The translations under genes were made by a program, and so were the position numbers. From contig NZ_JAMHGA010000032.1 in the NCBI RefSeq assembly GCF_023660105.1, positions 1 through 64,000 on the forward strand: DNA of 64,000 nucleotides, in the 5' to 3' direction. The notes beneath the pieces were generated by a model. That model was not told the origin of the DNA. It made no database searches and saw only the letters and a program-made list of their open reading frames with translations. Below, piece after piece: positions 1-64,000 of this stretch (its first letter is position 1; every line of letters begins with the position of its first letter). This stretch comes from Desulfovibrio aminophilus (GTDB lineage Bacteria > Desulfobacterota > Desulfovibrionia > Desulfovibrionales > Desulfovibrionaceae).

Positions 1-43
1 ATACTGCGATCTTAATCGTGGGAAAGTAGGTCGTCGCCAAGAC
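1..43 (+). rRNA. rrf: 5S ribosomal RNA, 3' end (partial)
   Basis: The first ~43 bases look like the 3' third of a 5S rRNA. They contain the helix IV/loop E region with the GTGGGAAAGTAGGTCG signature, and end in GCCAAGA, which would pair with the 5' end lying outside the window. An intrinsic terminator follows at once, as expected at the end of an rRNA operon. The exact 3' end is uncertain by 1-2 bases because the 5' half is missing. Confidence 0.85.
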
Positions 44-53
44 AATTTCTTCC

Positions 54-86
54 AAAAAGGCCCCTCCAAAAGAGGGGCCTTTTTGC
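54..86 (+). terminator. Intrinsic terminator of the rRNA operon
   Basis: A 10-bp stem (AAGGCCCCTC with GAGGGGCCTT) is followed by a run of T. It lies directly after the 5S rRNA end. Confidence 0.9.
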
Positions 87-152
87 TTTCCATAACCTTA
101 TCGTTGACCAGGATGACGCTTCGAAGCACACTGGCCTTGGACGGAGCCACTC

Positions 153-785
153 ATGCCGCATCTCAAGGTCATCCCCATCGATCGCGCGGACCAGACGCGC
201 CGCCGCCTCATCCTGGCAATGGGAACGGTCCTGGCCCGGGTCGGTTTCGAGGCCGCGACCGTGGATCTGGTGATCGCCGAGGCTGGGCTGAAACGCGGCG
301 ATTTCTATCGCTGCTTCACGAGCCTGCCCCGGTTGGTGGCGGCCTATGCCCACAGCGGCGCGTTCTGGCCCAACGCCGGCGACCTCATCGGCCGGGATCG
401 CGAGGAGCTGCGCCGCATGAGTCCGGATCAGCTGGTGGCGGCCTTTTTCAAGCGCACCCTCCGGCTCCTGCTGGATCGGCCGGAGAGCTTGGCGATCATG
501 GCCTGGGAGGCGCTTTCCCGCAACGACCTCAGCCGGGCCCTGGAGGGGGTGCGTGAGCGCTCCGCCCTGGAGTTTTTCGAGCTCATGGAGCAGGATCCCC
601 CCGCAGACGTGGACTTGACGGCCCTGGTGCTCTTTCTCGCCGGCGGAGTGAACTTCCTGGCCGTGCGCTCCCTGGTGACGGGTTGCGTGGGCGGGGTGGA
701 CCTCGTGTCGCCGGCGGGCTGGGCCCGCATTGAGGAAACCATCGACCTGATCGTCAGGCGGACCCTGGCCCCCGGGCCGCGCTAG
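153..785 (+). CDS. TetR/AcrR-family transcriptional regulator
   Basis: A 210-residue protein with the size and shape of a TetR-family one-component regulator. Residues ~12-58 form the HTH: a helix beginning QTRRRLILA, then the recognition segment VDLVIAEAGLKRGDFYRCF. The remaining ~150 residues are the helical ligand-binding half, which is too variable to suggest a ligand. The ATG start has a GGAG-type ribosome site about 8 bases upstream. It is followed 28 bp later by a HAD phosphatase on the same strand, so the two may be cotranscribed. No palindromic operator stands out upstream. The family call is firm; the target is unknown. Confidence 0.88.
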   Translation: MPHLKVIPIDRADQTRRRLILAMGTVLARVGFEAATVDLVIAEAGLKRGDFYRCFTSLPRLVAAYAHSGAFWPNAGDLIGRDREELRRMSPDQLVAAFFKRTLRLLLDRPESLAIMAWEALSRNDLSRALEGVRERSALEFFELMEQDPPADVDLTALVLFLAGGVNFLAVRSLVTGCVGGVDLVSPAGWARIEETIDLIVRRTLAPGPR

Positions 786-813
786 AGGCCGCCTCCCACG
801 GAGTTCTTCCATC

Positions 814-1467
814 GTGTCCTATTCCTTTGTTCTTTTTGATTTCGACGGAACGTTGTGTGACAGCGCGGAGGGCATCATCCAGGGCATGGCCCTGACCTTC
901 GAGGCCCAGGGGCGACCCCGCCCCTCGGATGCAGCCGTGCGCGGCGTCATCGGCCTGCGCATTGAGGAGTGCTTCCTGCGGCTCTGCCCGGACCTCGCGC
1001 TCGAGGACATCCCCGCCTGGATCGATATCTACCGGGAGGAGTATCTCGGCCGGGGGCATCTCCTGAACCGCCTGTTTCCCGGTGTGGAAGAGACGCTGGC
1101 CGGACTGAAGCGCCGGGGCGTGGTGGTGGGTGTGGCCAGCAACAAGGGCCAGCCGGGCCTGGAACGCGCCGTGGAGAGCCTGGGGATCGGCGGCTATTGC
1201 GACCTGCTGGCCGGGGCCCGGACGGACCTGCCGCGCAAGCCCGATCCCGGCTTCTACCGTTCCTGCATCGCGCCGTCCCTGCCCGGCGTCGCGCCGGACC
1301 AGGTGCTCATGGTCGGAGACACGACCACGGACCTGCGCTTCGCCGCCAACGTGGGCATGCCCGCCTGCTACGCGGCCTGGGGCTATGGGGACAGGGAGGA
1401 GTGCCTGGCGTTGCGTCCCCGGCACGTGAGCGAGTCCCTGGCCTCGTTGGCCGGCATCTGGAAATGA
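814..1467 (+). CDS. HAD-superfamily hydrolase, phosphoglycolate-phosphatase-like
   Basis: A 217-residue HAD phosphatase with an alpha-helical cap. Motif I is DFDGTLCDS at residues ~8-16, with the Asp nucleophile and acid/base Asp. Motif II is the Ser/Asn of VASNKG. Motif III/IV is the Lys of RKPDPGFY plus GDTTTDLRFAANVGM. Family members usually remove phosphate from small phosphorylated metabolites such as phosphoglycolate or pyrophosphate (Gph/PpaX group), but the substrate cannot be read from the sequence. The start is GTG at 814, with CGGAG about 10 bases upstream. An ATG-initiated form is not available nearby. Confidence 0.88.
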   Translation: MSYSFVLFDFDGTLCDSAEGIIQGMALTFEAQGRPRPSDAAVRGVIGLRIEECFLRLCPDLALEDIPAWIDIYREEYLGRGHLLNRLFPGVEETLAGLKRRGVVVGVASNKGQPGLERAVESLGIGGYCDLLAGARTDLPRKPDPGFYRSCIAPSLPGVAPDQVLMVGDTTTDLRFAANVGMPACYAAWGYGDREECLALRPRHVSESLASLAGIWK

Positions 1468-1495
1468 AAAAGGCCGTCCTGGAGGACGGCCTTCG
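1466..1495 (-). terminator. Intrinsic terminator downstream of the MucR-type gene
   Basis: A perfect 10-bp stem (AAGGCCGTCC with GGACGGCCTT, loop TGGA). Read on the minus strand it ends in TTTTT, so it terminates the minus-strand regulator gene ending at 1514. It sits immediately after the stop of the HAD gene and may serve both strands weakly. Confidence 0.8.
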
Positions 1496-1513
1496 AAGCG
1501 CGGCGGAACCGCG

Positions 1514-1906
1514 TTACTTCTTCTTGCCCCGCTTGGTCCAGAGCTTCATGTCCTTCATCTTCTTGCGGCGCTCGCGCTGGAGCGATTTGCAGACCAGGGG
1601 GAAGTTCTTCTTGTAGCCGAACTTCTCCCTGTACTCCGCCGGGGTCAGGTCGTGGCTGCCCAGGTGCTTCTTGGTCAGAATCTTGAAAGACTTGCCGCAG
1701 ACGCAGCAGATGATCGACTTTTCGCGCACCGACTTCTGGGGATCGCAGGCAAGGCCTTCCTCGGCCTGGGGCTCTCCACCCTCGGCGATGGCCTGAATGC
1801 CGTGCGCCAGCTTGCGGACCATGGAGGTGATCTCTTCCTCCGTCATGGTGCGGACGCTGGCCTGGGCCTTCACGATCTCCAATGCTTCCTTCAAATAATC
1901 TTCCAT
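1514..1906 (-). CDS. MucR/Ros-family C2H2 zinc-finger transcriptional regulator
   Basis: A 130-residue protein of the Ros/MucR family, bacterial DNA-binding proteins with a single prokaryotic C2H2 finger. The finger is visible as CCVC at residues ~72-75 followed by HLGSH, and is succeeded by the family hallmark LTPAEYREKFGY. The C-terminus is very basic (RRKKMKDMKLW, then KRGKKK), as expected for DNA contacts. The N-terminal ~60 residues are acidic and helical. The start at 1906 is chosen because AAGGAGA lies 8 bases upstream. A longer in-frame reading to 2089 has no ribosome site and an atypical composition. MucR-type proteins bind AT-rich DNA, and the region upstream is the most AT-rich stretch nearby. 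Confidence 0.9.
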   Translation of the reverse strand: MEDYLKEALEIVKAQASVRTMTEEEITSMVRKLAHGIQAIAEGGEPQAEEGLACDPQKSVREKSIICCVCGKSFKILTKKHLGSHDLTPAEYREKFGYKKNFPLVCKSLQRERRKKMKDMKLWTKRGKKK

Positions 1907-2280
1907 GCGTGTCTCCTTGGGTGTCGAAAGAAGAGCGTGATTTTCGCCGCATGCGCCTGTATATGGGGCATGCTCGAACCCACTTTTTCCATTTTGCATA
2001 GTTCTTTTGTTTTTACAAGTGATTTTTTCTGCAATTCCGAAGCGGAACATATGCATGAGTGTCGCAATGGATATGACGCATTGCGGCATGCCGCCAGAAT
2101 CATATCGTATGGGGGCGCGACGCTGCGGTCCCGGAGAGAGTCGGGCATGTGTCGGCCGTGGCGTCCATCTGGGCCGTTTCCGCCCGATGGCCGGCCCTTG
2201 CCCGGGAAACGGCGGCTCCGACCGAGCTTGATTCCATCTTGCCGATGCAGTAGTTGTATATTTCGCGGCAAGGAGGTTGT
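1907..2280. other. 374-bp intergenic region between divergent genes
   Basis: This gap separates the minus-strand MucR-type gene from the plus-strand gene at 2281. About 1970-2060 is rich in T-runs and A/T steps, in contrast to the GC-rich surroundings, and is a plausible binding zone for the MucR-type protein itself. From about 2100 the DNA is GC-rich and no ORF with a ribosome site is visible. I could not assign a convincing -35/-10 pair on either strand. Confidence 0.6.
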
Positions 2281-2718
2281 ATGGACGCGAACAACGACAA
2301 CATTCTGCACATGGACGGCTACCGGAAGCAGGGCGCGGCTCCGGACGGAAGCCCGGCGGAGTCCCCTGGCCGCCCGGGCCGCGATTTCGGCAAGCCCGCG
2401 TTGATTCTGGCGCTGCTGTCGCTCGTGCTCATGGTCATCTTCTTTTTTGGTCTGAGCAGCAATCTCAAGGGAATTTCCGAGGAGATGCGCCAGGTGGCCG
2501 GGATGCGCAACGAATTGGCCGCGCTTCAGGACCAGATGGTCCAGGTGCGGAGCCAGCCCACCGAAGGCTCGCGCAAGCTGCTGGTCAACGCCATGATCGA
2601 GGACATGGCCCAGAAGGCGGCCTTTCTCGGCGGCATGATCCAGGACGAGGAGCAGGCCCGGCGCATGGCCCAGGTGCAGGAATCCCTTCGCCAGATCCAG
2701 CTCGAACTGTCCCGTTGA
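2281..2718 (+). CDS. Small single-pass membrane protein with cytoplasmic or periplasmic coiled coil
   Basis: A 145-residue protein I do not recognise as a named family. After ~38 polar residues rich in Gly, Pro and Ser there is one clear membrane segment (ALILALLSLVLMVIFFFGL, residues ~41-59). A long charged helix with heptad-like spacing follows (ISEEMRQVAGMRNELAALQDQ onward) and ends in amphipathic helices. The start at 2281 follows a strong AAGGAGGTTGT ribosome site; the in-frame ATG at 2254 has none. It is probably a monocistronic gene, since a terminator follows it. A structural or scaffold role is possible, but no function can be assigned. Confidence 0.8.
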   Translation: MDANNDNILHMDGYRKQGAAPDGSPAESPGRPGRDFGKPALILALLSLVLMVIFFFGLSSNLKGISEEMRQVAGMRNELAALQDQMVQVRSQPTEGSRKLLVNAMIEDMAQKAAFLGGMIQDEEQARRMAQVQESLRQIQLELSR

Positions 2719-2744
2719 GTTCACTTCCCGTTGTCGGGATTCGG

Positions 2745-2772
2745 GGGACGCGCACCGCGTCCCTCTTTTTTT
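2745..2772 (+). terminator. Intrinsic terminator
   Basis: Stem GGGACGCG with CGCGTCCC around a short CAC loop, followed by CTC and seven T. It ends the transcript of the membrane protein gene. Confidence 0.85.
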
Positions 2773-2802
2773 GTCCAATGCCATGCAATAACACGGCAGG
2801 CA

Positions 2803-2829
2803 TTGACACGCCTGCATGGATCGCATAAT
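2803..2829 (+). promoter_or_regulatory. Sigma70-type promoter for the MerR-type gene
   Basis: TTGACA at 2803-2808 and CATAAT at 2824-2829 are separated by 15 bp (16 bp if the -10 is read one base on). Transcription would begin about 2836-2838, immediately before the GTG start at 2839, implying a leaderless or nearly leaderless message. Confidence 0.6.
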
Positions 2830-2838
2830 TGAACAGTT

Positions 2839-3750
2839 GTGAACAACATTGATCAACATGTTCCCGAAGCCGGGCCCGCCACTTTCATCAGCCTGCGCGA
2901 AGTGGGCCGCAGGCTCGGCATTCCGCCATCCACCATCGTCTATTACAAGGATCGCTTCAGCCGGTTCATCCCGTCCGCCGGGGGGCCGGGGCGGAGGCGG
3001 CGCTACCCGTCGGAGTCCCTGGAACTGTTCAGGAGGATACGCGAGATGTTCGAGAACAACTGGTCCGTCGAGCAGATCGAGCGGGAGCTGGCCGCCTGTC
3101 GCGGCGAGGTTCTGGATGCCGGAGCGCCGGAGGCCGGAGACGCGGCCGGAGAGGGGAGCGCCCGGATCGCGGCGCTGCTGACCAAGATGTCCGACGTGCT
3201 GGAGAACCAGACCCTGTTCCGGGGCGAGATCCGTTCGCTGCGTGACGAGGTCGCGTCGCTGCGGCGCGAGCGCGACGAGGCCGAGGCGCGCCAGCGGGAG
3301 CGGGTGGCGGAACTGGAGCGCGAGATCGGCAGGCTGCGGCTGCTGGTGGGCGCTCGGGAGCGGACCGCCCTGGATTTTCCGCCCTCGGACTATCTGGGGC
3401 TGCCGCTGGTGATCCGTACGGGGCAGGGCGAGTTCCTCGGGGTTCTGGGCCGCAACAGCCGGGCCTTCGGGCTCAATGATTTCGTGGCCCTGCTGGAGCG
3501 CCACACGGCCCGGGGCGAGGCCGTGGACATGCGCTGGCGGCGGGAGGGAAGTTCGGGCTGGAGCCTGGAGGTGGCCGCCGGCGGCGAGGCCGACGAGTCC
3601 CGGCGCATCGCGCTGTCCACTGTCCGCACCGTGACCCCCAATGGCAACGAGGTCGTGCGGGTGCTCCGGCTCTCGATCAACGGGCAGGACGCGCCGGACT
3701 CCCTGTTGCTGAGTCTTTTCCGGCAAATCCGGGAGAGCTTCGAGGGGTAA
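2839..3750 (+). CDS. MerR-type HTH protein with coiled-coil and C-terminal effector region
   Basis: A 303-residue protein. Residues ~16-80 form a MerR-like winged HTH (ISLREVGRRLGIPPSTIVYYKDRF, then a basic wing GRRRRYPSESLELFRRI). About 100-170 is a charged coiled coil typical of MerR dimerisation helices. The last ~130 residues are a mixed alpha/beta region I cannot place. There is no Cys pattern of metal-responsive MerR proteins. The start is GTG; a stop codon lies three codons upstream in frame and the next in-frame Met is far inside the HTH. No Shine-Dalgarno is present. An imperfect inverted repeat around TTGATCAA (2841-2863) overlaps the start and could be an autoregulatory site. Confidence 0.8.
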   Translation: MNNIDQHVPEAGPATFISLREVGRRLGIPPSTIVYYKDRFSRFIPSAGGPGRRRRYPSESLELFRRIREMFENNWSVEQIERELAACRGEVLDAGAPEAGDAAGEGSARIAALLTKMSDVLENQTLFRGEIRSLRDEVASLRRERDEAEARQRERVAELEREIGRLRLLVGARERTALDFPPSDYLGLPLVIRTGQGEFLGVLGRNSRAFGLNDFVALLERHTARGEAVDMRWRREGSSGWSLEVAAGGEADESRRIALSTVRTVTPNGNEVVRVLRLSINGQDAPDSLLLSLFRQIRESFEG

Positions 3751-3769
3751 AAAATCATGTTTTTTTACC
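3746..3769 (+). terminator. AT-rich hairpin overlapping the stop codon of the MerR-type gene
   Basis: GGTAAAAAA and TTTTTTACC form a perfect inverted repeat around TCATG(T), and the stop codon TAA lies inside the left arm. The stem is A-T based rather than GC-rich. It is either a weak terminator or an operator for the gene that follows. Confidence 0.4.
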
Positions 3770-3791
3770 GCGATTCTGTCTAGAAAAATTC

Positions 3792-3820
3792 TTGATTGAA
3801 CCTTGCTTTTTTGATTATAT
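3792..3820 (+). promoter_or_regulatory. Sigma70-type promoter for the 3842 gene
   Basis: TTGATT at 3792-3797 and TTATAT at 3815-3820 have a 17-bp spacer in an AT-rich stretch. The expected transcription start (~3827) leaves only a very short leader before the ATG at 3842. Confidence 0.55.
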
Positions 3821-3841
3821 GACCAGGAGTCTCATGGTAAC

Positions 3842-4285
3842 ATGGGGGTGGGTATTATGCCGCAGGTTGCTGCCCGGATCTCGCAGGATCATGAAAAGTG
3901 GCTCAAGGACTATTTCAAGACCAAAAGCGCCGGGGCTGAATTCATCCTGCCCTGGGCCGTGGACATCTTCTTCAAGTCCATCCGGGGCGTGTCCTCCGAT
4001 TTCTCGGTGGCCGAACTGAAGACCATCCTCGAGGCCCACCGCGACGTGAAGCTCCTGCCCAACCAGTCCAAGCAGGCCTATCTCCTTCTGCGCGTGGAGG
4101 AGGCCTGCCAGGAGCACAACGTGCACATCCAGCACGGCGCCAGCAAGAACAACCTGGAAGTGAAGCTGCGCCGCCTCACCGACCTCCAGGCCACGGCCCT
4201 GATGATCTGGGCCACGGCCTACTGGACGAGCAAGGTCTGGAACGGCGTTTCCGTGGAAGACTACGTCAAGTTGTCCATCGCCTGA
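3842..4285 (+). CDS. Conserved-looking protein of unknown function
   Basis: A 147-residue soluble protein with no signal peptide, membrane segment, Cys cluster or nucleotide-binding motif. The composition is mostly helical with several aromatic residues (WLKDYF, LPWAVDIFFKSI, LMIWATAYWTSKVW). It has its own promoter and is flanked by unrelated genes, so context says little. The ATG at 3842 is 12 bases after AGGAG (3825-3829). A second in-frame ATG at 3857 would shorten it by five residues. Codon usage is like that of the neighbours, so it is very likely a real gene. I do not recognise the family. Confidence 0.75.
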   Translation: MGVGIMPQVAARISQDHEKWLKDYFKTKSAGAEFILPWAVDIFFKSIRGVSSDFSVAELKTILEAHRDVKLLPNQSKQAYLLLRVEEACQEHNVHIQHGASKNNLEVKLRRLTDLQATALMIWATAYWTSKVWNGVSVEDYVKLSIA

Positions 4286-4335
4286 GCCTCCCGCCCCATC
4301 TCCTGTCCCGGTTCCCTGTCCGGGCGGCGGCGCGG

Positions 4336-4364
4336 TTGACCGCGCCGGACCGCGCGGCTATGGT
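4336..4364 (+). promoter_or_regulatory. Sigma70-type promoter for the thiD-thiN gene
   Basis: TTGACC at 4336-4341 and TATGGT at 4359-4364 with a 17-bp spacer. The leader to the ATG at 4401 is ~30 nt, too short for a TPP riboswitch. Confidence 0.65.
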
Positions 4365-4400
4365 TTCCCACCCCGTTCACGGGGCTCCGTGGAGCGCAGC

Positions 4401-5765
4401 ATGCACCTCGTACCCAGCATCCTGACCATCGCCGGTTCCGATTCCGGCGGCGGCGCGGGCATCCAGGCCGACCTGAAGACCATCACCGTGCTCGGCGGCT
4501 ACGGCCTGTCGGTGATCACCGCCCTTACGGCCCAGAACACGCGGACCGTGGCCGGCATCGAGGCCCCCAGCCCGGAGTTCGTGGCCCTGCAGCTGAAGAC
4601 CGTGCTCACGGACATTCCCGTGGCCGCGGCCAAGACCGGCATGCTCTTTTCCGCTCCCATCATCCGGGCCGCGGCCCCGTTCCTGGCGCGCAAGAATTTT
4701 CCCCTGGTGGTGGATCCGGTGTGCGTGGCCCAGTCCGGGGCCAAGCTCCTGGAGGACGACGCGGTGGACGCCATGCTGGAGCGCATCTTTCCCGTGGCGG
4801 ACCTGCTTACTCCGAACATCCCCGAGGCCGAGCTGTTCACCGGCATGGCCATCCGGGGCCCGGAGGACATCTGCCGGGCCGCCGAAAAGCTCCTGGAGAT
4901 GGGCCCCAAGGCCGTGCTGGTCAAGGGCGGGCACCTGGAATCCCTGGCCGCCACTGACTGGTACGCCGCGCCGGATCAGAAGCCCCTGCCGCTCATCCAG
5001 CCGCGCGTGAACACCCCGAGCCTGCACGGAACCGGCTGCACCCTCTCGGCCGCCATCGCCACGGGCCTGGGCCAGGGGCTGGACATGCTTTCCGCCGTCC
5101 GCGCGGCCCAGCGCTACCTCAACCTCGGCCTGCGCAGCGCCTTTCCCCTGGGGGGCGGGGCCGGGCCGGTGAACCACCTGGCGCCGCTGTTCAAGGAGCG
5201 CGCCCGCCGGGGCGTGCTGGACAGCCTGGCCCAGGCCGTGCCGCGCCTGAGCGCCTTGCCGGGGCTGGCCCGTCTGGTGCCCGATTCGGGCATGAACCTG
5301 GCCCTGGCCGTGCCCCATGCCGACGCGGTGGACGAGGTGGCGGCCTATTCCGGACGCATCGCGGCCACCCGCCGGGGTGAGATTCTCGTCGCGGGCTGCC
5401 CGGAGTTCGGCGCGGCCCCGAATCTGGCCCAGGTGCTCCTGGCCGCCCGACGGCACAACCCCGAGGCGGCCTGCGCCTTGACCCTGCGCCTGGACGACGC
5501 CGTGGCCGCCGCCCTGGAGCGGTCCGGGCTGGTTGCGGCCTGGTTCGACCGGGCCGAGGAGCCCGGCTACCTCAAGGGCCGCGAGGGCAGCGTCCTGGAG
5601 TGGGGCACCTACGAGGCCCTGGCCCGGCACCCCGAGCCCGGGGCCGTGGACGCGGTCTGCGACCGGGGCGAGGTGGGCAAGGAGCCCCAGGCCCGGCTCC
5701 TGGCCGGGGACGTGGAGGACTTGTTGCGCAAGCTCGGGCCGCTGCTCGCTGAACTGGGCGGCTGA
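4401..5765 (+). CDS. thiD: Bifunctional HMP(-phosphate) kinase / ThiN-type thiamine phosphate synthase fusion
   Basis: A 454-residue two-domain protein of thiamine biosynthesis. Residues ~1-258 are a ThiD kinase: [17 protein letters not shown] near the N-terminus, VKGGH, and the anion-hole motif [12 protein letters not shown]; it phosphorylates HMP and HMP-P. Residues ~270-450 match ThiN, the non-ThiE thiamine phosphate synthase known from archaea and some bacteria: [42 protein letters not shown]. In the ThiN enzymes I recall, the FGAS-x-H motif carries a functional His; here that position reads Asn. The start at 4401 is preferred over GTG 4389 because GGAG lies six bases before it. ThiE and the thiazole branch are not in the window. 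Confidence 0.9.
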
Positions 5766-5799
5766 ATTTCAAGCCGTTGACGTTGGAATCCGGTCCTGG

Positions 5800-5829
5800 T
5801 TGACAGCCGAAAACGCCCTGTCGTAATGT
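5800..5829 (+). promoter_or_regulatory. Sigma70-type promoter for tRNA-Leu
   Basis: TTGACA at 5800-5805 and TAATGT at 5824-5829 with an 18-bp spacer, ending 12 bp before the tRNA. Confidence 0.75.
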
Positions 5830-5841
5830 TTCGAGCTTTTG

Positions 5842-5925
5842 GCGAGAGTGGCGGAATTGGTAGACGCACTGGACTTAGGATCCAGCGGCCTGGCCGTGGG
5901 AGTTCGAGTCTCCCCTCTCGCACCA
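5842..5925 (+). tRNA. tRNA-Leu (anticodon UAG)
   Basis: A class II tRNA with acceptor stem GCGAGAG/CTCTCGC and an encoded ACCA tail. The D-loop contains GG. The anticodon stem CTGGA/TCCAG encloses loop CTTAGGA with anticodon TAG at 5876-5878. There is a long variable arm, and a T-arm with TTCGAGTC. It reads CUA and other CUN leucine codons. It stands 61 bp upstream of tig and probably shares its transcript, since I see no terminator between them. Confidence 0.97.
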
Positions 5926-5986
5926 CAGATGGGAAAAAAACAGCCGGCCGCGTCGCGGCGCTTCACCTGGAGGAGGACAAGAGGTT

Positions 5987-7351
5987 ATGCAGTACGATGT
6001 TCAGGACGTTTCCCCGGTCGAACGGAAGATCACGGTCACGGTTCCGGCCGAGGAAGCCAACGCGGCCATTCTCGCCACCATCGCCCTCTACAAGACCAAG
6101 TATGACGTGAAGGGCTTCCGCAAGGGCAAGGCCCCGGCCACGGTCATCGAGGGCAAGTTCCGCGGCCAGATCTACAACGAGGCCACGACCGACCTCATCA
6201 ACTACCACATCAACGACATCCTCAATCAGCTCAAGCTGACGCCCATGTCCCGCATCAACGTGGACGCCGGCCTGCTCGCCCGCGACGAGGAGTTCACCTA
6301 CACCCTGGGCTTCGAGATCGCGCCCCAGTTCGACCTGCCCACCTACATCGGGCTGGACGTGGACGAGGAGCGCGTGGAGGTCAAGGACGAGGACGTGACC
6401 GAGGTCGAGCGCCGCATCCTGGACAACCAGGCCAAGCCCAAGGTCGTCTCGGACGTGCGCGAGCCCAAGGACGGCGAGATCGTCACCGTGAGCTTCGGCG
6501 CCTACCGCGACGGCGAGGTGGTCTCCGGGATCAAGGCCGAGAATTTCGAGCTGACCCTGGGCGAGGGCCAGGCCCTGCCCGAGTTCGAGGAGCTCATCAA
6601 GACCCTGACCACCGGCCAGGGCGGCGAGAAGGACATCACCTTCCCGGCGGACTTCATCAACACCGAGCTGGCGGGCCAGACCGTGACCATGAAGGTCACC
6701 CTGCACGCGGTGAAGGTCAAGGAACTGCCCGAGATGGGCGACGACGTGGCCAAGAAGGCCGGGTTCGAGAGCGTCGAGAAGATGCGCGAGGCCATCCGCC
6801 AGTCCTACCAGGAGAGCCGCAAGCAGCTGCACAAGTCCGCCGCCCAGAAGAAGCTCCTGGACGGCCTGGTCAAGCCCCTGGACTTCCCCCTGCCGCCGTC
6901 CCTGGTGGAGGACCGCATCGACCGCCTGGTCAAGGATATGGAGTACCGCCTGGACCGCAAGGGCAAGAACCTGATGAGCCTGGGCAAGACCGTGGAGCAG
7001 CTGCGCGAGGAGTTCCGCGCCGAGGCCGTGGAGAGTTCCCGCGCCGAGCTGCTGCTCCTGGCCGTGGCCGACAAGGAAGGCCTCTCGGTGAGCCCGCAGG
7101 AGATGGACGCCGCGCTCAACCGTCTGGCCATGCAGACCCGCCAGGACTTCCTGGACCTCAAGCGCTACTACGAGGAGAACAACCTCGTGGTGGCCCTCAA
7201 GGACCGCCTGCTCATGGACAAGGCCATGGAGTTCATCTACTCCAAGGCCCAGATCCGCGAGATCGAGCCCGCCGCGGCCGAGGCCGCCGACGAGTCCGAG
7301 GCCAAGCCCAAGAAGCGCGCCGCCAAGAAGGCCGCCCCCAAGGCCGAGTAG
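5987..7351 (+). CDS. tig: Trigger factor, ribosome-associated chaperone and peptidyl-prolyl isomerase
   Basis: A 454-residue protein, standard length for trigger factor. The N-terminal ribosome-binding domain has the signature GFRKGKAP at residues ~39-46, which docks on ribosomal protein L23. The middle FKBP-type PPIase domain is at ~150-240 ([18 protein letters not shown] onward). The C-terminal helical chaperone arms follow. The last ~30 residues are an Ala/Lys/Glu-rich tail ([13 protein letters not shown]) typical of high-GC lineages. The ribosome site is GGAGGAGGACAAGAGG. It heads the tig-clpP-clpX-lon proteostasis block but is cut off from clpP by a strong terminator. Confidence 0.98.
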
Positions 7352-7366
7352 CGGCCGAGACGATTC

Positions 7367-7404
7367 CGGCGGCCGGATCGCGAGGTCCGGCCGCCGTTCA
7401 TTTT
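7367..7404 (+). terminator. Intrinsic terminator after tig
   Basis: A perfect 11-bp GC stem (CGGCGGCCGGA with TCCGGCCGCCG) and 8-nt loop, followed by TTCATTTTA. Confidence 0.85.
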
Positions 7405-7426
7405 ACGCGCACCGCGCCTCCGGGCC

Positions 7427-7455
7427 TTGCGCCCGCTGTCCCGAGGTCTTATCAT
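7427..7455 (+). promoter_or_regulatory. Sigma70-type promoter for clpP-clpX
   Basis: TTGCGC (7427-7432) and TATCAT (7450-7455, 5 of 6 consensus) with a 17-bp spacer, lying after the tig terminator. No clear sigma32-type heat-shock element was seen. Confidence 0.45.
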
Positions 7456-7545
7456 GGAGTCCACGCGGCCGCGTCCGGGCTCAAGTTCCCCGGCGTTTCC
7501 GCCGATGTGCCGGATGTAGGCCCCGCGTCACCCCAAGGAGAACAC

Positions 7546-8160
7546 ATGCCCACGATCCCCATCGTCATCGAAACCACCGGCCGCACCGAACGGGCGTACG
7601 ACATCTATTCCCGCCTGCTCAAGGACCGCATCATCCTCCTGGGCAGCTCCATCGACGACCACGTGGCCAGCCTCGTCTGCGCCCAGCTCCTGTTCCTGGA
7701 GTCCGAGGACCCGGACAAGGAGATCTACATGTACATCAACTCCCCGGGCGGCGTGGTGACGGCCGGCCTGGCCATCTACGACACCATGCAGTACATCTCC
7801 GCGCCGGTGGCCACCCTGTGCATGGGCCAGGCCGCGAGCATGGCCGCGCTGCTCCTGGCCTCGGGCGCCAAGGGCATGCGCTACGCCCTGCCCAACAGCC
7901 GCATCCTCATCCACCAGCCCCTCGGCGGGGCCCAGGGCCAGGCCACGGACATCGACATCCAGGCCCGCGAAATCCTGCGCATGCGCCGCGACCTGAACCA
8001 GATTCTGGTCAAGCACACCGGCCAGGACATCAAGAAGATCAACCAGGATACCGAGCGCGACTACTTCATGCGCCCGGACGAGGCCCTGGCCTACGGCATC
8101 GTCGACAAGATCATGACCTCGCGCAACGAGCTGCAAACCGCCGAGACCAAGCAAGGATGA
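7546..8160 (+). CDS. clpP: ATP-dependent Clp protease proteolytic subunit
   Basis: A 204-residue serine protease subunit. The catalytic triad is visible with Ser98 in [10 protein letters not shown], His123 in LIHQPLGG and the Asp further on; the substrate-binding strand INSPGG is at ~65-69. It forms the tetradecameric chamber that works with ClpX (next gene) and ClpA (34527). The start at 7546 follows AAGGAGAACAC. The longer reading from 7507 lacks a ribosome site and adds a non-conserved tail. It is four bases from clpX and so cotranscribed. Confidence 0.98.
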
Positions 8161-8164
8161 CCCC

Positions 8165-9421
<1,257 letters not shown>

Positions 9422-9440
9422 TCCGTTCCGGGCCTCTGAT

Positions 9441-9468
9441 TTGACTTTGGCCCCGGCGGCGTTACCTA
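9441..9468 (+). promoter_or_regulatory. Possible promoter for lon
   Basis: TTGACT at 9441-9446 has a good -35 match; TACCTA (9463-9468) after 16 bp is a poor -10. It lies between clpX and lon. Confidence 0.35.
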
Positions 9469-9525
9469 GTGGCAATGCCGGGCTCCCGCCGGGAGCCGAT
9501 CCGCCGACCTGAACCGGAGGACCCC

Positions 9526-11979
9526 ATGCCGGATTACGGATTCGAGGACCACGATCCCGCCCAGCGCCGCATGCTGCCCGTGATGTCGCTGCGGGAAGTG
9601 GTCATGTTCCCGCGCTCCATCGTGCCGCTGTTCGTGGGCCGCGAGGCCTCGATCAAGGCCATCGAGAAGGCCATCGCGGACTTCGACAAGCGCATCTTCC
9701 TCGTCACCCAGCGGACCCCCGAGAAGGAGCGGCCCGCGCCCGATGATCTCTATAAGGTGGGCACCATCAGCCGCATCCTTCAGATGCTGCGCCTGCCCGA
9801 CGGGACCATCAAGGTCCTCTTCGAGGGCATGTCCCGGGCGACCTGGGAGCCCGAGAGCCTGACCGAGGAGGGCGATTCGCTCATGGCCCGGGTGGAGCGC
9901 CTGGAGGAAACCGGGGCCGTCGCGGCCGCCGGGACCGAGGCCGAGGCCCTGGTGCGGGCCGCGCACGAGTCCCTGGACCAGTACGGCAAGGTCAACAAGA
10001 AGCTGGCCGCCGAGACCATCCTGGCCATCACGGCCATCAAGGATCCGGGCAAGCTGGCCGACGCCATCATTCCCCATCTCAAGGTGGACTTCGCCCGCAA
10101 GCAGGCGGTGCTCGAAATCCTCGACGGCATGAAGCGCCTGGAGGCCGTCTACGGCCACATCCTCGGCGAGATCGAGATCGTGACCATCGAGAAGCGGGTC
10201 AAGGGCCGGGTCAAGAGCCAGATGGAGAAGAACCAGCGGGAGTACTACCTCAACGAGCAGATCAAGGCCATCCACAAGGAGATGGGCCGGGAGGAGGATC
10301 CGCAGGCCGAGGCCGCCGAGTTGGAGAAGCAGCTCGAGGCCAAGGTCATGCCCGAGGAGAGCCGGGAGCGGGTGCGCAAGGAGATCAAGAAGCTCCGCCA
10401 GATGCCCCAGAGCTCGGCCGAGTACACCGTGGTCCGCAACTACGTGGACTGCGTGCTGGAGCTGCCCTGGGGCGAGCTCAAGGATGCCAAGATCGACATC
10501 GCCGAGGCCCGGCGCATCCTGGACGAGGACCACTACGGCCTGGAGAAACCCAAGGAGCGCATCCTGGAGTACATGGCCGTGCAGAGCCTGGTGGAGGCCA
10601 TCAAGGGCCCCATCCTCTGCCTGGTGGGGCCTCCCGGCGTGGGCAAGACCTCTATCGCCCGTTCCATCGCCCGGGCCATGGACCGCGAGTTCGTGCGCCT
10701 GTCCCTGGGCGGCGTGCGCGACGAGGCCGAAATCCGCGGCCACCGGCGCACCTACGTGGGCGCGCTGCCGGGCAAGATCATCCAGTCGCTCAAGCGCTGC
10801 AAGTACAACAACCCCGTGCTCTGCCTGGACGAGGTGGACAAGATGAGCACGGACTTCCGGGGCGACCCCTCGGCCGCGCTGCTGGAGGTCCTGGACCCGG
10901 AGCAGAACGTCTCCTTCAACGACCACTACCTGGACCTGGACTACGACCTGTCCCGGGTCTTCTTCATCACCACGGCCAACACCCTGCATTCCATCCCGCT
11001 GCCCCTGCAGGACCGCATGGAGATCATCCGCCTGCCGGGCTACCTGGAGACCGAGAAATTCAAGATCGCGGAGCAGTTCCTCCTGCCCAAGCAGCGCGAG
11101 CAGCACGGCCTCAAGGAGGGCAACCTGGCCCTTTCGGAGAACGCCCTCATCGAGCTGGTGCGCCGCTATACCAAGGAGGCCGGGGTCCGCAACCTGGAAC
11201 GCAAGCTGGCGGCCGTGTGCCGCAAGGCGGCCATGAAGGTGGTCGAGGGCGGCGACCGGGACAAGACCGTGGCGGTCACGGTGCAGAACCTGGCCAATTT
11301 CCTGGGCGTGCCCGAGTTCCGCTACGGCGAGCGCGAGGACAAGGCCCAGGTGGGCGTGTGCAACGGCCTGGCCTGGACCCAACTGGGCGGCGAGATGCTC
11401 ACCGTGGAGGTGGCGCTCATGCCCGGCTCGGGCAAGGTGGAGTTCACCGGCAAGCTCGGGGACGTGATGCAGGAGTCGGCCAAGGCCGCGCTGTCCTACA
11501 TCCGCTCCCGCTCGGACGTCTTCGGCCTCAAGCGCGACTTCCACAAGGACATCGACATCCACGTGCACGTGCCCGAGGGAGCCACGCCCAAGGACGGCCC
11601 CTCGGCGGGCATCACCCTGGCCACGTCCATGGTTTCGGCCCTGCTGAACATCCCCGTGCGCAACGACCTGGCCATGACCGGCGAGATCACCCTGCGCGGC
11701 CGGGTCCTGCCCATCGGCGGCCTGCGCGAGAAGCTGCTCGCCGCCCACCGGGGACTGCTCTCCACCGTGCTCATCCCGGCCGAGAACGAGAAGGACCTCA
11801 AGGAGGTTCCGGCCAGCATCCTCAAGGACCTGGAGGTCGTGAAGGTTGAGGGCATGGACGAGGTCCTGGAGCGGGCCCTGCTTTGCGAGGGCGGGGAGAC
11901 GATCTTCTGTGGCCGGGACGCCCCGCCCGCGCCCCTGGCCACCGGGCTGGTCAAGGAAGAGTACCAGCGGCCGCACTGA
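9526..11979 (+). CDS. lon: Lon ATP-dependent serine protease
   Basis: An 817-residue Lon (LonA type). The N-terminal substrate-binding domain covers ~15-210, then a coiled-coil linker. The AAA+ module has Walker [10 protein letters not shown] (Lys374) and Walker B CLDEVDK. The protease domain carries the Ser-Lys dyad: Ser693 in PKDGPSAG and Lys736 in LPIGGLREK. The 43-residue separation equals that in E. coli Lon. It degrades misfolded and regulatory proteins in the cytoplasm. The start at 9526 is chosen because GGAGGACCCC precedes it; upstream in-frame codons are not conserved-looking. It sits downstream of clpX, and a terminator follows. Confidence 0.97.
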
Positions 11980-11998
11980 CGGCCCGTCGGGAAACGAA

Positions 11999-12033
11999 AG
12001 CCCCCGGAGCGGCGACGCTCCGGGGGCTCTTTT
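11999..12033. terminator. Bidirectional intrinsic terminator between lon and the M23 gene
   Basis: A 12-bp stem AGCCCCCGGAGC/GCTCCGGGGGCT with CTTTT on the plus side and CTTTCG on the minus side, between convergent genes. Confidence 0.85.
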
Positions 12034-12053
12034 CGTCCGCGCTGTCGGGAGCG

Positions 12054-13373
12054 CTACTTGGCGCCCAGCTTGCCCATGAAGTTGTCGTTGATCCAGTGCG
12101 AGTCCCACCATTCCACGGGGGTCACCGGAACGCCCGAAATGAGTATGCCGAAGTGCAGGTGGTCGCCCCCGGCCATGCCCGTGGCGCCGGTGCGGCCGAT
12201 GATCTGGCCCTTCTTGAGGCTGTCGCCTTTCTTCACGTCGATCTGCGAGAGGTGCGAATAGAGGCTCTGCAGGCCCATGCCGTGATCGATGATCACGGCG
12301 TTGCCGTAGATGCCGATGAAGTCGGCCTCGATCACCACGCCGTCGTTGGCGGCGGGCACGGGAGCGGCTTGCAGGCTGGCCAAGTCCACGCCCAGGTGCG
12401 TCTGGTGGTCCACCTTGCGGCCTTGGTAGTAGTAGTCGCGGGCGTCCGCGAATCCTGCCCGGGGCGCGGCGTTGGGCAGGCGCAGGAACGGACCGCGCCA
12501 GAGCGGTTCGGCTGCGGTCTGCCGTCCCAATTGTTCGAGCAGGGCCGCGTTTTTGTCTCGCAAGTCGCTGTTGACCTTGAGGAACAAGTCGATGGGCCGG
12601 GAGATGTCCGGGTAGATGCTCTGGAACTGGGGCATCTTGTCTTCGAGGAAGTTGTCCGAGATGTTGATGGTGTCGAAGCGGAACCGGCGCGGGATGGCGT
12701 TCACCGGCACGGAGCGGGAGCGCTCGTTGCCGGCCTTGTCGGCGGCCATGAGCGTGGGCTTGAACTGGGCCGCCTCCACGTCCCAGGGGAAGGCGAACAG
12801 GCAGGCGTACTTGCCGTTCTTCATGCGGAAGCCGGGGAAGAAGCGGGCGCCGACGTTCACGCCGGTTTTCCCGGGCTCCTCGGAGATGGTGTAGACCACG
12901 AGGCAGGAGCCTCCCTGGTTCACGTTGTTCTGGACCGTCTCCAGGTCCACGCGGGGCGGGGTCAGGTCCACGGTGTAGGTGCGGGAGAGCGTCGCGCCTC
13001 CGGCGTGGCCGAAGGGGTAGAGGGAGGCGTCGCGCGCCTTGACGCGGATCTCCAGGGGGCCTTCCTTGATCTCCTGGGGCAGGACCAGGTCGGTCTCAAA
13101 GGCGTGGGCCCGCTCCAGCTCCTTGTGCAGCAGGGAGATTTCCCGGCCGTTCTGGGCCACGACCACGTCCACGGACTTCAGGCCCGAGCCGAGGTCGCTG
13201 ACCGCCAGGTGCAGGGGCGCGGCCACGGTGACGTATTGCCCCTCGGGCAGCAGCGCCACCAGGGGCGCGTCGGTGTCGCGGAAGACGATGATGCCTCCGC
13301 CCAGGACCAGCACGGCCAGGGCGGCCCAAAGCACGAGTTGCACGAAACGGGTGGTCGCGGATTTCTGCGTCAT
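12054..13373 (-). CDS. M23-family (LytM-type) metalloendopeptidase, membrane-anchored
   Basis: A 439-residue protein with an uncleaved N-terminal signal anchor at ~12-32 (VLWAALAVLVLGGGIIVF). A ~250-residue periplasmic region with beta-sandwich character follows, then a C-terminal M23 domain at ~320-430. Zinc motif elements are visible: HLGVD (His and Asp ligands) and HLHFG, with the catalytic YSHLS between. This predicts an active peptidoglycan DD- or LD-type endopeptidase, not a degenerate activator. It acts in the periplasm, probably in cell-wall remodelling. It is monocistronic, convergent with lon and divergent from the hydrogenase-protease gene. Confidence 0.93.
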   Translation of the reverse strand: MTQKSATTRFVQLVLWAALAVLVLGGGIIVFRDTDAPLVALLPEGQYVTVAAPLHLAVSDLGSGLKSVDVVVAQNGREISLLHKELERAHAFETDLVLPQEIKEGPLEIRVKARDASLYPFGHAGGATLSRTYTVDLTPPRVDLETVQNNVNQGGSCLVVYTISEEPGKTGVNVGARFFPGFRMKNGKYACLFAFPWDVEAAQFKPTLMAADKAGNERSRSVPVNAIPRRFRFDTINISDNFLEDKMPQFQSIYPDISRPIDLFLKVNSDLRDKNAALLEQLGRQTAAEPLWRGPFLRLPNAAPRAGFADARDYYYQGRKVDHQTHLGVDLASLQAAPVPAANDGVVIEADFIGIYGNAVIIDHGMGLQSLYSHLSQIDVKKGDSLKKGQIIGRTGATGMAGGDHLHFGILISGVPVTPVEWWDSHWINDNFMGKLGAK

Positions 13374-13455
13374 GATGCTCCTGCCTGTGGAAAAGTTTCT
13401 AGAAATTGTCTACGCTCAAAACGCGGCAGGGGCAACCCCGGCCGGGGAGCAGGGC

Positions 13456-13929
13456 ATGGATGGCGGAATCCTGGTGATGGGAGCGGGAAATCCGCTCATG
13501 CGCGACGACGGGGCGGGCGTGCTCGCGGTGCGCGCGCTCATGGCCGAGTCCTGGCCCGAAGGCGTGGAGTTCGAGGACGCCGGGACCTTCACCCAGGACT
13601 TCTTTCATCTCCTGGATCGCTATTCCGGCGTGCTCATCCTGGACGTGGCCCGCTTCGGAGGCGCGCCCGGCGAGGTGCGCGTGCTGGACGGGAAGGACAT
13701 CCTGGCCGGAAGCGGGCCCCGGGTGTCGCTGCACGAGCTGGACCTGGCGGAGTCGCTCCGCCTGGCGCGGGAACTGGGCGCGCCGCCCCGGCTGCGGCTG
13801 GTGGTCATGGAGCCCGGGGACACCGGCTTCGGCCTGGAGCCCACACCGGAGATACGGGCGGCTCTGCCCCGGATGATCGAGGCCGCCCGAGGCGAACTGC
13901 GCCGTCTTCTGGACGCCGGTCAGCCCTGA
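13456..13929 (+). CDS. Hydrogenase maturation protease (HybD/HupD family)
   Basis: A 157-residue endopeptidase that clips the C-terminal tail of the NiFe-hydrogenase large subunit after Ni insertion. The fold signature GAGNP is at 9-13. The nickel ligands correspond well to those of E. coli HybD: acidic residue at 17/18 in RDDGAG, Asp63 in LDVARF and His93 in SLHELDL. The ATG at 13456 follows GGGGAG. Upstream in-frame codons run through the divergent M23 promoter region and are not coding. No hydrogenase structural gene is in the window, so its partner is encoded elsewhere. Its 3' end overlaps the convergent CBS gene by 10 bp. Confidence 0.92.
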   Translation: MDGGILVMGAGNPLMRDDGAGVLAVRALMAESWPEGVEFEDAGTFTQDFFHLLDRYSGVLILDVARFGGAPGEVRVLDGKDILAGSGPRVSLHELDLAESLRLARELGAPPRLRLVVMEPGDTGFGLEPTPEIRAALPRMIEAARGELRRLLDAGQP

Positions 13930-14357
13930 GACTTTTCTTCCAGCGCCTCCATGAGGCTGATGGTCAGCTTGAGGAAGTCGGCCTCGGTGAGGATGCCCAC
14001 CAGCCGCCCCTTGTCCACCACGGGCAGGCAGCCGTACTTGTGGTTGAGCAGGATTTCGGCCGCGGACCTCACCGTGGTGCCGGGCTCCACGGTCTTCAGG
14101 TCCGTGCGCATGATCTCCTTGATGGGGATGCCGGCGTCGATCTCGTCCTGGGTCTCCGGGTCCACTTCGGCCAGTTGGGAGACCGTGGCCGAGAGCAGGT
14201 CCCGGTGGGTCAGCAGGCCGATGAACATGGTGTCCTTGGTCACGATGGGGATGTGGCGGATGCGCTGGAGCTTCATCAGGGCCCGGGCCGAGAGCAGGGT
14301 GTCGGTCTCGCGCAGGGAGTAGACGGACTTGGTCATGATGTCGGCGACGGTGAGCAT
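13920..14357 (-). CDS. CBS-domain pair protein (IMPDH-like tandem CBS)
   Basis: A 145-residue stand-alone Bateman module. CBS1 is at ~7-60 ([42 protein letters not shown]) and CBS2 at ~80-138 ([40 protein letters not shown]), with a short acidic linker. Such proteins usually bind adenine nucleotides and act as energy sensors on partner proteins. The partner is not evident here. The start at 14357 has an AGGGGAA ribosome site; the longer ORF to 14474 crosses the promoter. It is divergent from pcm. Confidence 0.9.
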
Positions 14358-14380
14358 GGCGGATTCCCCTCTGTTCCTCC

Positions 14381-14411
14381 ATTCTTTCCCCGAAGGGCCC
14401 TTCCGTGTCAA
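14381..14411 (-). promoter_or_regulatory. Possible promoter and palindrome ahead of the CBS gene
   Basis: On the minus strand there is a perfect TTGACA (complement of 14406-14411) and a weak AAGAAT -10 (complement of 14381-14386) with a long 19-bp spacer. The spacer contains the perfect 12-bp palindrome GAAGGGCCCTTC (14392-14403). Confidence 0.35.
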
Positions 14412-14503
14412 GCGGAGAACCCCGGCGGGGAGGGGATGCTTTGTTGACTTGGGGGGGCAAACATGGTTTTGCAACGGCTGACGGAAAAGAGAGGGGGAGC
14501 GGC

Positions 14504-15157
14504 GTGTCCGTGATCGATCCGAAGCGGCTGCGCGAGCGCATGGTGCGCGAGCAGATCGAGGCCCGGGGCGTGCGCGACCCGGGCGTGCTCGAGGCCATGC
14601 GCCAGGTGCCGCGCCATCTCTTCGTGGAGCCCGCGCTGGTGCCCAAGGCCTACATGGACGCCCCCCTGCCCATCGGCGAGGGCCAGACCATCTCCCAGCC
14701 CTACATCGTGGCCCTGATGACCGAGCTGCTCCAGGTCAAGCCGGGGATGAAGATTCTGGAGATCGGCACGGGATCGGGCTACCAGGCCGCGGTCCTGGCC
14801 CAGCTGGGGGCCACGGTCTACACCGTGGAGCGCATCAAGCCGCTGTTCTTCGCGGCCCGCAAGCGCTTCATGGACATGCGGCTGTTCAGCATCAAGCCCA
14901 AGCTGGACGACGGCACCCTGGGCTGGCCCGAGGAGGCCCCGTTCGACGGCGTGCTGGTCACGGCGGGCGGCCCCCAGGTGCCGCCGCCCCTGGTGGACCA
15001 GCTGGCCGATCCGGGCCGTCTGGTGATCCCCGTGGGCGAGGGCCGGCGCGACCAGAAGCTCATCCTGGTGGAGAAAAGCGGGGGCCGCGTGGCCACCACG
15101 GACATGGGCGGCGTGGCCTTCGTGGACCTCGTGGGCGCTCATGGTTGGGGCGCCTGA
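14504..15157 (+). CDS. pcm: Protein-L-isoaspartate O-methyltransferase
   Basis: A 217-residue SAM-dependent methyltransferase that repairs isoaspartyl residues in aged proteins. Visible are the PCMT signature [17 protein letters not shown], the SAM-binding glycine loop [14 protein letters not shown], and the C-terminal [20 protein letters not shown] block. The length is usual for the family. The start is taken at GTG 14504, which follows GAGGGGGAGC and leads directly into the conserved N-terminus. The ATG at 14405 would add a GC-biased tail across the likely promoter. It is followed by mrp after 89 bp. Confidence 0.95.
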
Positions 15158-15169
15158 CGTTCGCGCCGG

Positions 15170-15197
15170 TTGGCTTTTGTGACAAGGTCCGTTAGAT
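15170..15197 (+). promoter_or_regulatory. Possible promoter for the mrp gene
   Basis: TTGGCT (15170-15175) and TTAGAT (15192-15197) with a 16-bp spacer in the pcm-mrp gap; moderate matches only. Confidence 0.3.
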
Positions 15198-15246
15198 TTC
15201 CCTGGCCGGGCGACCGGCCGAAGACTCGTCAAAGAAGGTAGATGAC

Positions 15247-16137
15247 ATGACCCAATCCTGCGGCAGCTGCTCTTCCGGTTCCAAGGGCGGCGAAAAGACC
15301 GACCCGAAGCTGGCGCTTCAGAACGAACTCATCAGCTCCACCCTGGCGCGCATCAAGTACAAGCTCTTCGTCATGAGCGGCAAGGGCGGCGTGGGCAAGA
15401 GCTCCGTGGCCGTGAACATCGCCGCGGCCCTGGCGGCCAAGGGCTACAAGGTCGGGCTCATGGACGTGGACATCCACGGCCCCAGCGTGCCCCGGCTCCT
15501 GGGCCTGCACGGCCAGCTGGACGTGGATCGGGGCAGCCTGATCCTGCCCAAGCGCCACGGCGACAACCTGCATGTGGTCTCCATGGAGTCCCTGCTCCAG
15601 GACCCGGACCAGGCCGTGCTCTGGCGCGGTCCCATGAAGACCTCGGCCATCCGGCAGTTCATCTCCGACGTGCAGTGGGGCGACCTGGACTTCCTGGTGG
15701 TGGACTCCCCTCCGGGCACCGGCGACGAGCCCATGACCGTGCTGCGGACCATCCCCGAGGCCCTCTGCGTGGTGGTCACCACGCCCCAGGAGGTCTCCCT
15801 GGCCGACGTGCGCAAGGCCATCAACTTCCTCCAGTACGCCCAGGCCAACATCCTCGGCGTGGTGGAGAACATGAGCGGCCTGATCTGCCCGCACTGCGGC
15901 AAGGGCATCGACCTGTTCAAGAAGGGCGGCGGCCGCGAGCTGGCCGAGCAGTACGGCCTGGAGTTCCTGGGCGCCGTGCCCCTGGACCCCGCCACTGTGG
16001 TGGCCGGTGACCGGGGCGTGCCCGTGGTGCTTCTGGAGGAGGACACCCCGGCCAAGCGTGCCCTGCTGGAACTGGGCGACAACGTGGCCCGGGCCGCGCA
16101 CGACAGCCTGGAAGCGGCCTCCACGATCCACAAATAG
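15247..16137 (+). CDS. Mrp/NBP35-family P-loop ATPase, iron-sulfur cluster carrier
   Basis: A 296-residue deviant-Walker ATPase. The N-terminus has a short Cys motif (CGSC at 5-8). The P-loop SGKGGVGKSS has its signature Lys at 51. A DSPPGTGDE switch follows. CPHC at 214-217 is the conserved CxxC that holds a bridging Fe-S cluster in the Mrp dimer. The family loads [4Fe-4S] clusters on target proteins, important in Fe-S-rich anaerobes. It lacks the DUF59 domain seen in longer Mrp proteins. It is 12 bp upstream of pgsA, probably the same transcript. Confidence 0.93.
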   Translation: MTQSCGSCSSGSKGGEKTDPKLALQNELISSTLARIKYKLFVMSGKGGVGKSSVAVNIAAALAAKGYKVGLMDVDIHGPSVPRLLGLHGQLDVDRGSLILPKRHGDNLHVVSMESLLQDPDQAVLWRGPMKTSAIRQFISDVQWGDLDFLVVDSPPGTGDEPMTVLRTIPEALCVVVTTPQEVSLADVRKAINFLQYAQANILGVVENMSGLICPHCGKGIDLFKKGGGRELAEQYGLEFLGAVPLDPATVVAGDRGVPVVLLEEDTPAKRALLELGDNVARAAHDSLEAASTIHK

Positions 16138-16149
16138 GCGGTTGAGCGC

Positions 16150-16701
16150 ATGAGCCAGTTCAACTTGGCGAATTCCCTGACCATGGCGCGGATCGTGGCC
16201 GTGCCGGTCATGGTCTTTCTGCTCTACTTCCCCAATCCGTTCATCTGCTGGGTGGCGGCGCTGTTCTTCGTGGCCGCCTCGGTGACGGACATCTTCGACG
16301 GCATCGTGGCCCGCCGCCAGGGGCGCATCACCACCCTGGGCAAGTTCCTGGACCCCCTGGCCGACAAGCTGCTCATCAGCTCGGTGCTGGTCATGCTCGT
16401 GCGCCTGGAGTGGGCCCCGGCCTGGGTGGCGGTGCTCATCATCTGCCGCGAACTGGCCGTGACCGGGATGCGGGCCGTGGCGGCGGAGAAGGGCGAGGTC
16501 ATCGCGGCGGACCGCTTCGGCAAGCTGAAGACCATCACCCAGATCGTGGCCCTGACCCCGCTCATCCTGCACTACCCCGTGTTCGGGCTGGATTCCGCGG
16601 CCATCGGCACGATCCTCTTGTATATCGCGCTGTTGCTGACGCTTTTCTCGGGCGGGAATTATCTGTACAATTTCTATAAAAACTGGTTACTATCCGAATA
16701 G
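16150..16701 (+). CDS. pgsA: CDP-diacylglycerol-glycerol-3-phosphate 3-phosphatidyltransferase
   Basis: A 183-residue integral membrane enzyme, first step of phosphatidylglycerol synthesis. The CDP-alcohol phosphotransferase motif D-x2-DG-x2-AR-x8-G-x3-D-x3-D is intact (Asp47, Asp50, Gly51, Arg55, Asp68, Asp72). Several hydrophobic helices surround it, and N-terminal NLANSLTMARI is typical of PgsA. A second enzyme of the superfamily is at 59907. This copy looks like the canonical PgsA by length and N-terminus. Start ATG 16150, with GAGCGC just upstream. Confidence 0.93.
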   Translation: MSQFNLANSLTMARIVAVPVMVFLLYFPNPFICWVAALFFVAASVTDIFDGIVARRQGRITTLGKFLDPLADKLLISSVLVMLVRLEWAPAWVAVLIICRELAVTGMRAVAAEKGEVIAADRFGKLKTITQIVALTPLILHYPVFGLDSAAIGTILLYIALLLTLFSGGNYLYNFYKNWLLSE

Positions 16702-16738
16702 GCTGGAGAATAACGGAAAAGGAAGGAGACCCGGAACC

Positions 16739-17008
16739 GTGGATTCCGACAGCCGCCTCGTGCGCATCACCAACTGCCTCCAGACCATCCTGGAGCTGGA
16801 GCCCGAACTCCGCAAGCTGGAGTTCGGGCACACGCTTCTCGATGAGTTCGAGGTGTTGAAGAACTTTCTTGAGCGCATCGACGAGGTGGAGCTGTCCGAG
16901 TCCGACGTGGACCGCATCGAGCGGGCCACGGCCAATTTCCTGGAGGAACTGCGGGAGCCCCTGGCCCAGATCGCAGCCACGGCCGGACCCGGCCACAGGC
17001 TTCAGTGA
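16739..17008 (+). CDS. Small acidic helical protein of unknown function
   Basis: An 89-residue protein starting with GTG after a strong AAGGAGA ribosome site. It is acidic and almost wholly helical (LEPELRKLEFGHTLLDEFEVL, then RIERATANFLEELREPLAQI), with no motif I can name. It lies 6 bp upstream of ftsB and downstream of pgsA in a same-strand cluster, so it is translated with division and envelope genes. The position and strong ribosome site support a real gene. Confidence 0.75.
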   Translation: MDSDSRLVRITNCLQTILELEPELRKLEFGHTLLDEFEVLKNFLERIDEVELSESDVDRIERATANFLEELREPLAQIAATAGPGHRLQ

Positions 17009-17014
17009 GAGGCT

Positions 17015-17338
17015 ATGCTGGCGCGTCGCTTTCTGGTCGGTTTCCTCATCCTCCTGAACCTCTTCCTCTTTTTTCGGCTCATTTGGAGCGACCAGGGGTT
17101 GTTCGCCTACATGACGCTCAGGAACCGCTACGAACAGCTCCAGGCCCAGATCGACGAGGCGGACAGGAAGAACCTGGACCTGAGCCAGGACATCCGGCGG
17201 CTCAAGTCGGACCGGTCCTATCAGGAAAAGGTCATCAGGGAGCGGCTCAAGTACGTCAAGGACAACGAGATCCTATACCTCCTGCCCGGAGAGTCCGATA
17301 AACCCCTGGGGGATGGCGCGGATGACAAAAAAGATTGA
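17015..17338 (+). CDS. ftsB: FtsB/DivIC-type septum formation protein
   Basis: A 107-residue bitopic membrane protein. A short basic N-terminus is followed by a membrane segment at ~6-24 (FLVGFLILLNLFLFFRLIW). A periplasmic coiled coil follows at ~38-75 (RNRYEQLQAQIDEADRKNLDLS onward) with the family feature IRRLKSD then VIRERLKYVKDNEILYLLP. FtsB bridges FtsL and FtsQ in the divisome. The 3' end overlaps the following TPR gene by 17 bp, implying translational coupling. Confidence 0.88.
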   Translation: MLARRFLVGFLILLNLFLFFRLIWSDQGLFAYMTLRNRYEQLQAQIDEADRKNLDLSQDIRRLKSDRSYQEKVIRERLKYVKDNEILYLLPGESDKPLGDGADDKKD

Positions 17339-18140
17339 GTGGTACCAGGAAGTCCTCTCGCTGGAGCCGGGTTCCAAGGTCTTTTTCGCCCTGGCCAAGC
17401 TCTTCGTCGAGACGGGACAGCTGGAAGCGGCAGTGAACACCCTGCGCCAGGGCTTGGACCGCCACCCCGACTTCCTGGAGGCCCGGCTGCTGCTGGCCCA
17501 GGTGCTCGTCCGCCTGGAGCGCCCGGGCGAGGCCGCCCTGGCCATCGAGCCCGTGACCAGGGCCCTGCGGGTCTACCCTGATTTCTGGCGGCTCTGGGCC
17601 CAGAGCGTGGTGGACGTCCAGCGCGACTTCGCGGTCTTCCTCATGCTCGTGGCCTCGCACTTCACCGAGAAGCCGGTGCAGTGGATGGACGTGGTCCTGG
17701 AGGGCGTGAACTCCCTGTCCACCCGCCTGGTGGGCCCGCCCCCGCCGCCCGCCGAGCCCGCCCAGGACCGGCCCGCCCCGGCCGCGCCCCGGGCCCGCGC
17801 CGTCGTCCCCGGCGAGGCCCCGGCGGCCGAGGAGGCCCTTCGGTTCCCGGGCGCGGGCAGCCTGCGCACGCGGACCATGGCCGACCTGCTGGCCTCCCAG
17901 GGCGACTATTCCGGAGCCCTGGCCATTTACAAGGAACTTTGGATGGGCGCCCAGCCGGGCTTCGAGCGCGACGACCTGGCCGGGCGCATTGAAAAGATGG
18001 AGACGGAGCTGCGCGAGGGCGGTCCGGCGTCGCGGCCGGACATGGAGGCGGAGGACGCCTTCAGCCGCCACGCCAAGAACCGGCTCATCGGCACGCTGGA
18101 AGCCCTGGCCGCCCGCTTCGAGGCGCGCGTCCGGGCCTGA
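17322..18140 (+). CDS. TPR-repeat protein
   Basis: A 272-residue soluble protein. Two or three tetratricopeptide repeats are visible at the N-terminus (FFALAKLFVETGQLEAAVN, RHPDFLEARLLLAQVLVRLER) and one near the C-terminus (LLASQGDYSGALAIYKELW). A Pro/Ala-rich linker (~140-175) separates them. There is no signal peptide, so it is cytoplasmic. TPR proteins scaffold complexes; its tight coupling to ftsB suggests a cell-division or envelope role, but this is inference. ATG 17322 is preferred to 17313 because GGGGGA lies eight bases before it. Confidence 0.83.
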   Translation: MTKKIEWYQEVLSLEPGSKVFFALAKLFVETGQLEAAVNTLRQGLDRHPDFLEARLLLAQVLVRLERPGEAALAIEPVTRALRVYPDFWRLWAQSVVDVQRDFAVFLMLVASHFTEKPVQWMDVVLEGVNSLSTRLVGPPPPPAEPAQDRPAPAAPRARAVVPGEAPAAEEALRFPGAGSLRTRTMADLLASQGDYSGALAIYKELWMGAQPGFERDDLAGRIEKMETELREGGPASRPDMEAEDAFSRHAKNRLIGTLEALAARFEARVRA

Positions 18141-18213
18141 GACCGGGCGGCCTTCCGGCCCCCGTTCGTGATCATCCGCCCGGACGTCCGGGCCTGAGAA
18201 GTGAGGCTTGTCC

Positions 18214-19014
18214 TTGTTGCGACGTTTTCTGTTTTTCACTCTGCTTCTGACCCTCATCGCGGGGTGCGCCTCCATGGACGACACCTGGGAGGGCACCAAG
18301 AGCGCGGCCAAGTCCGCCTGGTCCACCACCAACGAGATGGTCAATCCCAACCCTGAGATCGACGTCGACCGCTATAAGATGGAGAACCCCAACCAGGAGA
18401 AGCTGGCGCGGCTGTTCACCTCCGTGGACCAGCACCTGCTCCGGCTCATGCGCTTCGTGGGGGACCAGGACCTGCACCCCACCGAGGAGTGGATCAACCT
18501 CCTGTTCCAGCGCTTCCCCTGGATCAACGGCCTCATCGTGGCCGACGGCGAGGGCCGCATCCTGGACCGCCGCCCGCCGCAGCCGGTGAAGCCCTTCAGC
18601 CATCCGCTCTGGTTCGAGGCCGTCTGGCGCGACACCATCCTCAAGAGCGTGGTGGACAACACCGAACTCGGACCGGAACTGTACTTCGGCACGCCGATCT
18701 ACAAGGACGTGAGCCTGAACGGGCTCATCGTGGTGCACTTCGACCCCCGCACCCTGTTCAGCTTCTGTCCCGAGCCGGACCAGCTCATCATCATCGCGCC
18801 CGGCCGCGGGGTCTGGACCCCGAACAAGGCCGTGGACACGGCCGCCCTCGGCCAACTGCCCTGGGACGAGATCCTCAAGGACCACGTCAACGGGCAGGTG
18901 GAGGCCGGCGGCAAGCACTATACCTGGATCGCCCGTTACGTGGGCCGCGATCTCTTCGTCTACCTCACCGAGAGCGTGGACCCCAAGATCGACGGCCGGA
19001 GCTGGTTCTTCTAG
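18214..19014 (+). CDS. Lipoprotein with Cache/PDC-like sensor fold
   Basis: A ~266-residue exported lipoprotein. The signal peptide ends in the lipobox LIAGC; a Ser two residues after the Cys does not predict inner-membrane retention. The rest contains the order of a PDC/Cache domain: a long N-terminal helix, WINGLIVADGEGRILDRRP, LYFGTPIYKDVSLNGLIVVHFD. Free Cache lipoproteins exist as ligand-binding subunits, but no ligand can be inferred. The start is one of three TTG codons (18208, 18214, 18217); 18214 fits best with GAGG seven bases upstream. It is 29 bp upstream of fbp. Confidence 0.8.
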   Translation: MLRRFLFFTLLLTLIAGCASMDDTWEGTKSAAKSAWSTTNEMVNPNPEIDVDRYKMENPNQEKLARLFTSVDQHLLRLMRFVGDQDLHPTEEWINLLFQRFPWINGLIVADGEGRILDRRPPQPVKPFSHPLWFEAVWRDTILKSVVDNTELGPELYFGTPIYKDVSLNGLIVVHFDPRTLFSFCPEPDQLIIIAPGRGVWTPNKAVDTAALGQLPWDEILKDHVNGQVEAGGKHYTWIARYVGRDLFVYLTESVDPKIDGRSWFF

Positions 19015-19043
19015 CGGACCACGCGTAGAAAACGGAGAATGTC

Positions 19044-20057
19044 ATGGCTCCCCAGATCACCGTCACCGAACACCTCCTGCTGCATCAGAAGAGAACCCCC
19101 ACGGCCACCGGCCGCTTCACCCGGCTGTTCAACGAGATCATCCTCTCGGCCAAGATCATCTCCCGCGAGGTGACCAAGGCCGGGCTGGTGGACGTTCTCG
19201 GCTTCACCGGCGACACCAACGTCCAGGGCGAGGAGGTCCGCAAGCTCGACGAGTACGCCAACCGCGTGCTCATCCACCGCCTGTCCCGCTGCGGCGTGCT
19301 CTGCGCCATGGCCTCGGAGGAGAACGCGGACGTCATCGAGATCGCCGCCGGACTGCCCGTGGGCGAGTACATCCTCATCTTCGATCCCCTGGACGGCTCC
19401 TCGAACATCGACGCCAACGTGAGCATCGGCACCATCTTCTCCATCCTGCGCCGCAAGACCCCGGTGGAGGGGCCGCTGCTCTCCAGCGACGTGCTCCAGA
19501 GGGGCGCGGAGCAGGTGGCCGCCGGGTACATCGTCTACGGCTCCTCGACCATGCTCGTGTTCACCACCGGCGACGGCGTGCACGGCTTCACCCTGGATCC
19601 GGGCGTGGGCGAGTTCCTGCTCTCCCATCCGAACATCCGCATCCCGGAGCAGGGCCGGATCTATTCCGTGAATGAGGGCTACCAGAACTACTGGGACGCG
19701 CCCACCCGCCAGGTCATGGAGTATTTCAAGAACTCCGAGGGCGCGCGCCGCAAGCCCTACAGCCTGCGCTACATCGGCTCCCTGGTGGCCGATTTCCACC
19801 GCAACCTGCTCTACGGCGGCGTGTTCCTCTATCCGGCGGACGGCCGCGACCCCAAGAAGCCCGGCGGCAAGCTGCGGCTCATGTGCGAGGCCAACCCCCT
19901 GGCCATGGTGGTGGAGCAGGCAGGCGGCCTGGCCACCGACGGGGTGCGCCGCATCCTGGACATCGAGCCCGAGCACCTGCATCAGCGCGTGCCCCTGGTC
20001 ATCGGGTCGCGCGACGACGTGCTCAAGATCAAGGAAATCTACGAGTCCGGTTCCTGA
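19044..20057 (+). CDS. fbp: Fructose-1,6-bisphosphatase, class I
   Basis: A 337-residue gluconeogenic phosphatase. The metal-binding signature [20 protein letters not shown] is at ~112-131. A nearby Glu pair (SEENADV), a C-terminal [13 protein letters not shown] motif and the final QRVPLVIGS segment all match class I FBPase. It hydrolyses fructose-1,6-bisphosphate to fructose-6-phosphate in the cytosol, fitting an organism living on organic acids. The ribosome site is AACGGAGAA. Its stop overlaps the start of tsaD by one base (TGATG), a coupled pair. Confidence 0.97.
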
Positions 20058-21130
20058 TGCTCTGCCTCGGCATCGAATCCTCCTGCGACGAGACGGCCGT
20101 GGCCGTGGTCTCGGAGGGCGGACTGTTGTCCGAGCGCCTGGCCTCCCAGGCCGACATGCACGCCCTGTTCGGCGGGGTGGTGCCCGAGATCGCGGCCCGG
20201 GAGCACCTGAGCGTGCTGCCCGTGCTCTGCCGCGAGGCCCTGGCCGCCGCCGGGGCCGCCCCCGGCGACCTGGACGGCGTGGCCGTGGCCCGTGGCCCGG
20301 GCCTGCTCGGCAGCCTCCTGGTGGGCCTGTCCTTCGCCAAGGGCTTCTGCCTCGGCACGGGTGCGCGGCTCGTGGGCGTGAACCACCTGCACGCCCATCT
20401 CCTGGCCCCCGGGCTGGAGCGCGAGATGCTCTTCCCGGCCTTGGGCCTGCTCGTTTCCGGCGGGCACACCCACCTCTACCGCATGGACTCGCCGGGCTCG
20501 TTCCGGCTCCTGGGGCGGACCCTGGACGACGCGGCCGGGGAGGCCTTCGACAAGGTGGCCAAGCGGCTCAATTTCCCCTATCCAGGCGGTCGCTTTCTGG
20601 ATGAGCTGGCCCAGGAGGCCGAGCCGGATCACGGCCTCTTTCCGCGCGCCTACATCGACAACGACAACCTGGACTTCAGCTTCAGCGGCCTGAAGACCGC
20701 CGTGGTCACCCACGTGGACGCCCATCCGGGCCTGCGCGCCGAGCGCATGGCCGGGGCCGGGGAGCCCTGGGGCCGGGGCGTGGACCGCGCGGCCCTGGCG
20801 CGGGTCTGCGCCTCCTTCAACTGGGCCGTATCTGATACCCTGCGCATCAAGGCCGAACGGGCCCTGGACCGCGAGCGGGGCATCCGGGCCCTGGTTGTGG
20901 CCGGGGGCGTGGCCGCCAATTCCGGCATCCGGGCGGCCATGCGTGATCTGGCCCGTCGACGGGGGCTGGAGCTGTTCCTGCCGAGCCCCAGGTTCTGCAC
21001 GGACAACGCCGCCATGGTGGCCCACGCCGGGTTCCTGGCCTTGTCCCTGGGCCGCCGCCACGGCCTGGACCTGGAGGCCGTGCCCAGGGGCCGCGCCGTG
21101 CCCGAGGACTGGCTCCAGGGCGCGGACTGA
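20057..21130 (+). CDS. tsaD: tRNA N6-threonylcarbamoyladenosine synthase subunit TsaD
   Basis: A 357-residue ASKHA-fold protein that transfers threonylcarbamoyl to A37 of ANN-decoding tRNAs with TsaB and TsaE. The N-terminus [14 protein letters not shown], the metal-binding [16 protein letters not shown], and the AGGVAAN motif are intact. The start ATG at 20057 overlaps the fbp stop. The upstream continuation of the frame is a shadow of fbp. TsaB and TsaE are not in this window. Confidence 0.96.
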
Positions 21131-21152
21131 GCGGACTTCACGCCGGGGCTTC

Positions 21153-21181
21153 TTGACAGCGGAGCCGCCTCGAACTACTCT
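21153..21181 (+). promoter_or_regulatory. Probable promoter for trxA-trxB-bamD
   Basis: A perfect TTGACA at 21153-21158, a 17-bp spacer, and TACTCT at 21176-21181 (weak -10). Confidence 0.45.
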
Positions 21182-21277
21182 TTCCATTCTAGCTGCATGT
21201 CACTATCGTGAACCGATTCTGGCCGGATTTCCCGTTCGGATCGGGCATGGGCGAAGCCGGAAAAAAGGAGATACCGT

Positions 21278-21601
21278 ATGGCGATTCAGGTGACCGACGC
21301 CAACTTCCAGGACGAAGTGCTGAAGTGCGATCTGCCCGTGCTGGTGGACTTCTGGGCGCCCTGGTGCGGCCCCTGCCGGGCCATGGGGCCGGTGATCGAT
21401 GAGCTGGCCGGCGAATACACGGGACAGGTCAAGATCTGCAAGATGAACGTGGATGAGAATTCGGCCACTCCGAGCAAGTACGGCATCCGCGCCATCCCGA
21501 CCCTGATCCTGTTCAAGGGCGGCGAGGTGCTGGACCAGACCACCGGCGCCGTGTCCAAGAGCAGCATCAAGGAAATGCTCGCCAAGAAGGCCCTGGGCTG
21601 A
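21278..21601 (+). CDS. trxA: Thioredoxin
   Basis: A 107-residue thioredoxin with the canonical WAPWCGPCR active site (Cys30, Cys33), the cis-Pro in IRAIPTLILF, and usual length. It is a cytoplasmic disulfide reductant. It lies 5 bp upstream of its reductase TrxB, with which it forms a complete NADPH-thioredoxin system. The ribosome site AAAAAAGGAGATACC is strong. Confidence 0.98.
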   Translation: MAIQVTDANFQDEVLKCDLPVLVDFWAPWCGPCRAMGPVIDELAGEYTGQVKICKMNVDENSATPSKYGIRAIPTLILFKGGEVLDQTTGAVSKSSIKEMLAKKALG

Positions 21602-21606
21602 GACGA

Positions 21607-22527
21607 ATGAAGAATTACGACGCCGTCGTCATCGGGGGCGGTCCGGCAGGCATGACGGCCGCCCTTTATCTTTTGCGGGCCGGGGCCTCGGTGGCCCTGG
21701 TGGAGAAGCTCTCGCCCGGCGGCCAGATCCTGATGACCTCGGAAATCGAGAACTACCCCGGTTTCCCCAAGGGCATCAAGGGCTATGAGCTGGCGGACCT
21801 GATGGCCGAGCAGGTGGGCGTCCATCCCCACGACACCCTCAACGACGAGGTGCGCGAGATCCGCTCCGAGGGCAAGCGCCACCAGATCCTGGTGGGCTCC
21901 GACTGGATCGAGGCCAAGGCCGTGATCCTGTGCTCAGGGGCGCGCTACCGCAAGCTCGGGGTGCCCGGCGAGGAGGCCTTCATCGGCCGGGGCGTGTCCT
22001 ACTGCGCCCTGTGCGACGGCAACTTCTTCCGCGACCGCGTGGTGGCCGTGGTGGGCGGCGGCAACTCGGCCCTGGAGGAGGCGCTCTACCTCTCCCGGCT
22101 GGTCAAGAAGCTCCACCTCATCCACCGCCGCGACGAGTTCCGCGGCTGCAAGTGCTACCAGGACAAGTGCCTGACCCATCCCAAGATGACCGTGCACACG
22201 AGTTCCGTGGTCCAGGAGATCGCGGGCGACTCCGAGGTGCGCGCGGTCCAGGTCAAGAACCTGAAGAGCGGCGAGGTGGGCGAGATTCCCGTGGACGGCG
22301 TGTTCATCTTCGTGGGCTTCGAGCCGGTGATCGACTTCGTGCCCGCGGCGGTTGCCCGCGACAAGCACGGCCTCATCACGGACCTCGAGATGCGCACCAA
22401 CGTGCCGGGCATCTTCGCGGCCGGCGACATCCGCTCCAAGAACTGCCGCCAGGTGGCCACCGCCGTGGGCGACGGCGCCACCGCGGCCACCGCGGCCTTC
22501 GCCTATCTGGAACAACTCGATGCGTAG
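21607..22527 (+). CDS. trxB: Thioredoxin reductase
   Basis: A 306-residue FAD/NADPH enzyme. The FAD loop GGGPAGM is at ~10-16. The redox pair is Cys133-Ala-Leu-Cys136 (CALC rather than the common CATC). The NADPH loop VVGGGNSALEEALYL and the C-terminal FAD motif TNVPGIFAAGDI are present. It reduces TrxA, encoded immediately upstream. The end overlaps bamD by 8 bp. Confidence 0.97.
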   Translation: MKNYDAVVIGGGPAGMTAALYLLRAGASVALVEKLSPGGQILMTSEIENYPGFPKGIKGYELADLMAEQVGVHPHDTLNDEVREIRSEGKRHQILVGSDWIEAKAVILCSGARYRKLGVPGEEAFIGRGVSYCALCDGNFFRDRVVAVVGGGNSALEEALYLSRLVKKLHLIHRRDEFRGCKCYQDKCLTHPKMTVHTSSVVQEIAGDSEVRAVQVKNLKSGEVGEIPVDGVFIFVGFEPVIDFVPAAVARDKHGLITDLEMRTNVPGIFAAGDIRSKNCRQVATAVGDGATAATAAFAYLEQLDA

Positions 22528-23251
22528 ACGGCTGTTCGTTCCGGCCCTGTTCCTCCTGCTCCTGGCCTTCCAGGGCTGCGGACTGATCGACTATTACTTC
22601 CTGCCCAAGCCCGAGGACACGGCCCAGGAGCTGTTCGAGGCGGGCATGGACGCCATGCAGGAGAAGAAATACGGCGACGCCGCCGAGTACTTCTCCAAGC
22701 TCAAGGACCAGTTTCCCTTCAGCCCCTTCACGCTGAAGGCCGAGGTGTCCCTGGGCGACGCCTACTTCCTGGACGAGAAGTACCCCGAGGCGGTGAACGC
22801 CTACAAGGAATTCGAGTCCCTGCACCCGCGCCACGAGGACACGCCCTATGTCCTGTTCCAGATCGGGCTGTCCAACTTCAACCTCTTCAAGTCCTTCGAC
22901 CGGCGCATGTCGCCCATCGAAGAGGCCCTGGAATACTTCCAGCGCGTGCGCGAGTCCTACCCGAACTCCAAGTACGCCAAGCCGGCCGCCGACTATGTGG
23001 TCCAGTGCCGCCGCAAGCTGGCCGAGCACGAGCTGTACATCGCCGACTTCTTCTGGCGCACGGACCAGTACGGCCCGGCCTGGAACCGCTACCGCTACGT
23101 GGTGGAGAACTTCCAGGACCAGCCGGACTTGCGGGATTACGCCCGGCGCCGGGCGGAATACGCCTACTACGAATACCAGAAGACCCTGACCCAGGAAGAG
23201 CGCGAACGCATCGAGGGCGGCTGGAAGCAATGGCTCAAGAAGTGGCTTTGA
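22520..23251 (+). CDS. bamD: Outer membrane assembly lipoprotein BamD
   Basis: A 243-residue lipoprotein. The signal peptide has its lipobox Cys at 20 (LLAFQGC), followed by tandem TPR units: LFEAGMDAMQEKKYGDAAEYF, AEVSLGDAYFLDEKYPEAVNAY, and a third at ~140-165. It includes the BamD hallmark QFPFSPF. BamD works with BamA in inserting outer-membrane beta-barrels, from the periplasmic face. The start at 22520 lies within the trxB 3' end; the upstream part of the frame is a shadow. A terminator follows. Confidence 0.93.
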   Translation: MRRRLFVPALFLLLLAFQGCGLIDYYFLPKPEDTAQELFEAGMDAMQEKKYGDAAEYFSKLKDQFPFSPFTLKAEVSLGDAYFLDEKYPEAVNAYKEFESLHPRHEDTPYVLFQIGLSNFNLFKSFDRRMSPIEEALEYFQRVRESYPNSKYAKPAADYVVQCRRKLAEHELYIADFFWRTDQYGPAWNRYRYVVENFQDQPDLRDYARRRAEYAYYEYQKTLTQEERERIEGGWKQWLKKWL

Positions 23252-23261
23252 TGACGGGAGG

Positions 23262-23290
23262 AAGGCGGTCCTTGGGCCGCCTTTTCGTTT
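23262..23290 (+). terminator. Intrinsic terminator after bamD
   Basis: Stem AAGGCGGTCC/GGGCCGCCTT followed by TTCGTTT. It ends only three bases before the next start codon. Confidence 0.8.
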
Positions 23291-23293
23291 GAT

Positions 23294-24169
23294 ATGACGC
23301 AACGCGGACTCTTTCCCTCCTGGCTGGACGGCTCCCTGGCGCGCGACGCGTCCTTCGGCCGGGCCTACGCCGCCGTGCCGGACGCCCGCCGGGCCCTGCT
23401 CAAGACGGCCATCGCCCGGCTCTGGGACTGGTGCGCCCCGGCCGAGGCCCTGCATCGCCGAGCCGAAACGCTCTGGCGTTCCGGCCTGCGGAGCGTGAGC
23501 CTGGCGGAGCCGCGCCGGTTCGCGATGATGCTTTTCGATGCCGGGGAGACTTCCCCGTCCCGTCTGCTGGCCGCCCTGGTTCCGGCCCTGGCCGCCGGAG
23601 TGCCCGATGTCCTGGCCGTGCGCCTGGGCGGCCGCGCCCTGCCTCCGGCGCCCCAGCTCCTGGCCCTGGAGCTGGCCGGAGTGGAGCGGCTGGCCCTGCT
23701 GTCGCGCGCGCGCTGCGCCGAACTGCTGGCGCACCTGGGCCAGGGCGGGGAGTCCGGCGCGGTCCTGGCCCTGGGCCGGGAAGCCGCCTCCGTCGTGGCC
23801 GAGGCCCGGCTCCATTCGGCCCGGCAGCGGGCCTGGACTCCGGGTTCCGGCCCGGCGGGCGTCTGGCTGGAGCGGGGCGCGGGCTCGGACCTGGAGGCCT
23901 TGGATTTTGCCCAGCAGGGGGCCGAAATCCACGTCTGGGGCGCTGGAAGGCGTTCCATTCCGGGCGGTTTTGTGAGACGATCCGGCACGTTCGAGACCTT
24001 CCTCCGGCAGGGCTACAGCGCCCTGTACGTCCCGGAGGCGCGGCGCGAGGCCTGTGCGGGCCGCGCTCCGCTGGTGCTCGGACCCGGCTGCGAGTCCTGT
24101 TGGCTCTGGCCGGACCTGGAAGCGTCCCTGTTCACGCCCCGCCGTGTCTGTTGGAGCGTGGACGGCTGA
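23294..24169 (+). CDS. Uncharacterised protein with weak histidinol-dehydrogenase-like features
   Basis: A 291-residue soluble protein rich in Ala, Arg and Leu. The middle (DAGETSPSRLLAALVPALAAGV, then LALELAGVERLALL and GAVLALG) resembles the first Rossmann-like half of HisD/ALDH-fold dehydrogenases. The zinc ligands and the catalytic part of HisD are absent, and the length is about two thirds of HisD. It may be a degenerate or repurposed relative; this is a weak, memory-based resemblance. The start ATG has no Shine-Dalgarno and follows the bamD terminator by three bases. It is followed by the EF-G-like gene 27 bp later. Confidence 0.6.
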   Translation: MTQRGLFPSWLDGSLARDASFGRAYAAVPDARRALLKTAIARLWDWCAPAEALHRRAETLWRSGLRSVSLAEPRRFAMMLFDAGETSPSRLLAALVPALAAGVPDVLAVRLGGRALPPAPQLLALELAGVERLALLSRARCAELLAHLGQGGESGAVLALGREAASVVAEARLHSARQRAWTPGSGPAGVWLERGAGSDLEALDFAQQGAEIHVWGAGRRSIPGGFVRRSGTFETFLRQGYSALYVPEARREACAGRAPLVLGPGCESCWLWPDLEASLFTPRRVCWSVDG

Positions 24170-24196
24170 TCCACCGACACGGACCCCGGAGCGGAC

Positions 24197-26245
24197 GTGA
24201 GCAAGAAGAAGCCTTCCGGCAAGTATCTGTCCACTCTGCGCAACATCGGCATCATCGCCCACATCGACGCGGGCAAGACCACGCTGACGGAGCGCATCCT
24301 CTACTACTCCGGCCGCATCCACCGCATCGGCGAGGTCCATGAGGGCACGGCCACCATGGACTACATGCCCGAGGAGCAGGAACGCGGCATCACCATCACC
24401 TCGGCCGTGACCACCTGCCCCTGGCGGGACTGCCTGGTGAACATCATCGACACCCCGGGCCATGTGGATTTCACCATCGAGGTGGAGCGCTCCCTGCGCG
24501 TGCTCGACGGGGCCGTGGGCGTGTTCTGCGGCGTCTCCGGGGTGCAGCCCCAGTCCGAGACGGTCTGGCGGCAGAGCGAGCACTACCGCGTGCCCAAGAT
24601 CGCCTTCGTGAACAAGCTGGATCGGCCCGGCGCGGACTTCGCCGCCGTGCTGGAGTCCATCGCCGCGCGGTTGCGGGCCCGGCCCCTGGCCCTGGCCGTG
24701 CCCGACGGCGAAGGCCCGGAACTGCGGGGCATCTTCGACCTCATCGAGGAGAAGCGGCTGGTCTTCGACCAGGCCGAGCAAGGCGCGGAGTTCGCTGTGT
24801 TCGACTGGACGGACGAGGAACGCGCGCGTCTGGCGCCCTGGCGCGAGAAGGTCCTGGAGGCCGCCGCCGAGGAGGCCGACGACCTGATGGAGCGCTACCT
24901 CTCCGGCGAGGACCTGGCTCCCGGGGAAATCCGCGCGGCCCTGCGCAAGGCCACCCTGGGCATGCGCCTGGTGCCCGTGCTGGCCGGTTCGGCGCTCAAG
25001 AACATCGGCGTGCAGCCGGTCATGGACGCCATCTGCCACTACCTGCCCGGCCCGGCCGAGGTGCCCCCGGCCGAGGGCCTCGACCCCGCCACCAAGTCCA
25101 GGAAGTCTTTCCCCGTCTCCCCGGACGCCCCGCTGTCGGCCCTGGCCTTCAAGGTCAGCCTCGACTCCGGCCGCAAACTCGTGCTCATGCGGCTCTATTC
25201 CGGCATGCTCCAGGCCGGGGACACGATCTACAACTCCACCCGGGGCGTGCGCGAGCGCGTGGCCCGGCTGTTCAAGCTCCACGCCGGGCGCAAGGAGCAG
25301 GTGGAGCAGGCCCTGGCGGGCGAGATCGTGGCCGCCGCCGGCATGAAGGACGCGCGCACCGGCGACACGCTCTGCCTGGAGTCCGATCCCCTGGTCCTGG
25401 AGCGCATCGCGGACTACAGGCCGGTGATCTCCGTGGCCATCGAGCCGCGCAACTCCGAGGAGTCCGGCAAGCTGGAAGAGGTGCTGGAGAAGTACCTCAT
25501 GGAGGATCCCACGCTGGCGGTGAAGCACGACGAGGAGACCGGCCAGGTGGTCCTCTCGGGCATGGGCGAACTGCACCTGGAGGTCATCCTGGAGCGCATG
25601 TCCCGGGAGTTCGGCCTCGCGCCGCGTTCGGGCAAGCCCCAGGTGGTCTATCAGGAAACCGTGGGCGGCCGGGCCGAGGCCTTCGAGGAATTCCACCGCG
25701 AACTGGGCGAGGTCATGCATTACGGCGGCGTCCGACTCTCGGTCGAACCCCTGGCCCGGGACGCGGGCCGGGACGTGGTCCTGGAGGTGGACGCCCAGAC
25801 CTGTCCGGCGGCCTGGCTGGAGGCCGTGGCCGAGGGGGTTTCCGACGGCCTGCAGAGCGGCGTGGTCAAGGGCTACCCGGTGCAGGACGTGCGCGTGCGC
25901 GTGCTCGAGCTGGTCCGCCGGGAGGGCGAGTCCAGCCCGGCCGGGTTCCGCATGGCCGCCGCCATGGCGCTCAAGAAGGCCCTGGCCGCCGCCAAGCCGG
26001 TGCTTCTGGAGCCCATCATGTGGATCGAGATCGGCGTGCCCGACGATTTCGTGGGCGAGGTGGTCGGCCTGCTGGGGGCCAAGGGGGCCAAGATCGAGAA
26101 CCTGTTCGACCGGGCCGGACAGAAGGTGGTCCAGGCCCTGGCGCCGCTGTCGCCGCTCTTCGGCTTCTCCACGGACCTGCGTTCCGCCACCCAGGGCCGC
26201 GCGGGATTCGTCATGAAATTCTCCCGGTTCGACGTCCTGGGTTAG
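24197..26245 (+). CDS. Elongation factor G-like translational GTPase (EF-G2 type)
   Basis: A 682-residue five-domain GTPase. Visible are G1 AHIDAGKTTLTE, G2 RGITITSA, G3 DTPGHVDF, and G4 NKLDRPG. Domain II (VSLDSGRKLVLMRLYSGML), domain III (GMGELHLEVILERM), and domains IV-V follow (PIMWIEIGVPDDFVGEVVGLL). The classical EF-G lies with rpsL/rpsG and tufA; this copy stands apart and is shorter, so I read it as a second EF-G paralogue with uncertain translocase or recycling role. Start GTG 24197, with CGGAG upstream. Confidence 0.9.
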   Translation: MSKKKPSGKYLSTLRNIGIIAHIDAGKTTLTERILYYSGRIHRIGEVHEGTATMDYMPEEQERGITITSAVTTCPWRDCLVNIIDTPGHVDFTIEVERSLRVLDGAVGVFCGVSGVQPQSETVWRQSEHYRVPKIAFVNKLDRPGADFAAVLESIAARLRARPLALAVPDGEGPELRGIFDLIEEKRLVFDQAEQGAEFAVFDWTDEERARLAPWREKVLEAAAEEADDLMERYLSGEDLAPGEIRAALRKATLGMRLVPVLAGSALKNIGVQPVMDAICHYLPGPAEVPPAEGLDPATKSRKSFPVSPDAPLSALAFKVSLDSGRKLVLMRLYSGMLQAGDTIYNSTRGVRERVARLFKLHAGRKEQVEQALAGEIVAAAGMKDARTGDTLCLESDPLVLERIADYRPVISVAIEPRNSEESGKLEEVLEKYLMEDPTLAVKHDEETGQVVLSGMGELHLEVILERMSREFGLAPRSGKPQVVYQETVGGRAEAFEEFHRELGEVMHYGGVRLSVEPLARDAGRDVVLEVDAQTCPAAWLEAVAEGVSDGLQSGVVKGYPVQDVRVRVLELVRREGESSPAGFRMAAAMALKKALAAAKPVLLEPIMWIEIGVPDDFVGEVVGLLGAKGAKIENLFDRAGQKVVQALAPLSPLFGFSTDLRSATQGRAGFVMKFSRFDVLG

Positions 26246-26260
26246 GACCGTGATCAGGAG

Positions 26261-26292
26261 GCCCGGCCGTCTTTGGTCCGGGCTTCACTTTT
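26261..26292 (+). terminator. Intrinsic terminator after the EF-G-like gene
   Basis: Stem GCCCGG/CCGGGC with an 11-nt loop, followed by TTCACTTTTT. Confidence 0.7.
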
Positions 26293-26347
26293 TCCGGCGC
26301 CCGTCGATAGGTGGAAACAGTGCCTCTGAATCAAAGTTTTTTGAAGA

Positions 26348-26353
26348 TATAAT
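26348..26353 (+). promoter_or_regulatory. Consensus -10 element for the chemotaxis operon
   Basis: A perfect TATAAT lies in an AT-rich patch 73 bp before the ATG at 26426. The hexamer at the expected -35 position is poor (TCTGAA), so an activator may be needed. A sigma28-like TCAAAGTTT lies nearby, but its matching -10 is missing. Confidence 0.4.
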
Positions 26354-26425
26354 TGCCAGTTGGTCGTGCTTTTGGGAGAGGTTGAAATGAACCTCCGGTG
26401 CGCCGGAGCGAGAAGGGGACCCATT

Positions 26426-28513
26426 ATGCGCGGTACTGTGGTGGTCTGGCTGGCCGGGGTGGCGATCATCGTCATGATCACGGCGGCGTCCCTTGGTCTG
26501 GACTGGAAGTTTCTGGTTGCGGCGGGTGTCCTGGCCTTGGGGCTGTCGGCCTGGGCCGCCGCCCTGGCGAACCGCCTGTCCGGGGGGATTCGGTCCGCCG
26601 TCTCCGCCTTTCGCGAGAAACATGACCCCGAGGCCCTGGCCGCCGCTCCGGGCGAGGCCGGGGATCTGCTGGCTCCGCTGCGCGAGGAAGTCGCCGCCCT
26701 GCGGAAGGACGCCGTGTTCTTCGGCGGGGCCGTCCGGGCGGCCAACAACCCTCTGCTGGTCTGCGACCGCCAGGGCAAGATCGTCTTCGCCACCAAGCCG
26801 TTGCTGGACATTCTGCGCAAGCCCTCGGCCCAAGTGCTGGGCCTCACGGTGAGCCAGGCCTTCTACAACCGCGACGGCGCCTCGGTCACGGAAAAGGTCA
26901 TGGAATCGGGCCAAGCCGTGGACAAGGAGGTCGAACTGGACCTTCACGACGGGCGCAAGCTGCCGATCCGTCTGGCCTCCAACGTCATCACGGACGCGGG
27001 GGGCAAGGTCATCGGCGCGTTCAGCTCGTTCATCGACCTTTCCCAGCGCGTGGCCGAAATGCGCCAGATTGAGGAACAGCGCGCCCAGGTGGCCGAGGTC
27101 GGCAAGGAAGTCTCCACCCTGGCCGAACGGGTGGCCTCGGCTTCCGAGGAGCTGTCCGCCTCGGCCGACGAACAGGCCCGGGGCGCGCAGAAGCAGAAGT
27201 CCCAGACAGACTCCGTGGCCACGGCCATGGAGGAGATGACGGCCACGGTTTTGGAGGTGGCCCAGAACGCGGCGGCCACGTCCCAGGCGGCCGACGAGGC
27301 CCGGACTTCGGCCCACCAGGGCGTGGACATGGTCGGCCAGGCCGTGCGGGGCATCAACCAGGTTTCCGAATCCGCGGGCAAGCTCTCCGAGGTTCTGGCC
27401 CAGCTCGATTCGCAGGCCGCCGAGATCGGCCGGATCATCAACGTGATCAACGACATCGCGGACCAGACCAACCTTCTGGCCCTGAACGCGGCCATCGAGG
27501 CCGCCCGGGCGGGCGAGGCCGGGCGCGGTTTCGCGGTGGTGGCCGACGAGGTGCGCAAGCTGGCCGAGAAGACGATGACCGCCACCAAGGAGGTGGAGGA
27601 GGCCATCGGCACCATCCAGCAGCGTTCGCGCCACGCCACCGAGTCCATGGACGAGACGGCCCGACAGGTGCACGCCAGCACGGACCTCTCCAACAAGGCG
27701 GGCGAAGCGCTCCAGACCATCATGCAGCGCATCGAGGACATGGTCATGCGGGTCTCCCAGATCGCCGCCGCCGCCGAGGAGCAGTCCTCGGCCGCCGAGG
27801 AGATCAACCGCAACATCGAGGAGATCGCCCAGGTCGCCCGCGAGGCCGACGAAGGAGCCTCCCAGGCGGCCGTGGCCACCCGCGATCTGGCCGAACTGGC
27901 CCAGGAACTGCTCACCGTGGCTTCGCACTTCACCGGCGGCGGGCAGGAGGCGAGCAAGCTGCGCCAGTCCGAGGGCGAGATGAAGGGCGTGCTGCCCCGC
28001 ATCACCCAGGACTATGTGCGCGAGGCCTACGGTCAGGACGCATTCGAGGCCATGCAGGAGAACATGGGCAAGCCCGTGTTCCTGCCCACGGCCAGCTATC
28101 CGGACCAGGTCCTGCATCAGATGGCCGAGTTCGTGGCGGGCCGCAAGGGCGGCTCCACCCGCGATTTCTTCCTCGGCATGGGCCGATACACCATCAAGGC
28201 CTTCCACAAGATGTACGGGCGCTACTTCAAGAACGAGGACCTCAAGACGTTCTACCTGCGCATGAACGACCTGCACGCCCAGCTGACCAAGGACCAGCCG
28301 GGCATCAAGCCGCCCAAGTTCAGCTACGAGGACAAGGGCAAGACCCTGTTCATGAACTACCGCTCCAAGCGCGGACTGTTCGACTACTTCGAGGGCATCC
28401 TTCTGGGCGCCGCCGAATTCAAGGGTGAGCGGGTCAAGATCAAGCTCATTCCCATGGACAAGGAGACCGCCCGCGCCGAGATCACCTTTCTCGACGCCGG
28501 AGCCGGGAAGTAG
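26426..28513 (+). CDS. Methyl-accepting chemotaxis protein with PAS and C-terminal H-NOX heme domain
   Basis: A 695-residue receptor. Two closely spaced membrane segments (~3-22, ~28-48) leave no periplasmic sensor. A PAS domain follows (~98-205). The MCP signalling hairpin has its tip at ~339-385 ([38 protein letters not shown]). An H-NOX domain spans ~519-695. The H-NOX part has the proximal heme ligand His617 in MNDLHAQL (domain position 99), PPKF, and the heme-propionate motif Tyr645-x-Ser647-x-Arg649. Tyr654 aligns with the distal tyrosine that stabilises O2 in Thermoanaerobacter H-NOX. It therefore should sense O2 or NO in the cytoplasm and drive the adjacent CheA. ATG 26426 follows AAGGGGA; ATG 26387 is a viable alternative. 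No C-terminal CheR-tethering pentapeptide is seen. Confidence 0.93.
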
Positions 28514-28539
28514 CCGGAGACAAACGGCGGGAGGCCGAG

Positions 28540-30699
28540 ATGTCGGATGATCTGAACAGGCAGGTGTTCCGAGAGGAGGCGTATGATCTCCTGGGCGAAC
28601 TGGAGACGACCCTGCTGGAGTTGGAGCAGACGCCCGGCGACCTGGACGTGGTGAACCGGGTGTTCCGGGCCCTGCACACCATCAAGGGCTCGGGCTCCAT
28701 GTTCGGATTCGAGGACATCGCCGCCTTCACCCACGAGGTGGAGACGGTCTTCGACATGGTGCGCAACGAGGAGCTGGCCGTGACCACGGAGCTCCTCAAT
28801 CTCGTGTTCCGCGCCCGCGACCACATCCAGAAAATGCTCGACGCCGACGGCGGGGCCGTGGACGCGGAGGTCCAGCGGGAAATCCTGGACGGCCTGGCCC
28901 GGGTGTCCGCCGCGCCGTCCGAACTGGCCGCCGCCGAGGAAGGTCCGGCTGGAGACGCCGCCCCTGAGGCCGCCCTTGGGGTCGAAGCGGGAGAGCCGGA
29001 AGCGGCCCCGGCCGCGCCCGAGGAGTGCGGGTATGCCGTGCGCATCCGCTTCCGGGACAGTCGTCCGCCCGAGGGATTCAGCCTTGAGCCGCTGCTGGAG
29101 GAGCTGGGCAAGCTCGGCCCCTGCGGCGTGTCCCCGGAGAAGGCGCTTGATCCGGCGAGCCCCGGCCCGGCCTGGAACGTGACCCTGCGCACCACGGCCA
29201 CGGAAGAGAACATCCGCGACGTGTTTTTCTTCTCCGAATTCGACCTGGACGTGGAGGTCCGCCACCTGGACGACGCGGCCCAGGCCGGAGAGCCGGTCCG
29301 CGAGAGGGCGGCGAAGCCGCCCGTGGACAAGAAGCTCGGGGAGATACTCGTGGAGGAGGGGGCCATCGAGCCGGACGATCTGGCCGAGGCCCTGGCCCAG
29401 CAGAAGCCGCTGGGCCAGATCCTGGTGGAGTCCGGCAAGGTGGACAAGGAGCGGGTCGAGCAGGCCGCCGCCAAGCAGGCCCAGGCCCGGCGCGAGGTCG
29501 GGGAGAAACGGGCCGAGGAGGCCTGCGCAAGCCACCCCGAGGCCGTGTCCTCCATCCGCGTGGCCGCCGAGAAGCTGGACAACCTCGTGGACCTTGTGGG
29601 CGAGCTGGTCATCGTCCAGGCCCAGATTTCCCAGGTGGTGGGCGAACGCGCCGACCCCGTGCTCACGGCCCTGTCCGAGGAGCTGGAGCGGCTGTCCGAC
29701 GCCCTGCGGGACAGCACCCTGGGCATCCGCATGCTGCCCATCGGCACCACCTTCAGCCGCTACCGCCGCCTCGTGCGCGACCTTTCGGCCGAGTTCGGCA
29801 AGGACATCGCCCTGGTGACCCAGGGCGCGGAGACCGAGCTGGACAAGACGGTCATCGAGCGCCTGGGCGACCCGCTCATGCATTTGCTGCGCAACAGCAT
29901 CGACCACGGCATCGAACCCCCGGAGGAGCGCCTGGCAGCGGGCAAGTCCGCCCAGGGCACCATCCTCCTGGCCGCCGAGCACTCCGGCGGCGAGGTGCTC
30001 ATCCGCATCAGCGACGACGGCCGGGGCATGGACGCCGAGGCCATCCGGGCCAAGGCCGTGGAACGCGGCCTGATCCAGCCCGAGGCCGAGCTTTCGGAGA
30101 AGGAGCTTTTCAAGCTCATCTTCGAGCCCGGCTTCTCCACGGCCAAGAAGCTCACCAGCGTCTCGGGCCGGGGCGTGGGCATGGACGTGGTCAAGCGCTC
30201 CATCGACTCCCTGCGCGGCAGCGTGGAGATCAGGAGCCGAAAGGGCCAGGGCTCGGAGATCATCATCCGCCTGCCGCTGACCCTGGCGATCATCGACGGC
30301 CTGCAGGTGCGCGTGGGCGACGCCTTCTTCGTCATTCCCCTGTCCCTGGTGGAGGAGTGCGTGGAGCTGGCCCGCCAGGACGTGGAGGAGGCCGGGAACC
30401 AGCGCATCCTCTATCTGCGCGGCGAGATCGTGCCCTACATCCACCTGCGCGATTGGTTCGAGGTGGACGGCGCTTCCCCGGCCATCGAGCAGATCGTCAT
30501 CACCCGGGTGGAGGGCAGCCGCATGGGCATCGTGGTGGACAGCGTGATCGGGGAGCACCAGACGGTGATCAAGACCCTCGGCCGCGTCTACAAGGACGTG
30601 GAGGGGATTTCCGGCGCCACCATCAAGGGCGACGGGAGCATCGCCCTGATCATCGACGTGCCGCGTCTCGTGCGCGGCGTGGTGGCGGCCTCCCAATAA
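28540..30699 (+). CDS. cheA: Chemotaxis histidine kinase CheA
   Basis: A 719-residue kinase. The P1 Hpt domain carries His46 in [11 protein letters not shown]2-like region is at ~165-245 ([16 protein letters not shown] onward). Around 258-315 is a repeated segment ([39 protein letters not shown]) resembling type II secretion ATPase N-terminal (GspE_N/MshEN-like) units. P3 dimerisation starts ~328. The P4 ATPase has [10 protein letters not shown] (N box, ~448) and DDGRGMD (~492). The P5 CheW-like domain is at ~590-719. It phosphorylates CheB and a CheY not in the window. It is 26 bp after the H-NOX receptor and 12 bp before cheR. Confidence 0.96.
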
Positions 30700-30711
30700 C
30701 GGAAGCGGCGC

Positions 30712-31593
30712 ATGGCGAACCGGGACGGCGACGGAGACGCGCGGCGGCGGGCGGTGGAGGCGTGCTCCGCCACGCCCAAGATGAGCGACACGGATTTCCG
30801 TCGTTTCAGCGAGTTCATCACCTCCGAACTGGGCATCAAGCTGCCCCCGGCCAAGAAGACCATGCTGGAGGCCCGGCTGCAGAAGCGGCTGCGCGCCCTG
30901 GGCCTGGCCTCGCACCGCGACTACTGCGAGTTCCTGTTCAGCCCCCGGGGCATGGAGCAGGAGCTGGCCCAGCTCATCGACGTGGTGACCACCAACACCA
31001 CGCATTTCTTCCGCGAGCCCCGGCATTTCGAGATCCTGGCCGGGAAGGTGGTCCCGGACATCCTGCGGCGCAAGGGGCGCGGCCGGGTGGCGGTCTGGAG
31101 CGCGGGCTGCTCCACGGGCGAGGAGCCCTACACCCTGGCCATGGTCCTCTCGGAATGCGCCGAGGCCAATCCCGGATTCACCTTCTCCATCCTGGCCACG
31201 GACATCTCCACCCAGGTCCTGGCCCAGGCCAGGCGGGCCGTGTACGCCGAGGACCGCATCGAGGGCATCCCCGAGGCCCTCAAGCGCAAGTACCTGCTGC
31301 GCAGCAGGGACCGCTCCCGGCGGCTGGTGCGCATGGGGCCCGAGCTGCGCTCCGTGGTCAGCTTCCAGCGCCTGAACTTCATGCGCGAGTTCGACTTCCG
31401 GGAGGACCTGGACATCATCTTCTGCCGCAACGTGGTCATCTACTTCGACCGGACCACCCAGGAGGGATTGTTCAAGCGCTTTTGCGGCAAGCTCGTGCCC
31501 GGCGGCTACCTGTTCATCGGCCACTCCGAGAGCCTCGCGGGCATGGATCTGCCCCTGGTCCAGGTGGCCCCGACCGTGTACCGCAGAACCTGA
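30712..31593 (+). CDS. cheR: Chemotaxis protein methyltransferase CheR
   Basis: A 293-residue SAM-dependent enzyme that methylates glutamates on chemoreceptors. The N-terminal helical domain (~25-95) includes [18 protein letters not shown]. The SAM site [18 protein letters not shown] and the [10 protein letters not shown] motif are intact. It sits between cheA and cheB, a typical adaptation pair. There is no TPR extension. Its first ~20 residues are charged and not conserved-looking; the start is kept because it directly follows the cheA stop. Confidence 0.96.
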
Positions 31594-31610
31594 GGAGCGG
31601 GAGGGATCGC

Positions 31611-32687
31611 GTGCGGAAATCCATTCGTGTGCTCATCATCGACGATTCGGCCGTGGTCCGGCAGACCCTGGCCCAGCTCCTCGGCTCGGACCCGGACATC
31701 GAGGTCATGGCCGCGGTGGTGGACCCCCTGGTGGCCGTGGAGAAGATCAAGAGCGAGGTCCCGGACGTCATCACCCTGGACATCGAGATGCCGCGCATGG
31801 ACGGCCTCACCTTCCTGCGCAAGCTCATGAGCCAGCATCCGATTCCGGTGGTGGTCTGCTCTTCCCTGGTGGAGCCGGGCGACGAGACCACCTTGCGGGC
31901 CCTGGAATACGGGGCCGTGGAGATCGTGACCAAGCCCAAGGTGGGCACCAAGAAATTCCTGGAGGAGTCGGCCATCCGCATCTGCGACGCGGTGAAGGCC
32001 GCGGCCCAGGCCCGGATCAAGCCATTCCGGGGCGGCGGCCGGGACATGGAGGTCGCGCCCAAGCTCTCGGCCGACGCGGTGCTCGCCGCGGGCAAGCCGC
32101 AGGCCTTGCGCACCACGGAGAAGATCGCCCTGGTGGGCGCCTCCACCGGCGGGACCGAGGCCCTGCGGGTGTTCCTGGAAGCCATGCCCACGGACTGCCC
32201 GCCCCTGGCCATCGTCCAGCACATGCCCGAACACTTCACCCAGGCCTTCGCCAACCGTCTGAACGTCACCTGCCGGATCAGCGTGCGCGAGGCCCGCGAC
32301 GGCGACTCCATGCTGCGCGGGCAGGCGCTCATCGCCCCGGGCAACAAGCACATGCTGCTCAAGCGCAGCGGCGCGCGCTACTACGTGGAGGTCAAGGACG
32401 GGCCCCTGGTCTCGCGCCACCGGCCTTCGGTGGACGTGCTTTTCCGTTCCGGGGCCAACTACGCGGGCAAGAACGTGGTGGCGGCGATCATGACCGGCAT
32501 GGGCGACGACGGGGCCCGGGGCATGCGCGAGCTGTTCGACGCCGGGGCCTACACCATCGCCCAGGACGAGGCCAGCTGCGTGGTCTTCGGCATGCCCCAG
32601 GAGGCCATCAAGCACGGCGGGGTGCACAAGGTTCTGTCCCTGGAGGCCATCGCCGGGGAGATGGTCCGGCGCTGCAACGCGGGCTAG
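31611..32687 (+). CDS. cheB: Chemotaxis protein-glutamate methylesterase CheB
   Basis: A 358-residue response-regulator methylesterase/deamidase. The receiver domain has acidic residues 11-12 and phosphoacceptor Asp57 ([10 protein letters not shown]). The linker is ~125-165. The esterase domain has catalytic Ser178 (GASTGG), His204 (QHMPEHF) and Asp300 (GMGDDGARG). It removes methyl groups set by CheR and is activated by CheA phosphorylation. The start is GTG 31611, after GAGGGAT. Its stop TAG overlaps that of the convergent DUF190 gene within the palindrome CTAG. Confidence 0.97.
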
Positions 32688-33031
32688 CCCTTCTTCCCCT
32701 CGTTGTGGCGGTAGAACATGACCTGCACCCCTTCCAGGGTGACCAGGCCCTCCTTGATCACGCCGTCCAGGAAGGGCAGGAAGGACTCGATCTTGCCCGG
32801 GGTGTCCACGATCTCGATGACCAGGGGCAGGTCCTCGGAGAGCCGTAATATCTTGGCCGTGTGCACCAGGCTGTTGGCTCCGAAGCCCGCGATGCCCCGA
32901 AGTACGGTGGCCCCGGCCAGGCCCTGGCGGCGGGCCTCCTCCACTATGACTTCGAAGACCGGGCGGCCCTTGTGGCGGTCGTTCTCCCCCACGAAGATGC
33001 GCAGTCGTTCGGCGTGGCGCGGCAGTGTCAT
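32684..33031 (-). CDS. DUF190-family protein
   Basis: A 115-residue small cytoplasmic protein of the DUF190 family ([40 protein letters not shown], then [19 protein letters not shown]). The family has a PII/ferredoxin-like fold and is commonly encoded beside the fluoride channel CrcB, as here, 44 bp downstream of it. A role in fluoride or ion homeostasis is inferred from that neighbourhood only. Confidence 0.9.
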
Positions 33032-33075
33032 GGCGGCCTCCGTGTGGTTGTGGGCGCGGCGTTTTTCCCCTAGAC

Positions 33076-33453
33076 TCAGATGAGGCGGCCCAGGGCCATG
33101 CCCGCCAGCACCAGGCATAATCCCAGCGCCGACTGACCGGCCACGTTGGCGGCAGCGGCCAGGGCCTGGCCCAGGCGGAGCAGGGCGGCCGTCTCGAACA
33201 TGTAGGTGGAGAAGGTGGTGAAGGCGCCCATGAAGCCGGTCAGGGCCGCCAGACGCCATTCGCCGGACAGCCCGGCGCGGTTCTCCAGAAGGCCCCAGAC
33301 CAGCCCGAAGAGCAGGCACCCGGCCATGTTCACCGCGAAGGTGCCCACGGGCAGGTCCGAGCCCCAGAGGCGTTGGACGGCCCCGGCCAGCCAGTAGCGG
33401 CACAGCGTGCCGGCGGCCCCGGCCAGGGCCAGGATGGCGAGTTTTCGGATCAC
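33076..33453 (-). CDS. crcB: Fluoride ion channel CrcB/Fluc
   Basis: A 125-residue membrane protein with four hydrophobic helices. It has family signatures GTLCRYWL, GTFAVNMAGCLLFG (conserved Asn in the pore) and GFMGAFTTFSTYMFE (Phe-box region). It forms a dual-topology dimer exporting F-. The start is GTG 33453 with GGAG seven bases upstream. I looked for a fluoride (crcB) riboswitch in the short 52-bp gap upstream and saw none. It is cotranscribed with the DUF190 gene. Confidence 0.94.
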   Translation of the reverse strand: MIRKLAILALAGAAGTLCRYWLAGAVQRLWGSDLPVGTFAVNMAGCLLFGLVWGLLENRAGLSGEWRLAALTGFMGAFTTFSTYMFETAALLRLGQALAAAANVAGQSALGLCLVLAGMALGRLI

Positions 33454-33505
33454 GGTCGAACTCCGTTCCCTGCATAGCAGCGTCCGCCCCGGGAGGAAAG
33501 CCCGC

Positions 33506-34117
33506 ATGAGCCTGGAATGTGAATTGAAGTACCTCAACCCGGACCTGGACGCGGTGCGCGCGGCCCTGGGCAACCTGGGCGCGGAACGCCTGGGCCTGTG
33601 CTTCGAGGAGAACCTCGTGCTGGACGATCCGGCGCGTTCGCTGAAGCGGCGCGGCCTGCTCCTGCGGTTGCGCCGCGCCGGGGGCAAGGCCATCCTCACG
33701 GTCAAGCGTCCGGCCCGCATGGATTCGGCCTGCAAGGTCTGCGCGGAGCACGAAACCGTGGTTTCGGCCTTCGACGAGACCCTGGCCGGTCTGGACGCCC
33801 TGGGCTTCACCCCGGCCTTCGCCTACGAGAAGGTGCGCGAGGCCTGGCGGCTGTCCGGCTGCGAAGTCTGCCTGGACCGCCTGCCGTTCGGCGACTTCGT
33901 GGAGATCGAGGGCCCGGAGGAGGCCCTGCGCGCCTGCGCCACGGCCCTGGGCCTGGACGGCTGCCTGACCTCGCGGGAGACGTACCACGCCCTGAACATG
34001 GCCTGGCGCCGGACCCACGGCCTGCCCGAGGACGAGAGCTTCGTCTTCGTGGAGCCCGAGCGCTCGCGCCTCCGGGCCGAGGCCGGGGAGGCCGCCGGGA
34101 CGTCGAGCGAGGGCTGA
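33506..34117 (+). CDS. CYTH-domain protein (adenylate cyclase IV / thiamine triphosphatase-like)
   Basis: A 203-residue triphosphate tunnel metalloenzyme. The hallmark ExExK is ECELK at residues 4-8. It has alternating charged beta strands (RRGLLLRLRRAGGKAILTVK, AEHETVV, YEKVREAWRL, CLDRLPFGDFVEIEG) lining the tunnel. CYTH proteins hydrolyse tripolyphosphate or thiamine triphosphate, or make cAMP; the activity cannot be told from sequence. The ATG at 33506 follows GGGAGGAAAG. It is divergent from crcB. The last ~25 residues are a low-complexity acidic tail. Confidence 0.88.
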   Translation: MSLECELKYLNPDLDAVRAALGNLGAERLGLCFEENLVLDDPARSLKRRGLLLRLRRAGGKAILTVKRPARMDSACKVCAEHETVVSAFDETLAGLDALGFTPAFAYEKVREAWRLSGCEVCLDRLPFGDFVEIEGPEEALRACATALGLDGCLTSRETYHALNMAWRRTHGLPEDESFVFVEPERSRLRAEAGEAAGTSSEG

Positions 34118-34132
34118 TCGGAGCTCCGGGGC

Positions 34133-34161
34133 TCGACAGCCGCGAGCTTCGGCCTTATTAT
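34133..34161 (+). promoter_or_regulatory. Sigma70-type promoter for clpS-clpA
   Basis: TCGACA (34133-34138) and TATTAT (34156-34161), each one mismatch from consensus, with a 17-bp spacer. The leader to clpS is ~38 nt. Confidence 0.65.
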
Positions 34162-34205
34162 TTCGCGATGGGCCGCCAGGCCCGCATTTCTGGGGGACAG
34201 GCAGC

Positions 34206-34520
34206 ATGAGCGACCACCTTTTCGGAGACCAGTTCCAGACCGGGACGATCTCCGAGAACGAAACCCAGGAGCCGCCCCGTTTCCGGGTGCTCCTGCACAA
34301 CGACGACTACACCACCATGGAGTTCGTGGTGGAGGTGCTCATGCGCGTGTTCCAGAAGAGCGAGCCCGAGGCGACCACGATCATGCTGGCCGTGCACAAC
34401 GAGGGGGTCGGCGTCTGCGGGGTATATACCTCGGAAGTCGCCGAGACCAAGGTGGACCTGGTCCACCGGATGGCCAAGGTGGCCGGTTACCCCCTGCGGT
34501 GCAGCATGGAAGGGGAATGA
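34206..34520 (+). CDS. clpS: ClpS, N-degron adaptor of ClpAP
   Basis: A 104-residue adaptor. After a flexible ~24-residue N-terminal arm comes the family core LLHNDDYTTMEFVVEVL, whose Asn-Asp-Asp (~32-34) binds the alpha-amino group of N-degrons, and AVHNEGVGVCG with the pocket His. It delivers proteins with N-terminal Leu, Phe, Trp or Tyr to ClpA. It is six bases upstream of clpA; aat, which makes such N-degrons, follows clpA. Confidence 0.96.
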   Translation: MSDHLFGDQFQTGTISENETQEPPRFRVLLHNDDYTTMEFVVEVLMRVFQKSEPEATTIMLAVHNEGVGVCGVYTSEVAETKVDLVHRMAKVAGYPLRCSMEGE

Positions 34521-34526
34521 CGTCAC

Positions 34527-36872
<2,346 letters not shown>

Positions 36873-36885
36873 ACCTGAAACAAAC

Positions 36886-36920
36886 GAGGCGGCCCAAGGG
36901 CCGCCTCTCTTCTTTAATTC
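36886..36920 (+). terminator. Intrinsic terminator between clpA and aat
   Basis: Stem GAGGCGGCC/GGCCGCCTC with a CAAG loop and TCTTCTTTAATT tail, running directly into the aat start codon. Confidence 0.75.
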
Positions 36921-37628
36921 ATGGCCATCTACCGCCTCTTCGACGAACCGGTCTTCCCGGACCCGGGCGAGGCCGAACCCGACGGCCTCCTGGCCGTGGG
37001 CGGCGACCTCTCGCCCCTGCGCCTGATCAGCGCCTACTCCCAGGGCATCTTCCCCTGGTACGGGCCGGAGTCCCCCATCCTCTGGTGGTCGCCGGACCCC
37101 CGGCCCGTCCTCCTGCCCGAGGCCCTGCACGTGCCCAGGAGCCTGCGCCGGACGCTCAACTCCGGCCGCTTCTCCTTCACCCTGGACCGGGACTTCGCCG
37201 GGGTCATCCGGGCCTGCGCGATCCAGCCCCGGCCCGGGCAGAACGGCACCTGGCTCGTGCCGGAGATGATCGAGGCCTATGAGCGGCTGCACCACCTGGG
37301 GCACGCCCACAGCCTGGAGGTCCGCACGCGCGGGCCGGAGGGCCCCCTGGTGGGCGGGCTCTACGGCCTGGCCCTGGGCCGGGCCTTCTTCGGCGAGTCC
37401 ATGTTCCACGAGGTCCCCGAGGCGTCCAAGGCGGCCCTGGCCATGCTCATGCGCCTGCTCGGCGTGCGCGGCTACCACTTCCTGGACTGCCAGCAGGCCA
37501 CCCCGCATGTCCTGCGCATGGGCGCGACGGAGGTGTCGCGGGCCGAATTCCTCCGGCGGCTGGCCGCGGCCGTCCGCTTCCCCACGGAAGAGGGTTCCTG
37601 GACCGACTTCGAGGCCCAGCTCGCCTGA
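36921..37628 (+). CDS. aat: Leucyl/phenylalanyl-tRNA-protein transferase
   Basis: A 235-residue GNAT-like transferase that adds Leu or Phe to proteins with N-terminal Lys/Arg, creating N-degrons for ClpS-ClpAP. Family motifs ILWWSPDPRPVL, GTWLVPEMIEAYERLH, GGLYGLALGRAFFGESMF and FLDCQQAT are intact. The start is supported by the typical Aat N-terminus (MAIYRLFDE), yet no Shine-Dalgarno is present: the terminator hairpin and its T-rich tail occupy the space. Read-through from clpA or a leaderless message is therefore likely. Confidence 0.95.
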   Translation: MAIYRLFDEPVFPDPGEAEPDGLLAVGGDLSPLRLISAYSQGIFPWYGPESPILWWSPDPRPVLLPEALHVPRSLRRTLNSGRFSFTLDRDFAGVIRACAIQPRPGQNGTWLVPEMIEAYERLHHLGHAHSLEVRTRGPEGPLVGGLYGLALGRAFFGESMFHEVPEASKAALAMLMRLLGVRGYHFLDCQQATPHVLRMGATEVSRAEFLRRLAAAVRFPTEEGSWTDFEAQLA

Positions 37629-37629
37629 A

Positions 37630-38331
37630 TCAGACGGCCAGGGCCGTGGCGGGCCGCGCGGGCAGGGTGGCGGTTTCCCGCTTCCCGCCGCCGTGGCACA
37701 GCGCGCGGAAGCGTTCGGCGTGGTTCACGAATGCCCGCGCCACATCAGGGTCGAACTGGCTGCCCGAGCAGCGCCCGACTTCGTCCACCACCCTCTCGAA
37801 GGTGCGGGCCGGGCGGTAGGGGCGGTCCTGGAGCATGGCCGACACCGAGTCGGCCAGGGCGATGACCCGGGCCCCGAAGGGGATGGACGCGCCCGCCAGC
37901 CCGGCGGGATAGCCCTTGCCGTCGAAGCGTTCGTGGTGGTGCAGGATCATCTCCACCACCCCGGCCTCGGCCAGGGGCCGCACCGGCCGCACGATCTGCG
38001 CGCCGATGGCCGGGTGGCGGCGCAGCTCGCCCCATTCGGCCACGCTCAGCGGGCCGGTCTTGCGCAGCAGGGCGTCGGAGACGCCGATCTTGCCGATGTC
38101 GTGCAGGTGCCCGGCCAGGTGGATCAGGTCGGCCTGGAGCGGGGCCGCGCCCTGGAGCAGGGCCAGCTCCCGGGCCAGGTCGGCCACCTCGTCGGAATGG
38201 CGCCAAGTGTGGTGGTCCTTGGCGTCGATGGCGTTGCCCAGGGATTCCGCGAACTGGTGCAGGATGAGGGCGATGCAGCCGCAGGACGCGCCGGAAGCGG
38301 GGCGCTGCTCACAGGATGGGGACGGGATCAT
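37630..38331 (-). CDS. HD-GYP-domain phosphodiesterase
   Basis: A 233-residue single-domain protein of the HD-GYP class, which degrades c-di-GMP. Metal ligands are visible: RHSDEV (His), HLHDIGKIG (HD pair), HPAIG, MILHHHERFDGKGYP (His pair plus the GYP motif). The N-terminus has three Cys (one, then CGC). There is no receiver or sensor domain, so control is probably transcriptional. HD-GYP enzymes with known structures use iron-containing sites, which fits the Fur-like operator in its promoter. The start at 38331 follows AGGAGG. Confidence 0.92.
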   Translation of the reverse strand: MIPSPSCEQRPASGASCGCIALILHQFAESLGNAIDAKDHHTWRHSDEVADLARELALLQGAAPLQADLIHLAGHLHDIGKIGVSDALLRKTGPLSVAEWGELRRHPAIGAQIVRPVRPLAEAGVVEMILHHHERFDGKGYPAGLAGASIPFGARVIALADSVSAMLQDRPYRPARTFERVVDEVGRCSGSQFDPDVARAFVNHAERFRALCHGGGKRETATLPARPATALAV

Positions 38332-38378
38332 GAAGAGCCTCCTGGTTTTCGGGACCGCTCGCGGCCGCCGTTGCCCCG

Positions 38379-38407
38379 GTCTTATTGAAAATGATTTTCA
38401 AAGTCAA
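38379..38407 (-). promoter_or_regulatory. Sigma70-type promoter for the HD-GYP gene, with operator in the spacer
   Basis: On the minus strand the -35 is TTGACT (complement of 38402-38407) and the -10 TAAGAC (complement of 38379-38384). The spacer is exactly 17 bp and coincides base for base with the palindrome at 38385-38401. The predicted leader is ~40 nt. Confidence 0.75.
38385..38401 (-). promoter_or_regulatory. Fur-box-like operator
   Basis: TTGAAAATGATTTTCAA is a perfect 8-1-8 inverted repeat. It matches the 7-1-7 Fur consensus (TGATAAT-N-ATTATCA) at 12 of 14 positions. Occupancy would block RNA polymerase between -35 and -10. Identification as Fur rather than another Fur-family repressor is inference. 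Confidence 0.75.
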
Positions 38408-38419
38408 CATGCGAGGGTG

Positions 38420-38446
38420 AAAAAGGCCGCGCGGGGCGGCCTTTTC
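38420..38446 (-). terminator. Intrinsic terminator of the 38454 gene
   Basis: A 10-bp stem AAAAGGCCGC/GCGGCCTTTT with a GCGGG loop, ending in TTTTTC on the minus strand. Confidence 0.85.
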
Positions 38447-38453
38447 CGGGCGG

Positions 38454-38936
38454 TCAGCCCTGGACGGATTCCACGATGGGCCGGTGCTGGCTCAGGTCGT
38501 AGAGCCCCCGCAGGGCCACGGCCAGGCTGTAGTGGGGAATCTTCTCGAAGCGGATGAAGCCGATGTTCTTGCCCTCGGCCAGGGAGCAGAGCGGCGGCAG
38601 ACCGCGCGGCACGGGGAAGGCCAGGAGCGCGGAGTCGATGGCCGCGAGCCTTGAGGCGTAATGCTCTTTGAGGTAGGACACGATCTGGTCCCGCTCCTGG
38701 AGCGTGAAGGCCTCCAGGATGACCTTGCGGCTGCTCTCCGGGTCGGGCGCGCCCTCGATGGCCGGGCCCAGGAGGGCGTTCCAGTCGTAGCCGCCTTCCT
38801 CGGCCGGATCCCAGGCGTGGCGGAAGAGGTGGACCTCCACGTCGCGGCGGCCCTTGAAGCTCTTGATGGTCATGGACAGGGCGTAGGCCCGCTCCACGGG
38901 CGGCGGGGCGGCGGGGGCGGCGAGGCGGATATCCAT
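38454..38936 (-). CDS. Protein of unknown function
   Basis: A 160-residue soluble protein with no recognised motif. After a Pro/Ala-rich N-terminus it has a mixed alpha/beta composition (YALSMTIKSFKGRRDVEVHLF, GKNIGFIRFEKIPHYSLAVAL). Codon usage matches the neighbours, and it has its own ribosome site (GGGAG eight bases before ATG 38936) and terminator. It is divergent from uvrB across a 77-bp gap. A longer reading to 39005 would run into the uvrB promoter. No function is proposed. Confidence 0.75.
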   Translation of the reverse strand: MDIRLAAPAAPPPVERAYALSMTIKSFKGRRDVEVHLFRHAWDPAEEGGYDWNALLGPAIEGAPDPESSRKVILEAFTLQERDQIVSYLKEHYASRLAAIDSALLAFPVPRGLPPLCSLAEGKNIGFIRFEKIPHYSLAVALRGLYDLSQHRPIVESVQG

Positions 38937-39013
38937 GCGGAACTCCCGGTTCAAACGTTGACGGAACCCATGGGTCTGCATACTGATTTTGAGTCCCGGA
39001 GACAAGGGAAGGC

Positions 39014-41023
39014 ATGTCCGAATTTCAACTGGTGAGTGAATTCCGGCCCACGGGCGACCAGCCGGAGGCCATCGAGGCGCTGTGCGGGAACCTGACCGCC
39101 GGTGTGCGCGACCAGGTGCTCCTGGGCGTCACCGGCTCGGGCAAGACCTTCACCATGGCCCAGGTCGTGGCCCGGTTGGGCCGCCCGGCCCTGGTCCTGG
39201 CCCCGAACAAGACCCTGGCCGCCCAGCTCTACAACGAGTTCAAGACCCTCTTCCCGCACAACGCCGTCGAATATTTCGTCAGCTATTACGACTACTACCA
39301 GCCGGAGGCCTATCTCCCGCACACGGACACCTTCATCGAGAAGGACTCCTCCATCAACGACGACATCGACAAGCTGCGCCACGCCGCCACCCACGCCCTG
39401 CTCACCCGGCGCGACGTGCTCATCGTGGCCTCGGTGTCCTGCATCTACGGCCTGGGCTCGCCGGAGTACTACGCCAAGATGATCATTCCGGTGGAGGAGG
39501 GGCAGACCTTCCCCATGGAGTCCCTGCTCTCGCGGCTGGTGGAGGTGCACTACGAGCGCAACGATTACGACTTCCACCGCGGCACTTTCCGGGTGCGCGG
39601 CGACGCCGTGGAGATCATCCCGGCCTACGCCCGCGAGCGGGCCCTGCGTCTGACCTTCTTCGGCGACGAGATCGAGTCCATCCTGGAGACCGACCCGCTC
39701 ACCGGCGCGGTCACGGCCCGGCTCAAGAAGACCGTCATTTACCCGGGCAGCCACTACGTCTCGGACCGGGACAACCTGAACCGGGCCATGGACGCCATCC
39801 GCGAGGAACTGCGCGGGCGTCTGGAGACCTTCCGCCAGGGAAACCGGCTGGTGGAGGCCCAGCGCCTGGAGCAGCGCACCCAGTTCGACCTGGAGACCAT
39901 CGAGGAGCTGGGCTACTGCAACGGCATCGAGAACTACTCCCGCCACCTGGACGGCCGTTCCCAGGGCCAGCCTCCGGCCACGCTGCTGGACTACTTCCCC
40001 AAGGACTTCATCCTCTTCGTGGACGAATCGCACATCACCATCCCCCAGGTGGGCGGGATGTACAACGGCGACATCTCGCGCAAGACCACCCTGGTGGACT
40101 TCGGCTTCCGCCTGCCCTCGGCCCTGGACAACCGGCCGCTCAACTTCGACGAGTTCCTGGCCCGCGTGGGCCAGTCGGTCTACGTCTCGGCCACGCCCGG
40201 TCCCTGGGAGCTGGAGCGGGCCCAGGGCCTGGTGGTGGAGCAGATCATCCGGCCCACGGGCCTGGTGGACCCGGAGGTGGAGCGGCGGCCCACCGAGGGC
40301 CAGATGGACGACATCCTGGGCGAGTGCCGCAAGCGCCAGGCCCGGGACGAGCGCGTGCTCATCACCACCCTGACCAAGCGCATGGCCGAGGACCTCACCG
40401 ACTACCTCAACGACATGGGCGTGACCGCCCGCTACCTGCACTCGGACATCGACACCCTGGAGCGCATGGCCATCATCCAGGCCTTGCGGGCCGGGGAGTT
40501 CCAGGTCCTGGTGGGCATCAACCTCCTGCGCGAGGGCTTGGACATCCCCGAGGTCACCCTGGTGGCCATCCTGGACGCGGACAAGGAGGGCTTCCTGCGC
40601 TCCACCCGCTCCCTGATCCAGACCTTCGGCCGCGCCGCCCGCAACGTGGAGGGCAAGGTCCTGCTCTACGCCGACGCGGAAACGCAATCCATGCGCGCGG
40701 CCCTGGAGGAAACCGCCCGGCGTCGCCTCCGCCAGTTGGAATACAACGAGAAAAACGGTATCACGCCGAAGACCGTGCGCAAGCGGCTGGAGAACGCCCT
40801 GGCCGACATCACCACCCGCGCGGCGGTGTCCGACGGCACGGACCTGGCCGCCGTGGCCGAGGATCTGGCCCGCTACGGCGTGGAGCCCAAGGGCCTGGAG
40901 AAGGAAGTGCGGCGGCTGGAGCGCGAGATGCGCGCGGCGGCCAAGGAATTGGAGTTCGAGCGCGCGGCGGTGTTGCGGGACAAGATCGGGATGCTCAAGG
41001 AACGGCTGCTGCAACTGGGGTAG
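39014..41023 (+). CDS. uvrB: UvrABC system protein B
   Basis: A 669-residue nucleotide-excision-repair helicase. Walker A is [10 protein letters not shown] near residue 40. The beta-hairpin region is [16 protein letters not shown]-type motif II is LFVDESHIT. Helicase motifs V-VI are [15 protein letters not shown] and QTFGRAARN. The C-terminal UVR motif binds UvrC. It loads at lesions with UvrA; uvrA and uvrC are not in the window. Start ATG 39014 after AAGGGAAGGC. Confidence 0.98.
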
Positions 41024-41026
41024 GGA

Positions 41027-45146
<4,120 letters not shown>

Positions 45147-45182
45147 GGGCTCGCGGGAAAATCGACAGGGACTTGTTGTGGG

Positions 45183-45216
45183 AGGCCCAGGCCCGGCAGG
45201 GGCTTGGGCCTCTTTG
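45183..45216. terminator. Bidirectional intrinsic terminator after dapB
   Basis: A stem of GAGGCCCAGGCCC with GGGGCTTGGGCCTC, followed by TTTGCTT. It lies between convergent dapB and the Hpt gene. Confidence 0.65.
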
Positions 45217-45247
45217 CTTCGGGATTGCCGGGGGGAGAGGGGGCGGA

Positions 45248-45601
45248 TCAGGCTGTCGCCGCGCGGTCCAGATGGCCGCGCATGAAGCCGAAGACCCGGT
45301 CCAGTTCCCGCTCCAGGTCCAGGAGGCAGGCCGGGGCGGTCGTCAGGTCGCCGGACCCGGCGGCCTGCTCCAGGGCCAGACAGTGGCCGCGGAGGATTTC
45401 GGCTCCCAGGGCGGCCGACGCGCCCTTGAGCGAATGCGCCAGGAAGCGCAGGGTTTCGGCGTCCCCGTCCGCCAGGGCCTTGCGCACGGCCTCCAGGCGT
45501 TTTGGCTCCTCCTCCAGAAAGACCGCGAACATGCGGGCCACCAGGGCCGGACGCTTGACGGTCATCTCCTCCATCCAGGCGGTGGTGATGGGTTCGTGCA
45601 C
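45248..45601 (-). CDS. Stand-alone histidine phosphotransfer (Hpt) protein
   Basis: A 117-residue four-helix-bundle Hpt protein. The phosphorylatable His56 lies in LRFLAHSLKGASAALG, the classic HSLKG context. It shuttles phosphate between receiver domains in a multistep phosphorelay. No kinase or response regulator adjoins; the neighbour upstream is rtcB, whose stop is 11 bases before this start. The start is taken at GTG 45601, which follows AGGAAGGAAAC; further upstream in the frame is only rtcB shadow. Confidence 0.85.
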   Translation of the reverse strand: MHEPITTAWMEEMTVKRPALVARMFAVFLEEEPKRLEAVRKALADGDAETLRFLAHSLKGASAALGAEILRGHCLALEQAAGSGDLTTAPACLLDLERELDRVFGFMRGHLDRAATA

Positions 45602-45612
45602 CGTTTCCTTCC

Positions 45613-47034
45613 TCACCCCTTGACGCAGGCCAGCGGCTCCACGCGGACCACGGGCTTCGCCAGCCCGGCCGCCGCCGCGGACGCGATCACGAGATTCACG
45701 TCCTTGTACGCCTCCGGGGCCTCTTCGGCAACGTCCCGGAGGTCTTTGGCGCGAAGAAAAATGCCCTGATGCCGGAGCGACTCGGCAACATCCCGTCCGC
45801 GAAAGCTTTTTCTGGCCTTGGTGCGGCTCATGGCCCGGCCCGCGCCGTGGCAGGCCGAATCCAGGGCGGGGTTCCCGGCGGTTCCCGCCAGGACATAGGA
45901 GCACGTGCCCATGCTGCCGCCCACCAGCACCGGCTGGCCCAGGGCCTTCAGGTCCGGCGGCAGGCCGGGATGGCCCGGGCCGAGGGCCCGCGTGGCTCCC
46001 TTGCGGTGGACGAACAGGGACCGCCGCCGCCCGTCCAGCTCGTGCTCCTCGCGGCGGCAGGTGTTGTGGCAGACGTCGTAGAACAGGTCCAGCCGCGCGC
46101 CGGGCAGCACGCTTTCGAAGACCCGGCGGACCCGGTGGGCGATGACCTGCCGGTTGGCCAGGGCGCAGTTCACACCGCAGGCCATGGCCGCCAGGTACTC
46201 CCGGCCCAGGTCCGAACGCAGCGGCGCGCAGGCCAGTTCCGGGTCGCCGATGGCCAGGCCGTGGCGCGGGGCCTCGGCCAGCATGCGCGGCAGGAAGTCC
46301 TGGCCGATCTGGTGGCCCAGGCCGCGCGAGCCGCAGTGGATGGCGACGAGCACCTGCCCGGGCCGCAGGCCGTAGCCGTCGGCCAGCGCGGGGTCGAAGA
46401 CCTCGGCCACCCGCTGCACCTCGAGATAGTGGTTGCCCGAGCCCAGGGTGCCGATCTGGTCCCGGATGCGGGCCTTGGCCTCGGCCGAGACCGGGCCCGG
46501 GTCGGCCCCCTCCATGCGGCCGCGCTCCTCGCAGCGGCCCAGGTCGGCGGGCGCGCCGAAGCCCTGGCCCACGGCCCAGGAGGCTCCGCCGCGCAGCATC
46601 CGCTCGATTTCGGCCTGGTCCAGGCGCAACGGGCCGCCCTGGCCCACGCCCGAGGGCACGGCCAGGGCCAGGGCGTCGGCCAGGGGCTCCAGCGAGTCCC
46701 GCACGTCCTCGGCGTCCAGGTTGGTGGCCAGGGCCCGCACGCCGCAGGCGATGTCGAAGCCCACGCCCCCCGCCGAGACCACGCCCTCGGCCGGATCGAA
46801 GGCGGCCACGCCGCCGATGGGGAAGCCGTAGCCGGAGTGGGCGTCGGGCATGGCCCAGGCCGCCGCGACGATGCCCGGCAGGGAGGCCACGCCGCGCAGC
46901 TGCCGGGCCACGTCCTCCTCCATGTCGCGGAGCAGGGCGCGCGAGCCGAAGAACACGGCGGGCGCGCGCATGCCCTCCCGAGGAGGGAGCTGCCATTGGT
47001 GGTCCGAAACGCGGACGAGGCGGGAGAGGTCCAT
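45613..47034 (-). CDS. rtcB: RNA-splicing ligase RtcB
   Basis: A 473-residue GTP- and Mn-dependent ligase joining 2',3'-cyclic phosphate and 5'-OH RNA ends. The metal-ligand Cys97 is in GGVGFDIACGVRAL. Histidine ligands are in GSGNHYLEVQ and AIHCGSRGLGHQIG. The guanylated His396 is in SACHGAGRAMSR. Length is normal for bacterial RtcB. It heads a two-gene unit with an Hpt protein. RtcA, archease and an RtcR activator are not in the window, unlike classical rtc operons. Confidence 0.96.
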   Translation of the reverse strand: MDLSRLVRVSDHQWQLPPREGMRAPAVFFGSRALLRDMEEDVARQLRGVASLPGIVAAAWAMPDAHSGYGFPIGGVAAFDPAEGVVSAGGVGFDIACGVRALATNLDAEDVRDSLEPLADALALAVPSGVGQGGPLRLDQAEIERMLRGGASWAVGQGFGAPADLGRCEERGRMEGADPGPVSAEAKARIRDQIGTLGSGNHYLEVQRVAEVFDPALADGYGLRPGQVLVAIHCGSRGLGHQIGQDFLPRMLAEAPRHGLAIGDPELACAPLRSDLGREYLAAMACGVNCALANRQVIAHRVRRVFESVLPGARLDLFYDVCHNTCRREEHELDGRRRSLFVHRKGATRALGPGHPGLPPDLKALGQPVLVGGSMGTCSYVLAGTAGNPALDSACHGAGRAMSRTKARKSFRGRDVAESLRHQGIFLRAKDLRDVAEEAPEAYKDVNLVIASAAAAGLAKPVVRVEPLACVKG

Positions 47035-47065
47035 GGGCGGCCGCCGTTCACGGCCGGAGAGGACC

Positions 47066-47088
47066 GGGGAGCCGCCGGGCGGCTCCCC
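47066..47088 (-). terminator. GC-rich hairpin downstream of the ACT gene
   Basis: Perfect inverted repeat GGGGAGCCG/CGGCTCCCC just after the ACT-gene stop on the minus strand. It lacks a T-tract, so it is a doubtful terminator. Confidence 0.35.
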
Positions 47089-47100
47089 GGGGGGCCGTTT

Positions 47101-47532
47101 CTAGAGGTTGTAGAGCTTGTCCCCGGGCACGATGGGGATGCTGTTCTTCTGGAGCACCTCGATGGCCTGGTCCGTGCGGTCGAAGCGGAAGATGATGATG
47201 GCGTTGCTGCCGCTCTGCTGCACGAAGGCGTACATGTACTCCACGTTGACCTTGGAGTCCCGCAGCATGTCCAGGATGCGGTGCAGGCCGCCGGGGGTGT
47301 CGTCCACCTCCACGGCCACCACGCTGGTGCGGCCCACGGTGAAGCCGTTCTGCTTGAGGATTTCGCGGGCCTTCTCGAAGTCCGAGACGATGAGCCGGAG
47401 GATGCCGAAGTCCGAGGTGTCGGCCAGGGACAGGGCGCGGATGTTGACCTTGGCCTCGGACAGGAGCCGGGTCACCTCGGCCAGGCGTCCGGCCCGGTTT
47501 TCCAGGAAGATGGAGAGTTGATCGACCTTCAT
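47101..47532 (-). CDS. Tandem ACT-domain protein
   Basis: A 143-residue protein made of two ACT domains: ~1-65 (QLSIFLENRAGRLAEVTRLL, VNIRALSLADTSDFGILRLI) and ~70-143 (VVAVEVDDTPGGLHRILDML, VNVEYMYAFVQQ). ACT domains bind amino acids. This small protein commonly accompanies phenylacetate-CoA ligase in anaerobes, as here (39 bp downstream of it), suggesting amino-acid-sensitive control of aryl-acid activation. The start follows GAGGCAACCC. Confidence 0.9.
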   Translation of the reverse strand: MKVDQLSIFLENRAGRLAEVTRLLSEAKVNIRALSLADTSDFGILRLIVSDFEKAREILKQNGFTVGRTSVVAVEVDDTPGGLHRILDMLRDSKVNVEYMYAFVQQSGSNAIIIFRFDRTDQAIEVLQKNSIPIVPGDKLYNL

Positions 47533-47571
47533 GGGTTGCCTCGCTTGCTTGGGGTGTGGGGGCCGTGCCGC

Positions 47572-48891
47572 CTAGGCCTGGGGCTGCTCGGGCTGGTTGC
47601 GCATGTCCACGATGCGTTTGGCCTTGCCCTCGGAGCGCTGGATGGTGCGCGGCTCCACGAGTTTCACCCGGGCCGTGACACCCAGGAATTCCTTGATGTT
47701 TTTTTGTACCTTGGATTCCACCCGTTGTAAATTCTTGATGGCGTCGGAGAACAGGGTTTCGTCCACCTCCACCTGGATTTCCAGGTTGTCCAGGTTGCCG
47801 TCGCGGGTGACGATGAGCTGGTAGTGGGGGGAGAGGCCGTCGGTCTCCAGGAGGATGGTTTCGATCTGCGAGGGGAAGACGTTCACGCCCCGGATGATGA
47901 GCATGTCGTCGCTGCGGCCCTGGACCCGCTTCATGCGCGCCAGGGTGCGGCCGCAGCGGCAGGGGGCGGTGTTCAGGCTGGTCAGGTCGCGGGTGCGGTA
48001 GCGGATCAGCGGGATGGCCTCCTTGGTCAGGGTGGTGATGACCAGCTCGCCGATTTCGCCGTTGGGCAGGTTCTCGCCGGTGACCGGGTCGATGACCTCC
48101 ACCAGGAAGTGGTCCTCCATGAGGTGCAGGCCGTTCTGGGCCTCGGCGCACTCGATGCCCACGCCCGGGCCCATGATCTCGGACAGGCCGTAGATGTCGA
48201 TGGCGGTCAGGCCGAGGGTGGCCTCCAGCTCCTTGCGCATGGTGTCGCTCCAGGGCTCGGCCCCGAAGATGCCGATGCGCAGGGGCAGGCCCTTGAAGTC
48301 GATGCCCATTTCGTGGGCCACCTCGGCCAGGTGCAGGCAGTAGGAGGGGGTGCTGCAGATGACCGTGGCCCCGAAGTCGCGCAGGAGCATGGCCTGGCGG
48401 CGGGTGCCGCCGCCGGACACCGGGATGACCGTGGCGCCCAGCTCCTCGGCGCCGTAGTGCGCGCCCAGGCCGCCGGTGAACAGGCCGTAGCCGTAGGCGT
48501 TGTGCACCAGGTCGTGGCTGGTCACGCCGGCGGCGGCGAAGCAGCGGCCCATGAGCCGGCTCCAGTTGCGGATGTCGCGGCGGGTGTAGCCCACCACCGT
48601 GGCCTTGCCCGTGGTGCCGGAGGAGGAGTGGATGCGCACGATGTTGTCGCGCGACACGGCGAACAGGCCGAAGGGGTAGTGGTTGCGCAGGTCCTGCTTC
48701 TCGGTGAAGGGCAGGAGCCGGATGTCGGCCAGGCTCTTGATGTCGCCGGGCTTGAGGCCGCGCTCCTCGAAGCGTTTGCGGTAGAAGGGCACGTTCTCGT
48801 AAACCCGTTCGGCCAGGGCCTGGAGACGGCGGAGCTGCAGGGCCTCCAGGTCCTCGCGGGGCAGGGTTTCCATGTCCACGTCAAAAATCAT
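47572..48891 (-). CDS. paaK: Phenylacetate-CoA ligase
   Basis: A 439-residue AMP-forming acyl-CoA ligase of the PaaK type. It has the P-loop-like [14 protein letters not shown], the AMP-binding [14 protein letters not shown], and the [10 protein letters not shown] hinge followed by [20 protein letters not shown] in the C-terminal domain. It converts phenylacetate or related aryl acids to CoA thioesters; in anaerobes it pairs with indolepyruvate:ferredoxin oxidoreductase, which is not in the window. ATG 48891 is preferred because AAGGAGGA lies seven bases upstream. Confidence 0.93.
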
Positions 48892-49162
48892 GACCACTCC
48901 TCCTTCCTCGCGCCGCTTTCGGCGGCGGTGAAAAAAAGAGCCGCGGAGGTCGCCCGCGGCCCGGTTCGGCAGTGTCGTGCCGCCAATTCCCCGTCACGGG
49001 CCCGTGGGGGTCCTGGGCGTCTTGAGCCGGAAGAAGAATAGGGAATTGCGCCACATTGATGGGTTCTGCCCCAAGACCCCCGCGCCGTCAAGCCCCGCGC
49101 GGCCCGCCGCCGTTGCGGCGGAGCGGGAAAAGAGGTAGTGGGCTCTGCACATCGGAGGCTCC

Positions 49163-49768
49163 ATGAACCTGCGCGAACTCGTGCTTCGGAACCGTTCCGT
49201 GCGCCGTTTTCTCCAGGACCGGCCCGTGGACCTCGCCACGCTCGAGGAACTCGTGGACCTGGCCCGGCACACGGCCTCGGCCGGAAACCTGCAACCCCTG
49301 CGCTACGCCCTCTGCGCCGACCCGGCGGTGAACGCGCGGATCTTCGAATGCCTGGGCTGGGCCGCCTATCTCACGGACTGGCCGGGCCCGGAGGAGGGTG
49401 AACGCCCGGCGGCCTACATCGTGGTCTGCCGGGACGCGGCCGTGGCCGCCAAGGTGGACTGCGACCACGGCATCGCCTCCCAGACCATCCTTCTGGGCGC
49501 GGCGGAGAAGGGCCTTTCCGGCTGCATGCTGGCCTCGGTGAACCGCGACAAGCTGGCGCGGATTCTGGACCTGCCGGAATCCCTGCCGATCCTCCTGGTC
49601 CTGGCCCTGGGCCGGGCCGCCGAGGAGGTGGTCCTCGAGGAGGCCGCCCCCGGCGGGGACATCCGATACCGGCGCGACGCCTCGGGCGCGCATCACGTGC
49701 CCAAGCGCGGGCTTGGCGAAATCATCGTGCGCCGCTATGGTGGCGGAAAGCACACGGAGCATGCATGA
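49163..49768 (+). CDS. Nitroreductase-family FMN oxidoreductase
   Basis: A 201-residue flavoprotein. The N-terminus LRELVLRNRSVRRFLQDRPVDLATL is typical of nitroreductases (FMN phosphate contacts by the Arg residues), as are ARHTASAGNLQPLRYAL and the C-terminal GLGEIIVRRYG. It reduces quinones, nitro compounds or similar with NAD(P)H; the substrate is unknown. The ribosome site is CGGAGG. Its last codons overlap rsfS (ATGA), so it is coupled to that gene. Confidence 0.9.
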   Translation: MNLRELVLRNRSVRRFLQDRPVDLATLEELVDLARHTASAGNLQPLRYALCADPAVNARIFECLGWAAYLTDWPGPEEGERPAAYIVVCRDAAVAAKVDCDHGIASQTILLGAAEKGLSGCMLASVNRDKLARILDLPESLPILLVLALGRAAEEVVLEEAAPGGDIRYRRDASGAHHVPKRGLGEIIVRRYGGGKHTEHA

Positions 49769-50160
49769 CGTCTGAAAGCAAGAAGCTGAAGTACAACGTG
49801 ATCCCCGGCCCGGAAAAGGCCGCCCTGGTGGCCGCCTGGCTGGTGGAGAAGCAGGCCCGCGACGTGCTGGCCCTGGACGTGCGCGGCCTGTCCTCGGTGA
49901 GCGACGCCGTGCTCGTGGCCACGGCCAAGAACCTGCGCCACGGCAAGGCCCTGGCCGACCAGGTGCTGGACCTCTGCGGCGAGCATCGCTTCGAGTACCT
50001 CGGCATGGAGGGCTACCAGGCCGGGGAATGGGTCCTGCTGGACCTGAACGACGTGGTGGTCCACATCTTCCAGGAGGACCAGCGCCGTTTCTACAACATC
50101 GAGGGCATGTGGTCCGAGGCCGCGGAGATCGCCTTCGAGGGCGCGGACGAGGACGCATGA
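49765..50160 (+). CDS. rsfS: Ribosomal silencing factor RsfS
   Basis: A 131-residue protein of the Iojap/RsfS family (ALDVRGLSSVSDAVLVATAKNLRHGKALADQVLD, then GEWVLLDLNDVVVHIFQEDQRRFYNIEGMW). It binds L14 on the 50S subunit and blocks subunit joining during starvation. It overlaps both the nitroreductase gene and gpmI by 4 bp, making a tight translationally coupled set. Confidence 0.96.
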   Translation: MTSESKKLKYNVIPGPEKAALVAAWLVEKQARDVLALDVRGLSSVSDAVLVATAKNLRHGKALADQVLDLCGEHRFEYLGMEGYQAGEWVLLDLNDVVVHIFQEDQRRFYNIEGMWSEAAEIAFEGADEDA

Positions 50161-51701
50161 GCCGCCCCACCCCCATCCTCCTGCTCATCCTGGACGGCTG
50201 GGGCCAGGCCCCGGCCGGGCCGGGAAACGCCGTATCCCTGGCCCGCACGCCCAACCTGGACCGCCTCCTGGCCGGGAACCCCCACGCCCTGTTGCGCTGC
50301 TCGGGCCGCGCCGTGGGCCTGCCCGAGGGCTTCATGGGCAACTCCGAGGTGGGGCACATGAACATCGGCGCGGGCCGCGTGGTCTACCAGGACATGACCC
50401 GCATCGACCTGGCCGTCGAGGACGGCTCGTTCGCCGCCAATCCGGCATTCACCGGGCTCTGCGGGGCGGTGCGCGCCTCGGGCGGACGCCTGCATCTCAT
50501 GGGCTTGGTTTCGGACGGCGGGGTCCACAGCCACCAGAACCACATCCACGCCCTGCTGGAGGCGGCCCGGAACCAGGGCGTGGCCCAGGTCTTCGTGCAC
50601 GTCTTCCTGGACGGCCGCGACACCCCGCCGGACAGCGGAGTGAACTACGTCCGGGCCCTGGCCGAGCGGATGAGCGCGATCGGCGTCGGCCGCATCGCCA
50701 CGCTCACGGGCCGCTACTACGCCATGGACCGCGACCGCCACTTCGAGCGCAACGAGCCCGCCTGGCGGGCCCTGGTGCTCGGCGAGGGCGAGGCCGTGGC
50801 GGACCCGGTGGAGGCCGTGCGCGCGGCCTACGCCCAGGGCCAGACCGACGAGTTCGTCAAGCCCCGCGTGGTGGTGGAGGACGGCGTGCCCGTGGGCCGC
50901 ATCCTCGACGGCGACGGGGTGTTCTTCTTCAATTTCCGGGCCGACCGCGCCCGCCAGATCGTCCGGGCCCTGTTCGAGGAGGACTTCCGGGAGTTCGCGC
51001 GGCCGGTGTTTCCCCGCCTCGCGGGCCTGGCCACCATGACCCGTTACGAGCAGTCCTTTCCCCTGCCGGTGGCCTTCCCGCCCCAGGACCTGGGGGACAC
51101 CCTGGGAGAGACCGTGTCCCGCGCGGGGCTGCGCCAGCTGCGCATCGCCGAGACCGAGAAGTACGCCCACGTGACCTATTTCCTGAACTGCGGCCGCGAG
51201 GAGCCCTTTCCGGGCGAGGACCGGGTGCTCATCCCCTCGCCCCGGGACGTGGCCACCTACGACCTGAAGCCCGGCATGAGCGCGGTCCAGGTCACGGACA
51301 CCCTGCTGGAGAAGTGGGACGGATACGATCTGGCCGTGTGCAACCTGGCCAACCTGGACATGGTCGGCCATACCGGCATCATCCCGGCGGCGGTGGAGGC
51401 CTGCGAGGCGGTGGACGCCTGCGTGGGCCGCCTGGCCGAGCGTGTCCTGTCCGGCGGCGGGCACCTGCTCGTCACGGCCGACCACGGCAACGCCGAGGAG
51501 ATGATCGACAAGAACGGCGGACCCCAGACCGCCCACAGCACGAATCCCGTGGCCCTGGTGTACGCCGGGCCCGAGGCCGGAACGGTCCGGCTGCGTCCCG
51601 GCGTCCTCGGCGACATCGCCCCCACCATCCTGGACCTCTGGGGCCTGCCCAGGCCCGAGGCCATGACCGGCGCGTCCCTGCTGACGCGAGGAGAATCCTG
51701 A
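50157..51701 (+). CDS. gpmI: 2,3-bisphosphoglycerate-independent phosphoglycerate mutase
   Basis: A 514-residue Mn-dependent alkaline-phosphatase-fold mutase. It has the N-terminal metal site ILLLILDGWG, catalytic Ser in MGNSEVGHMNIGAGR, and C-terminal metal motifs NLANLDMVGHTG and TADHGNAEEM. It interconverts 3- and 2-phosphoglycerate in glycolysis and gluconeogenesis. Start ATG 50157 overlaps rsfS; the stop TGA overlaps the next ATG by one base. Confidence 0.97.
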   Translation: MSRPTPILLLILDGWGQAPAGPGNAVSLARTPNLDRLLAGNPHALLRCSGRAVGLPEGFMGNSEVGHMNIGAGRVVYQDMTRIDLAVEDGSFAANPAFTGLCGAVRASGGRLHLMGLVSDGGVHSHQNHIHALLEAARNQGVAQVFVHVFLDGRDTPPDSGVNYVRALAERMSAIGVGRIATLTGRYYAMDRDRHFERNEPAWRALVLGEGEAVADPVEAVRAAYAQGQTDEFVKPRVVVEDGVPVGRILDGDGVFFFNFRADRARQIVRALFEEDFREFARPVFPRLAGLATMTRYEQSFPLPVAFPPQDLGDTLGETVSRAGLRQLRIAETEKYAHVTYFLNCGREEPFPGEDRVLIPSPRDVATYDLKPGMSAVQVTDTLLEKWDGYDLAVCNLANLDMVGHTGIIPAAVEACEAVDACVGRLAERVLSGGGHLLVTADHGNAEEMIDKNGGPQTAHSTNPVALVYAGPEAGTVRLRPGVLGDIAPTILDLWGLPRPEAMTGASLLTRGES

Positions 51702-51940
51702 TGGAGTCCAAGAAGCCGCTGACCCCCGTGAAGCCCACGGGCATGGAGGTCATCTACCTCTATCCCTGTCCGTTCTGCGAACGCGAGGTGCCGCTCATCG
51801 CGCCCACCCGCCCGGCCATGGCCCAGTGCGACGCCTGCCGCAAGAACTTCCCCATCGTGCCGGTCGATGACCGGACCATCCGCTACTTCAAGATCATGCT
51901 CGCCGGGGGCAAGGCCAGCATTGACCCGGACTTTCTTTAA
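51701..51940 (+). CDS. Small zinc-ribbon-like protein
   Basis: A 79-residue protein with two CxxC knuckles (CPFC at ~23-26 and CDAC at ~44-47) spaced as in a zinc ribbon, followed by a strand-helix pair. The start ATG overlaps the gpmI stop (TGATG) with AGGAGAA upstream. It is the last gene before a terminator. Its function is unknown; the Cys pairs point to structural zinc. Confidence 0.8.
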   Translation: MESKKPLTPVKPTGMEVIYLYPCPFCEREVPLIAPTRPAMAQCDACRKNFPIVPVDDRTIRYFKIMLAGGKASIDPDFL

Positions 51941-51984
51941 GTGAAACTTTAGCTGTCATTGTAACATCCTGGTTTTCATAAAAC

Positions 51985-52025
51985 AAGAAGCCGCGCTCCC
52001 TCGGGGGCGCGGCTTCTTGTCGTTT
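51985..52025 (+). terminator. Intrinsic terminator of the nitroreductase-rsfS-gpmI operon
   Basis: An 11-bp stem AAGAAGCCGCG/CGCGGCTTCTT extended by CTCCC/GGGGG, followed by GTCGTTTT. Confidence 0.88.
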
Positions 52026-52119
52026 TCCCTGTTCTGGAGCCGGCTTGGCTGGCAACCCTCCGCAATGCTTCTAGAAAAATACCAGAATGCATTAATCTTA
52101 TTGGAATTGCTCGTTTTTC

Positions 52120-53016
52120 TTATTTCGCTTGTTTTCCGGTCTGCTGCAGGGCGTTGCCCGCGATGATGCAGACGAGGCCGGCCAGGGTCGAGGCCCGGAT
52201 CGCCTCGCCGAGCAGGAAGTGGATGAAGACCAGGGAGAGGAAGGGCGAGAGGAAGATGAGGTTGGCCACCCGCGCCGTGCCCGAGGGCGAACGCGCGGCC
52301 AGGCGCATGGCCGAGAGCCAGAGCACGAAGGTCAGGCCCATCTCGAACAGGCCCACGTAGGCCCCGGCCAGGAGCCCGCTCCAGCCCAGGGGCGGCGGGG
52401 AGGAAAAGAGCAGGGTCGCCGCCAGGATGCAAGGGAACGCGGTCAGGAAGTTGAGCAGCAGGGCGGCCACCGGGTCGGCCTTGAGCCGGGTGTTGCCGAT
52501 CCAGTACAGGGCCCAGAGCAGGGTGCTGCCCAGGGCCAGGGCCACGCCCTGGGGATTGGCGAAGCGCAGGCCCGCCAGGTCGCCCCGGCAGGAGATGACC
52601 ACCACCCCGGCATAGCTGATGAGGATGGCGGCCAGGTCCCGGGGCCGCAGCCGCTGGCCCAGCAGGGGCACGGCCAGCAGGCTCAGGGTCACGGCCCAGG
52701 TGTAGTTCAGGGGCTGGGCCTCCTGGGCGGGCAGCAGGGCGTAGGCCTGGAACAGGACCACGTAGTAGAGGAACGGGTTGAGCAGGCCCAGGCCGCAGCA
52801 AAGGAGCTTTTCGCGCCGGGGCATGGAGCGCAGGAGCCCCAGGCGGCCCCGGGCGGCCAGCACCGCCAGCAGGGCCAGGCTGGAGACCGCGTCGGCCACC
52901 AGCAGAAGCTGGAGCGGGTCGAGGGTGCGCAGGGCGATCTTGAAGGCTGTGGCCACCGTGCTCCAGACGAGCACGGCCAGTCCGCCGCAGAGATACGCCC
53001 TGCGCTGGTCGTCCAT
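52120..53016 (-). CDS. EamA-family (DMT superfamily) transporter
   Basis: A 298-residue inner-membrane protein with ten predicted helices in two EamA repeats. Repeat 1 begins LCGGLAVLVWSTVATAFKIAL and repeat 2 begins GVALALGSTLLWALYWIGNT. Each ends in the usual GE/AxIGGxLI-like helix (LISYAGVVVIS; LLGEAIRASTLAGLVCIIAG). Such proteins export amino acids or small metabolites; no substrate can be assigned. It lies nine bases downstream of the LOG-family gene, hence cotranscribed. Confidence 0.9.
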   Translation of the reverse strand: MDDQRRAYLCGGLAVLVWSTVATAFKIALRTLDPLQLLLVADAVSSLALLAVLAARGRLGLLRSMPRREKLLCCGLGLLNPFLYYVVLFQAYALLPAQEAQPLNYTWAVTLSLLAVPLLGQRLRPRDLAAILISYAGVVVISCRGDLAGLRFANPQGVALALGSTLLWALYWIGNTRLKADPVAALLLNFLTAFPCILAATLLFSSPPPLGWSGLLAGAYVGLFEMGLTFVLWLSAMRLAARSPSGTARVANLIFLSPFLSLVFIHFLLGEAIRASTLAGLVCIIAGNALQQTGKQAK

Positions 53017-53025
53017 GTCCCGCGC

Positions 53026-53682
53026 CTAGAGGATGACGCGCTTTTTGATGATGCCCACGGCCTCTTCCGGCGAGTCCGTGACCGTGAAGAGGTCCAGATC
53101 CGCCTCGTGGCAGAAGCTGTTGGACACCAGCTGGTTCTTGAACCAGTCCACCAGCCCGCCCCAGTAGTCCTTGCCCAGGAGCACGATGGGGAAGGGCTTG
53201 ATGCGCTTGGTCTGGATGAGCACCAGGGCCTCGGAGAGCTCGTCCAGGGTGCCGTAGCCGCCGGGCAGGGCGATGTAGGCCAGGGCGTACTTCACGAAGA
53301 TGAGCTTCCTGATGAAGAAGTAGCGGAAATCGCAGCGGACGTTCAGGTACTGGTTGTATTTCTGCTCCAGGGGCAGGTGGATGTGCAGGCCGATGGACTC
53401 GCCCCCGGCGTTGTAGCAGCCCTTGTTGGCCGCCTCCATGAGTCCGGGGCCGCCGCCGGTGATGACCGAGAAGCCCGCCTCGGCCAGGAGCCGGGCCAGG
53501 GTTTCGGTCTGGCGGTAGAGCGCGGTGTCGGGGGCCACGCGGGCCGACCCGAACACGGACACGGCCGGGCCGATCTCCGACAGGCTTTCGAAACCGTCCA
53601 CGATCTCGGACATGATTTTGAACATGCGCCAGGACTCGTGCATCGAGAGATTGTCGATGACGTACTGCTTGGATTGCTGCAT
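53026..53682 (-). CDS. LOG-family protein (Rossmann fold, lysine-decarboxylase-like)
   Basis: A 218-residue protein with the LOG signatures GGGPGLMEAANKGCYNAGG and LPGGYGTLDELSEAL. Family members hydrolyse nucleoside 5'-monophosphates such as cytokinin ribotides or AMP to base and ribose phosphate. It has an N-terminal helical extension of ~40 residues, as in the longer bacterial LOG group. The start at 53682 follows GAGGAGACCTC; the longer reading would cross the promoter. Confidence 0.92.
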   Translation of the reverse strand: MQQSKQYVIDNLSMHESWRMFKIMSEIVDGFESLSEIGPAVSVFGSARVAPDTALYRQTETLARLLAEAGFSVITGGGPGLMEAANKGCYNAGGESIGLHIHLPLEQKYNQYLNVRCDFRYFFIRKLIFVKYALAYIALPGGYGTLDELSEALVLIQTKRIKPFPIVLLGKDYWGGLVDWFKNQLVSNSFCHEADLDLFTVTDSPEEAVGIIKKRVIL

Positions 53683-53823
53683 GAGGTCTCCTCGGCGGTG
53701 TTGCTTGAAATCGCGATATGGGGCACTAGACGTTTTCGCGGGGCGTCGGCTCCGCTCCGGTCTTGTACACGGATTCCCGGCCGCCGGGAAGGGCGGCCCC
53801 ACAGGCCATCACGGGAGAACACG

Positions 53824-55434
53824 ATGAAGATCACCTTCCTGGGCGCGGCCCAGACCGTCACCGGCTCCTGCTACATCCTGGAGAACGGCCAGAACCGCTT
53901 CAGCATCGACTGCGGCATGCACCAGGGCAACGCCGAGATCGAGAAACGCAACCTGGACATGGCCCCCTATCGGCCCCAGGAGCTGGACTTCGTCCTGGTG
54001 ACCCACGCCCACATCGACCACACGGGACTGCTGCCCCGGCTGGTGGCCCAGGGCTTCAAGGGCCCCATCTACGCCACCCCGCCGACCCTGGACCTCATGC
54101 GCATCATGCTCCTGGACTCCGCGCACATCCAGGAGATGGAAGCCGAGTGGCGCTCCCGCAAGCGCCAGCGCCACGGCCAGGCCACGGAACCGGCCCTGTA
54201 CACCACGGCCGACGCCGAGGCCTGCCTGCCGCTGCTCAAGCCCGTGGAATACGACGCGGCCTTCGAGCCCGGCCCGGGCGTGCGCGTGACCTACCGCGAC
54301 GCGGGCCACATTCTGGGCTCCGCGCTCATCGAGCTGGAGTACGCCGAGAAGGAGGGCACCACCAAGCTCGTCTTCTCCGGCGACCTGGGACGGCCGGACC
54401 AGCTCCTCGTGTCCGATCCGAGCCACGTGGACACCACGGACTATCTCTTCCTGGAGTCCACCTACGGCGACCGCGACCACAAGGACGACCGCAACTCCCT
54501 GGACGAGCTGGCCGAGGCCGTGGCCTACGCCTACAAGAACGGCGAGAAGGTCATCATCCCGGCTTTCGCCGTGGAGCGCTCGCAGCAGATCATCTACGCC
54601 CTCTCCCTGCTGAGCGAGAAGAACCGCCTGCCCGCCGACATGCCGGTGTACCTGGACAGCCCCCTGGCCATCCAGGCCACGGAAATCTTCAAGAAGCACC
54701 CGGAGTACTTCGACCTGGAGACCCGCGAACGCATCGCCGCGGGCAAGAATCCCCTGGACCTGCCCAACCTGCGCTTCACCCAGAACACCGAGCAGTCCCG
54801 GGCCATCAACACGAGCAAGGGCCCGGCCGTGGTCATCTCGGCCAGCGGCATGGCCAACGCCGGACGCATCAAGCACCACCTGCGCCACAACCTCTGGCGC
54901 AAGGGCGCCAGCGTGGTCTTCGTGGGCTTCCAGGCCGCGGGCACGCCGGGCCGGAAGATCGTCAACGGGGCCAAGAAGATCACCATCCTCGGCGAGGAGG
55001 TGGCCGTGGCCGCCAAGATCTTCACCATCAACGGCTTCTCCGGCCACGCCGGCCAGTCCGAGCTCATGGCCTGGCTGCGGCGCTTCAAGGACCACAACCA
55101 CCTGCGCGTGATCCTGACCCACGGCGAACCCCACTCCCAGGAGGGGCTGGCCGAACTGGTGCGCCAGGAGCTGGGCGTGGAGGCCCACATCGCGGCCTAC
55201 CGCGAGGAGTTGATCCTCGAACCCGGTCTGGCCATGCGGCCCGTGGTGGACGTGGAGAAGGCCGCTCCGCGCATTGACTGGGAGTTCCTCTTGCAGGACA
55301 GCGAGCGGCTCTACGCCGAGTTCCGCAAGCGCGTGGAGCAGGTCCGGCAGCGCTCCTGGACGGACCAGACCGAGCTGCGCGACCGGGTCATGGACGTGAA
55401 CCGGCGCATGGTGGAGCTCATCTCCGAGCTGTAG
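53824..55434 (+). CDS. Metallo-beta-lactamase/beta-CASP RNA-processing nuclease
   Basis: A 536-residue CPSF-73-like nuclease. MBL motifs are visible: THAHIDHTG (His61, His63, Asp65, His66), DAGHILGSA and FSGDLGR. Beta-CASP motifs are ESTYGDRDH, IPAFAVERSQQ, VISASGMANAGRI and the final NGFSGHAGQ. The C-terminus has ~70 extra residues of charged helix. Homologues cut RNA endo- or exonucleolytically; the target is unknown. It is adjacent to rsmD with no gap (stop at 55434, start at 55435). Confidence 0.93.
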   Translation: MKITFLGAAQTVTGSCYILENGQNRFSIDCGMHQGNAEIEKRNLDMAPYRPQELDFVLVTHAHIDHTGLLPRLVAQGFKGPIYATPPTLDLMRIMLLDSAHIQEMEAEWRSRKRQRHGQATEPALYTTADAEACLPLLKPVEYDAAFEPGPGVRVTYRDAGHILGSALIELEYAEKEGTTKLVFSGDLGRPDQLLVSDPSHVDTTDYLFLESTYGDRDHKDDRNSLDELAEAVAYAYKNGEKVIIPAFAVERSQQIIYALSLLSEKNRLPADMPVYLDSPLAIQATEIFKKHPEYFDLETRERIAAGKNPLDLPNLRFTQNTEQSRAINTSKGPAVVISASGMANAGRIKHHLRHNLWRKGASVVFVGFQAAGTPGRKIVNGAKKITILGEEVAVAAKIFTINGFSGHAGQSELMAWLRRFKDHNHLRVILTHGEPHSQEGLAELVRQELGVEAHIAAYREELILEPGLAMRPVVDVEKAAPRIDWEFLLQDSERLYAEFRKRVEQVRQRSWTDQTELRDRVMDVNRRMVELISEL

Positions 55435-55992
55435 ATGCGGATCATCGCGGGAACCTATGGCGGCCGGAGCATCAAGACCGGCGAGGGACCGGGCTACCGC
55501 CCGGCAACGGGCAAGGTGCGCGGGGCCATGTTCTCCATGCTCGAGGCCCGGGGTCTGGTCTGGGACGGGCTGCGCGTCCTGGACGTCTTCGCCGGGAGCG
55601 GCAGCCTGGGCATCGAGGCCCTGAGCCGGGGCGCGGAGCTGGCCTGGTTCCTGGAGAAGGACGCCAAGGCGGCCGCGCTCATCGCCGACAACCTCAAGGT
55701 GCTCGGCGTCCCGGCCGGACGCTTCCGGGTCCTGCGCAAGGACGCCCTGGCCGTGCTCTCGCGGCCGCCGGAGCGGCCCTTCGGCCTGGCCTTCGTGGAC
55801 CCGCCCTACGGCCAGGGCCTTCTGGCCCCGGCGCTTGACAACTTGGTGCAAAAGCAGTGGATGGAAGAAGGGGGACTCGTCCTGGCCGAGGCCGAGGCCG
55901 GGTTGCCGCCTCTTCGGCCCCACGGGCTGGAACTTCTCACCGACCGGCTCTACGGTCAGACCAGGATCACGTTATGGAGCACAAGGCGCTGA
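55435..55992 (+). CDS. rsmD: 16S rRNA (guanine(966)-N(2))-methyltransferase
   Basis: A 185-residue SAM-dependent methyltransferase. The N-terminus MRIIAGTYGGRSIKT and substrate loop RPATGKVRGAMFSML are typical. The SAM site VLDVFAGSGSLGIEALSRGA and catalytic DPPYGQG (NPPY-type) follow. It modifies G966 of 16S rRNA in the small subunit. The 3' end overlaps coaD by 19 bp; the rsmD-coaD order is common. Confidence 0.96.
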   Translation: MRIIAGTYGGRSIKTGEGPGYRPATGKVRGAMFSMLEARGLVWDGLRVLDVFAGSGSLGIEALSRGAELAWFLEKDAKAAALIADNLKVLGVPAGRFRVLRKDALAVLSRPPERPFGLAFVDPPYGQGLLAPALDNLVQKQWMEEGGLVLAEAEAGLPPLRPHGLELLTDRLYGQTRITLWSTRR

Positions 55993-56492
55993 ATCCCCGC
56001 CTGGCGGTCTACCCGGGCACCTTCGACCCCCTGACCAAGGGCCACCTCTCCATCACCAGCCGAGGGCTGATGATCTTCGACCGGGTCATCCTGGCCGTGG
56101 CCAGGAGCACGCCCAAGAAGACGCTCTTCAGCGTGGACGAGCGCGTGGAGCTGGCCCGGGAGGTCTTCCGGGAGCAGCCCAACGTGCTGGTGGAGTCCTT
56201 CGACGGCCTGCTTATCGACTACGTGACCCGGCGGGGGGCCGGGGCCGTGCTGCGCGGCCTGCGCGCCGTGTCGGACTTCGAGTACGAGTTCCAGATGGCG
56301 CTCATGAACCGCCGCCTGGCCCGGGACATCCAGACCGTGTTTCTGATGACCGACTACAAGTGGATGTACCTCTCCTCGACGATCGTGAAGGAAGTGGCCT
56401 GCCACGGCGGGAACGTGAAGGGCCTCGTGCCCGACGAGGTGGTCAGCCCGCTCTACGCCCGCTGCGTGGCCCGGGCCCGCGAAGGGGCCTGA
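55974..56492 (+). CDS. coaD: Phosphopantetheine adenylyltransferase
   Basis: A 172-residue enzyme of coenzyme A synthesis. The T/HxGH nucleotidyltransferase motif is in AVYPGTFDPLTKGHLSI. The ISSTIVKE-type signature appears as YLSSTIVKEVACHGG, with RGLRAVSDFEYEFQMALMN between. The start ATG 55974 lies inside rsmD; further upstream in frame is shadow. Followed by miaA after 7 bp. Confidence 0.97.
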   Translation: MEHKALNPRLAVYPGTFDPLTKGHLSITSRGLMIFDRVILAVARSTPKKTLFSVDERVELAREVFREQPNVLVESFDGLLIDYVTRRGAGAVLRGLRAVSDFEYEFQMALMNRRLARDIQTVFLMTDYKWMYLSSTIVKEVACHGGNVKGLVPDEVVSPLYARCVARAREGA

Positions 56493-56499
56493 CGCGCGC

Positions 56500-57414
56500 A
56501 TGGAGCGCGTGCGCGTCCTCTGCCTGGCCGGTCCCACGGGCACGGGCAAGACCGGGGCGGCCCTGGCCGTGGCCCGGGAAATCCCGGCCGTGGTGGTCAA
56601 TTTCGACTCCCGCCAGGTCTACGCCGACCTGCCCATCGTCACGGCCCAGCCCGACGCCGGGGAGCGGGCCGTCTGCCCGCATCGGCTGTACGGCTTCCTG
56701 CCCACGGCCGAGAGCCTTACCGCCGCCGCCTTCGCCGAGCTGGCCCGCCGGGAGGTCCGGGAGGCCGCCGGGGCCGGGAGGCTGCCCATCCTGGTGGGCG
56801 GCACCGGGCTCTATCTGCGCGCCATCCTGCACGGCCTGGCCCCCATTCCGCCCATCCCCGCCGAGGTCCGCGAGGCCGTCCTCGCGCGGCTGCGCGCCGA
56901 GGGCGCCCAGGCCCTGCACGCCGAGCTGTCGCGCCTGGACCCGGAGTACGCCGCGCGCATCCATCCCAACGACGGCCAGCGCAACGCCCGGGCCCTGGAA
57001 GTCCTTCGGGCCACGGGCCGGACCCTGACCTGGTGGCACAACGAAGGCTCCGAGGCCGCGCCCTTCGAGCCGCTGCTCCTGGGCCTGGGCACGGATCTGG
57101 CCGCCCTGGAGCCGGTGCTGGCCGCGCGGGTGCGGGCCATGCTGGAGGCCGGGGCCCTGGACGAGGTGCGCCGGGCCCTGGAGCGTTGCCCGGACCCGGA
57201 GGCTCCGGGCTTCAGCGGCATCGGCTGTCCCGAGCTGCTGGCCCACCTGCGGGGGGAGTGCGGCCTGGAGCAGGCCGTGGAGCGCTGGATCAAAAACACC
57301 CGGGCCTACGCCAAACGTCAGTTCACCTGGTTCCGGGCCGTGCCCGGCTTGCGCTGGCTGGCCCCGGGGGACGGGGCGGGCGTGCTCGCCGCCGCCTTGG
57401 AATGGTTGAATTAG
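56500..57414 (+). CDS. miaA: tRNA dimethylallyltransferase
   Basis: A 304-residue enzyme adding dimethylallyl to A37 of UNN-decoding tRNAs. It has the P-loop LAGPTGTGKTGAALA, FDSRQVYADLPIVTAQP, GGTGLYLRAIL and the C-terminal KRQFTWFR motif. Last gene of the rsmD-coaD-miaA cluster. Its stop overlaps by four bases the 3' end of the convergent sixA. Confidence 0.97.
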   Translation: MERVRVLCLAGPTGTGKTGAALAVAREIPAVVVNFDSRQVYADLPIVTAQPDAGERAVCPHRLYGFLPTAESLTAAAFAELARREVREAAGAGRLPILVGGTGLYLRAILHGLAPIPPIPAEVREAVLARLRAEGAQALHAELSRLDPEYAARIHPNDGQRNARALEVLRATGRTLTWWHNEGSEAAPFEPLLLGLGTDLAALEPVLAARVRAMLEAGALDEVRRALERCPDPEAPGFSGIGCPELLAHLRGECGLEQAVERWIKNTRAYAKRQFTWFRAVPGLRWLAPGDGAGVLAAALEWLN

Positions 57415-57911
57415 GCCGCGGTCCCGGCCATCAGTTGCAGGTGCTGGGCCTTGAGCAGCCAGAGCAGCGCGCCGTTGCGCGCCGCCAGGTGCGGAACCTC
57501 GATGCAGAGCAGGCCGCCGTTCTCCAGGCCGAGGGCGATGGGCTCGGGGAAGGGGGAGAGGAGTTGGGAGGCCATGAGCGCCAGGTTGGGCAGGTGCCCG
57601 GCCACGAAGAGCGCGGCCCGCTTGTCGAACTGGTGCAGGAACCCCAGCCCGGCCTCGGCCGGGGCCGAGGGCTTGAGCTCAGCGGACTGGGCGATGCGCC
57701 GGGGGTCGAAGCCCGTGGCCTTGGCCACGATCTCGGCGGTCTGGATGGCCCGGGACTTGTTGCTGGCGGCCACGGCCTCGAAGCGCAGGCCGAGCAGGCG
57801 CATGGCCCGCGCGGCTTTTTCGATCTGGCCCCGGCCCACCGGGCTGAGCGGCTGTTCGGGATTGATCTCCCGGGGCAGGCAGGCCCCGTGTTGCATGAAG
57901 TAGACGAGCAT
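57411..57911 (-). CDS. sixA: SixA-type phosphohistidine phosphatase
   Basis: A 166-residue histidine phosphatase. The usual N-terminal RHG is QHG here (YFMQHGACLP), a substitution seen in many SixA-like proteins by memory. SPVGRGQIEKAARAM, SNKSRAIQTAEIVA (second Arg) and AGHLPNLALMASQLL (second catalytic His) are in place. SixA dephosphorylates phosphohistidine on phosphocarrier or Hpt proteins; an orphan Hpt protein is encoded at 45248. The start at 57911 follows GGAGGG. Confidence 0.88.
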   Translation of the reverse strand: MLVYFMQHGACLPREINPEQPLSPVGRGQIEKAARAMRLLGLRFEAVAASNKSRAIQTAEIVAKATGFDPRRIAQSAELKPSAPAEAGLGFLHQFDKRAALFVAGHLPNLALMASQLLSPFPEPIALGLENGGLLCIEVPHLAARNGALLWLLKAQHLQLMAGTAA

Positions 57912-58053
57912 GGGCCCTCCGCAGGCCGGTGTCGGCTGTTTTTCACAGGCTAGCACGCCCCGGGACCGCGCCGCAAGGCCGCGGCCTTGCGCTCCGGGTC
58001 CCGGCGGGGTACACCCTGGAACGGCGTCATCCGCCGCGGACGAGGCGAAAAGC

Positions 58054-59013
58054 ATGCGAAAATCGACCACCGTGATTCTTTTCCTGGCCGCCTGGGCCCT
58101 GTCCTGGACCGCGTCCCCGGCGTTCGCCGAGGCGCGGGTGGACTGGACGCGGGGCCAGGTCGAGGCCCGGGCCTTCGAGCCCGTGGACCCGGACCCCTAT
58201 GCGCCCACCGGCGATCCGGCCGTGGCCCTGCGCAAGGCCGCCCTGGCCGCCCGCAAGGAGCTGCTGGAGGCCGTCGCGGCCATCCGCTTCGACGCCGATT
58301 TCGGCGTGGGCGGGCTGCTGTCCCGGGACCAGGCCCTGGCCGGACGGGTGCGCGGCCTGTTGCAGAACTCGCCCTTCCAGGGCGCCGAGGGCCAGGACGC
58401 CGATGGCCGCCGGGGCATGGCGGCCACGGCCGAGGCCAGGCTTTCCGGGCCGCTGCTCGACCTGCTCATGCCGCCGTCCCTGGTCCAGTTCCAGAGCGCC
58501 GTGCCGCCGCGCCGCACCCTGGCCCCGCGGGCCGCGCCGCAGCCCGGCCTGACCACCCTGGCCCCGTCTCCGGCTCCGGCCCCCGGCCTGCTTCAGGTTC
58601 CGGCCGCGCCGGGCGGACCCTCGGCGAACACCGGCCTGATCGTGGACGCCCGCGCCCTGCCCCTGATCCCGGCGCTCCTGCCGGTGATTCTGGACGAGTC
58701 CGGCACGGGCCTCTACGGCGCGTTCCTGGTCGCGCGCGCCGCCGCCCTGGCCAACCGTCTGGTGCTCTATACCGCCTCGGTCGACGACCCGGCCGTGCGC
58801 GAGCGCTGCGGGGCCCAGCCCCTGCACGTGAAGGCCGTGTCCCTGGGACCCTCGAACGTCGATCCCGTGCTCTCGTCCGGGGACGCCGAACGGGTCCGGG
58901 CCCTGATGCGCAATCCCGAAGCCCTGGCGCGCTGCGCCGTGGCCGTCCTGTGGACGCCTCCGGCCGTGGAGGCCGCCGCTCCCACCCCTGAAAGCAACGA
59001 CGCCCCGAGGTGA
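58054..59013 (+). CDS. Exported protein of unknown function
   Basis: A 319-residue protein with a clear signal peptide (MRKSTTVILFLAAWALSWTA, cleavage after SPAFA). The first third (DWTRGQVEARAFEPV, a helix of ALRKAALAARKELLEAV) resembles LPP20/FlgT-type periplasmic proteins. A Pro-rich linker (~150-190) leads to a C-terminal alpha/beta domain (NTGLIVDARALPLIPALLPVIL). It is followed four bases later by another exported protein, so the two probably act together in the envelope. I do not recognise a named family. Confidence 0.8.
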   Translation: MRKSTTVILFLAAWALSWTASPAFAEARVDWTRGQVEARAFEPVDPDPYAPTGDPAVALRKAALAARKELLEAVAAIRFDADFGVGGLLSRDQALAGRVRGLLQNSPFQGAEGQDADGRRGMAATAEARLSGPLLDLLMPPSLVQFQSAVPPRRTLAPRAAPQPGLTTLAPSPAPAPGLLQVPAAPGGPSANTGLIVDARALPLIPALLPVILDESGTGLYGAFLVARAAALANRLVLYTASVDDPAVRERCGAQPLHVKAVSLGPSNVDPVLSSGDAERVRALMRNPEALARCAVAVLWTPPAVEAAAPTPESNDAPR

Positions 59014-59017
59014 CCGC

Positions 59018-59899
59018 GTGTCCGCCCGTGTCCTGTGCCTGCTCCTGCTTCTTCTGGCCCTGTCCCTCCCGGCCCATGCCGGGCCCGTGGAGGTCTTCCA
59101 GCCCCTGGAACAGAACCTGAGCCCCATGCAGCTGCGGGCCAAGGCCCGCCAGGGGGCCTTCGTCCAGGCCGTGAACCAGGCCGTGCTGGCGCTCCTGCCC
59201 GCGGCCCCCGGCGAGGCCCAGCAGGCCAAACTCCGGGAATACTTCCAGGACCGCGCCCAGCAGTACGTCACCGGCTACCAGGACGTCTCCGCCGTGCAGG
59301 AGCCCGAGGGCCTGCGCCTGACCCTGAACGTGGAGGTGAACCAGTCGGCGCTGCGGTCCATGCTGCGCCGTTGCGGCGCCTACTACACCGCCGGGCATCC
59401 GCTGGCCTACGACCTGCGCCTGCTCAGCCCGCTCACGGCCGAGGAGTCGCGCCGCCTGGACGACCTGGCGGTCATGGGCGGGCTGGAGCGCCACGCCGGG
59501 GCCCTGCCCGAGTTCACCCTGGAGCGCGGAGTGGGCACGCTCTGGAAGGGCACCCTGCGCACTCCCGAGACCCAGCTTTCGGACACCCAGCCCGATCCCG
59601 TGGGCCTTTGGGAAAAGCTTTGGAACCGCTATTTCGCGGGGCAGACCACGGCCGCGGCCGGAAACTTCACGGTGCTGCGGGTGTCCGGCTGGTTCTCGCC
59701 CGACGGCGCGGCCGAGTTCGACCGCATGCTGCGCGCGTTCGGCGCGGTCCAGGACGTGCAGATGCTCGGCATGGAGCTGGCCACCTCGGGCGTGGCCGCC
59801 TCCTGGCGCTTCAAGGTGGTGGACGCCGAAGCCCTGGAGGCCCGGCTCAAGGAGTATCTCCCCTCGCGGGGCCTGACGCGGACGCAATCCGGCGGCTGA
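59018..59899 (+). CDS. Exported protein of unknown function, DUF2066-like features
   Basis: A 293-residue protein with a signal peptide (VLCLLLLLLALSLPAHA). The mature region begins with VEVFQPLEQNLSPMQLRAKARQ and contains AFVQAVNQAVLALLP and a YVTGYQDVSAVQEPEGLRLTLNVEVNQ-type strand-helix order. This recalls periplasmic proteins whose first domain is a cystatin-like helix-sheet repeat; the resemblance is weak. Start GTG 59018 is four bases after the preceding exported-protein gene, so the genes form a pair. No Cys motif or enzyme signature. Confidence 0.78.
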   Translation: MSARVLCLLLLLLALSLPAHAGPVEVFQPLEQNLSPMQLRAKARQGAFVQAVNQAVLALLPAAPGEAQQAKLREYFQDRAQQYVTGYQDVSAVQEPEGLRLTLNVEVNQSALRSMLRRCGAYYTAGHPLAYDLRLLSPLTAEESRRLDDLAVMGGLERHAGALPEFTLERGVGTLWKGTLRTPETQLSDTQPDPVGLWEKLWNRYFAGQTTAAAGNFTVLRVSGWFSPDGAAEFDRMLRAFGAVQDVQMLGMELATSGVAASWRFKVVDAEALEARLKEYLPSRGLTRTQSGG

Positions 59900-59906
59900 G
59901 GTGCGC

Positions 59907-60491
59907 ATGCCTCTCCGGGAAGACAACTGGACCATCCCCAACCTGCTGACGATCTCCCGGATTCTGCTCACTCCGGCCTTTGTGGCGGCCTTCGCCAGCC
60001 ACCGTTTCGACCTGGCCTGGGGCCTGTTCGCCTTGGCCGGGCTGACCGACGCCCTGGACGGGCTCCTGGCCCGGCTGCTGCACCAGCGCACCCGCCTGGG
60101 CGGCATGCTCGACCCCCTGGCCGACAAGGTCCTGCTCGTGACCTCCTTCATCTGCCTGTCCCTGGCGGGCTTCCTGCCCGCCTGGCTGGCCGCCCTGGTG
60201 GTCAGCCGCGACGCCATCATCGTGGGCGGGCTGGTGATGCTCAACTTCTGGGGCGTGGAGGTGCGCAACAAGATCCGTCCGTCGCTCTGGGGCAAGCTGA
60301 CCACCGCCTCGCAGATCAGTCTCGTCTTCGTGGTCATGCTCCAGGGGTCGCTGGGGCGTTCCTGGCCCCTGCTCCTGGACGGGCTGATTCTTCTCGCCGC
60401 GGCCTTGACTGCGGTGTCGGGATTGCATTACGTGCGGCGTGGTTTCGCCCTGTTCCCGGTCCCGGATGACGACGAACGTTTCCGGCGGTAA
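59907..60491 (+). CDS. CDP-alcohol phosphatidyltransferase family protein
   Basis: A 194-residue membrane enzyme. The motif D-x2-DG-x2-AR-x8-G-x3-D-x3-D is complete (Asp48, Asp51, Gly52, Arg56, Asp69, Asp73). The N-terminus NWTIPNLLTISRILLTP is PgsA-like. As a canonical PgsA is encoded at 16150, this paralogue may make cardiolipin or another phospholipid; this is inference. ATG 59907 is preferred over GTG 59901 because GAGG lies five bases before it. It is followed by the SulP gene after 21 bp. Confidence 0.9.
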   Translation: MPLREDNWTIPNLLTISRILLTPAFVAAFASHRFDLAWGLFALAGLTDALDGLLARLLHQRTRLGGMLDPLADKVLLVTSFICLSLAGFLPAWLAALVVSRDAIIVGGLVMLNFWGVEVRNKIRPSLWGKLTTASQISLVFVVMLQGSLGRSWPLLLDGLILLAAALTAVSGLHYVRRGFALFPVPDDDERFRR

Positions 60492-60512
60492 CGGGCGCTC
60501 CTGGGGGGGGCA

Positions 60513-62732
60513 GTGCTGCAAGAAATTCTGGAGGACCTTCGGCCCGCGCGGCTGCTGAACACCGTCAGCGTGGGACTGGCGGCGGGCCTGTTCATCGTCG
60601 TCAACCAACTTTCCTTCGCCACCCTGATCTTTTCCGGGAGCTTGAGCCACGGCGCCATCCGGGCCACGAGCCTGACGCTCTTCGGCGGCCTGGCCCTGTG
60701 CCTGGTGGTGGCCCTGATGAGCAGCTTCCGGGCCTCCGTGGCCTGTCCCCAGGACACGCCCACGGCCATCCTGGCCCCCACGGCCGGAGCCATGGCCGTG
60801 GTCCTGGCCGGGGCCTCGCCGGACACGGCCTTCGCCACCGTGGCCGCGGCCCTGGGCCTGTCCACGCTCGTCACGGCCCTGGTCTTCATCCTGCTCGGGC
60901 GCTTCCGGCTGGGCAACCTCGTGCGCTTCATGCCCTATCCCGTGGTCGGCGGGTTCCTGGCGGGCACGGGCTGGCTGCTGTTGAGCGGCAGCTTCGGGAT
61001 CATGACCGGCGCGCCGCTGAATCTGGACATCCTGGGCCAGCTCTTCACCCGGCCGAGCTACATCAAGTGGCTCCCGGGCGCGGTCATGGCCCTGTTCCTG
61101 TTCTTCGCCCTGCGGCGCTTTCGGAGCTTCTTCATCCTTCCGGTCACGCTGGTCGCCTCCCTGGCGCTCTTCCTGGCCTTCGTCTCCCTGTCCGGCATGG
61201 GCCTGGAGGGCGCGCGGGCCATGGGCCTGCTCCTGGGCGTGGGCGGCGAGGCCGCCCGCTGGCCGGTCTTCGGACCCTCGGACCTGGCCCTGGTGCGCTG
61301 GGACGTGATCTGGCGGCAGGCCGGACCGCTGCTCACCATTCCGCTGCTCTCCACGGTTTCGCTCCTGCTCAACGCCAGCGGCATCGAGCTGGGCGCGCGG
61401 CGCGACCTGGACCTGAACCGGGAACTCCTGGCCAACGGCCTGGGCAACGCGGTGGCCGGGCTGGGCTGCTCCAACGTGGGCTACGTGGCCATCAGCCTGT
61501 CCCTGTTCGGAGCCAGCACCGGCGCGCATTCCCGCATCGTGGGCCTGCTGGCCGCCCTGTTCACCGGCGCGGTGCTCTTCCTGGGCTCGAACCTCGTGGG
61601 CTCGTTCCCGCGTTTCCTCATGGGCGGCCTCGTGCTCTTCATGGGCCTGTCCACCATCTGGGAGTGGGTGGTCCAGGGCTGGCGGCACATGCCCCTGTGG
61701 GACTATCTCCTGGTCCTGTTCATCCTCCTGGTCATCGCCAACTTCGGCTTCCTCACCGGCGTGGGCGTGGGCCTGGGCGCGGCCATCGTGCTCTTCGTGG
61801 TCAACTACAGCCGCATCTCCGTGATCCGCGAGGAGAGCGACGGCACCACGCTGCGCAGCACGGTGGAGCGGCCCGTGCCGCACCAGCGCATCCTGGCGGA
61901 GCAGGGCGGCCGCATCGCCGTGTTCCGGCTCCAGGGCTTCCTGTTCTTCGGCACGGCCAACTCCCTGCTGACCCGCCTCAGCGCCTGCATGGCCGACGAG
62001 AAGCGGCGTCTGCTCTGCATCCTGCTCGACTTCCGGCAGGTCAACGGCTTCGACATCTCGGCCCTGAACAGTTTCCACCGCCTGGCCCAACTGGCCCAGA
62101 CGCGCGGCGTGACCCTGGTCTTCGCCCACGCGGGCAGGGTCTTCCTGGAGCAGCTGCGGCGCTCCGCCGGGGCCGAGGCCGAGGCGTTCCAGGCCCGGCC
62201 GGACATGGACCAGGCCCTGGAGTGCTGCGAGGAGCGCCTGCTGGAGGTGGAACTGCGGGCCCTGGAGGAACGGCGGAACCAGGGCGGCGCGGACGACTTC
62301 TTCGATCTCGTGGTGGACGACATGCTCCGGCACCTGGAGCAGAAGGAACTCTTCGAGGACATCGCGGAGCGGCTGCGGCCCTGGCTGGAGGAGCGCTCGG
62401 TGGCTCCGGACCGGGCCTTCATCGAGCAGGGGCGGCCCACCGAGGGCTTCTTCCTGCTCCTGCGGGGCACGGCCCGGGAGGACGTGAAGCGCTCCGACGG
62501 GCAGACCGTCCGCCTGCGCACCTTGGGCCCAGGCACCGTGGCCGGCGAATTGGGCGCGTCCCTGGGCTATCCGGCGCTGTCCAGCGTCGTGGCGGTCACG
62601 GAATGCTTGGTGGGCTTCTTCTCCCGGGAGAACCTCGACCGCCTGGAGCGGGAGGACCCCGCCCTGGCGCTGGCCTTCCAGAAGATGCTCAACGGCCTGC
62701 TGGAGCAGCGCCTCGTGGCGCGGGCCGGGTAG
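60513..62732 (+). CDS. SulP/SLC26-family anion transporter with STAS and cNMP-like domains
   Basis: A 739-residue membrane protein. Residues ~15-430 hold the ten-plus helices of a SulP transporter (PQDTPTAILAPTAGAMAVVL; FMPYPVVGGFLAGTGWLLL). A STAS domain follows (~455-560) with LLDFRQVNGFDISALNSFH around the usual regulatory Ser. A cyclic-nucleotide-binding-fold domain ends the protein (~615-735: FIEQGRPTEGFFLLLRGTA, GTVAGELGASLGYPALSS). The phosphate-binding cassette lacks the conserved Arg, so cAMP binding is doubtful. Substrates may be sulfate or bicarbonate; not determinable here. Start GTG 60513 after a GGGGGG run. Confidence 0.9.
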   Translation: MLQEILEDLRPARLLNTVSVGLAAGLFIVVNQLSFATLIFSGSLSHGAIRATSLTLFGGLALCLVVALMSSFRASVACPQDTPTAILAPTAGAMAVVLAGASPDTAFATVAAALGLSTLVTALVFILLGRFRLGNLVRFMPYPVVGGFLAGTGWLLLSGSFGIMTGAPLNLDILGQLFTRPSYIKWLPGAVMALFLFFALRRFRSFFILPVTLVASLALFLAFVSLSGMGLEGARAMGLLLGVGGEAARWPVFGPSDLALVRWDVIWRQAGPLLTIPLLSTVSLLLNASGIELGARRDLDLNRELLANGLGNAVAGLGCSNVGYVAISLSLFGASTGAHSRIVGLLAALFTGAVLFLGSNLVGSFPRFLMGGLVLFMGLSTIWEWVVQGWRHMPLWDYLLVLFILLVIANFGFLTGVGVGLGAAIVLFVVNYSRISVIREESDGTTLRSTVERPVPHQRILAEQGGRIAVFRLQGFLFFGTANSLLTRLSACMADEKRRLLCILLDFRQVNGFDISALNSFHRLAQLAQTRGVTLVFAHAGRVFLEQLRRSAGAEAEAFQARPDMDQALECCEERLLEVELRALEERRNQGGADDFFDLVVDDMLRHLEQKELFEDIAERLRPWLEERSVAPDRAFIEQGRPTEGFFLLLRGTAREDVKRSDGQTVRLRTLGPGTVAGELGASLGYPALSSVVAVTECLVGFFSRENLDRLEREDPALALAFQKMLNGLLEQRLVARAG

Positions 62733-62751
62733 GCCGGGCCGGACTCGGGAC

Positions 62752-62788
62752 GAAAAAAAGCCCGGAACCTTGGTTCCGGGCTTTCTTG
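62752..62788. terminator. Bidirectional intrinsic terminator between the SulP gene and tatA
   Basis: A 13-bp stem AAAGCCCGGAACC/GGTTCCGGGCTTT with A-tract before and TTTCTTG after, between convergent genes. Confidence 0.9.
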
Positions 62789-62805
62789 TCAGCGCTGGGC
62801 CGGGG

Positions 62806-63003
62806 CTACTGCTCGTCCTTGTCCTTCTTGGGCGCGCCCTTGTTGGGGGTCACGTCGATCTCTTCGGGCTCGCTGGTGGCCTTCTTGAAATTCTTGATGG
62901 CCTTGCCGAGTCCGCCGCCGATTTCCGGCAGCTTCTTGGCGCCGAAGATCACGACCACGATGAGCAGGATGATGAGCAGTTCCGACATTCCGATACCGAA
63001 CAT
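62806..63003 (-). CDS. tatA: Twin-arginine translocase subunit TatA/TatE
   Basis: A 65-residue protein. It has a short N-terminal membrane helix ([15 protein letters not shown]), the invariant [20 protein letters not shown] hinge and amphipathic helix, and a charged tail. It polymerises into the pore for folded Tat substrates such as periplasmic hydrogenases. TatB and TatC are not adjacent. Monocistronic, with its own good promoter at 63030-63058 and ribosome site GGGAGG. Confidence 0.96.
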
Positions 63004-63029
63004 GGGCAGCCTCCCGAGACGTTAGGTGC

Positions 63030-63058
63030 GCTATACACGGCGCGAACGGGCAGGTCAA
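63030..63058 (-). promoter_or_regulatory. Sigma70-type promoter for tatA
   Basis: On the minus strand TTGACC (complement of 63053-63058), a 17-bp spacer, TATAGC (complement of 63030-63035). Leader ~20 nt. Confidence 0.7.
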
Positions 63059-63138
63059 TACGCCCATCGGCCTTTACTTCCGGCTCCCCGGGCCTTAAAC
63101 AAGCCTTTTCTGGCCGTTTCCGGCCGGTTGAAGGAAGG

Positions 63139-63537
63139 ATGATGGGGCTGCTCACGAGACTGCCGGGAACGGCCTGCGCCTTTTTCGAGCGCGGGCGGTG
63201 CTTTTACGAGGAACGGCTGAATCCCGGCTACCATGAGGAATGGCGCTGCCTCGTGCTCCAGCGCTGGGAGTCCGTGTACGAGGACTTCCTGCGCCAGGCC
63301 GACGCCTTCGGCCTGGAGGACGCGGCGGCCTCTGGACTTTGGCAGCGGCGCTTCGAGCGCCTGGCCGGGGCCGATCCCCAGTGTCCGAGCTTCCAGCCCG
63401 GCCGGGAGGACGAGCCCCCCGGCTGCGTGTTCGCCCAGGAAGGCCTGTGCCTGCTGTCCCTGCCGCTGTGCGAGGGCCAGTGCGCGCGTTTCAAACCCCG
63501 TGTCCTCGACCCGGCCGCGAGCCCGGCCAAGGAGTGA
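63139..63537 (+). CDS. Cysteine-rich small protein
   Basis: A 132-residue cytoplasmic protein with eight Cys. One is in TACAF, one in GRCFYEERLNPGY, one in EWRCLV, one in PQCPSFQPG, and four are grouped in PGCVFAQEGLCLLSLPLCEGQC. The spacing suggests a metal or Fe-S site, but the pattern is none I recognise. AAGGAAGG precedes tandem ATG codons (63139, 63142). Five bases separate it from the following gene, so the two are a likely operon. Confidence 0.8.
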   Translation: MMGLLTRLPGTACAFFERGRCFYEERLNPGYHEEWRCLVLQRWESVYEDFLRQADAFGLEDAAASGLWQRRFERLAGADPQCPSFQPGREDEPPGCVFAQEGLCLLSLPLCEGQCARFKPRVLDPAASPAKE

Positions 63538-63541
63538 CGGC

Positions 63542-64000
63542 ATGTTTGTCTTCTTTCCCACCATGCACGCGGAACTGCTGCCCGGCGGCGCGCCTTCCGG
63601 CGTCCTGCTGCTGGACCCGGGCTACGAGGACGCCGGTCCCGAGGGCGGACTGCGGCCCTCCGGCCTGCCCCTGGACCCGGCCACGGCCCGGGCTCTGGTG
63701 CGCGACAGCGTGCGGTTCGGCGAACAGTTCCAGGCCCCCGGCGACCTGGCGGCCTACGGCCTCACCGAGGCCCTGAAGGAGGCCGGGGAGGGCTCCGCGT
63801 CCTCCATCCAGGCCGAGTTGGCCCGGCGCATGAGCGGCCTGCCCGGCGCGCCCCAGGGCGATCCCGTGCCCGCCCAGGCCCAGATGACCTTGTTGCTGGC
63901 CTGGTTCTATGAGGAGCGCTTCCTGGAGATGCAGCGCCTGGAGCAGGGGCTGGCGGCCTCCTGGGAGGCCTTCGGCCGGGGGCTGGGCCTGGAGCCCGAG
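63542..64000 (+). CDS. Protein of unknown function (cut by the window end)
   Basis: The reading frame opens with ATG 63542 after AAGGAG and stays open to the last base (153 codons). The visible part begins MFVFFPTMHAELLPGGAP and becomes helical and acidic (MTLLLAWFYEERFLEMQRLE). It has no signal peptide or motif I recognise. Coupled to the Cys-rich gene upstream. The C-terminus is missing. Confidence 0.7.
   Translation, partial: MFVFFPTMHAELLPGGAPSGVLLLDPGYEDAGPEGGLRPSGLPLDPATARALVRDSVRFGEQFQAPGDLAAYGLTEALKEAGEGSASSIQAELARRMSGLPGAPQGDPVPAQAQMTLLLAWFYEERFLEMQRLEQGLAASWEAFGRGLGLEPE

Follow-up and report, generated by a model that had tools for sequence, protein, structure and literature searches.

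The chemoreceptor of Desulfovibrio aminophilus described here is very probably an O2 sensor of a known type, placed at an unusual end of the receptor, because nearly all of its relatives in the order Desulfovibrionales share the distal Tyr of its H-NOX domain. The explanation that best accounts for the observations as a whole, to which we give a probability of roughly 0.78, is a membrane-anchored O2 chemoreceptor that carries its H-NOX domain at the C terminus and signals to the neighboring CheA.

The gene lies at positions 26426..28513 (+) of the window (the whole stretch of 64,000 nucleotides that was analyzed). Its product consists of an N-terminal hydrophobic (TM) region, a PAS domain (26732..27052 (+), residues about 103-209; PF13426/PF08448/PF00989), an MCP signaling domain (27281..27835 (+), residues 286-470; PF00015, E 4.5e-50), and a C-terminal H-NOX (HNOB) domain (27983..28444 (+) by the Pfam extent, 27974-28510 by the modeled extent). 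The HNOB match (PF07700, residues 520-673, E 2e-33) scores 116 bits, where the cut-off is 25.5, and the HNOB and MCPsignal matches lie within a single frame. The identity of the domains and the architecture of the receptor are established, and this is the one H-NOX domain in the D. aminophilus genome. Residues are numbered from the ATG at 26426, which gives a protein of 695 aa. The full open frame spans 26360..28513 (+), with a TTG at 26360 and further in-frame ATG codons at 26387 and 26426. As a ribosome-binding-like site accompanies the ATG at 26387 (GGGAGAGG upstream), the true start may lie there, 13 residues further upstream.

An AlphaFold2 model of the C-terminal domain (input of 84 sequences) has a mean pLDDT of 93.7 and a pTM of 0.89, and the domain is confidently predicted to adopt the H-NOX fold. 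The best Foldseek matches of the model are entries for the H-NOX domain of Caldanaerobacter subterraneus (Thermoanaerobacter tengcongensis; Tt H-NOX), with 1u55 at E 4.7e-13 and TM 0.87. VIA-align recovered H-NOX structures of all kinds, with Z scores of about 20-23 for crystal structures (22.5 over 174 residues for 1u55); the NO-selective proteins of Shewanella oneidensis and Nostoc and sGC beta1 share this fold and range of scores. The sequence-only reading had equated Tyr654 with Tyr140 of the thermophile protein, and this assignment holds because no gap interrupts the phmmer alignment (against PDB sequences; 1u4h/3nvr, E about 1e-16) of this segment to the Tt sequence YVSKRKMYDYF. In the heme-free model, a structural check on whether Tyr654 falls outside the distal pocket located it (as residue 138 of the domain) close to where helix 136-150 begins, right after the YxSxR turn, which is the place of Tyr140.

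The register of the heme-pocket residues is likewise established, at an overall identity of 28% (45 of 158 aligned residues). The distal Tyr654 is encoded at 28385..28387 (+). The proximal heme ligand His617 (28274..28276 (+)) aligns with Tt His102, and the propionate-binding motif Y645-x-S-x-R649 (28358..28372 (+); Tyr645 at 28358-28360, Arg649 at 28370-28372) aligns with Y131-x-S-x-R135 in invariant columns; both were said to be intact, and both align without gaps. Trp9 and Asn74, the partners of the Tyr in the Tt triad, are accessory and lie outside the definition of the O2-binding subfamily. Their apparent replacement by Thr was borne out by the alignment, in which Thr occupies the position of Trp9 (28004..28006 (+)) and that of Asn74 (28190..28192 (+)). 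At domain residue 81 (28214-28216), where Tt H-NOX has Phe82, Tyr is found in 79 of the 80 clade rows; it may place another polar group close to the pocket, or its role may be structural.

The distal Tyr is a feature of the whole order rather than an oddity of this protein. Among 80 distinct Desulfovibrionales rows, 78 have Tyr at position 140 and the other two have Phe, which rules out a chance match of Tyr654, and in a ranking of 173 columns by entropy the Tyr140 column stands 21st, close to the proximal His (18th). Position 74 is Thr in 71 rows, Ser in 8, and Ala in 1, so that 79 of 80 have Thr or Ser; position 9 varies across the clade (Met, Ala, Thr), and Trp9 is lost. At the level of the family, H-NOX was found in 60 of 149 sampled genomes, nearly always C-terminal in a frame of ~700 aa, and the remaining Desulfovibrionales include further carriers. 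A scan of genome contigs found only 2 relatives because its reach is limited to close kin. The other H-NOX proteins found across the phylum are short frames of about 190-250 aa, and six sampled stand-alone Desulfobacterota H-NOX proteins have Leu, Val, or Met at position 140. Three plasmid-borne H-NOX proteins of other phyla or classes have Leu (Comamonadaceae), Phe (Rhodobacteraceae), and Val (Persicobacter) there. In a clostridial MCP-fused protein (Acetoanaerobium, L115), Trp9, Asn74, and Tyr140 are all present and the H-NOX domain is N-terminal.

Two natural variants within the clade look like losses of O2 binding and are ready natural controls. L061 (4557-5078) has Tyr in place of the proximal His and Phe in place of the distal Tyr, and because the proximal His is also gone, it has probably lost heme. 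L080 (3938-4480) keeps the proximal His and has Leu9, Ala74, and Phe140; it is the only row that lacks a hydroxyl at position 74, and Tyr140 is missing from it too, a pattern that fits a Thr-Tyr partnership, although it is one event only. A further sequence, L077 (3901-4434), is closely related to the C-terminal H-NOX domains but lies in a short 183-aa frame that apparently contains no MCP; it is possibly a split gene, a frameshift, or a true stand-alone copy.

H-NOX proteins of strict anaerobes have been described as combining a distal Tyr, O2 binding, and MCP fusion, and the combination is taken to mean that the Fe(II)-O2 complex is stable and that chemotaxis to O2 is probable (PMC12329717; PMC8738867). 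Because the D. aminophilus domain falls under this published rule and the Tyr is conserved throughout the order, we consider it likely, with good confidence, that the predicted O2 binding by the receptor's H-NOX domain is real. In Tt H-NOX, Tyr140 is reported to stabilize the oxy complex, and even for this type protein the function has yet to be demonstrated (PMC9814294). The absence of Trp9 and Asn74 would count against O2 as the ligand, as would the binding of NO and CO by Tyr-type H-NOX proteins.

One alternative is a receptor that serves chemotaxis mainly as an NO sensor, with weak O2 binding in vitro and with NO from nitrite or from denitrifying neighbors as the natural signal. H-NOX proteins with the Tyr also bind NO, and a weak Tyr pocket (the clostridial KD is 53 uM) could fill poorly with O2 in an anaerobe. 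However, the NO-selective members, which either stand alone or are coupled to kinases or cyclases, lack the distal Tyr (PMC12329717), so that no use is known among them for a residue that is near-invariant here, and in published surveys MCP fusion goes along with the Tyr. We regard an NO sensor as unlikely.

It is less probable still that the domain senses redox state or heme availability by switching between Fe(II) and Fe(III), with Tyr654 ligating or stabilizing ferric heme and O2 sensed indirectly through oxidation. Oxidative activation is described for other H-NOX proteins (PMC12329717, PMC7108781), and Desulfovibrio has another redox/O2 MCP, DcrA, but Tyr140 of the closest solved relative is reported to stabilize the oxy complex and not to ligate the iron (PMC9814294). 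Least probable of all is that Tyr654 is kept for packing only, in a pocket that holds no O2; the flanking helix is strongly conserved overall (F/D/Y/F/E/G), but other H-NOX proteins hold the same fold with Leu, Val, Met, or Phe at position 140.

If the receptor does bind O2, its affinity is not readable from the pocket residues. The residues nearest the ligand are alike in the H-NOX proteins of C. botulinum and Caldanaerobacter, and their KD(O2) values of 5.3e-5 M and 4.4e-8 M are ~1000-fold apart (PMC7356049). The caution that affinity might differ from that of the thermophile was thus well placed, and it applies more strongly than had been stated. The description of the receptor as "aerophobic," by contrast, finds no support in the sequence and is one option for the sign of the response. 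Avoidance of O2 is not implied, because Desulfovibrio are reported to swim toward low O2 as well as away from O2 (PMC3944678) and the D. aminophilus genome encodes a cytochrome bd oxidase.

In the Desulfovibrionales clade, the usual order is reversed and H-NOX comes after the MCP domain. In 75 of 77 rows, 166-169 residues separate the MCP tip from the start of H-NOX, and because this spacing is near-constant while the linker sequence varies, the length of the linker seems to be under constraint. The next gene downstream of the receptor is cheA (28540..30699 (+); Hpt, dimerization, HATPase, and CheW domains), followed by cheR (30712..31593 (+); Pfam) and cheB (31605..32687 (+), start approximate; response-regulator and methylesterase-like, assigned from sequence). 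An MCP signaling domain and an adjoining CheA are both present, as in an MCP-fused aerotaxis receptor. This synteny is established: the receptor adjoins cheA in at least 44 loci, and other members (many of those in groups g26 and g29, for example) lack a cheA in the part of the locus that was read. An EF-G gene (24197-26245 (+)) lies immediately upstream of the receptor, and the order EF-G, MCP-H-NOX, cheA is repeated in about 28 loci, a conserved but unexplained linkage of a translation factor to a chemotaxis cluster.

The heme loading, O2 complex, signal path, and behavior that we infer for the O2 chemoreceptor would be as follows. The C-terminal H-NOX domain of the membrane-anchored protein would bind b-type heme through His617, and O2 would be held by the hydroxyl of Tyr654, with the Thr at position 74 perhaps standing in for the Trp and Asn that position Tyr140 in the thermophile. 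Binding or loss of O2 would shift the H-NOX lobes about a conserved Gly hinge, the shift would pass through the near-fixed-length linker, which is attached to the MCP hairpin at its C-terminal helix, and the linker signal would alter the activity of the CheA encoded next door. CheR and CheB would adapt the signal, and the receptor would tune swimming to O2 as a repellent, an attractant, or both, according to concentration. A bolder and rather doubtful extension is that the order possesses a distinct receptor class, in which an O2-type H-NOX with a Tyr plus Thr/Ser pocket, in place of Trp-Asn-Tyr, signals from the C-terminal end of the MCP hairpin through a linker of fixed length; such receptors would respond to O2 in the micromolar range and guide cells to a favored zone of low O2 rather than merely away from O2.

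The link between the Tyr, MCP fusion, and strict anaerobes is textbook knowledge, and the argument for O2 binding is sound but standard; what is modestly new is the C-terminal, Thr-partnered variant, with its order-wide Tyr and reversed domain order. The Caldanaerobacter chemoreceptor (1u55, 1u4h) shares with the D. aminophilus protein the H-NOX fold, proximal His, YxSxR motif, Tyr140, MCP fusion, and an anaerobic host. Its H-NOX domain is N-terminal and has the Trp9/Asn74 partners, whereas the D. aminophilus receptor has Thr at both positions, a C-terminal H-NOX behind the MCP domain, and a PAS domain upstream. The C. botulinum protein (SONO) is also an N-terminal fusion with a distal Tyr, and its O2 complex is weaker. 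DcrH of Desulfovibrio vulgaris, from another sulfate reducer and proposed in the literature to mediate negative aerotaxis (avoidance of O2), likewise has an O2-binding module at the C terminus of an MCP, but that module is a di-iron hemerythrin and not a heme H-NOX. An H-NOX of D. desulfuricans is reportedly the C-terminal domain of an MCP. Our literature search, which did not cover older surveys for architecture, found no dedicated study of a Desulfovibrio H-NOX. Aerotaxis of sulfate reducers has been described, but the identity of the heme-based receptor behind it is not settled; the present protein is an order-wide, cheA-linked candidate whose different distal hydrogen-bond pair would make it a mesophilic comparison for Tt H-NOX.

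The Tyr may have arisen once or twice. In a free tree with long branches, the clostridial pair stands apart from the Desulfovibrionales clade and Tt lies beside a Leu-type row. Convergent acquisition in Desulfovibrionales and Clostridia, at which this tree hints, is unsupported, since an AU test did not reject a single Tyr clade of Desulfovibrionales and clostridial sequences (p 0.69).

The D. aminophilus genome bears the dissimilatory sulfite reductase gene dsrA and gave 29 MCP matches. A second MCP (G000:C28:25047-26114) resembles DcrH in carrying a C-terminal hemerythrin, in a single 591-aa frame, so that two different O2-type modules, H-NOX and hemerythrin, occur at MCP C termini in one genome.

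Follow-up and report, generated by a model that had tools for sequence, protein, structure and literature searches.

The HD-GYP gene and its predicted operator-promoter

The window, by which we mean the whole 64,000-nucleotide stretch of DNA that was analysed, carries on its minus strand a gene for an HD-GYP protein preceded by a palindromic Fur box set within a promoter-like sequence. The features of the locus are as follows.

37630..38331, minus: single-domain HD-GYP protein of 233 aa, monocistronic and convergent with aat (Pfam matches, alignment)
38337..38343, minus: ribosome-binding site (AGGAGG) 5' of the ATG (sequence, by eye)
38379..38384, minus: -10-like hexamer TAAGAC, matching TATAAT at three of six positions, directly after the operator (sequence, orthologue operators)
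38385..38401, minus: core delta-Fur box, a 17-bp perfect palindrome, TTGAAAATCATTTTCAA on the minus strand (sequence; match to the consensus of PMC545781)
38385..38407, minus: 23-bp composite operator TTGACTTTGAAAATCATTTTCAA, in which two Fur boxes overlap, offset by 6 bp, and whose outer hexamer TTGACT doubles as the -35 (score of the second register; recurrence of the 23-mer pattern in relatives and in the same genome)
38402..38407, minus: -35-like hexamer TTGACT, five of six positions (sequence, orthologue operators)
38417..38447, minus: terminator-like hairpin (GGCCGC-CCCGC-GCGGCC, then TTTTT) parting the HD-GYP gene from the same-strand upstream gene (by eye)

The protein matches PF13487 (E 3e-29) and PF01966 (E 5e-20), in agreement with the single-domain HD-GYP product that had been predicted, and its gene stands alone, its stop facing the aat stop head-on. 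The terminator-like hairpin was not called by a simple scan, in which the T run may have been absorbed into the stem. Between the HD-GYP gene and uvrB, at window positions 38454-38939 on the minus strand, lies the gene for a 161-aa protein that is conserved within the genus (82-93%) and gives zero Pfam matches.

The perfect palindrome TTGAAAATGATTTTCAA (38385-38401) is located 54 bp 5' of the HD-GYP ATG. Read along the minus strand from 38407 to 38379 the sequence is TTGACT-TTGAAAATCATTTTCAA-TAAGAC, in which the 17 bp between the hexamers form an 8-1-8 palindrome, so that the original description of a perfect palindrome filling a 17-bp spacer is exact. Shuffles of the window give an expectation of 0.01 matches with up to three mismatches, and a search of both strands of the window at this tolerance returned the palindrome site as its sole match. 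The whole 3.54-Mb genome contains one exact copy of the palindrome and zero copies of a reversed control pattern. The original prediction also correctly counted agreement with the E. coli-type 7-1-7 Fur consensus at 12 of 14 positions. A more fitting standard, however, is the delta-proteobacterial Fur box WTGAAAATNATTTTCAW, which Rodionov et al. (2004; PMC545781) obtained from sequences upstream of feoAB, and the palindrome agrees with it perfectly. Box scores given below in bits refer to a position weight matrix built from published predicted sites, not footprints.

Fur sites in Desulfovibrio consist of two boxes overlapping with a 6-bp shift (PMC545781), and the same arrangement is found at the HD-GYP operator, where a second register scoring 16.1 bits begins at TTGACT; the supposed -35 is therefore the outer part of the operator. 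When 84 orthologue operators from 19 genera were aligned on the 23-mer, 65 began with TTGA. TA followed immediately, at offset 23, in 49 operators representing 14 genera, whereas the other offsets between 20 and 39 each had it in 16 or fewer. The same 23-mer and -10 geometry is present at several other Fur-box promoters of this genome, beside FeoB, TonB receptor, Fur-family, flavodoxin and GGDEF genes; thus the exact fit represents a common Fur-promoter style of the family and is not peculiar to the HD-GYP gene. Genus g38 differs in that the box, by eye, sits farther downstream of a possible -35 and -10. As for the promoter proposed at TTGACT and TAAGAC, the hexamers and their 17-bp spacing are as claimed, but TTGACT is also part of the operator, TAAGAC is a weak -10, and a simple sigma-70 scan of the site called no promoter. 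Because the 23-bp operator and -10 geometry recurs, the comparison of sequences supports a predicted overlap of the promoter by Fur, and hence repression, which had been expected from the placement of the box.

Conservation of the box and its place in the Fur regulon

Conservation was assessed across 199 genomes of the same family, from which 114 orthologue matches with E ≤ 1e-50 were examined. A Fur box of at least 20 bits lies within 1500 bp upstream of 85 of these orthologues, and one of at least 23 bits upstream of 66, compared with none of 16 multidomain HD-GYP paralogues at 20 bits; the motif scan of orthologues that had been suggested as a check was thus passed. In a shuffle control taking the best of 30, 20 bits was reached in 7 of 114 cases and 23 bits never. 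A quick tree groups all 114 orthologues apart from the controls, with low support at the base (0.39). Conservation of the box spans about 19 genera. In about a quarter of the orthologues, conspicuously in part of genera g26, g22 and g5, no box was detected, and some lineages, such as part of g26, appear to have lost it. Among the loci tested, aat/uvrB synteny is found only in the genus of the window, indicating that rearrangement has not parted box and gene. The boxes of genus g5 are mostly found some 520-630 bp upstream, 5' of a small TPR gene directly preceding the HD-GYP gene, and the two genes are probably an operon.

Within the genome itself, where the regulon was sampled by pattern searches, Fur boxes of the HD-GYP type adjoin or precede feoB, TonB receptors, an AraC-type regulator, a Fur-family gene, flavodoxin and TPR proteins, and a PAS-GGDEF gene. 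The last of these carries a Fur box as strong as that of the HD-GYP gene and in identical geometry. The genome has six Fur-family matches and at least 15 HD-GYP matches, and it carries dsrA, so the organism is very probably a sulfate reducer. A perfect delta-Fur box, its retention at most orthologues and the occurrence of the same box type at iron genes of this genome give good support to the Fur control originally claimed.

Several sites in this genome merit separate description. The PAS-GGDEF gene (L042:14032-15224, G000:C41) lies close downstream of feoB and has a 23-bp Fur operator of 30.6 bits; its likely ATG is only about 10 bp past a -10-like TAAGTC, which suggests a leaderless transcript or a later start. 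At a second site (L045:1423-2580, G000:C27) a Fur box is followed by flavodoxin and then by two small TPR proteins, which are similar to the product of the TPR gene immediately 5' of HD-GYP in genus g5 and perhaps also to genZ (Rodionov et al.); the TPR protein and HD-GYP may work together. At a third (L044:2340-2535, minus; G000:C15:105339-105534) a perfect 23-bp Fur operator and promoter, TTGACATTGAAAATCAATTTCAA-TAGAAG, points into a gap without an obvious gene between convergent cydB-like and HI0933-like flavoprotein genes, both named by eye. The gap could encode a small RNA of about 160 nt that is C-rich, has a very stable predicted fold (z -5.98) and a GC hairpin near its end, and is 92% identical in one genus mate; in the other its conservation is partial (71%), and cydB is again its neighbour. 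This candidate has no Rfam family above the gathering score, and it could be a RyhB-like iron-sparing RNA.

Among the Fur targets predicted for Desulfovibrio vulgaris and D. desulfuricans G20 are hdd, which encodes an HD-domain protein, and gdp, which encodes a GGDEF protein (Rodionov et al., 2004; PMC545781). That regulon has in common with the one described here the box consensus, the double box overlapping by a 6-bp shift, the HD-domain and GGDEF members, feoAB and flavodoxin. The published hdd is described only as an HD-domain (PF01966) protein, and the HD-GYP gene is likely its orthologue. Neither published hdd box string occurs in 288 family genomes, where a pattern covering both gives only three other sites, and the published D. 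vulgaris hdd box has no match in genus g38 with up to three mismatches. The status of the HD-GYP gene as an ordinary member of the Fur regulon is firmly supported at the level of sequence, and is mostly known already.

Active site of the HD-GYP protein

Alignment with PmGH, a trinuclear iron HD-GYP phosphodiesterase (PMC4159591), places H45, H77, D78, H106, H132, H133, D161 and K81 opposite PmGH H189, H221, D222, H250, H276, H277, D305 and K225, with a constant offset of 144. Seven of the eight PmGH metal ligands are present, as is the D183/K225 pair, and the HD, HH and GYP motifs are all found with their metal and catalytic residues. The active site thus looks intact, and a protein with these residues should hydrolyze c-di-GMP.

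The original prediction placed the protein in a class using iron in its active site. In PmGH, E185 bridges the second and third metals, and the residue at this position separates putative trinuclear from binuclear HD-GYP enzymes (Bellini et al.; PMC4159591). The corresponding residue here is His41, and none of 22 aligned orthologues has Glu or Asp; the protein consequently lies outside the PmGH-type trinuclear-iron subgroup, which has Glu or Asp at this position. Since the third-iron ligand is absent, a binuclear phosphodiesterase with a two-metal centre is predicted, in which the metal may or may not be iron, and the assignment of iron is at best weakly supported. The extra N-terminal cysteines, which had also been pointed out, are not conserved outside the closest relatives and were rejected as a metal or redox site. 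What the analysis shows directly is the box, the fact that it is conserved together with the gene, the operator geometry and the active-site residues.

Iron and c-di-GMP turnover

The most probable reading, to which we assign a probability of about 0.87, is that the monocistronic HD-GYP gene has a Fur-repressed promoter with its operator at this site, so that a fall in iron would lead to derepression and c-di-GMP turnover. From the features of the locus we infer binding by Fur, a response to iron, enzyme activity and an effect in the cell. Metal-loaded Fur would bind the 23-bp operator as two 17-bp boxes shifted by 6 bp; since the -35 lies within this operator, which also takes up the entire spacer, binding of Fur and of RNA polymerase would be mutually exclusive. 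When iron falls, repression would lift and the single-domain enzyme would be made, hydrolyzing c-di-GMP via its two-metal centre. It would share its regulon with the PAS-GGDEF protein, the feoB genes, the TonB receptors, flavodoxin and the TPR proteins. The PAS-GGDEF gene, with a Fur box of equal strength and identical geometry, would be derepressed along with it, so that c-di-GMP would be made as well as broken down. Iron limitation would then increase c-di-GMP turnover instead of simply shrinking the pool, and for the same reason the sign of the change in c-di-GMP is not predictable. A plain fall is less likely than increased turnover or local control.

Such a fall was the outcome originally proposed, with iron starvation raising HD-GYP, lowering cellular c-di-GMP and favouring motility. 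Although the apparently intact active site and the predicted Fur-repressed promoter are both consistent with it, the box at the PAS-GGDEF gene and the number of other HD-GYP matches in the genome argue against it, leaving this outcome weakly supported and rather unlikely. Nor is the sign general: in Vibrio cholerae, Fur represses a cyclase and activates a phosphodiesterase operon and so lowers c-di-GMP, an effect reported to be iron-independent (PMC7641913). The V. cholerae system, in which Fur controls cdgD and vieSAB, has in common with the HD-GYP gene the direct action of Fur on c-di-GMP enzymes, which in the present case is a prediction, but it differs in involving EAL and GGDEF proteins and no HD-GYP, in having repressor sites far upstream of the -35, and in its reported independence of iron.

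The operator might alternatively belong to another Fur-family repressor, PerR- or Zur-like, in which case the signal would be peroxide, zinc or manganese. The six Fur-family matches leave room for such a regulator, but feoB, a TonB receptor, flavodoxin and a Fur-family gene of the same genome have the same box type, and the published delta-Fur box, itself obtained upstream of feoAB, has the same consensus; we therefore consider this highly improbable. That the palindrome is an AT-rich inverted repeat arisen by chance at a constitutive promoter, an idea that draws on the AT-richness common to Fur boxes and promoters, is refuted on sequence grounds by the negligible number of matches expected in the window and by conservation across many genera with no such box at the paralogues.

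With Fur-controlled turnover as the preferred reading, a further extension may be considered, speculative and quite unlikely: that across the family a cyclase and a matching phosphodiesterase are expressed from fused operator-promoters under iron limitation, forming a separate iron-gated c-di-GMP circuit in which, possibly, a two-metal phosphodiesterase uses a non-iron metal when iron is scarce.

The finding confirms and extends the regulation predicted in 2004 and is not of a new kind; what is added here is conservation across many genera with controls, the geometry of operator and promoter, and corrections concerning the metal centre and the sign of the effect. The expectation that iron starvation must lower c-di-GMP is corrected by the operator type shared between genes for synthesis and breakdown. 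The prediction that sulfate-reducing bacteria put c-di-GMP turnover under Fur now has strong comparative support from many genera, and such Fur-governed turnover would matter for biofilm growth and corrosion on iron surfaces.
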